Origin: a bacterium
GTDB lineage: Bacteria > JACRDZ01 > JAJRWM01
NCBI GenBank assembly: GCA_024276815.1
Contig: JAJRWM010000245.1
Location: 1-31,876, forward strand
Direction: 5' to 3'
DNA: 31,876 bases
Below the pieces are notes generated by a model that did not search any database, was not told the origin of the DNA, and saw nothing but the letters and a program-made list of their open reading frames with translations. The position numbers were made by a program, and so were the translations under genes. Positions 1-31,876 of this stretch are shown one piece after another; the first letter of the stretch is position 1, and each line of letters begins with the position of its first letter.

Positions 1-54
1 AAAATGAGGTTTAAAACGGTTGAAATGAGTAACCTGGGAGATAAATTGAGGTAG
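1..54 (+). CDS. Possible 3' end of a preceding gene (partial)
   Basis: Frame 1 is open from the first base to a TAG at 52-54, giving about 17 residues (KMRFKTVEMSNLGDKLR). The piece is too short to recognise and could be chance. Bases 55-230 after it hold no ORF or clear hairpin that I can support, only an AT-rich stretch leading into the next gene. Confidence 0.2.
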   Translation, partial: KMRFKTVEMSNLGDKLR

Positions 55-230
55 AAACGACCACTTCTCGGACTTTTTGCCAACCATAACCCACCTTTGA
101 CCGTAGATTTCACCAAAACCTCCCGTTTTGCAACAGCCCCCACTTGGAGCTATTACCTGAAATTGTAAGTTTTTTCCACACGAATCATTAATGATGTTAT
201 CCTTTAATCTATCAATTCATATTACATATT

Positions 231-1040
231 ATGACTATTTATCGTTTGCTCATAATCAGTCTGCTTGCTTGTACCTGCCGCCAGACGTGGGGAGCCCTGG
301 AAAATCGTCCGCTTGACGCGCGCTCTCTCGGTATGGGACAGGCGTCTGTGGCCGTCAGCGATTCTGTATTCACCAACCCCGCGGGATTGGTTCAATTGAA
401 ACGCTGGGAAGCCGGCAGCGGCTACAGCAAATTGTTTAATCTGGACGAACTGGCGTTCAGCGTGCTTTCGGTTGGCGGCCCAGTAAAAAACGATATCGCT
501 CTGGGCTTTGGCTTTAGCAGTTTTGGCGGCTCACGATACCAGGAAAATTTATTGTTAATCGGTTCCGGGGTCACTCTCCGGCGGCGTTTTCACCTTGGCC
601 TGAATTGCCGGGCGGCCCAAATAAAAATTGGGCAGGGGAAAGTGAACAGCGGAATCGGAGCCGACGGCGGACTTTTAATCGATGTTACTTCCCGACTGAA
701 AGCGGGCTATTTTCATCAGGGATTAATACCAGCCTTCAATCGGGACTGGACGAGGTCCCGCAAAGCTTACGGGCTGGCGCTTCAGGTGACCGACAACGCG
801 CTCTTGGGCGCTGAAATACTTGAGGAGACTCCCTTCCCACCCAATTGGCGGGTCGGTCAGGAAATCTGGATTTCCCCACTGTTCGCTCTTCGCTGCGGAT
901 TCAGCGTTAATCCCGACCGGTTCAGCTTCGGTTTTGGCTTAAAAAGAGACCGCCTGCGCGTCGATTACGCTGTAACCAGCCACGAGGTCCTGGATCTGAC
1001 TCACCTCATTACCCTGAATGTTGTCTGGGGACTGCTATGA
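231..1040 (+). CDS. PorV/PorQ-like outer membrane beta-barrel protein
   Basis: The 269-residue protein starts with a hydrophobic signal-like segment (about residues 5-21), followed by a segment typical of PorV/PorQ-type barrel proteins: RSLGMGQASVAVSD, then a TNPAGL motif near residue 48. The remainder is alternating hydrophobic and polar stretches with many Gly and aromatic residues, ending in beta-strand-like sequence, as expected for an outer-membrane barrel of the UPF0164/PorV class. It probably resides in the outer membrane; in relatives such proteins take part in surface transport or type IX secretion, but nothing here shows a type IX system. The stop overlaps the next start by ATGA, so the two genes are probably translationally coupled. 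There is no clear Shine-Dalgarno site before ATG 231. Confidence 0.6.
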   Translation: MTIYRLLIISLLACTCRQTWGALENRPLDARSLGMGQASVAVSDSVFTNPAGLVQLKRWEAGSGYSKLFNLDELAFSVLSVGGPVKNDIALGFGFSSFGGSRYQENLLLIGSGVTLRRRFHLGLNCRAAQIKIGQGKVNSGIGADGGLLIDVTSRLKAGYFHQGLIPAFNRDWTRSRKAYGLALQVTDNALLGAEILEETPFPPNWRVGQEIWISPLFALRCGFSVNPDRFSFGFGLKRDRLRVDYAVTSHEVLDLTHLITLNVVWGLL

Positions 1041-2820
1041 AATATAAATTATGGCTGCTGATCCTCATATTAATATGTTTTCTTAGCCCGGCAAACAAGA
1101 TTCGCCCGGAAGATGTCTCCCGGACCGACCTGGTGGTCAGCGAGGAGGAACTCTCCGATTTACTGGCCGGAGAGGAAATCACCCGGACCACCTATAATGA
1201 ATACCAGTTCCTGTTCGATAATCCCGTCGAACTGAACAGCGCCTCGTTTGCTGAGCTTATGACCCTGCCGCGATTCAACCGGGAACTGGCTGAAAAGATA
1301 ATCCGCTTACGACAGGAGAAACGGTTCTCTTCGCTCTCCGAGATCAGGGAAATAGTCGGAGAGGATATCTTTTTAGCTATCCAGCCGTTAATCAGAGCGA
1401 CGCCGGAACCCGGTCTCTGGCACGCCCGGAGCAGGATATCAATGACGGATGATTTCGAGGATGAGAATAAAGCGGATATCTATGTCAGGCTGAGAAGCGA
1501 TTACAACAAAACCGTTTTCTTTGGTCTCAGAGGCGAAGCCGGCGAAGCGATACGAGGTTATGACTATCATGACGGCTATCCCTACGCTCACGAGGAAACT
1601 AACCGCATTACCCTGGAAAGGTTTTACCTGGGAGTGGAAAGACCGGGCCTGGTGGAAAGATTTGTCCTGGGTGATTATTCCCTGCGATTCGGCCAGGGAG
1701 TAACGCTTAATACCGCCAAGCGACGCCGGGGTGAAGGGATATTCTACAATGACAGCGCCACCTCACGCGATCGAGGGTTGGCCGCCAGCCTGAAGATCGG
1801 GCGATATTTTCATCCTTCACTTTTTTACAGTTATCTAAATCGGGGGTATTCCGTGCCGGCTTTCATAGCTGACAAAAAAACGACCTGTAAGTTACCCGGG
1901 CTGTATGATGACCAGGTTTGGGGAGGAAGGCTGGAGTATCGGGCCGAGGAGTTCAAAAGGGTCGGTTATACCTTTTACCAGGAAAAAATTGAGCGAAAAT
2001 TTGATTTTGATATCACCGGCTTCGAGGAACGCAATCAAATCGCTGTCAGTGGCTTCGATTTTCAATATGATTACAACCGGGCCGTGTTCAGCGGCGAATA
2101 CTCGCAAATGGAAAAGGCGATAACGCCATTTTTCTGGAAGTTCTGGCCGGGAGGCCGGACTCGTCAATAAATGCCAGTTATCGCTGTTACCCCGAAGAAT
2201 ACCGTAATCCGCTGGGCGGCGGTTTCGCCAACAGCGATGATGAGCCGAATGCCAGCGATGAAATCGGCTATTACCTGAAACTGGAAAATCAACTATTCCC
2301 CCGCTATACCCTGGTAACCAGCTTCGATCAGTGGCGGCATCCCTCCAGCCTGATCGCCGACCGTGAAATCAACGCCTCCTTAATCGCCAAGCCGCTGGAG
2401 ATATTAAAAACAACGGTAAAATACCGAAGCAAGGATACTGACGTTTTCAAGAGCGGCTACCGTTATTATTACTACAGCGTGAAACCTCGAATCACCCTGC
2501 GTGGCAATGCCAAGCTGACTCTTTACTACCAGTTGCGCGAGTATTTCAATAGTCAGAATGAGCTGGAACTGAACGATACCGGTTACGGCTTGCTGCGGCT
2601 TGGCTGGAGGGATATCTGCTTTCTGGACGCCCGGTTGAAATTCAGAACGGTTAACCGGCTGGCCGACAATATGAAATTGACCAGAGAAGCCTACTGGCAG
2701 TTCAAAGTCAAGTGCCCGGCCAATTTTGACGCGCTTTTAAAATATACCGTCAGCGAGTCGCTGATTCCGACCGCGACGCCCACCGCCAAATTTAAAATCC
2801 GGCTTGACTGGAGCTATTAA
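1037..2820 (+). pseudogene. Helix-hairpin-helix outer-membrane barrel protein, frameshifted
   Basis: The first frame (1037-2170) encodes 377 residues: a signal-like N-terminus, a ComEA-like helix-hairpin-helix at about residues 64-120 (ELNSASFAELMTLPRF onward), then a beta-barrel-like domain with the DYSLRFGQGV segment. That frame stops just after GGRTRQ. The next frame is open from about 2101 to TAA at 2818-2820 and continues the same barrel-like composition (GDNAIFLEVLAGRPDSS to a terminal IRLDWSY, an aromatic end typical of barrels). Adding one A to the four-A run at 2112-2115 joins both parts into about 594 residues, a normal size for this HhH-barrel family. This is either a sequencing or assembly error or a recent pseudogene. 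The function is unknown; the HhH could bind DNA, and the gene is coupled to the PorV-like gene by an ATGA overlap. Confidence 0.7.
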
Positions 2821-2870
2821 AGCAGGTCTACGATCCGAGGATGCTTTTCTTCGGCACATAGCAAAATCGC

Positions 2871-2896
2871 TCCTAAGCGTTTAGCTCCGCTTAGGA
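2871..2896. terminator. Hairpin in convergent intergenic region
   Basis: A perfect 9 bp inverted repeat, TCCTAAGCG and CGCTTAGGA, encloses an 8 base loop. It lies 50 bp past the barrel gene and upstream of the convergent fhs stop. There is no clean U-tract, so a rho-independent role is uncertain. Confidence 0.4.
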
Positions 2897-2938
2897 ATTA
2901 CCTGAAAAACAGGTTACGACCTTTGGTAAGGCTTTTTA

Positions 2939-2971
2939 GGGGGGACCCTTTTTTCAAAAAAAAGTCCCCCC
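2939..2971. terminator. G-run/C-run hairpin, likely bidirectional terminator or repeat copy
   Basis: GGGGGGAC at 2939-2946 pairs with GTCCCCCC at 2964-2971, and inside it a T6 run pairs with an A run around a single-base loop. It sits between the convergent barrel gene and fhs, where a two-way terminator is expected. Three similar hairpins occur at 9732, 21905 and 30741, so it is probably one copy of a dispersed family. Confidence 0.5.
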
Positions 2972-3010
2972 TCTTCACATATCTATCACTACATTGGCTT
3001 GTAAAACGCC

Positions 3011-4729
3011 CTAGAACAATCCGACAATCTTGCCTGTCTCAAAGTCAATATCTACATTATTACCGGCCGGTTTTGAAGGCAGTCCCGGCATGGTGCGCAT
3101 GGTTCCCAGCAAGGGATAGAGAAAACCGGCGCCGACCGAAGCTCTTACTTCGCGGATGGGCACGTCAAAACCCTCGGGACGCCCCTTAAGCTTAGGGTCA
3201 TGCGATAGTGACAAGTGGGTTTTCGCCATACATATCGGTAGCTTGTCGAAACCATTTTCAGTGTAACTTTTAATTTGTTTATTGGCCAGGGCCGAATAGC
3301 TGACTGAGCCGGCGCCGTAGACCTTTTTGGCAATGATCTCAATCTTCTCCTTGATCGGGAGATCCAATGGATACAGGAATTTAAAGTCGCTTGGCTGGTC
3401 AGCCGCGGTAACGACAGCCTGAGCCAGTTCTTTCGCGCCTTCGCCACCATCCGACCAATGCTTGGAAACAACCGCGTCAAAAGCGCCGGCCGCTTTAGCG
3501 TGGCGTTTAACAGTTTCAATTTCCGCGTCGGTGTCAGTGGGGAAAAAGTTAATGGCAACCACAACCGGCACGCCGAACAGTCTCATATTCTCGATCTGCT
3601 TCACCAGGTTGGAACAACCGGCATCAACAGCTTCAACGTTTTCGCTCAACAGACCCGGATCCAATGGCTTACCGGCGACAACGGTAAATTTACCGCTGTG
3701 CATTTTCAGCGCCCTGATCGTCGCGACCAAAACAACGGCGTCAGGTTTCAAACCGGAATAGCGGCACTTGATATCCATGAACTTTTCAGCTCCGATATCG
3801 GCGCCGAATCCGCTTTCGGTAACCAGGTAGTCGCCCAGCTTGACGCCAATCATGTCAGCCAGAATGGAACTGTTGCCATGAGCGATATTGGCGAATGGCC
3901 CGGCGTGAATAAACGCCGGCGTGTTTTCCAGGGTTTGCAACAAAGTCGGCATGATGGCGTCTTTAAGAAGTACAGTCATCGCGCCAGCGGCTTTCAGATC
4001 TTCAGCGGTAACCGGTTTCCCGTCCGTATTCATGGCCACCACCATCTTGCCCAGCCGCTCGCGTAAATCCCTCAAGCTGGTAGTCAGGGCCAGGATTGCC
4101 ATGACTTCGGAAGCCACGGTAATATCAAAACCGGTCTCTCTGGGAATACCGTCCATTTTACCGCCCAATCCGATGATTACATTCCTTAAAAACCTATCGG
4201 AAATATCAAGCACCCGACGGACAGAGATAGTACTGGGATCAATTTTCAAGGGATTGCCTTTAAGGATTGAATTATCGAGAAACGCGCAGAGCAAGTTGTG
4301 GGCTACCCCGACAGCGTGAATATCGCCGGTCAAATGGAGGTTGAAATCCTCCATGGGCACGACTTGTGAGTAGCCGCCGCCAGCGGCCCCACCCTTGATC
4401 CCGAAAGTCGGTCCCATCGAGGGCTGACGAATCGCCAGGATCGCTTTCTTGCCTATTTGGTTCAATCCCTGGGTTAAACCAACCGAGGTGGTTGTTTTAC
4501 CTTCGCCGAGCGGCGTCGGTGTAATCGCGGTAACGTCAATATACTTGGCGTTAGGTTTGTCTTTTAACCTCTCGATCACATCCAGGTGAACTTTAGCCTT
4601 GTATTTGCCATGTAATTCCAGATCGTCCTCAGTAAGCCCGACGGATTCAGCAACCTCCAGGATTGGTTTTAATTTAGCCGCCTGGGCAATTTCAATATCG
4701 CTTCCTACCGCGGTTTTCGCATCTGTCAT
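3011..4729 (-). CDS. fhs: Formate--tetrahydrofolate ligase
   Basis: This enzyme makes 10-formyl-tetrahydrofolate from formate, ATP and tetrahydrofolate, the second step of the methyl branch of the Wood-Ljungdahl pathway and a source of C1 units. The 572-residue protein is close to the usual 555-560. It shows the P-loop region [16 protein letters not shown], a glycine-rich [14 protein letters not shown] segment, and a conserved C-terminal end ([16 protein letters not shown]). I chose ATG 4729 over the upstream TTG at 4747 because AGGGGAG lies 8 bases before 4729. The cooS gene lies 164 bp upstream on the same strand, which fits joint use in C1 metabolism. Confidence 0.95.
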
Positions 4730-4825
4730 TCCTTCATCTCCCCTCAATTCATTTAATAGAGATAAAATATCCCTTTATAGCTAAAATCGTGAACAGGCCG
4801 AAGCGCCAATAGCAATAAAATTTAT

Positions 4826-4876
4826 GTTAACCTCCCAGGACTAGGTGTTTAAAGCCGCAATCCCGAGAGGGTTAAC
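4826..4876. repeat. Inverted repeat between cooS and fhs
   Basis: GTTAACC at 4826-4832 and GGTTAAC at 4870-4876 form a 7 bp perfect inverted repeat with a 37 base spacer, just after the cooS stop. It could be a weak attenuating or processing structure or an operator pair; there is no further support. Confidence 0.25.
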
Positions 4877-4893
4877 GTCACAGAGAACCGCAA

Positions 4894-6801
4894 CTAAATC
4901 TTTAAAGCTTCCCGCTTGGATTTAATAAGAGCGAGAATGTGTTCCACGGCTTTTTGAGGATCAGGTTCGCAAACGAAGCGGGCGCCAAAGATTTTCTGGA
5001 GATCGCCATCTTCATGGTAAAGCATTTTTTCCACGTTAGGACTACCGTTAACCTGATGCTTTGTTCCTATGTATACGGTAACACCGCTGGCGACAAAATA
5101 ATTACCGATAGACAAGGCCTTTTCACTCATGTTTTCCAGAGCGACACCGGCTACCGGCAGTTCGTCAAACTCCTCCGCCAGGCCATGAGCGACCATCTCA
5201 TAGCAGGCTTTCAGGATACGGGTATTATCGACACAGGAACCAACGTGAACAACCGGCGGACAGCCAACAGCTTCGCAAATCTCTTTCAAACCTTCGCCAG
5301 CCTTTCCTTTGGCTTCAGGCACCATCAGGCCCGCCTTGGCGGTGGCGATAGCCGAGCAACCGGTCTGTACCACCAAAACATTGTTTTTAATCAGTTCTGT
5401 CGCTATATCCACATGGCTTTGATCGTGTTTCAGCCGCGTGTTGTTACAGCCCACGATACCCACAACGCCGAAGATCCGTCCCGCTTTGATGGCGTCAACC
5501 AGGGGGTGATAAGAGGCTCTGAAATTACCGCCCAGCATATAATTAATGGTCTCATGAGTGAAACCGGCCACCAAATCAGTTTTGTTTTTAGGTATCTGGA
5601 CTTTAGCGGCGTCCCGGTTCTTGTAGTTGTCGATAGCGATTTTCAGTATTTTATGGGCGATCTCGGTAGCGTGTTCTTCGTCGAAATGAATGATGTCAGC
5701 GCCGCCGATATCGGCCTTGGGGCTGGTTGAGATGATTTTGGTATGGTAATGCGAAGCGACTTCCGGCAGAACCGGCATGATACATTGCACATCCACGACC
5801 ATAGCTTCCACCGCTACGGTCACCAAAGCCAGCTCCTGCTGGAAGAAGTTGCCGGCTAAGGAAACGCCCTTACGCATCAACACTTCGTTGGCGGTGCAGC
5901 AAATCCCCGCGAAATTAATGCCCTTCGCGCCGACTTTCTGAGCTAATTCCTGGATTTCTTTTTCCTCGGCGACATCGACCAGCAGATTGGAGAGGGTAGG
6001 TTCATGTCCGTGGATGATGATGTTGATCTTGTCTTCGCTCAAGACGCCAAGATTGGCTTCTCCCCTGATAGGTCCGGGGCAACCAAAAAGGATGTCAGAA
6101 ATTTCTGTGGCCCACATGGAACCGGCCCAGCCGTTAGTCAAACTAGTTTTCATACTGTTCAAGATCATGGACTTATAATCAGAGGTCATACCAATGGTGG
6201 TGCGGTGCAAGGTATCAACAACCGCCGCGCAGACGCCGTGAGGAACAACATTATGTTCTTCCCAGATTTTTCGGCGTTTTTCCGGCACCCTGGTTTTGAC
6301 ATAAACCAGGTCAGCGTGACTGCGCTCATATTGGTCGATAGCGAACTGGGCTACTTCGCGGCCGATTTGATTGACGTCTTTTCCTTCAGTCCCGATACCG
6401 ATCTCAGCGGCGCAGTTCATTAATTTCTTCTCATCGTTAATCTCATAAGCGGGAAGTTTCCCTTCCGCCGCGTGCAACAGGGTATAAGCCAGATGCAAAC
6501 CGTGGTCCGAGTGAGCCGATGTTCCGGCAGCCACTGCCCGGGCCAGGTTTCTGGAAGTGAAAACATCAGCGTTGGCACCGCAGACGCCCCGGCTGGGCTC
6601 GCCGCCTTTAAGACTCAACCGGCACGGTCCCATAGAACAATGTCGGCAACAAAGACCAGCCAAACCATAGGGACAACTTGATCCCATCGCGGCCGCCCGG
6701 TCAAAAACCGTGGAGACTCCATCCTTTTGGGCTTTTTCCAATAATTCAACAACTGTTGGGTCTATACTCAACTCTTTGGGGGTTTTTCTTTCCTTGGCCA
6801 T
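4894..6801 (-). CDS. cooS: Anaerobic carbon monoxide dehydrogenase, catalytic subunit (Ni-Fe)
   Basis: This enzyme oxidises CO to CO2 reversibly with low-potential electron carriers. The 635-residue protein matches the monofunctional CooS/CODH length. The N-terminal cysteines for the D and B clusters are visible (C43, C51, C52, C55, C60, C74). Candidate C-cluster ligands are all present in order: His in HGHEP, Cys in GICCTANE, CIMPVLP, GIVGCNN, QTGCSAIA and HVGSCVDN. No acetyl-CoA synthase, CooC or CooF gene is adjacent, so whether it works in the Wood-Ljungdahl pathway or in CO oxidation cannot be decided here; the fhs gene downstream favours C1 metabolism. Start ATG 6801 has an AAGGCGG-like site upstream. 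Confidence 0.95.
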   Translation of the reverse strand: MAKERKTPKELSIDPTVVELLEKAQKDGVSTVFDRAAAMGSSCPYGLAGLCCRHCSMGPCRLSLKGGEPSRGVCGANADVFTSRNLARAVAAGTSAHSDHGLHLAYTLLHAAEGKLPAYEINDEKKLMNCAAEIGIGTEGKDVNQIGREVAQFAIDQYERSHADLVYVKTRVPEKRRKIWEEHNVVPHGVCAAVVDTLHRTTIGMTSDYKSMILNSMKTSLTNGWAGSMWATEISDILFGCPGPIRGEANLGVLSEDKINIIIHGHEPTLSNLLVDVAEEKEIQELAQKVGAKGINFAGICCTANEVLMRKGVSLAGNFFQQELALVTVAVEAMVVDVQCIMPVLPEVASHYHTKIISTSPKADIGGADIIHFDEEHATEIAHKILKIAIDNYKNRDAAKVQIPKNKTDLVAGFTHETINYMLGGNFRASYHPLVDAIKAGRIFGVVGIVGCNNTRLKHDQSHVDIATELIKNNVLVVQTGCSAIATAKAGLMVPEAKGKAGEGLKEICEAVGCPPVVHVGSCVDNTRILKACYEMVAHGLAEEFDELPVAGVALENMSEKALSIGNYFVASGVTVYIGTKHQVNGSPNVEKMLYHEDGDLQKIFGARFVCEPDPQKAVEHILALIKSKREALKI

Positions 6802-7177
6802 AACACACCGCCTTTCTAAATTTTCAAAAGGAATATTCTTTTATATATTTTCCACTTCGTAATGTTGATCTGGATTTTGGAAGCGGATTATTTTGGTTAA
6901 GATATTTTTACGGATACATTTCCCTGAGTGTGTATATTCTACACATTTTCATTTAAAAGGCAAGTGTTTTTCTGCAATTTTCTCTGATCGCCTGTTTTGG
7001 AGCAGGAAAATACGCTTTCAGAAACAGGTTGTCTGGCGTCAGGGCGGGAAAAGTTACTTTTCGTTATCTTTCGTCAGCAACCTGATCTGTGTTAAAATAA
7101 AGTGATTTGTCGGTTCGAGTCTCAGCGCTTCGCTGGTCAGTAATGACATGGTTTTTTCTATGAGGGGGGGGCAGAAA
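6802..7177. other. Divergent intergenic region between cooS and the ACT gene
   Basis: This 376 bp AT-rich gap separates divergent genes. It contains the operator-like palindrome at 6929-6945, a small CAGCG/CGCTG hairpin at 7123-7135, and a TAAAAT -10-like hexamer near 7093 without a convincing -35. No ORF in it looks coding. Confidence 0.5.
6929..6945. promoter_or_regulatory. Operator-like palindrome upstream of cooS
   Basis: TGTGTA, a 5 base spacer TATTC, and TACACA form a perfect 6 bp inverted repeat 128 bp upstream of the cooS start in the divergent control region. Its symmetry suits a dimeric regulator, but no regulator can be named from sequence. Confidence 0.35.
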
Positions 7178-7573
7178 ATGTCTTTAGGCAGAATCGTCCA
7201 GCAGATTACCATCCTGGTGAATGAGGATGAACCGGGAATCATGGCCAAGGTGACCGGGGCAATCAATGAAATGGGAGTTAATATTGAGGCTATCTGCGCT
7301 TACGGCCGGGAAGGCAAAGCTTCTTTCTGGCTGGTAACGTCGGATAATCAGTCCGCTGTCGGGGCTTTAAGCGCCAAGGGCTTTAATTGCCAGGAGGAAG
7401 AGGTTGTCGTTCTGGAGTTGCCCGATACGCCAGGCGCCCTGGACGCGGTAGCCCAAAAACTGGCGTCTGATGGTTTGAATCTACGGTTCATCTATGCCAG
7501 CGGTACCGGCACGACTACTCTGGTGGTTTTAAAAGCGGATGATAACGCTCAAATTTTGGCATCCCTGGAATAA
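7178..7573 (+). CDS. Tandem ACT-domain protein
   Basis: The 131-residue protein consists of two ACT domains: residues 1-65 (QITILVNEDEPGIMAKVT, the usual beta strand plus NxPG-like loop) and 66-131 (VVVLELPDTPGALDAVAQKL). ACT domains bind amino acids and regulate enzymes; stand-alone tandem ACT proteins of this length are common in anaerobes. ATG 7178 is preferred to ATG 7148 or 7160 because the G-rich AGGGGGGGG site lies just before it and the ACT fold begins directly. It is divergent from cooS. A specific ligand or target cannot be given. The 24 codons after the stop remain open in the same frame (see findings). Confidence 0.8.
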   Translation: MSLGRIVQQITILVNEDEPGIMAKVTGAINEMGVNIEAICAYGREGKASFWLVTSDNQSAVGALSAKGFNCQEEEVVVLELPDTPGALDAVAQKLASDGLNLRFIYASGTGTTTLVVLKADDNAQILASLE

Positions 7574-7812
7574 ATTGGCAATTATGCTCAGTTTTATGGC
7601 GGCAACGACACGTCCGGCCCGGTTGTGAACGCCGCCGTCTATCAAAGCTGATGTTTGCGAATAAAGGCAATGATTTTAGTGAGTTATACCAATATCTGCC
7701 TTTTTCGAGTGCGCAGTAGGGAAATATTCAAATTGCCTGAAAAAGTTTCTATCGCTAAATATCATTGTAACTAATTGTGTCTAAAGAATAAAACGGTGGC
7801 TGTCCTGATAAG

Positions 7813-8868
7813 ATGACTGGTAAATATAACGAACCGCCGGCGAACTGGCGGCGGCTCAGAAGCAGTGATTTTTACCAGACGATAAAGCGTAGAGCGCACA
7901 TCATCAGGCATATTCGCCGGTTTTTTGATTCGCGCGGGTTCCTGGAGGTTGAAACTCCCCAGTTAGTGAAGCTCCCCGGTCAGGAACCTTATCTGTATCC
8001 TTTCAAGACGTCGATTCAGCATAAAGATGGCGGGCGGCGACCGGCGTTTTTAATCACCTCTCCGGAATACCACATGAGAAAGTTAATCTGCGGTGGCCTG
8101 GAAAAGATATATCAACTGACTTCAAGTTTCCGCGACCATGAGGAGCGCAGCCCGTTTCACAATCCTGAATTCAGAATATTGGAATGGTACAGGGTTAACG
8201 CAAATTATATGGATATCGCCAACGATTTACAGAAATTATTATATTATTTATGCCTGACACTGACTGGCGGGTCAAAAATAAGATACAAAAACTATTCAAT
8301 TGATCTAGCTCCGCCCTTCGATTATTTAAGCGTTGAAGAAAGCTTCAAAAAATACCTTGATCTTGATTTAAGCCTCTTAATGGCGGATAGGGATGGATTC
8401 ATTAAGGCTGCTTCAGGCAAAGGGTATGAACTGGATTCCGGGGAAGATTGGGAAACAACCTTCTACAAACTGTTTTTGTCTCATGTGGAACCTAAGCTTG
8501 GTATAGATAAACCGACGATATTATATGATTATCCCGCGTCGATGGCGTCTTTGTCAAAACTTAAGGAAGGTGACGAAAAGTGGGCTGAGCGGTTTGAATT
8601 ATACCTGGGGGGCGTCGAAATAGCAAACGCGTTCTCGGAATTGACCGACTGGTCGGTACAACTCAAAAGGCTGGAAGAAGAAAAAAACTTGAGAGCTGCT
8701 ATGGGCCGGGATGTTTACGATATAGATAGCAGTTTTATAGAAGCATTAAAATATGGAATGCCTGAATGTGGAGGAATCGCTTTGGGAGTAGACAGATTGG
8801 TTATGGTTATGTTGAACAAAAATGGCCTGGAAGATGTGATGTTGTTCCCAGGTAAAGATGTCTTTTAA
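7813..8868 (+). CDS. epmA: EF-P lysine aminoacylase, EpmA/GenX family
   Basis: This is a class II lysyl-tRNA-synthetase paralogue without the anticodon-binding domain, 351 residues (EpmA of E. coli is about 325). Motif 2 lies in the SSFRDHEERSPFHNPEF region, the amino-acid site region shows ANAFSELTD, and motif 3 is GIALGVDRLVMVM. In the known system EpmA attaches (R)-beta-lysine to a lysine of elongation factor P, with EpmB making the beta-lysine. Neither efp nor epmB is in this window. The gene ends only 4 bp from the convergent CPBP gene. Family assignment is firm; the exact acyl substrate is inferred. Confidence 0.85.
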   Translation: MTGKYNEPPANWRRLRSSDFYQTIKRRAHIIRHIRRFFDSRGFLEVETPQLVKLPGQEPYLYPFKTSIQHKDGGRRPAFLITSPEYHMRKLICGGLEKIYQLTSSFRDHEERSPFHNPEFRILEWYRVNANYMDIANDLQKLLYYLCLTLTGGSKIRYKNYSIDLAPPFDYLSVEESFKKYLDLDLSLLMADRDGFIKAASGKGYELDSGEDWETTFYKLFLSHVEPKLGIDKPTILYDYPASMASLSKLKEGDEKWAERFELYLGGVEIANAFSELTDWSVQLKRLEEEKNLRAAMGRDVYDIDSSFIEALKYGMPECGGIALGVDRLVMVMLNKNGLEDVMLFPGKDVF

Positions 8869-8872
8869 TATG

Positions 8873-9607
8873 TTAAAACTGATATTTAATATGATAGACA
8901 TATTCCAGAAGTTTGATGAGCAGCAGCGAGGAAGAGTTAATCACCAAATGCCCGATTATTGGACAAAACAGAGAGCCGCTTTTTTCCCGCAAATAGATAA
9001 AAACGAGACTATACAGAAAAAGAACAATAAATATAGGCAGACTCTTGGGTAAATGAGCCGCGGAAAAAAGAAACGATACTCCCAGGATTGCCGCCGGTTT
9101 TCCCCAACTCAAGGAAAATCCATCATACATCAATCCGCGAAACAAGACTTCTTCGGTTAAAGGGCCTAACATAACAACTATCAATACAAACCACAAAGCG
9201 CCCAAAACACCGTGATTAAGAAGCTTTATCGCCGGATTTACTTCGGCTTCAAACTTCAGGAAATAATTACAGGCAGCGTAACCGATTAGTAATAAAGATG
9301 GGGCGACAACAGACAGAACAATATCTACGGCGATCGGCCTTCTGAAGTGCAGTAATTCAATTAACTCCTTGTTCTGCCTGGCTATGAAGACCCGAAAGAT
9401 AAAAAAGAAAAGCAGGATAGAGGAGAGCAGATAGCTACCTGTCAAAATGTACGGCGTATAAAAATCGAAAACCGCTTGAGAGAAAAAATGTTTGACCAAA
9501 AGGTTGGTAAACCGTATCAGGACAAAATTACAGAGCAAAAAAAGCAATAACAGGAGAAGCGATTGCCTGGTCTGCCAATGTTGACCAGGATTATCCGTAT
9601 GACTCAT
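8873..9607 (-). CDS. CPBP family intramembrane metalloprotease
   Basis: The protein has about 244 residues with several hydrophobic helices. The CPBP (CAAX protease and bacteriocin-processing) signature residues are visible: EEVLFRG (EExxxR), FSAAHLP (FxxxH) and GHLVINS (HxxxN), which form the membrane-embedded metal-dependent active site. In other bacteria such proteins process prenylated or peptide substrates or give bacteriocin immunity; the substrate here is unknown. I prefer ATG 9607 (MSHTDN) over the TTG at 9613. No obvious Shine-Dalgarno site is seen. Confidence 0.85.
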   Translation of the reverse strand: MSHTDNPGQHWQTRQSLLLLLLFLLCNFVLIRFTNLLVKHFFSQAVFDFYTPYILTGSYLLSSILLFFFIFRVFIARQNKELIELLHFRRPIAVDIVLSVVAPSLLLIGYAACNYFLKFEAEVNPAIKLLNHGVLGALWFVLIVVMLGPLTEEVLFRGLMYDGFSLSWGKPAAILGVSFLFSAAHLPKSLPIFIVLFLYSLVFIYLREKSGSLFCPIIGHLVINSSSLLLIKLLEYVYHIKYQF

Positions 9608-9731
9608 AGCCAAAGTATAGCAGATAAAAGATCACTGAAGAGGGCCGTGTCAAGAATTTTCGCACCTTAACCCCCTCCCCCCACTTCACTGACGCGTTAC
9701 CATTTCCGCAACCCGTATCTATCAATGCCGT

Positions 9732-9770
9732 CGGGGGAGATGAACCTTTTTCCCCAAAAAGGTTTGCCCC
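9732..9770. repeat. GGGGGA-AACC hairpin repeat, copy 2
   Basis: GGGGGAGATGAACCTTTTT on the left pairs imperfectly with AAAAAGGTTTGCCCC on the right around a CCCC loop. It lies in the gap between the coiled-coil gene (end at 9810) and the CPBP gene (start at 9607), so it could terminate transcription of the former. It resembles hairpins at 2939, 21905 and 30741. Confidence 0.5.
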
Positions 9771-9809
9771 ACAAAACTCCGGGAGGACTCCAGGATTGTT
9801 AGCTGTTGA

Positions 9810-10313
9810 TTATTCAGCTTTCTTTTTTGCAGCTGTTTTTTGAGGTTTGGGAACTGGTTTGAGGCGGTTTTTTTTTATCGGCGGCGGCGGGATAATCTCA
9901 GGTTCAACCTCTTCCATTGCTTCCTTGTCCTGGTTGGCTGGAGATTTTTCCGTCCCCTCTTTTTTCAGCTTATTATCACATTCTTTCTGCAGCCTGGCTA
10001 TCTCAGCCTCATAGTTGGCGATTTCTTTTTCCAGAGTGATAATGTTGTTAAAATGCCCCTTGACTATTTCATCATCCTTGGTGACCTTGCCCTTTTGCCG
10101 GAAAAAATACTCGCCCAAGGCCAAATAATGGCTCTCGATTTCTTTTTGACGCGAGGAAATTTTTATTCTGATCAAACCGCTGTGGTAAGCCAGGGCAGTC
10201 TCAGCGGTACCCTTCCTGCTCAGGAACTTCAGACGGCTGCCGGTTTTTTTCAGAAACTCCTCCAAAGAATCAAAGAAAAACTGGATATCGTTTTTTTCCG
10301 GATCAACCGACAT
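9810..10313 (-). CDS. Unrecognised coiled-coil protein with basic proline-rich tail
   Basis: The protein has 167 residues and I do not recognise it. Residues about 60-115 look helical and coiled-coil prone (charged, with heptad-like hydrophobics, e.g. LEKEIANYEAEIARLQKE). The C-terminal 45 residues are low complexity: acidic (EAMEEVEPEI), then a PPPP run, then lysine/proline-rich (KPVPKPQKTAAKKKAE). There is no signal peptide or membrane segment. An AGGAG site lies 6 bases before ATG 10313, and the gene overlaps the end of the upstream membrane-protein gene by 11 bp, so the two are probably coupled and may act together. Confidence 0.65.
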   Translation of the reverse strand: MSVDPEKNDIQFFFDSLEEFLKKTGSRLKFLSRKGTAETALAYHSGLIRIKISSRQKEIESHYLALGEYFFRQKGKVTKDDEIVKGHFNNIITLEKEIANYEAEIARLQKECDNKLKKEGTEKSPANQDKEAMEEVEPEIIPPPPIKKNRLKPVPKPQKTAAKKKAE

Positions 10314-10836
10314 TAGCTTCTCCTCTCAAAGCGCGAATTTTCTTCTTGAAACGCTGGCGGTTATATAACTCCAGGCAAAGGAGATTTATCTCGGCCAACA
10401 AAGTGCCAATGCCGCCGCCGATAATGCCGCCAAGACCGCCCATCAAGGTGCCATCGACAATGTTAACGATAGCGGTGTCAATCACCGAACCGTAAATGAA
10501 GGAAAAATGACGCAGATTCATCATAAAGCCCATCGTCCCGCCTAAAACACTTCCGATAAGGAAACTGCCGAGCAGGCTCAGAAACATACTGACTTCCCGC
10601 TCTAACTTGTTGCGACGATGGGATATTATTCGCGTCCCGCCAATAAAATAGACCAGAACTATCGCAACCAGACCGCCAAAAATACTGTTACCGGTCGCCC
10701 AGAGAATGCCGCCGATAATACTTTTGTGCAGGATAACACCGTAAAAGGCTCCGCAAACACCGCTGACCAGCGCGATAGTTTCAATAAGCCGCTGTCGTTC
10801 AGCTAATGAAAGTATTTTCCTTTTCAGATCAAACAT
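10303..10836 (-). CDS. Unrecognised multi-pass membrane protein with glycine zipper
   Basis: From ATG 10836 this is 177 residues; GGAG lies 9 bases upstream, so I prefer it to the TTG at 10869. It has a basic N-terminus (FDLKRKILSLAERQR) and about four hydrophobic segments. The last contains a dense glycine-zipper pattern (GGLGGIIGGGIGT), which packs helices closely or supports oligomers in other membrane proteins. The tail is basic (RQRFKKKIRALRGE). No known domain is recognised. It is coupled by overlap to the downstream coiled-coil gene, suggesting a membrane anchor with a cytosolic partner. Confidence 0.65.
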   Translation of the reverse strand: MFDLKRKILSLAERQRLIETIALVSGVCGAFYGVILHKSIIGGILWATGNSIFGGLVAIVLVYFIGGTRIISHRRNKLEREVSMFLSLLGSFLIGSVLGGTMGFMMNLRHFSFIYGSVIDTAIVNIVDGTLMGGLGGIIGGGIGTLLAEINLLCLELYNRQRFKKKIRALRGEANVG

Positions 10837-10906
10837 TGAACCCCACTCCGCTCCAGGTTGATTCGGCAACCGCCAAACAAAAATAATCTACCATAATAAT
10901 GATTAA

Positions 10907-11011
10907 TTAACCACCTGATTTTTCGAGCGGTTCGGCAATATCAGGTAAATTTATCTTTTGGGCAGGCTCAAGCGGAGTCAAATTGTCATAGTCGTATTCG
11001 TCTCGCGACAC
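10907..11011 (-). CDS. Possible small ORF, 34 codons
   Basis: In the 279 bp gap between the MCP gene and the membrane-protein gene, a GTG-started frame encodes 34 residues with protein-like composition (VSRDEYDYDNLTPLEPAQ, then INLPDIAEPLEKSGG and TAA). No Shine-Dalgarno site precedes the GTG. It could be a small acidic protein, the remnant of a degraded gene, or chance. Confidence 0.2.
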   Translation of the reverse strand: MSRDEYDYDNLTPLEPAQKINLPDIAEPLEKSGG

Positions 11012-11115
11012 CTTATTCAGACCACAGGCTAACCGCTTTAAGGTTCAAAAAGGGGTTCGTGAAAGGTCTGGCAGAGATGAGCCGGTTGGACGACGGCTCT
11101 ACCTGACGGCTAAAC

Positions 11116-12804
11116 TTATTTCTCAGCGGGTAAAACCACCTCAGGAACCTCGGGGCTATCTTCCCCGGCTGGCGCTTCGTCAAAAACCTTCCCCGGCTTA
11201 TCCGCCTCGTTCGGCGGAGCGGAATCGCCCTTGATATGTTGCAACATCCGATCAACGCTTTCGATGCCGTTAAACTGCTCGTTAACCAGACTTTTTATTT
11301 CTTCAATGAAATTGGTTTGCTGCGTTAAAATAACGGAGATGTTCATGGACTTCTGCGCGATATTCTCCGCCCCACGGGCAATATCCTCGACCGCCCGGAC
11401 AACAATAGCGCTTTCCGTCTGCTGATCCCGGACGACTTTATCGGTATGAGCTGACAGCTTTTGCAGAGTAATCATGGCTTTCTTCAAATTATCCGACCCA
11501 ATTCTTTGTTCCTTGGTGCCACCCGCAATCTCATCCATGAGGCTCGATGTCGTCCGCACAACACTGATGATTTTCTCCAGAGTGTCGCCGGCGGTGTTGA
11601 CCAGAGAGGAACCGGAGCGCACCTCTTCAATACCGGAAGACGCGACAACCATCGTGTCTTCAACTTTCCGCTGAATCGCCTGGATCATCTCACTGATAAC
11701 ATTGGTGGCTTCAGTACTGCGAATCGCGAGTTGTCTCACCTCTTCAGCGACCACGGCGAAACCACGACCGTGCTCGCCGGCCCGGGCCGCCTCAATCGCG
11801 GCGTTAAGCGCCAACAGGTTGGTCTGGTCAGAAATCTGGTTGATAGTGTCAATGATATTGCTGATCTCCCGGGAACTGACAACCAGGTCGTTGAGCACTT
11901 CGTTGAGCTTGTCCATTTTCCCCTGAATGACTTCCATGCCGCACATAACATCAACCACGGCTTTACCGCCTTCACGAGCCTCCTCAGTGGCCTGCTCGGA
12001 CAACTGGTTTACTTCCTGCACCCGGTTGCCGACCTCGTCTATCGACCTGGTTATTTCTTCGATCGAGGAAGCCGTGCTGGAAATAACCTGCGTCATGTCT
12101 TTACTTGTTTCCACCAGTTTGATCATATTATCATTCTGGGTCACGATGACCGAAACAGCCTCCTCAGTCGAAGAAACCTGGGTCTGGGCCGCATCGGTAA
12201 TGTGTTTGAGTTCATCGGAAAAAATGGCTTCCACTTCACTGAGCTTCTGCGCCCTGGAATCAACTTCAGCATTATGGGCGATTAATGTTTTGATGGTTTC
12301 CGATAACGACCTGATGGTTTGTTTTAAATAAAATATATGTTCGCTGACCGCCTCAATTACCTGACTGGCGTCACCGGTTACCCCTATTTTATAAATCCGG
12401 CAATCGGTGCAGACCGGCGTCGCGCAAAACTCGCTTCTGGTTTCCCAGCAACGCAAGTTATCAGTGGTAGCGAAATAGGAACATTCCTTGTTGCCGCAAG
12501 AGAGCACCTCGCTGCACTTTAACAGGTGGTCCTGGTCTAAACGGACATCAAGATTGCCGGGCAACTGTTTTAAACGCTGCACCAGTTTATTTAACGGTTG
12601 TTTGTAGACTTTCAGGATAAACCAGTAGGCCAGAAACCCGGTGACTCCGCCGCTGAGCAAAGCCGGCAGGTAGCTTATCTTCGCGCCCAACCGGTTATTA
12701 ATAAAGGTTACAACCAGGCCCACTGCCAGCCCAACAACGATAACCAAGCCTTTAGCCATCAGTTGATTGACAATTTTGTACCAGTACTTAATAAATATAT
12801 TCAT
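11116..12804 (-). CDS. Methyl-accepting chemotaxis protein with cysteine-rich module
   Basis: The 562-residue protein has two membrane helices close together near the N-terminus (about 17-36 and 44-65), so almost no periplasmic domain. A short cysteine module follows, with C97, C103, C108, C119, C127, C132 and C135 and a CW pair at 119-120. A long helical signalling domain has its conserved hairpin tip at about 313-360 (ISDQTNLLALNAAIEAARAG). It should control a CheA kinase, but no che genes are nearby. The cysteines suggest sensing of redox state or metal in the cytoplasm, by an Fe-S cluster or Zn; this is inference. An AAGG site lies 8 bases before ATG 12804. Confidence 0.92.
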   Translation of the reverse strand: MNIFIKYWYKIVNQLMAKGLVIVVGLAVGLVVTFINNRLGAKISYLPALLSGGVTGFLAYWFILKVYKQPLNKLVQRLKQLPGNLDVRLDQDHLLKCSEVLSCGNKECSYFATTDNLRCWETRSEFCATPVCTDCRIYKIGVTGDASQVIEAVSEHIFYLKQTIRSLSETIKTLIAHNAEVDSRAQKLSEVEAIFSDELKHITDAAQTQVSSTEEAVSVIVTQNDNMIKLVETSKDMTQVISSTASSIEEITRSIDEVGNRVQEVNQLSEQATEEAREGGKAVVDVMCGMEVIQGKMDKLNEVLNDLVVSSREISNIIDTINQISDQTNLLALNAAIEAARAGEHGRGFAVVAEEVRQLAIRSTEATNVISEMIQAIQRKVEDTMVVASSGIEEVRSGSSLVNTAGDTLEKIISVVRTTSSLMDEIAGGTKEQRIGSDNLKKAMITLQKLSAHTDKVVRDQQTESAIVVRAVEDIARGAENIAQKSMNISVILTQQTNFIEEIKSLVNEQFNGIESVDRMLQHIKGDSAPPNEADKPGKVFDEAPAGEDSPEVPEVVLPAEK

Positions 12805-12882
12805 CCCAAGAACCTTTTATCGCGCCGGATTGCTGATTAGTATTAACATGCTATCTTGAACCCGTGAGATAGTCAAGAGCGA

Positions 12883-14883
12883 TTAGTTGATTTCTTGCCA
12901 GTAGCCTCTCTTATATTGCACCAAAATCGTTCTCTTGCGGGCCAAACCGCCACGAAACTCCAGGATCTCGCCGCTGATGCCGGCAAACCCCCTGACTTTT
13001 GACAGACTTAGGCTGATCGTCTCCCTGGTCTGGTTGCCCTTTTTATACTCTAAAACAAAAAGGTTGGTCAGATCATAGGCTAACGCCGCCATGGTATCGG
13101 GAGCGATGGAATAGCGTTCCCAGTAATTATCAATGAAATTCCGCACCAACGGCCGCCGGCTGGCGCTGAAAAAAGCTACCGGGAAGACAACTTCAGGCAG
13201 GTTGCTGGCCGCTATTTGTTTGAGCGCCGGGGACTGCCAGCCGTTGGAGCCAAGATAGAGCGGCTGAAACCGGTAGAGGGTAAACTGCGGCAGAACCAAC
13301 CTGACCCGCTCCAGTTTGTCGGGAATAAAAACCGCCTCCGGCTTTTTCAGCTTTATTTTGTAGACCTGGTCCTGAAAATCAGTGTCCGTCGTTTTATAGC
13401 TTTCAAACGCGCTGACCGTCGCGCCCAGTTCCTCAACCTTGGCCTTGAAAAGATTAGCCAGTTCAATGCCCAGAGAATTATCCGGATAGAGGACAGCCAA
13501 GTTGGTCAACCCGCGTTTTTTAACCGCATAATCAGCCAGGCTCTCCGCCTGATAAAAATTATTAAACGCCGAGGCGAAAATATTGCGGGTGTTATAAGTG
13601 AAGGAGGTTTCACTGGCGGTTGGTGAAAGCAACGGGATGCCGGCTTTTTCAAAGGTTTGGGCGATGACTTTGGTCGTATGACTGAACAAGCCGCCAATTC
13701 CCAGGAGGATATTGGGAGTCTCTGCCGCCTTCTCCGCCAGTTTCCGGGCCAGGAACTTGTCGCCTTCGGTGTCCATTACCACCAGTTTCAGCGGAGTCTT
13801 ACCTTTATCCAGCAAATCATCCAGCGCGAACCGTACCCCGTTTTCGACTTCCTGACCATACTTCGCGAAACGGCCGCTTACCGGAGCGAAGAGAATAATC
13901 GTATCCCGGGTTACATCTTCTTGTTGCTCGCGGCCGGGCGCAAGGCTGGCGCTCAGGCTTTCCAGCGCGTCATTTTTCTCGACTGGCGAGACCATTATCG
14001 GCGGAGGAGCCAAGGGCTGAGGAATCGACTTTTCCTTGATTAACTTTAGCCAGTCGTAGGCTTTCTGCGTCTTTTTATGCCAGGGATATCTTTCGATAAA
14101 CTGCTCAAAAGCCCGGTCGGCCGCCTGATAGTTCTCCCGCTGGAAATAGCTTATTCCCAAAGTAAACAAAAGACGATCGGTAATTTTGGGATATTTATCA
14201 CTGAGAATGAAAACCTCCAGTTCGTTTACCTTAAAATCGTTGACCAGAAGTTCGTCAATCCGCTCACTGCAACGGATGGTAAAATCACGCTCCGGGTTTC
14301 GCTGGTAAATATCGTAATAATAATCAAAGGCTTCCTTGATCAAGCCCAGGTTGTCCAGAGATACCGCAAGGGCGTATTGAACATAATCAGGATCGTCAGC
14401 CGTGGGTAGCAGAGGTTTCAGGGCGCGCCGGGCATCCTGGTAAAACCCCCGGCGGAAATCCAGCAAACCGAGCCTCTCGTTAATCAGGGGACGGAAACGA
14501 CTGCGGGAATAACGGGTCAGAAATCTCCGGGTAAGTTTCAGCGCTTTCTCATTGGCGTTGACTTTAAAGTAACAGTCGCCTAGTTTAAACAAGGCTTCTT
14601 CGCGGCGGGCGCTCTGGGGATAATTGTTAATATATTTTTCAAATTCATTGGCGGCTAACAGGAAATTTCCCGCGTTGTAGAACTGGTTGGCCAGATGGAA
14701 CAGCTTCAGATCAGGATGTTCCAGATCCTCTTTGGTCCGCATCGCGGCGTTATAGATTTGCAGGTCGCGGTCTTTGACCTGCGGCGCTCTCTCAACCCTG
14801 ACCGGCAGAGCGGACGGCGGCGGCGTGGTAGCGCAACCCGTCAACAATAGACACAACAAGGAAAAACAGAGAAATTTCTTCAT
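12883..14883 (-). CDS. Lipoprotein with TPR repeats and type-1 periplasmic-binding domain (LpoA/LivK-like)
   Basis: The 666-residue protein begins with a lipoprotein signal (lipobox LTGC, Cys17, Ala at +2, so outer membrane is likely). Residues about 55-290 are TPR-like repeats (AANEFEKYINNYPQSARREE style, as in YbgF/BamD proteins). Residues about 325-660 form a leucine-binding-protein-like ABC substrate-binding domain (ILFAPVSGRFAKYGQE, LLSPTASETSF). This architecture matches 'penicillin-binding protein activator' LpoA-type proteins, which stimulate peptidoglycan synthases, although an amino-acid receptor role is possible. It lies 15 bp after glyS on the same strand. No permease or ATPase genes accompany it, which argues against a transport role. 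Confidence 0.8.
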   Translation of the reverse strand: MKKFLCFSLLCLLLTGCATTPPPSALPVRVERAPQVKDRDLQIYNAAMRTKEDLEHPDLKLFHLANQFYNAGNFLLAANEFEKYINNYPQSARREEALFKLGDCYFKVNANEKALKLTRRFLTRYSRSRFRPLINERLGLLDFRRGFYQDARRALKPLLPTADDPDYVQYALAVSLDNLGLIKEAFDYYYDIYQRNPERDFTIRCSERIDELLVNDFKVNELEVFILSDKYPKITDRLLFTLGISYFQRENYQAADRAFEQFIERYPWHKKTQKAYDWLKLIKEKSIPQPLAPPPIMVSPVEKNDALESLSASLAPGREQQEDVTRDTIILFAPVSGRFAKYGQEVENGVRFALDDLLDKGKTPLKLVVMDTEGDKFLARKLAEKAAETPNILLGIGGLFSHTTKVIAQTFEKAGIPLLSPTASETSFTYNTRNIFASAFNNFYQAESLADYAVKKRGLTNLAVLYPDNSLGIELANLFKAKVEELGATVSAFESYKTTDTDFQDQVYKIKLKKPEAVFIPDKLERVRLVLPQFTLYRFQPLYLGSNGWQSPALKQIAASNLPEVVFPVAFFSASRRPLVRNFIDNYWERYSIAPDTMAALAYDLTNLFVLEYKKGNQTRETISLSLSKVRGFAGISGEILEFRGGLARKRTILVQYKRGYWQEIN

Positions 14884-14898
14884 GAGTCAACCTGAGAT

Positions 14899-17079
14899 TC
14901 AGGCAATGACAATCCGGGAAAAATCGGCCACTCGATTGAATAGATCAGCAACCTCCTGAAGCAGGGCAAAACGATTATCCTTGACTTTGGCATCCTCAAC
15001 CATAACCATTACCTGATCAAAAAATTTGTCAATAGCGGGCTGTAGCGGTTTTAAGACCTCAAAAGCCCCAACATAGTTATTTTCGTCAAGTAGCGGTAAA
15101 AACTTGTCTTTTATTTTAAGGAGTTGCTCTCTCAACACGGATTCGGCTTCGTCAGCGAACAGGTCAGGGTCAAGCTGGGGAATCTTCTCCGGCGCGCTTT
15201 TGAGGATATTGACTACCCGCCGATGAGTCGTCATCATCGAGGAAAAATTCTCATCCTTTCTCAGTTCCACGATTGCTTTGGCCCGGTTAGACAAATCCAT
15301 CAGGTCATCCCGCTCTTCTTGGGCTAAAACCGAGTTAATGACGTCATAAGGAACACCGGTCTGCTCCAGGACAAACCGCAGTCTCTGCTTTAACTGCTCC
15401 AGGGTCTGATTGATAATTTCCTCGTGCTCCTCCACCACTTTGCCCTTCAGGTGGCTGAGGATGCTTTTGATCACAACTTTTAACGGCACTCGATATTCAA
15501 AGTGAAGGACAATCTGGACAACCGCCAGGGCCTGCCTCCTTAAGCCATAAGGATCCTGGGAACTGGTCGGAATCAGACCGACGCCGATACAACCCGTTAA
15601 GTTATCCAGCTTTTCAGCGAGACTGAGTAAAGCGCCGGCGGCGCTTTTGGGCAAATCATCACCGTTAAACCGAGGTAAATAATGCTCATAAATGGCTTCA
15701 CAGACTTCAACCGGTTCGCCTGAGAGCCGCGCGTACTCTTTCCCCATAATACCCTGAAGCTCAGGAAATTCGTAAACCATGCTGGTCAGTAAATCCGCCT
15801 TGCAAAGCCTGGCCGCCCGGGCGGCTTCGGGAACATGTTGACCGGCTCGTCGCCCGCCAGCCCCGTGCGGTAGCGCGGGATCAAGGGGAGCAACAAAATG
15901 AATACTTTCCTTACCGGCGAAGCCCCGTGCGGTAGCGCGGGGTGCTTCACATTTAAGCAGTTCGCCTAAGAACTGAACCGTGCGTTCCAACCGTTCACAT
16001 TTCTCAAATACGGTGCCCAGGCTTTCCTGAAAAACCACCTTCTTCAGCCCCTCGACCAGTTCCTCCAAAGGCTTTTTCTTGTCTTCATCATAGAAAAACC
16101 GGGCGTCGGCCAACCTGGCTTTGAGAACTTTCTCGTTGCCGTGAGTGATTAAATCATCTTCGTCCGAGGGTAGATTGTTGATGGCGGCGAACAGCGGCGC
16201 GAGTTGCCCGTTTTCGGCAGAAAAGGGAAAGTATCTTTGATGTTTCTTCATGGCCGTGATTAACACCGGGGCCGGCACTTCCAGAAACGATTTATCAAAA
16301 TGGCCGACACCGACAACCGGATATTCCACCAGGTTCGCTGTCTCAGCGATCAAATCAGGATCAAGCTCAACGCTGACGCCGTGTTTTTTCGCGGCTCCGG
16401 TTAATTGGCTGGCGATAGTCTGACGACGTTCTTCAGCGTCAATAACAACAAAAGCGTTTTTTATCCGGTCAAAATAATCCGCGGCGTCTTTTACCTCAAT
16501 TTTTTGCGGCGCTAAAAAACGATGGCCATAAGTTAAGTTATTACTCTTCACATCGGCAATCTGAAATTTCACCACCTGATCGCCAAACAACGCCAGGATC
16601 CAGCGAATGGGACGGGCGAAACGAAAGCCGCTCTCCTCCCAGCGCATGGTCTTGGGGAAATTAACCGACTCGATGATCTTGCGGCAGAAGAACTCCTCCA
16701 GCAACTTGTGAGTCTCTTGTCCGCCATATTTCACCTTGGTATAGACATACCCGTCCTCGACATAAATCGAAGCGATATCCACTCCCCATTTTTTGGCGAA
16801 ACCAAGAGCGGCCCTGGTTGGCTCGCCCTTTTCATCAAAAGCTATTCTCCGGGGCGGACCTTTTTCCGGCACTTCTTTTTCTGATTGAATTTCCGCCACG
16901 TCTTTGATGTACAGAACCAAGCGGCGGGGAGTATAAAAGGAAATTATGTTACTGTTAAAATCAATACTGTTACCGGCCAACAGAGACGACGCGTCCTTGC
17001 TCATTTGCCGGCCCGCCGGCTCCAAAAAGGCGGCCGGGATTTCCTCACAGCCAATTTCCAGCAAAAAATCAACGCTCAT
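14899..17079 (-). CDS. glyS: Glycyl-tRNA synthetase beta subunit
   Basis: This is the beta subunit of the tetrameric bacterial glycyl-tRNA synthetase, carrying the HD-like and anticodon-binding regions. At 726 residues it is about 40 longer than usual. The N-terminus is canonical (LLEIGCEEIPAAFLEP), as are FPKTMRW, the RFARPIRWI region and YEFPELQGIMG. The excess lies at residues 378-417, an Ala/Pro/Arg/Gly-rich block (EAPRATARGFAGKES onward) between LGELLKC and EAARAARLCKADLL. It corresponds to a 120 bp unit with internal repeats and keeps the frame. The gene starts 54 bp after the MNT gene rather than directly after glyQ. Confidence 0.95.
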   Translation of the reverse strand: MSVDFLLEIGCEEIPAAFLEPAGRQMSKDASSLLAGNSIDFNSNIISFYTPRRLVLYIKDVAEIQSEKEVPEKGPPRRIAFDEKGEPTRAALGFAKKWGVDIASIYVEDGYVYTKVKYGGQETHKLLEEFFCRKIIESVNFPKTMRWEESGFRFARPIRWILALFGDQVVKFQIADVKSNNLTYGHRFLAPQKIEVKDAADYFDRIKNAFVVIDAEERRQTIASQLTGAAKKHGVSVELDPDLIAETANLVEYPVVGVGHFDKSFLEVPAPVLITAMKKHQRYFPFSAENGQLAPLFAAINNLPSDEDDLITHGNEKVLKARLADARFFYDEDKKKPLEELVEGLKKVVFQESLGTVFEKCERLERTVQFLGELLKCEAPRATARGFAGKESIHFVAPLDPALPHGAGGRRAGQHVPEAARAARLCKADLLTSMVYEFPELQGIMGKEYARLSGEPVEVCEAIYEHYLPRFNGDDLPKSAAGALLSLAEKLDNLTGCIGVGLIPTSSQDPYGLRRQALAVVQIVLHFEYRVPLKVVIKSILSHLKGKVVEEHEEIINQTLEQLKQRLRFVLEQTGVPYDVINSVLAQEERDDLMDLSNRAKAIVELRKDENFSSMMTTHRRVVNILKSAPEKIPQLDPDLFADEAESVLREQLLKIKDKFLPLLDENNYVGAFEVLKPLQPAIDKFFDQVMVMVEDAKVKDNRFALLQEVADLFNRVADFSRIVIA
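15824..15948. repeat. In-frame 120 bp repeat-containing insertion inside glyS
   Basis: GCTTC occurs at 15824-15828 and again at 15944-15948, exactly 120 bp apart (40 codons), like a short target duplication. The 20-mer GCCCCGTGCGGTAGCGCGGG occurs twice inside, at 15860-15879 and 15922-15941, 62 bp apart, so glyS reads the two copies in different frames. Copy 2 with its flanks makes a hairpin: GAAGCCCCG at 15919-15927 with CGGGG-T-GCTTC at 15938-15948. Deleting one 120 bp unit restores a continuous, family-like glyS sequence. Confidence 0.7.
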
Positions 17080-17133
17080 GTTTATTCCTCAAATGTTTTC
17101 TATTGCCAGCAGGCAGAGTTTACCGATTTAGAC

Positions 17134-17445
17134 TCAAGCCGCAGGTTGATAAATCACTTTGCCCCGCTTCAACACGCTCTCCAAAAAACCGCTCTTGTCA
17201 TATTTCTTACATAAAAGCACCGGCTCGATCCTGGTGTTTATTCCCCGCACTAAACTAAATAATTCCGCGCTTGCCTCCAGATAATCGGCGGGCAACTCAG
17301 CCACTATTACCGCGATGTCAATGTCGCTGTATTCGGTCGCCGTGCCCTCAAGATAAGAACCATAAAGAATAACCATCTCTACCGGCAGACGTTTTCTTAC
17401 TTTTTCAGCGTATCTGCGAGCTATTTCAATGATATTTTTATCCAT
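17134..17445 (-). CDS. MNT-type minimal nucleotidyltransferase (antitoxin-like)
   Basis: The 103-residue protein carries the polymerase-beta superfamily signature GSX10DXD (GSYLEGTATEYSDIDIAVI, residues about 26-44), the Mg-binding and nucleotide-transfer site, with a possible third acidic residue in RIEPVLL. Such minimal nucleotidyltransferases pair with HEPN proteins; in studied pairs (MntA/HepT) MntA adds AMP to the HEPN toxin and neutralises it. The HEPN gene overlaps this one by 25 bp and precedes it, the usual order. ATG 17445 is used. The pair is placed between glyQ and glyS. Confidence 0.85.
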   Translation of the reverse strand: MDKNIIEIARRYAEKVRKRLPVEMVILYGSYLEGTATEYSDIDIAVIVAELPADYLEASAELFSLVRGINTRIEPVLLCKKYDKSGFLESVLKRGKVIYQPAA

Positions 17446-17816
17446 TTATAGAATTCCTCTGTGTCCTGATAAAAACTTTCACATCTTTTCAAGGTAAGAG
17501 CTTTAAGCAAAAGTTCTTTATCTTCCGGGTAACGGGCCTGGATGTTGAGCGGCATAAGTTGGTCGAACAAGCTAAAGTGTTTTCCATCGGCCTTATCATT
17601 GAATTTTGACTGCTCAGCAAGCAACAAAAGGTTGTGAGTAAATGGCGGTTCAGATTCCCTGGTGTGCCAAAAGTATGCCTTTAAACATTTCTCGGCAACT
17701 TGATGACAGAGAAAACCAACGTATAAAAACCTCTTGGCGTCAAGCATGGCTTTGGCGCTGAGTAAATCATAATCAGCCATGTCCAGCCAGTAATCGATTT
17801 TCTCTTTGTAATCCAT
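17421..17816 (-). CDS. HEPN domain protein (toxin-like partner of MNT)
   Basis: The 131-residue all-helical protein is of the HEPN type: an N-terminal KIDYWLDMADYDLLSAKAML helix, a GFLCHQVAEKCLKAYFW core helix and a PPFTHNLLLL segment. Many HEPN toxins are RNases with an R-X4-6-H motif; the nearest match here is R-ESEPPFT-H with seven intervening residues, so RNase activity is uncertain. It overlaps the MNT gene by 25 bp and starts 11 bp after the glyQ stop, so it would be co-transcribed with the synthetase genes. Confidence 0.85.
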   Translation of the reverse strand: MDYKEKIDYWLDMADYDLLSAKAMLDAKRFLYVGFLCHQVAEKCLKAYFWHTRESEPPFTHNLLLLAEQSKFNDKADGKHFSLFDQLMPLNIQARYPEDKELLLKALTLKRCESFYQDTEEFYKWIKISLK

Positions 17817-17827
17817 AAAATAAGCGC

Positions 17828-18700
17828 CTATTTGTTCTTCATTAAAGGGAAACCCATTTCCGCGCGTTTTTTCAGGTAAGCTTTGGAGCAGCGGCGGGTC
17901 AGGTTGCGAACCCGGGCGATATAACCAACCCGTTCGGTAACGCTGATCGCTCCCCTCGCGTCCAGCAGGTTAAAAGCGTGCGAGCATTTCATCACGAAAT
18001 CATAAGCCGGTAAAGCCAGCCCGTGTTCAAGTAGCCGCAGAGCTTCTTTTTCAAAATCGTCAAACAGCCGGAACTGTAATTTGGTATCGGCATAATCAAA
18101 GTTAAAGGCGGAAAATTCCTTCTCCGACTGAAGATGAACGTCGCGGTAAGTAATGCCGTCAGCCCATTCAATATCAAAATTGTTATCTATATTCTGTACG
18201 GCCAGGGTGATTCGTTCCAGGCCATAGGTAATTTCCACGCTGATCGGATCAAGATCAATGCTGCCGGCCTGCTGAAAATAGGTGAACTGGGTCGCTTCCA
18301 TACCGTCGAGCCAGACTTCCCAGCCCAGACCCCAGGCGCCGAGAGTAGGCGACTCCCAGTCATCCTCGACAAAACGGATATCATGTTTTTGGTTGTCAAT
18401 ACCCAGCCCGCTTAAACTACCCAGGTATAAATCGATGATGTCCCGTGGCGCGGGCTTGATGATTACCTGAAATTGGTAATAATGCTGCAAGCGGTTGGGA
18501 TTTTCTCCATAACGCCCGTCAGCCGGACGCCTTGAAGGTTCGACATAGGCGACTTTCCAGGGTTCGGGACCCAAGACCCTCAATAATGTGGCCGGGTTAA
18601 AGGTGCCGGCGCCCACCTCGATGTCATAAGGCTGCTGAATAACACAGCCGTAATCGCCCCAGTATTTCGAGAGTTTTAAAATTACGTCCTGAAAATACAA
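17828..18700 (-). CDS. glyQ: Glycyl-tRNA synthetase alpha subunit
   Basis: This 290-residue catalytic subunit activates glycine and, with GlyS, charges tRNA-Gly. The sequence is highly typical: [20 protein letters not shown] at the N-terminus, [19 protein letters not shown], and motif 3 [10 protein letters not shown]. Length is normal. It follows recO by 6 bp, leaving no room for a T-box or separate promoter. In most genomes glyS follows glyQ directly; here the HEPN/MNT pair lies in between. Confidence 0.97.
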
Positions 18701-18706
18701 AATATC

Positions 18707-19432
18707 TTACTCCAGACTTCTGAAATCCCGGCCTAGATGAAATTCCCGGTAACGCCGGCAAAAAGCTTCGACCTCAGCCAGTTCGCTCCTTGTTAAAGGT
18801 ACTTTGTCCAGTTCGTCAACAGAGACCCCGCCCAACTCTTTCAGCTTTTTCCAGTTGGCCCGGTTATACAATGATGTTTTCCGGGCCGGGCCGGCGCACT
18901 CCCGACAAAGCTCACCGCCCAGTTCGGCGCTGAAAAACAACTTGGAGGATGATAGCTTTTTTCCACAATTAATGCAACCGCCGCCAACCGGGAAAATACC
19001 CATGATGAAAAACAGGTTAAGCTCGAAATAAACCTTCAGCAAGGGGAACTCATCCCGTTCCTTCAAGTAATACAATGATCGCAGAAAAAGAACAAACAAA
19101 TTTTTGTGATCCGCCGGGCCGGCCTTGTGGATAATCTCAATGAAATAGGAGGCCAGTCTTAATTTTTCCAGGTCTGTCCGGATAGGATAAAAATACTCTT
19201 CGATCAGCAGGTCGGTGACAGTGACCAAACCGTCGTCTTTCCTGGACGTGAAACTGACCACGCAGTGGCAAAAGAGGTCCAGCTTGCCGCCCCAGCGTCC
19301 CTTGAGACGGGACGCCCCCTGAACAATACCGCTGAACTTGCCGCGGTTCGGGCTGAAAAAGGTGACCAGCTTACTGGTCTCTTTGTAGGGGAAAAGATTA
19401 ATGATGATCGCTGTTTCTTTTTGAGGACGCAT
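18707..19432 (-). CDS. recO: DNA repair protein RecO
   Basis: The 241-residue protein mediates RecA loading with RecR and RecF during recombinational repair. The N-terminal OB-fold region (ETAIIINLFPYKETSKLVTF, GKFSGIVQGASRLKGRW) and the zinc-binding four cysteines (CINCGKK, then GELCRECAG) are present. Length is standard. It starts a likely recO-glyQ-HEPN-MNT-glyS-lipoprotein run on the minus strand; the recO-glyQ neighbourhood is a common arrangement. The AT-rich islet lies 49 bp upstream. Confidence 0.93.
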   Translation of the reverse strand: MRPQKETAIIINLFPYKETSKLVTFFSPNRGKFSGIVQGASRLKGRWGGKLDLFCHCVVSFTSRKDDGLVTVTDLLIEEYFYPIRTDLEKLRLASYFIEIIHKAGPADHKNLFVLFLRSLYYLKERDEFPLLKVYFELNLFFIMGIFPVGGGCINCGKKLSSSKLFFSAELGGELCRECAGPARKTSLYNRANWKKLKELGGVSVDELDKVPLTRSELAEVEAFCRRYREFHLGRDFRSLE

Positions 19433-19481
19433 AATTTGGGAAAAACTTCAGAGAGGTTTTTTAAGACAAAGCATTTGTCAA

Positions 19482-19784
19482 CTAAGCCTTCGACGCCTGG
19501 CTTTGCTTTGATCTGGATATTAATATATCTTTCAACAGTGCCAAATCATATTTCTGTATATTTTGAAATTTCAATTTTTCCCTTATTTCATCCACAGTAT
19601 GAGCGTTTACTAATTTAGCAAACGCTTCATCCATAAAAGATACAGAGGCGATTGATAAGTGATCAAAATCAATTTCAAAGGTTTTTTCCTTTTGCCAATT
19701 CCTTTCTATCAAGTTCCTTATCTTTTCCCCATCAGCTCTAGTCACAATATTATTGCCGCATTTTTTTTTAATATTTATCATCAT
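19482..19784 (-). CDS. STAS-like DUF4325 protein
   Basis: The protein has about 100 residues. Its features fit the STAS-like DUF4325 family: an N-terminal hairpin, GEKIRNLIER, a strand FEIDFDHLSIASVSFMDEAFAKL (the family's core 'IDF...VS.SF.DE' pattern), then a charged C-terminal helix. STAS folds commonly act as phospho-switch antagonists in partner-switching circuits. It lies 35 bp downstream of a STAS-GHKL ATPase on the same strand, which would be the natural partner. Start choice among ATG 19784, ATG 19781 and TTG 19796 is uncertain. It is clearly more AT-rich than recO downstream. Confidence 0.75.
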   Translation of the reverse strand: MMINIKKKCGNNIVTRADGEKIRNLIERNWQKEKTFEIDFDHLSIASVSFMDEAFAKLVNAHTVDEIREKLKFQNIQKYDLALLKDILISRSKQSQASKA

Positions 19785-19819
19785 AACCAATCCCAATCCT
19801 CGCTTGTGTTTTCACCTGC

Positions 19820-20659
19820 TCAAAAATATAAACTTTCTTTATCATAGTTTATTTTCATATCAATAATAGTTCCTTGAAAATGGTAGGGCATATTCTGATT
19901 ATGTATTTTTCTTTCTTTAAAATCCCATCGAACCTTCCCATTTCCGGACATTATATAGATATCTCCTCCATTTACTTTTAAAAACCTCAAAATATGCCAA
20001 AGACCAAAACCTCCAAGCCGGTCTGGTCTGCTAGTTACACCTTCTTTTACAGCAAACCTGATAGCCTCATAATTGTCTTTGATGTGACGATATTGAGAAT
20101 TCGTTTTTAATGATGCTAAAATTCCCTTGCCAAAATCCGTTATACATAATTTTATATTTTTAGCGCCTCCATATGATTGGGCGCAAACAAAACAACCGCT
20201 TGCCGATTCACTATGATCAAAAACATTGGTAATTGTCTCGTTAAGACTCAATTTAAGAGAATCCTTAACTCCTGAAGACAAGTTTAAATCTCGAGCAAAG
20301 ACATCTATTATTTGTTGAATATAAAGAGGTTCCATAGCCATCAGTCTCTTAAGCTGAACCGTCGTATTTCTAATTTGGGGAACTGTACTGCTATTCAAGC
20401 TAAAAAAATCATTAAAACCTACTTTGGATAATAATAATTGCAATTTCCCATCTTGCGGGTTCAGATATCGGACAACTTTACCTCTTCTGAGGCGCTCAAA
20501 TATTGTTTCAGCCAATAAAGTAATCCCAAAGGGTGTAATAAAGGTTGTCCGAGAAAGATCAAAAACAACTTCTTCCTCCGAATCCCTGGCAATATTACAC
20601 AATCTTATGATACTGTTGGAAAATCCCACAGTCAAGAGTTTAGGAAATGTGAGTTTCAA
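19820..20659 (-). CDS. STAS plus GHKL (HATPase) protein, anti-sigma/partner-switch kinase-like
   Basis: The 279-residue protein has two parts. Residues 1-95 look STAS/MlaB-like (VVFDLSRTTFITPFGITLLAE, a strand-helix unit). Residues about 110-275 are a GHKL ATPase: N-box LNETITNVFDHS at 139-150, G1 DFGKG at 175-179, G2 GGFGLWHI at 216-223. There is no phospho-acceptor His domain, so it resembles RsbW/RsbT-type serine kinases rather than two-component kinases. Start is TTG 20659 with GGGGA 9 bases upstream, and an extended -10 promoter stands about 40 bases before it. With the DUF4325 gene it makes a closed two-gene unit. The output target is unknown. Confidence 0.8.
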   Translation of the reverse strand: MKLTFPKLLTVGFSNSIIRLCNIARDSEEEVVFDLSRTTFITPFGITLLAETIFERLRRGKVVRYLNPQDGKLQLLLSKVGFNDFFSLNSSTVPQIRNTTVQLKRLMAMEPLYIQQIIDVFARDLNLSSGVKDSLKLSLNETITNVFDHSESASGCFVCAQSYGGAKNIKLCITDFGKGILASLKTNSQYRHIKDNYEAIRFAVKEGVTSRPDRLGGFGLWHILRFLKVNGGDIYIMSGNGKVRWDFKERKIHNQNMPYHFQGTIIDMKINYDKESLYF

Positions 20660-20694
20660 TTTATTATCCCCAAAACAACTTAATTCAGACAGTC

Positions 20695-20703
20695 ATTATA
20701 ACA
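20695..20703 (-). promoter_or_regulatory. Extended -10 promoter of the STAS-GHKL/DUF4325 unit
   Basis: On the minus strand TGTTATAAT is a perfect extended -10 element, 36 bases before the TTG start. No good -35 is seen, which is normal for extended -10 promoters. It suggests the islet is transcribed on its own rather than from pyrD, which ends 240 bp upstream. Confidence 0.55.
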
Positions 20704-20902
20704 TAGAGTTCTGCTTTCCCAGGTTTAAGGGCAACAAGATAGCAGGGGCATTCAATTCTCAAAAACAAAATGCTAAAAATAAGAACCTTTTTTCAAAAAA
20801 CTTTAATCGAAAGAATTCATCGCAACTTGCTACGGGGAGAGTCAATTTTAAAGATTTTCTTTATTTCGCCTGTCGGTACTTTTATTCAGTCAACACTAAA
20901 TA

Positions 20903-21823
20903 TCAGGAAAGATCAATACTGCCAATCAGGTTTCTAATACCACCAATATTATTTTTAGCCAGATAACTTTTTATCCCCTGAGCGATGTTTAAGGGCGCCT
21001 TCGGATCACGGAAGATCGCCGTGCCGACACTGACCGCGCCGGCGCCGCAGATGATAAACTCCAGAGCGTCATCGGCGGTCATAATGCCGCCTCCCCCCAG
21101 AATGGGAATTTTGAGCGCCTGATACACCTCATGAACCATCCGTAAAGCCACCGGCTTGATCGCCGGACCGGATAACCCGCCGGTAATTGTCGCCAGACAA
21201 GGTTTCCGGGTATTGACGTCAACCGCCAGCCCCTTCAGGGTATTGATTAAAGAGACCACGTCCGCTCCAGCCTCCATGACCCGCTCGGCGATTATGACAA
21301 TATCGGTGACATTGGGGGGTAATTTGGCGATTAAAGGATAATCGGTGGCGGCTCTTACTTTTTTGATTAAGGCAGCCGCCATGACCGGATCAGTGCCAAA
21401 GGCGATTCCGCCCTGCTTGACGTTGGGACAGGAAATGTTGATTTCCAGCCCGGCGATCCCCTCATTACCATTCAGCCCCCTGACTACTTCAAGATATTCA
21501 TCTTCCGTTCGCCCGGCGACATTGACAATGACCCTGGTGTTAATCTTTTGCAATAGAGGTAAAATATCTTTCAGGAAGGCCGCCAAGCCTACGTTTTCCA
21601 GGCCAATTGAGTTAAGCAGCCCACAAGAGGTTTCCCAAAGCCGAGGCGGAGGATTACCAACCCTGGGTTCCGGGGTTACCGCTTTGGTTACAATACCGCC
21701 CAGTTCGGCAATGTCAAAAAAAGGCCGCAACTCAAGACCGTAGCCGGCGGTCCCCGAAGCGGTCAGTACCGGGTTCTTAAGCTCGATCGGCCCTAAACCG
21801 GTCGATAAATCAGGATTATTCAT
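20903..21823 (-). CDS. pyrD: Dihydroorotate dehydrogenase B, catalytic subunit
   Basis: The FMN enzyme oxidises dihydroorotate to orotate in pyrimidine synthesis; the type-B form works with PyrK and NAD+. The 306-residue protein shows NPVLTASGTAGYG, EINISCPNVKQGG with the family's active-site Cys, PLIAKLPPNVTD, and the FMN-phosphate loop GGGGIMTADDALEF. I prefer ATG 21823 over GTG 21832, because AGGTGG lies 5 bases before it. It is third in carB-pyrK-pyrD, separated from pyrK by a 133 bp gap that holds a hairpin repeat. Confidence 0.95.
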   Translation of the reverse strand: MNNPDLSTGLGPIELKNPVLTASGTAGYGLELRPFFDIAELGGIVTKAVTPEPRVGNPPPRLWETSCGLLNSIGLENVGLAAFLKDILPLLQKINTRVIVNVAGRTEDEYLEVVRGLNGNEGIAGLEINISCPNVKQGGIAFGTDPVMAAALIKKVRAATDYPLIAKLPPNVTDIVIIAERVMEAGADVVSLINTLKGLAVDVNTRKPCLATITGGLSGPAIKPVALRMVHEVYQALKIPILGGGGIMTADDALEFIICGAGAVSVGTAIFRDPKAPLNIAQGIKSYLAKNNIGGIRNLIGSIDLS

Positions 21824-21904
21824 ATTTTCCACCTGTTCGTTACTGTTATAAAAAAATTATGTTTAAACCTTGGAAACCCCTTCTAAAGTTTTAGGAAGGG
21901 GGGC

Positions 21905-21943
21905 GCGGGGGGAGAACCCTTTTACAAAAGGGTGTCCCCCCGC
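21905..21943. repeat. GGGGGA-AACC hairpin repeat, copy 3, between pyrK and pyrD
   Basis: GCGGGGGGA plus ACCCTTTT on the left pairs with AAAAGGGT plus TCCCCCCGC on the right, with small bulges and an AC loop. A second hairpin abuts it (CCCCTTCTAAA at 21877 with TTTAGGAAGGGG ending at 21901). The structure sits inside the operon and may reduce read-through into pyrD or be an inserted repeat. Confidence 0.6.
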
Positions 21944-21956
21944 ACATCCTCTGCTC

Positions 21957-22754
21957 CTAAATCTTTGAAAGTTCCACTTCGTCAGCGTTAAATACCGGTC
22001 CGTCATGGCAGACCTTGAAATAACCTTCCCCATGAGCTTTTTTAACGGCGCAGCCCAGACAGACGCCGAAACCGCAGGCCATGCGGGCTTCCAGTGAGAT
22101 TTGCGCTTTCAGGTCATATTTACCGGCTAAAGCTTGCACCGCTTTAAGCATGGGATTCGGCCCGCAGGCGAAAATAGTTGGTTTTGAAAAGTGAAATTCC
22201 TCATTTATTTTAGCTTCCACTAACTCCGTGATAAAACCGTGGTAACCGTACGAACCGTCATCGGTCGCGATATTACCAGGTGGAATCGGTATAACCTCGC
22301 CAGCGCCAATCGCCTGGTAAAATCCAAGGTCGCGGGCGCCGAAAAAGGGAACATAGTGAATGTCTCTTAACGCCAGTTTATGATGTATCTTATTGAGCGC
22401 CGCCCAGCCGATGCCGCCTCCGATCAGTATTGCCGATTCCAGGTCAGGTTCGATTTCAAAGCCCCGCCCCAGTGGGCCAAAGACACTGAGTTTTTCACCG
22501 GCTTTTTTGCGGCTAAGCAGCTCCGTGCCTGTGCCGACGACCTGATAAAGGACCTCAATCTGACCATTATCCTGATCAATATTGTAAAAACAGAAAGGAC
22601 GTCTTAGCAGTGGGTCGTAATTCTCGCTAATTAATAATTGAACAAACTGACCGACCCTTGCCTGACGGGCGACCAGCGGCGAACCCAGTTTGAGCAGGAA
22701 TACTCCCGCCCCCCGATCCCGGTTCTCAAGAATCTTCGCTTGTTCGGCCAGCAA
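21957..22754 (-). CDS. pyrK: Dihydroorotate dehydrogenase B, electron-transfer subunit
   Basis: This FAD and [2Fe-2S] protein passes electrons from PyrD to NAD+. The 265 residues show the FAD-binding [12 protein letters not shown] segment, the nucleotide loop [24 protein letters not shown], and the C-terminal [2Fe-2S] cysteines in [15 protein letters not shown] with a final Cys in VCHDG. The start is probably TTG 22754 with AGGAG 10 bases upstream; it overlaps the carB 3' end by 29 bp, which implies coupling. Confidence 0.93.
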
Positions 22755-25700
22755 GGGCGTGATACTCCTGAATGGATTTTACCTGTAATTCCCCGCGGCG
22801 CATGGCGGCAATCCCGGTAGCGGCGGCTTTGGCGGCCGCAATGGTCGTGATGATGGGAATCTGTCGTTTGATGGCTTCCCGGCGAATCGACAGCTCGTCA
22901 AACTTGGACGCCCTGCCCAGTGGGGTGTTAACGATAATATCTATTTTGCCATCCTTAAGCAGGTCCACAACGGTGGGACGGCCTTCTTTAACCTTGAAAA
23001 CCGTTTCCGCCTCCAAGCCATGTTCGTTTAAATAACGAGCCTTGCCGGTCGTGGCGACGATGGTAAAACCCAGTTCCACGAAATGTTTAACAACATCGGC
23101 GACAAGAGGCTTATCGTGATCGTTGACGCTGACGAAAAGACTGCCCTTCGTGGGCAAAGGCTGCCCGGCCGCCGCCTGGCTCTTGGCAAAAGCCCAGCCG
23201 AAATCAGTGTCAATACCCATCACTTCGCCGGTGGAGCGCATTTCCGGCCCCAGGATAATGTCCGTACCCGGGAATTTCACAAAGGGCAGAACCGCTTCCT
23301 TGACAGCGACATAATTACCCGGCTCCAACTCCGATAAATTCATATCTTTCAGTTTTTTGCCCACCATCAACCGGGCAGCAACCTTGGCCAGGGGAACCCC
23401 GGTGGCCTTACTGACAAACGGCAGGGTGCGTGAAGCGCGGGGATTAACTTCCAGGACATAAATCGTTCCCCGTGAGACGGCGAACTGAATATTCAGCGGG
23501 CCGACCACCTTTAATTCCAACGCCAGTTGGCGGGTCATTTCCTTGATCTGAACGATAACCTCTTCCTCAATGGAAATTGGCGGTAAAGCGCAGGCGCTGT
23601 CGCCGGAATGGATGCCGGCCTGCTCGATATGCTCCATGATACCGCCGATGAAAACATCCTCGCCGTCACACAGAGCGTCCACGTCAATTTCCGTCGCGTC
23701 TTCAACAAATTTATCAATCAAAACAGGATGCTCAGGATTAACCTGGATCGCGCTCCGCATGTAGGTGGCCAGCTTCTCATCGTCGTAGATAATTTCCATC
23801 GCCCGGCCGCCCAAAACATAACTGGGACGCACCAGAACCGGATAGCCAATCCGGTGAGCGATCTTGATGGCGCCCTCGAAGGAATAGCTGACATCACTGT
23901 CCGGCTGGACCAGACCCAACTTGTCAATGATCTCCTTGAAACGCTCACGGTTCTCGGCAATATCTATACTGTCAGGCGAGGTTCCCAGTATTGGAACGCC
24001 GGCGTTATACAAAGGCAGGGCCAGCTTCAAAGGCGTCTGCCCGCCAAACTGGACGATCACCCCGAGGGGGTTTTCCTTCTTGATTATGGCCATCACGTCC
24101 TCAGCGGTCAACGGCTCAAAATACAGGCGATCCGATGTGTCGTAATCAGTGCTGACTGTTTCCGGATTGCTGTTGACCATAATGGTCTCATAGCCCAGTT
24201 CCCGCAGAGCGTAGGAGCCATGAACACAGGTATAGTCAAATTCAATGCCCTGACCAATGCGGTTCGGACCGCTGCCGAGGATCATTACTTTCTCTTTATC
24301 GGACGTGCGGACTTCATCTTCGCTTTCATAGCTCGAATAGTAATAAGGCGTGTGCGCCTCAAACTCGGCGGCGCAGGTGTCAACCGTCTTGAATACCGGT
24401 CTGATGTCCGACCCTTCCCGATGCTCCCGCAGTTCTTTTTCCGACACTTTCAGGAGATAGGATAATTGCTTGTCCGAAAAACCGTATTCCTTGGCCTGAC
24501 GCAATAAAGCCGTCGGCAATGTATCTATCGTCAGCTTTTCCAGTTTCAGCCCAAGATCGAGAATTTCTTTGATGTTATGTAAAAACCAGCGGTCAATTTT
24601 GGTGTATTCGAAAATTTCGTCAATACTCATTCCGCGTTCCAGCGCTTCTTGCAGATAAAAAATACGGTCAGCGTTGGGTAAACGCAGTTTTTCGATTAAT
24701 TCTTCCAGATTGGCGCATTTTTCTTCCTTGCCATCGTTGCCCAGACCAAAGCGGCCGGTTTCCAGGGAGCGCAGTCCCTTTTGCAGCGACTCCTTAAAGG
24801 TGCGGCCAATCGACATCGCCTCCCCTACCGATTTCATCTGCGGGCCCAGCGTGGTATCCCCGCCCGGGAACTTCTCAAAGGCGAAACGGGGAATCTTGGT
24901 CACCACGTAATCAATCATCGGCTCAAAGGAAGCCGGGGTTTCCTTAGTAATGTCATTGGGAATTTCATCCAGGGTATAACCAAGAGCCAGCTTGGCGGCA
25001 ATCTTGGCGATGGGAAAACCGGTGGCTTTGGAGGCCAGCGCGGAACTGCGGCTAACCCGGGGGTTCATCTCGATAACAACCAGGTCCCCATTGTCGGGAT
25101 TAACAGCGAACTGGACGTTGGAGCCGCCGGTATCAACGCCGATCTCCCGCATAATGGCGAGCGCCGCGTTACGCATAACCTGGTATTCCTTGTCGCTGAG
25201 AGTCTGCGCCGGGGCCACCGTTATCGAATCGCCGGTGTGCACGCCCATAGGATCAAAATTCTCGATCGAGCAAATGACGACCACGTTGTCGTTTTGATCC
25301 CGCATGACTTCCAGTTCATACTCCTTCCAGCCCAGAATGGACTGCTCAATTAAAACCTCCTGGATGGGACTACTTTCCATGCCCCAGACCACCGCTTTTT
25401 CAAACTCCTCCCGGTTGTAGGCGATGCTGCCGCCGGAACCGCCCATGGTGAATGAGGGACGGATAATCAGGGGAAAACCTATTTCCTCAGCCAGTTGATT
25501 CGCCTCTTCCTGATTTTTACAGAATCCGGAGTGGGGAACCTTCAGGCCGATTTTATCCATGGCGTTACGAAACAGCCGGCGGTCTTCCGCTTTCCGGATC
25601 GCTTCGAGCGACGCGCCGATCAATTCCACGCCGTATTTTTCCAGGACGCCGCCGGCAGCCAGTTCAACCGTAACATTGAGCGCTGTCTGGCCGCCCATGG

Positions 25701-25965
25701 TCGGAAGCAGGGCGTCTGGTTTCTCAATAGCGATTATTTTTTCAATCACTTCCGCCGTGATGGGTTCGATATAGGTGTGAGCGGCCATTTCCGGATCGGT
25801 CATGATGGTGGCCGGGTTGGAGTTGACCAGAACGATCTGACACCCCTCTTCGGCCAGCGCTTTGCAGGCCTGGGTGCCGGAATAGTCAAATTCGCAGGCC
25901 TGTCCGATGACAATCGGCCCGGAACCAATGAGTAGTATTTTATGTAAATCCGTACGTTTTGGCAT
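22726..25965 (-). CDS. carB: Carbamoyl-phosphate synthase, large subunit
   Basis: The enzyme makes carbamoyl phosphate from bicarbonate, ammonia (from glutamine via CarA) and 2 ATP. The 1079-residue protein has the two duplicated ATP-grasp halves, each starting with a nucleotide-binding motif ([20 protein letters not shown] near residue 14; [16 protein letters not shown] in the second half). The C-terminal 130 residues form the MGS-like allosteric domain ([16 protein letters not shown]). Length matches the family. carA is not in view; carB opens this pyrimidine operon and is followed by pyrK and pyrD. A sigma-70-type promoter is visible upstream. Confidence 0.97.
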
Positions 25966-26002
25966 CTTTCGCGGACAGCTTCCCGATAAATAACTTCCTG
26001 CT

Positions 26003-26032
26003 ATTCTACGTTAGCCAGCGCCAATACGTCAA
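26003..26032 (-). promoter_or_regulatory. Sigma-70-like promoter of carB-pyrK-pyrD
   Basis: On the minus strand TTGACG (26032-26027) and TAGAAT (26008-26003) are separated by 18 bases. Transcription would start about 30 bases before the carB ATG. Both hexamers match the consensus at five of six positions. Confidence 0.55.
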
Positions 26033-26049
26033 GCACTGGTCGACAACAA

Positions 26050-26064
26050 CCAGGGTCATTCAAT
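26050..26064 (-). repeat. ATTGAATGACCCTGG repeat, distal copy
   Basis: The minus strand reads ATTGAATGACCCTGG, identical to 30816-30830 on the plus strand and closely matched at 30599. The two identical copies flank the hydrogenase operon in opposite orientation. Confidence 0.5.
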
Positions 26065-26176
26065 CATCCATATGAAAAAGCAAAGAAACATCGTACCCCC
26101 CGGCCTGAAAACAGACCGCCGCAAAAAATTAAGCTATTCCCGCACCCAAGCCGATAAAAAAATATCGAATAGTTAG

Positions 26177-26204
26177 TTGACAGTTCAAAGTATTATCATA
26201 TACA
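26177..26204 (+). promoter_or_regulatory. Sigma-70-like promoter of the hydrogenase operon
   Basis: TTGACA at 26177-26182 matches the -35 consensus exactly and is followed after 16 bases by TATACA at 26199-26204. The first hydrogenase gene begins about 97 bases downstream, leaving a leader of about 90 bases. Confidence 0.5.
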
Positions 26205-26301
26205 GATATGACATGAATAATTTTATTATCTTGATGGAAAGATTGGAAACCAGTTAATTGCTCTTACTTTTAGCCATACTTTCTTTGTTAAGGGTTAGCT
26301 G

Positions 26302-27357
26302 ATGAAAGTTTTAACCCTCAGTAAAAAAAACGCCACGCCTTTTTTCGAAGCCTTGAAAAGCTTCGGCAAAACCTATGGCCCGGTCGAAAAAGGCGAAAAG
26401 GCCTACTCCTTTCAGCCGGTCGAAAGTTTTTCTCAATTGGCCCTGGATTACAAGCGCACTATCCTGCCGCTGAAAAAATTCTTTTACAAGCCCTGCCAGC
26501 CGGTATTTCATTTTAACAAGGATTCAGGCTATCAGCCGGCTGAAGAAGACCTCGAAGAAAAGATAGTGCTTTTTGGCGTCCATCCCTGCGATATCAACGC
26601 CCTGAATATCCTGGACCTGGTTAATTCCGGACCCTATGTTGATAATTATTATTTCGTTAAAAGACAAAACAATCTGATTATAGGTATCAGCTGTATGCCC
26701 GATGAATTATGCTTCTGCCGTTCGATGAGCACCGATTTCGCGGAAACCGGGTTTGACCTGTTCCTGAGCGATATCGGTGATTCCTACGTCGTGCGGGTCG
26801 GCACCGGTATCGGCGACGATATGGTTAACGCCGTCCCGGACCTGTTCAGCCCGATTGACGAAGAAAGCTCCAGAGCCTACAAAGACTCTTCCAATGAACG
26901 CTCGGCAATGTTTCAGCGCTATATTGAACTGAGCGATCTGCCGGAGATCATGGACCTGGAATTTCACTCTGAGCTATGGGAAAAACTGGGCGAGCGTTGC
27001 CTGGCCTGCGGCAGTTGTTCCATGATCTGCCCTACCTGCAATTGTTATAATATTATTGATAAACTCAACCTCGACCAAAAGACAGGCGAGCGTATCCGGC
27101 AGTGGGACTCGTGCCTGTTCAAAGATTTCGCGGAAGTGTCCGGCGGTCATAATTTCAGAAGTAAACGAGCTTCCCGGGTACAGCAACGCTACCTGCATAA
27201 ACAGCAGGGCTTCGTTGAACAGTACGGCCGGCCCAGTTGCGTCGGTTGCGGGCGCTGTACCATGGTCTGCCCGGCTAAAATCGATATCGTGGAAATTCTT
27301 CATACGATAAGAGGCGAAAGAAACCACCGGCGTCGCAAGAGCGACCGGAGAAGATAA
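26302..27357 (+). CDS. hydB: Group 3b NiFe hydrogenase, beta (iron-sulfur) subunit
   Basis: The 351-residue protein matches the HydB/HyhB family, also called sulfhydrogenase beta subunit, which passes electrons between the hydrogenase core and the flavin subunit. The family N-terminal domain (KTYGPVEKGEKAYSFQPV, FGVHPCDINALNILD) is followed by two [4Fe-4S] motifs: CLACGSCSMICPTC at residues 233-246 and CVGCGRCTMVCP from residue 313. AAGGG lies 7 bases before ATG 26302. It is the first gene of an operon in the order hydB, hydG, hydD, hydA, the same as the Pyrococcus furiosus soluble hydrogenase I operon. A sulfur-reductase side activity has been reported for archaeal members; that is not provable here. 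Confidence 0.9.
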   Translation: MKVLTLSKKNATPFFEALKSFGKTYGPVEKGEKAYSFQPVESFSQLALDYKRTILPLKKFFYKPCQPVFHFNKDSGYQPAEEDLEEKIVLFGVHPCDINALNILDLVNSGPYVDNYYFVKRQNNLIIGISCMPDELCFCRSMSTDFAETGFDLFLSDIGDSYVVRVGTGIGDDMVNAVPDLFSPIDEESSRAYKDSSNERSAMFQRYIELSDLPEIMDLEFHSELWEKLGERCLACGSCSMICPTCNCYNIIDKLNLDQKTGERIRQWDSCLFKDFAEVSGGHNFRSKRASRVQQRYLHKQQGFVEQYGRPSCVGCGRCTMVCPAKIDIVEILHTIRGERNHRRRKSDRRR

Positions 27358-27381
27358 TCATAAAAGAAGGGTTAATAAGCT

Positions 27382-28239
27382 ATGCCGTCTCCCTATGATA
27401 CCTTGATTCGCACTCCTAACCCCTATCAGCCGCGTTCCGCGCGCATTGTCCGCATTACTCCTTTGGTTAAAGATAACGTATTGTTTCAGTTTCGGTTTGA
27501 GGATGAGGAATTCAGCCGTGAATTCAGCTATAAGCCCGGTCAGTTTGTCGAATTAAGCATCTTCGGCGTCGGGGAATGCCCGATCTCAATCAGTTCATCC
27601 CCTACCCGCAAAGGATTCCTGGAACTGTGCGTGAGGCGAGCCGGCCGGGTGACCAACGCTCTTTATCAGCTCAAGGAAAATGACCTGGTCGGTATCCGGG
27701 GACCTTACGGCAATGGTTTCCCGGTGGCGGCGATGGAAAATAAAAACCTTTTGCTGATCGCCGGCGGTTTGGGCATGGCGCCCATACGCTCCCTGTTGAA
27801 TTACGCGCTGGACAACCGAAGCGATTTTCACGATGTCATCCTGATGTACGGCGCCCGGGACCCGGGAGAAGTTCTTTTCCGCAATGAACTGGAAACAATT
27901 CGTCACCGGGACGATATCAAATGTCTGCTTACAGTCGATGAGGCGTCTTCGGAATGGGATGGCTATACCGGCGTCGTCACGGAGTTGTTTAAAGAGGTTA
28001 AACTGGACGCGGCCGCCACTTACGCCGCAGTCTGCGGGCCGCCGATTGTCTATAAATTTGTCTTAAAAGAACTACTGGCCCAGGGATTCTCGAAAAATCA
28101 TATTTTAATGTCGCTGGAAAGAAAAATGAAGTGCGGTGTCGGCAAATGCGGACATTGCAGTATCGGTTATAAATATACCTGCATTGACGGTCCCATTTTC
28201 ACCTACTGGGACGCGATGAATTTACGGGAGTTGATCTGA
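27382..28239 (+). CDS. hydG: Group 3b NiFe hydrogenase, gamma (FAD/NAD(P)-binding) subunit
   Basis: The 285-residue protein is of the ferredoxin-NADP reductase type and exchanges electrons with NAD(P)(H). The flavin region contains KPGQFVELSIFGVGECPISI; the nucleotide region LLIAGGLGMAPIRSLL and AAVCGPPIVYKF; and a C-terminal [2Fe-2S] motif, KCGVGKCGHCSIG with a distal Cys in YTCIDG. It starts 24 bp after hydB. Whether NADH or NADPH is preferred cannot be read from sequence, although characterised group 3b enzymes usually favour NADPH. The symbol follows Pyrococcus usage and should not be confused with HydG of FeFe hydrogenase maturation. Confidence 0.9.
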   Translation: MPSPYDTLIRTPNPYQPRSARIVRITPLVKDNVLFQFRFEDEEFSREFSYKPGQFVELSIFGVGECPISISSSPTRKGFLELCVRRAGRVTNALYQLKENDLVGIRGPYGNGFPVAAMENKNLLLIAGGLGMAPIRSLLNYALDNRSDFHDVILMYGARDPGEVLFRNELETIRHRDDIKCLLTVDEASSEWDGYTGVVTELFKEVKLDAAATYAAVCGPPIVYKFVLKELLAQGFSKNHILMSLERKMKCGVGKCGHCSIGYKYTCIDGPIFTYWDAMNLRELI

Positions 28240-28242
28240 ATT

Positions 28243-29019
28243 ATGGCAAAGCCCAAGGTTGGCATCTACGGTCTGACTTCCTGCGCCGGCGATCAGTTGG
28301 TTCTGGTCAACTGTGAAGACGAACTGCTGGACATTGTCGGAGCGCTTGATTTAAAATCATTTGTCATGGGACAGTCGATCAACGACGAGTGCGAACTGGA
28401 TATCGCCCTGGTTGAAGGGGTGGTAGCCAACCAGCATGACAAGGAAACGCTGGAGGATATTCGCTCCCGCAGCGCTTTGCTGATCGCGCTCGGCACCTGC
28501 GCTGTCTGGGGAGGCGTCCCGGCGAGTAAAAACGAGGTGTCCCGGGCAGAATTCCAAAAGGCCGTTTATGGAACTGAGACAACCGGGCATGAGGAACTCA
28601 TTACGCCTCTGCCGCTGAGCCATTTCGTTCCGGTTGACTTCAGGATCAGCGGCTGTCCGATTGAAAAAGAGGAACTTGTTGGCAGTATCGCGTCTCTCTT
28701 GCATGGAGACATCCCGGTATTAACTAATATTCCGGTTTGCACGGAATGTAAAATGGCAGAAAATATTTGCCAGATGGTCGACTTGAATAACATTTGCCTG
28801 GGACCGGTTACCCTGGCCGGCTGTCAGGCCCGCTGTCCCGGCCATAACCGGCCCTGCGTTGGTTGCCGGGGCCCGATTGAGGAAGCTAATTTCGCCTCTG
28901 AGTACACCTTGCTGCTGGAAAAGGGCTTTACTTCAAGTGAGGTAATAAACCGCATGCGTATTTTTGCTTACCCGTGCGAAGGCTTACAAGCACAAGTGGA
29001 GAAAATCGAAAATGAGTGA
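28243..29019 (+). CDS. hydD: Group 3b NiFe hydrogenase, delta (small) subunit
   Basis: The 258-residue small subunit carries the Fe-S relay next to the NiFe site. Proximal-cluster residues appear in YGLTSCAGDQ, LGTCAVWGG and SGCPIEKEE. More cysteines follow in CTECKMAENICQM, CLGPVTLAGCQARCPGH and CVGCRGPIEE, fitting medial and distal clusters. No Tat signal is present, in line with a cytoplasmic enzyme. The gene starts 3 bp after hydG and overlaps hydA by 8 bp (ATGAGTGA), so coupling is likely. Confidence 0.92.
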   Translation: MAKPKVGIYGLTSCAGDQLVLVNCEDELLDIVGALDLKSFVMGQSINDECELDIALVEGVVANQHDKETLEDIRSRSALLIALGTCAVWGGVPASKNEVSRAEFQKAVYGTETTGHEELITPLPLSHFVPVDFRISGCPIEKEELVGSIASLLHGDIPVLTNIPVCTECKMAENICQMVDLNNICLGPVTLAGCQARCPGHNRPCVGCRGPIEEANFASEYTLLLEKGFTSSEVINRMRIFAYPCEGLQAQVEKIENE

Positions 29020-30295
29020 AACTCTAAGCGTTAATCCGTTATGTCTGGTTGAGGGACATGGACGCATCGAAGTTGAGTTGGATCAGGGGCGTATCAAGAA
29101 GCTGGAGCTGAACCTGATCGAAGGTTCACGTTTCTTTGAGGCTCTGGTAAAGGGGCACAGCTATAACGAAGTTCATCATATCTCCTGCCGTATTTGCGCA
29201 ATCTGCTCCTCCGTTCATCAGTTATCGGCTCTCAACGCGATTGAGGACGCTCTGGGCGTCAAGGTTTCCCCGCAAACGGAACTGCTCAGGGAATTATTGA
29301 TTCTGGGCGGGAATATCGAAAGTCACTCCTTACACCTGTTCTGTCTTGCCATTCCCGACATTCTGGGTTATCCCAGCGCCGCCGCTTTGGCTGAAGATCA
29401 TCTTGAGGTCGCCAAACTGGGGCTGGGGCTGAAGAAACTGGGTAATGAAGTCCAGGAACTGACTGCCGGGCGGGCGATTCACTCATCCAACACAACCGTC
29501 GGCGGTTTCGGTCGTTTACCAGCCGTCGCTGAACTGAAAGAGATCAAAGCCAAGCTGGAGAAAGGCCTCGATGATGGCCTGGCGGCTTTGAAGTTCTTAA
29601 GCACCTTGGAATTTCCGCGTTACGCTTCCTCCGAATCGGTGTTTATCGCCCTGAACCCGCCGGCTGGCAAATTCGGTTTCAAGGGGCCAACCATACTTAC
29701 TTCCACCGGCAAGGAATTTGATATCCACGATTACCGTAAAGTCTGCAACGAAAAAGTGGTGCGTTATTCTCACGCCAAGCAAAGTCTTTTTGAGGGCAAA
29801 CCGTTCATGGTCGGTTCTTTGGCGCGCGTGGCTCTGCTGGGGGACCGGCTTGACGGAGTTGGCGCGGACGCTATGAAGATGCTGAATCTCTCGCCGCCCT
29901 ATGACAACATTATCGCCAACAACCCCGCCCAGGCTGTGGAACTGGCCTATTCGCTGGAAAGATCGTTGGCTATTGTTAACGAATTAATTGAGAAGATCAA
30001 TCTGGCTGAGCCTTTACCTGAAATTAAAGTACGGGCCGGGCAGGGAACCGGCGCTTACGAGGCTCCGCGCGGTTCGCTGTATCATCATTATGAGCTTGAT
30101 GAGAACGGGCTGGTTACCGGCGCGGACATTGTCACGCCCACGGCTCAGAACGCCGCCAACCTCGAGAAAGACCTGAGAGCGGTTGTCGAGAATTCGATCC
30201 AGTCAAAAAGCACGGAAATAGAACATTTTATGGCTGTTACCGCCCGCGCTTACGACCCTTGCATTTCCTGCTCTGTTCATCTAATCCAACGCTAG
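29012..30295 (+). CDS. hydA: Group 3b NiFe hydrogenase, alpha (large, NiFe-site) subunit
   Basis: The 427-residue subunit binds the NiFe(CN)2CO centre and catalyses reversible H2 oxidation. The N-terminal L1 motif RICAIC has C62 and C65; the C-terminal L2 motif DPCISC has C417 and C420, followed by SVH and only four more residues (LIQR). In this family the maturation endopeptidase cuts after that His, so the removable peptide would be very short. I chose ATG 29012 (MSETLSVN) over 28964, because the latter reaches 56 bases into hydD and family N-termini begin near SVNPLCLVEGHGR. Maturation genes (hyp, protease) are not in the window. Confidence 0.94.
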   Translation: MSETLSVNPLCLVEGHGRIEVELDQGRIKKLELNLIEGSRFFEALVKGHSYNEVHHISCRICAICSSVHQLSALNAIEDALGVKVSPQTELLRELLILGGNIESHSLHLFCLAIPDILGYPSAAALAEDHLEVAKLGLGLKKLGNEVQELTAGRAIHSSNTTVGGFGRLPAVAELKEIKAKLEKGLDDGLAALKFLSTLEFPRYASSESVFIALNPPAGKFGFKGPTILTSTGKEFDIHDYRKVCNEKVVRYSHAKQSLFEGKPFMVGSLARVALLGDRLDGVGADAMKMLNLSPPYDNIIANNPAQAVELAYSLERSLAIVNELIEKINLAEPLPEIKVRAGQGTGAYEAPRGSLYHHYELDENGLVTGADIVTPTAQNAANLEKDLRAVVENSIQSKSTEIEHFMAVTARAYDPCISCSVHLIQR

Positions 30296-30433
30296 AGCAA
30301 ATGACAAGCTTATGTAAGGCAAAACAAGAACTTTGGCAAATCTTTCTTCATGCAATCCTCCTGTAGTTGTAAACATATTGTAACTTATTTACATTTCAGA
30401 TGGATTGACACAGTTTAATGAACAGACCCCAAA

Positions 30434-30575
30434 TTACGATCAAATGTACGGTGCTTTTCAGCCTTGGTCATACCCGCGAACGCGGTAATCCAGGACTGGA
30501 TACCTGCTTTCGCGGGTATGACAAACAGTATGATTGGTCGTAAAACGCTTTAACAAAATTTACATCTGATCGTAA
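30434..30575. repeat. MITE-like unit with 15 bp inverted ends
   Basis: The left end TTACGATCAAATGTA (30434-30448) is the reverse complement, with one mismatch in 15, of the right end TACATCTGATCGTAA (30561-30575). Between them lies the 56 bp palindrome at 30467-30522. The unit has no coding capacity, so it could be a non-autonomous element, but no transposase is in the window. Confidence 0.4.
30467..30522. repeat. 56 bp palindromic repeat (GTCATACCCGCGAA type)
   Basis: Two 27-base arms match at 23 of 27 positions around a two-base centre. The outer 14 bases, GTCATACCCGCGAA and TTCGCGGGTATGAC, pair perfectly. The inner ends read CCAG and CTGG. The layout resembles the widespread intergenic palindromes of the 'ATTCCCGCG...CTGGAT' type seen in many bacterial genomes. 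Confidence 0.65.
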
Positions 30576-30585
30576 AACGCTTTAA
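30538..30585 (+). repeat. 16 bp direct repeat, two copies
   Basis: TCGTAAAACGCTTTAA occurs at 30538-30553 and 30570-30585, a 32 bp period. The second copy overlaps the right end of the MITE-like unit. Confidence 0.55.
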
Positions 30586-30598
30586 ACTCCTCGATAAC

Positions 30599-30633
30599 TG
30601 AATGCCCCTGGCGATTGTCACAGGGTCATTCAA
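30599..30633. repeat. TGAATG-CCCTG hairpin repeat
   Basis: TGAATGCCCCTG and CAGGGTCATTCA pair at 11 of 12 positions around the loop GCGATTGTCA. The first 22 bases recur at 30819-30840 with one mismatch, and the core recurs inverted at 26050-26064. Confidence 0.55.
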
Positions 30634-30740
30634 ATCTTTTTGACAAGTAACTGTTGTCTTTAAGAGAGAAACGTTTTCCCTGAACAAGGTTTTACCTCTT
30701 GCTTTATCGCCGACAGACGAATTAAAGTTTTTTGGAAAAG

Positions 30741-30781
30741 GGGCGGGGGAAAGAAACCTTTTAAGACAAGAGGTTTTTCCC
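30741..30781. repeat. GGGGGA-AACC hairpin repeat, copy 4
   Basis: GGGAAAGAAACCT on the left pairs with AGGTTTTTCCC on the right with a small bulge. Together with the preceding AAAGTTTTTTGG it parallels the element between pyrK and pyrD, which has AAAGTTTTAGG before its G-run. It may also stop transcription before the metal-transport genes. Confidence 0.5.
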
Positions 30782-30870
30782 AGGGTTCTTGTTTTTTATG
30801 ATTTTGTTTTTGAGAATTGAATGACCCTGGCGATTGTCAGGAGTCTTTAGTTTTTAATTCGCAAATAATA

Positions 30871-30876
30871 TATAAT
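30871..30876 (+). promoter_or_regulatory. -10 element before the znuA-like gene
   Basis: TATAAT matches the -10 consensus perfectly, but the -35 region is weak. Its start point would fall close to 30883, so the message would be nearly leaderless at ATG 30883, or have a 15-base leader with a GGTGAG site if ATG 30898 is used. Confidence 0.4.
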
Positions 30877-30882
30877 AGCAAA

Positions 30883-31776
30883 ATGGTGAGAAAATGGATG
30901 AAAATTGTCAGCCTTACGTTTATTGCCCTGGTTTATTCCGTAACGGTTTTTCCCGCTGGCCTGAGTGTTTTAACCTCGGTTTATCCCGTTTATATTTTTA
31001 CCAGAAATGTCGTCGGCGAAACTCCTGGAATCACTCTTAACTTGTTGTTGTCGCCGGAAAAAGGAGGACCTCACAATTACGCTTTAACTCCGGGCGATCT
31101 GGAAAAAATAGCCGGCGCCGATCTCCTGATTATTAACGGCGGCGGTCTGGAAGGTTTTCTGGAGCGAATTAAAAAAGATATCCAGTCCCGGCTGCTGATT
31201 GTCGACTCCTCAGAAGGGATAAAACTGATCAGGGCGGACGCCGGTTCCGGCGGGCATGACTTTACCAATCCTCATTTTTTTGTCAGTCCGCAGCAGGCGA
31301 TTATCCAGGTCCGGAATATCGCCCGGGCGTTGCGAACCGCCGATCCCCCAAACGCCGGTAAATACCAGGAAAACGCCGGTCAATTTATTGAGAAGCTTGA
31401 GCGGCTGACCAAAGAAATGAAACAGCGAATACAACGTTTTGATAATAAAAAGATTATAACTTTTCATAACGCTTTCGCTTACTTCGCCCGGGACCTGGGA
31501 CTGGTCGTGGTCGGTGTGATTGAAAATAATCCGGGACAGCAACCTTCAGCCGGAGAACTGGCCGATCTTGTCAGAACAATTAAACGGCGCCAGGTTAAAG
31601 CTGTTTTCAGTGAACCGCAGTTCTCTGCGGAACTGGCCGGGGTTCTGGTCCGGGAAACCGGTATCGGTTTGTACCGGTTGGATCCGATGGCGACCGGGAA
31701 CGATTATCAGGCTGACGCCTACCTCAGGGTGATGAAAAAAAATCTGCGTATTTTAGTTGACGCGTTAGGAGAGTGA
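30883..31776 (+). CDS. Zinc/manganese-type ABC transporter substrate-binding protein (ZnuA-like)
   Basis: The roughly 297-residue periplasmic protein of the cluster A-I (TroA/ZnuA/PsaA) family binds a metal ion and delivers it to an ABC permease. A hydrophobic signal segment (IVSLTFIALVYSVTVFPAG) precedes the family start LSVLTSVYPVYIFTRNVVG. Candidate metal ligands are His in GGPHNYALTP, His in NPHFFVSP, His in ITFHNAFAYF and the late acidic region LDPMA. The long His-rich loop typical of zinc-specific members is absent, so zinc and manganese are both possible. I prefer ATG 30883; ATG 30898 has a better ribosome site (GGTGAG) and is a real alternative. The TTG at 30817 lies in a repeat and is unlikely. 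Confidence 0.85.
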   Translation: MVRKWMKIVSLTFIALVYSVTVFPAGLSVLTSVYPVYIFTRNVVGETPGITLNLLLSPEKGGPHNYALTPGDLEKIAGADLLIINGGGLEGFLERIKKDIQSRLLIVDSSEGIKLIRADAGSGGHDFTNPHFFVSPQQAIIQVRNIARALRTADPPNAGKYQENAGQFIEKLERLTKEMKQRIQRFDNKKIITFHNAFAYFARDLGLVVVGVIENNPGQQPSAGELADLVRTIKRRQVKAVFSEPQFSAELAGVLVRETGIGLYRLDPMATGNDYQADAYLRVMKKNLRILVDALGE

Positions 31777-31778
31777 TT

Positions 31779-31876
31779 TTGCCTGATTCCGGATTGCCGG
31801 CTATTGATATCAGGAATGTGGGAGTGACTCTGGGGGGAGTGGAGATTCTCAACCGGGTTTACGCCACGATCAACCA
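31779..31876 (+). CDS. Metal ABC transporter ATP-binding protein, N-terminus (cut by window end)
   Basis: AGGAG lies 7 bases before TTG 31779, two bases after the znuA-like stop. The open frame encodes LPDSGLPAIDIRNVGVTLGG and continues VEILNRVYATIN to the window edge, the standard first strand and 'xxIL' segment of an ABC ATPase just before its Walker A. With the binding protein upstream, this is very probably the ZnuC-type ATPase. A permease gene is expected beyond the window. Confidence 0.75.
   Translation, partial: MPDSGLPAIDIRNVGVTLGGVEILNRVYATIN

Follow-up and report, generated by a model that had tools for sequence, protein, structure and literature searches.

Palindromic elements lying in frame within protein-coding genes are known mainly from Rickettsia, and we know of no established enzyme that mobilises them. 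These Rickettsia palindromic elements (RPEs) are short (about 150 bp) and fall into many families, every one of which has an ORF encoding a conserved peptide; they are tolerated in frame in housekeeping proteins, and PMC10969869 describes no mobilising enzyme. Palindrome-associated transposable elements (PATEs), as described in Haloquadratum walsbyi, lack a transposase gene, terminal inverted repeats and target duplication; their palindromes are direct rather than inverted, deletion of the core leaves short versions of 52 bp with one palindrome, and they were mobile in a genome that holds only disrupted transposases (PMC3119063). In HqIRS46, an archaeal PATE of 390 bp, the near-terminal palindromes are exact direct repeats of 22 bp (PMC3119063). 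In IS608, of the IS200/IS605 type, the cleavage and guide tetranucleotides are TTAC/AAAG at the left end and TCAA/GAAT at the right, and in the left guide A+16 and A+17 form pairs with the target bases T-3 and T-4 (PMC5934647). Free-standing IS605 stem loops on Borrelia plasmids persist without a transposase and are linked to the 3' ends of genes (PMC2775950).

Here we analyse an insertion within glyS in a window of 31,876 nucleotides, the whole stretch of bacterial DNA that was studied. An earlier note on this window, made from its letters alone, had proposed a dispersed palindromic element tolerated in frame, analogous to RPEs and different from them, and had left its kind unnamed. The proposal was right in substance, the element being set apart by its anatomy from RPEs as they are described. 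Its two hairpins look like directly repeated ends of the IS200/IS605 type, and we put at roughly 80% the probability that the block is a PATE, a non-autonomous element of the IS200/IS605 type, inserted in frame in glyS.

Results

An in-frame insertion in GlyS

The MAG has one glyS gene, which we assume from its gene family to be essential in the source bacterium. In an alignment with 109 relatives, the interval from G355 to L430 of GlyS spans 76 residues, the median in the homologues being 42, and an extra stretch of about 36 residues, starting after ...FLGELLKC, is absent from them. The insertion described in the earlier note is therefore real and in frame, but the borders common to its copies reduce it from 120 bp and 40 codons to 108 bp and 36 codons, starting at the end of codon 377 and reaching the first base of codon 413 (Table 1). 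The GAAGC direct repeats that had been taken as its borders do not hold, one lying in the foot region of the right-end hairpin and the other outside the element. The frame of glyS is unbroken across the insert, and joining the flanks without it gives an open frame of 690 aa, ...ELLKCQHVPEAARAARLCKADL..., with a loop of normal length.

An AlphaFold2 model built from 49 sequences (mean pLDDT 90.9) has the GlyRS beta fold, and only residues 379-410, between helices 357-376 and 408-425, fall below a pLDDT of 50. Because this is the only such stretch and lies between two helices, we predict that the insert forms a disordered loop, and the 36 added residues are probably floppy. Both the loop position and the absence of the segment from relatives had been raised in the earlier note and agree with the model and the alignment.

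Table 1. Positions of the element, its parts and its host gene in the window
Feature	Position	Strand	Basis or remark
Element, 108 bp = 36 codons	15843-15950	+, antisense to glyS	sharp ends common to same-genome copies; missing in homologues
Left cleavage/target tetranucleotide TGAC, in flank	15839-15842	+	copy alignment and flank conservation
Left guide tetranucleotide CCAG (consensus in this genome CAAG)	15857-15860	+	5' foot of hairpin 1 and pairing code
Left palindrome (IP_L), with first 20-mer	15861-15880	+	7/8 stem pairs
Right guide tetranucleotide GAAG	15919-15922	+	pairs with terminal TCAC in 4/4 full copies of this genome
Right palindrome (IP_R), second 20-mer	15923-15942	+	8/8 stem pairs
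Right cleavage tetranucleotide TCAC, end of element	15947-15950	+	end common to copies
glyS, glycyl-tRNA synthetase beta subunit, 726 aa	14899-17079	minus	host gene of insertion; TIGR00211 (E 7e-239) and PF02092
glyQ	17828-18700		upstream of glyS

Anatomy of the element

The 20-mer occurs twice, exactly, 62 bp apart and in two reading frames, as had been reported; the shared sequence is 21 bp long (15859-15879 and 15921-15941), close to the 22 bp of HqIRS46, and no such match is expected in shuffled sequence. The two copies are near-terminal hairpins in direct repeat, and a guide tetranucleotide stands at the 5' foot of both. The folding predicted earlier for one of them is found for both, with an extra outer stem enclosing the left hairpin, and the whole stretch folds just slightly better than shuffles. 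At the left end, the layout in this genome is TTAC followed by CGGCTCGCTCCCCGACAAG and the hairpin, and at the right end GAAG, the hairpin and CTTCAC. The ends of the element (CGGCTCG.. and ..CTTCAC) are not inverted copies of each other, so that it is without terminal inverted repeats. Full copies measure 108-114 bp, which is too short for a transposase gene. No target duplication is found in the flanks of 14 copies, and without the element glyS returns to its normal length at the protein level. A classical MITE, which has terminal inverted repeats and duplicates its target, was therefore rejected.

Copies in the same genome

The earlier note had taken a 20-mer confined to glyS as a point against mobility. 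The exact 20-mer indeed has no further occurrence in the MAG (2.39 Mb in 246 contigs, 91% complete), but diverged copies of the element are present elsewhere in it. A BLAST search of the region against the MAG gave a copy with 78% identity at the 3' end of tgt, where it takes the place of the last Tgt residues, and this copy as query gave two more full copies, one upstream of galT and one between ilvC and psd, as we take these genes to be from our own reading of the ORFs. A covariance model built from the four full copies (glyS 108, tgt 113, galT 110 and ilvC 109 bp) added three more, at C110, C152 and C113, which are short (48, 49 and 48 bp) and have a single hairpin; their size is similar to the 52 bp of the short PATE versions in Haloquadratum. 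The tetranucleotide before the copies is TTAC in six of the seven and TGAC in glyS, and conservation drops outside it and past ..CTTCAC. The copies lie in either orientation and in unrelated gene contexts. Given these dispersed copies, and a site that is empty in the homologues at the protein level, the element may be, or may have been, mobile; because the copies are few and diverged, we make no claim of recent movement.

Copies in other genomes

Among 193 genomes, the covariance model gave six matches in G023 (best E 8e-8) and one in G173 (E 3e-4), both outside the phylum of the source bacterium; G023 is related to it at the level 'same domain' and is therefore of another phylum. The order of parts in both genomes is the left tetranucleotide (mostly TGAA), the outer stem, the guide, the hairpin, GTCAAGG, a linker, the second guide and hairpin, and ..CTTCAA. 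Decay has affected part of the right hairpin in the G173 copy, which is the weaker match. The model found no copies in three other genomes of the source phylum; a weak match in a relative from that phylum (G002, L154, E 0.009) lacked the architecture and was set aside. An IUPAC pattern of the right end had no match in viral contigs, and BLASTN with the galT copy had none in plasmids.

The G173 copy is a second in-frame case: its 114 bp (38 codons) follow codon 5 of ubiU (MKKIE|...|LVCPAGN; L168 1492-2604), and the UbiU model matches the protein from residue 43, at profile position 2. Both copies internal to coding sequence thus have lengths divisible by three and an open frame, as survival inside genes requires. 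Lengths are mixed among the other nine full copies, which lie between genes or at the tgt end.

Guide pairing and hairpin stems

The structures of IS608 contain a third pair, between base 4 of the guide and base 4 of the cleavage tetranucleotide. With the guides at the hairpin feet of 11 full copies, the IS608 code is followed at 57 of 66 positions (left 29/33, right 28/33), a count that is supportive but no formal test, because we assigned the guide positions by eye, copies that share a genome are not independent of each other and the right-end pairing in part merely extends the hairpin stem; other registers fit at no more than 27 of the 66. We scored each copy separately for hairpins and guides, because a MAFFT alignment of the 11 full copies misplaced the right ends. 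The right end and guide change together between genomes, from a consensus of TCAC/GAAG here to TCAA/GAAT in G023. At the left, TGAA/CAAT fits the code perfectly in five of the six G023 copies and in G173; in this genome the fit is 3/3 for TTAC/AAAG (ilvC copy) and 2/3 for both TTAC/CAAG (two copies) and the TGAC/CCAG of glyS. The left guide lies at +16 to +19 in the galT and ilvC copies, its place in IS608. Stem positions are paired despite sequence differences (left 64/80, right 72/80), and arms swapped between genomes pair at a mean of 4.8/8 (left) and 4.3/8 (right).

The ends thus have in common with those of IS608 the TTAC flank, the C at +1, the place of the left guide, its position at the 5' foot of the hairpin and the pairing code, and the right end measures 32-33 nt where the IS608 oligonucleotide is RE35 (PMC5934647). 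Unlike IS608, the element has no tnpA or tnpB, some of its guides and targets differ (CAAG, TGAA/CAAT), and an outer stem is added to the left hairpin.

Search for a transposase

Code and layout match IS608, which would relate the palindromes to the ends of IS605-type transposons, but our searches of the MAG, its phylum relatives and G023 gave no transposase, and no autonomous element, with ends matching these. The sole Y1 match in the MAG is a truncated IS200-like frame with a stop after 58 codons (L141 1282-1434, C210), a state of affairs resembling that in Haloquadratum; its surroundings are unlike the element. No TnpB (zinc-ribbon family PF07282) was found in the MAG. The IS200 gene of G023 was rejected as the source, its ends differing from those of the element, as was a Y1 gene of G003, whose ends are without match to it. 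The latter (L160, C3) encodes a transposase of 140 aa and is flanked by two directly repeated palindromes, ACAAGGGGTCATGACCCCTTGTC.

Discussion

The insertion relative to homologues, the dispersed copies, the borders, the hairpins and the guide/cleavage pairing are features of the sequences themselves, and from them we infer mobilisation by TnpA. A Y1 (HUH) transposase TnpA, supplied in trans, would bind both near-terminal hairpins on single-stranded DNA. The foot guides would pair, the left one with the tetranucleotide that flanks the element on its left and the right one with the element's own last tetranucleotide, and the element would be excised in single-stranded form and inserted 3' of TTAC, TGAC or TGAA, leaving neither target duplication nor terminal inverted repeats. 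One copy would have entered after TGAC, antisense to glyS. Since its 108 bp hold no stop in the glyS frame, GlyRS beta would gain 36 residues in a loop between two helices; the insert is presumably translated, and the loop tolerated by the enzyme.

The element belongs to a new family of a known kind, and what is unusual is its in-frame, RPE-like tolerance in housekeeping genes. It differs from HqIRS46 in being about 110 bp long, bacterial and in frame within protein genes. The tgt copy recalls the Borrelia stem loops in its place at a gene end; the elements here differ from those stem loops, as PMC2775950 presents them, in being two-ended and in having an in-frame internal insertion.

The most serious alternative, which we nevertheless consider unlikely, is a REP/REPIN-type palindrome pair moved by a RAYT (TnpA_REP), from a sister branch of the same HUH transposases. 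Both systems use single-stranded hairpins with a tetranucleotide at the 5' foot (PMC6006769). Phylum relatives of the source bacterium carry Y1 genes, several of them in long ORFs. RAYTs, too, are often found in long ORFs. However, GTAG or GTGG stands at none of the 22 hairpin feet, which carry CCAG, CAAG, AAAG, CAAT, GAAG, GAAT, GAAC and AGAA. The hairpins are directly oriented and do not form alternating doublets, the copies number seven and not hundreds, and the element is a defined two-ended unit of 108-114 bp with cleavage tetranucleotides.

Covarying stems and linker motifs (GTCAAGG) common to several genomes could also be expected of a conserved structured RNA or regulatory element, spread or inherited and lying by chance within glyS. 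This we regard as a slim prospect: no Rfam family was found, the single weak match having an E of 0.94, the copies lie in either orientation in unrelated contexts, with that of glyS antisense to the gene, and the sharp ends and the flank tetranucleotide suit transposition.

On the reading as a PATE, the anatomy suggests a specific, testable mechanism for in-frame palindromic elements. A copy whose length is a multiple of three lies in a housekeeping gene in each of two unrelated genomes, and these genes are themselves unrelated. The IS200/IS605-like guide code, shifting in step between genomes, can be used for tracking the missing transposase. Only tentatively would we go further and propose a bacterial PATE family in unrelated phyla that has repeatedly survived in frame in housekeeping enzymes (GlyRS beta, UbiU). 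Protein segments would then be added, much as by RPEs, through single-strand peel-and-paste transposition, and joint changes of guide and cleavage tetranucleotides would shift the choice of target.

A GlyRS-specific loop expansion or an assembly artefact is scarcely credible: the loop is also longer in a few relatives (L010, L054 and L116), but homologous copies stand at tgt, upstream of galT and between ilvC and psd, and the glyS frame is intact across the insert. In L054, the glyS of Deltaproteobacteria GWC2_42_11, about 18 extra residues are present independently in the same loop, which therefore tolerates insertions. Between glyQ and glyS, on the minus strand at 17134-17816, lie overlapping ORFs for a nucleotidyltransferase (MNT, PF18765/PF01909) and a HEPN-domain protein, resembling an MNT/HEPN-type toxin-antitoxin pair within the glyQS operon.
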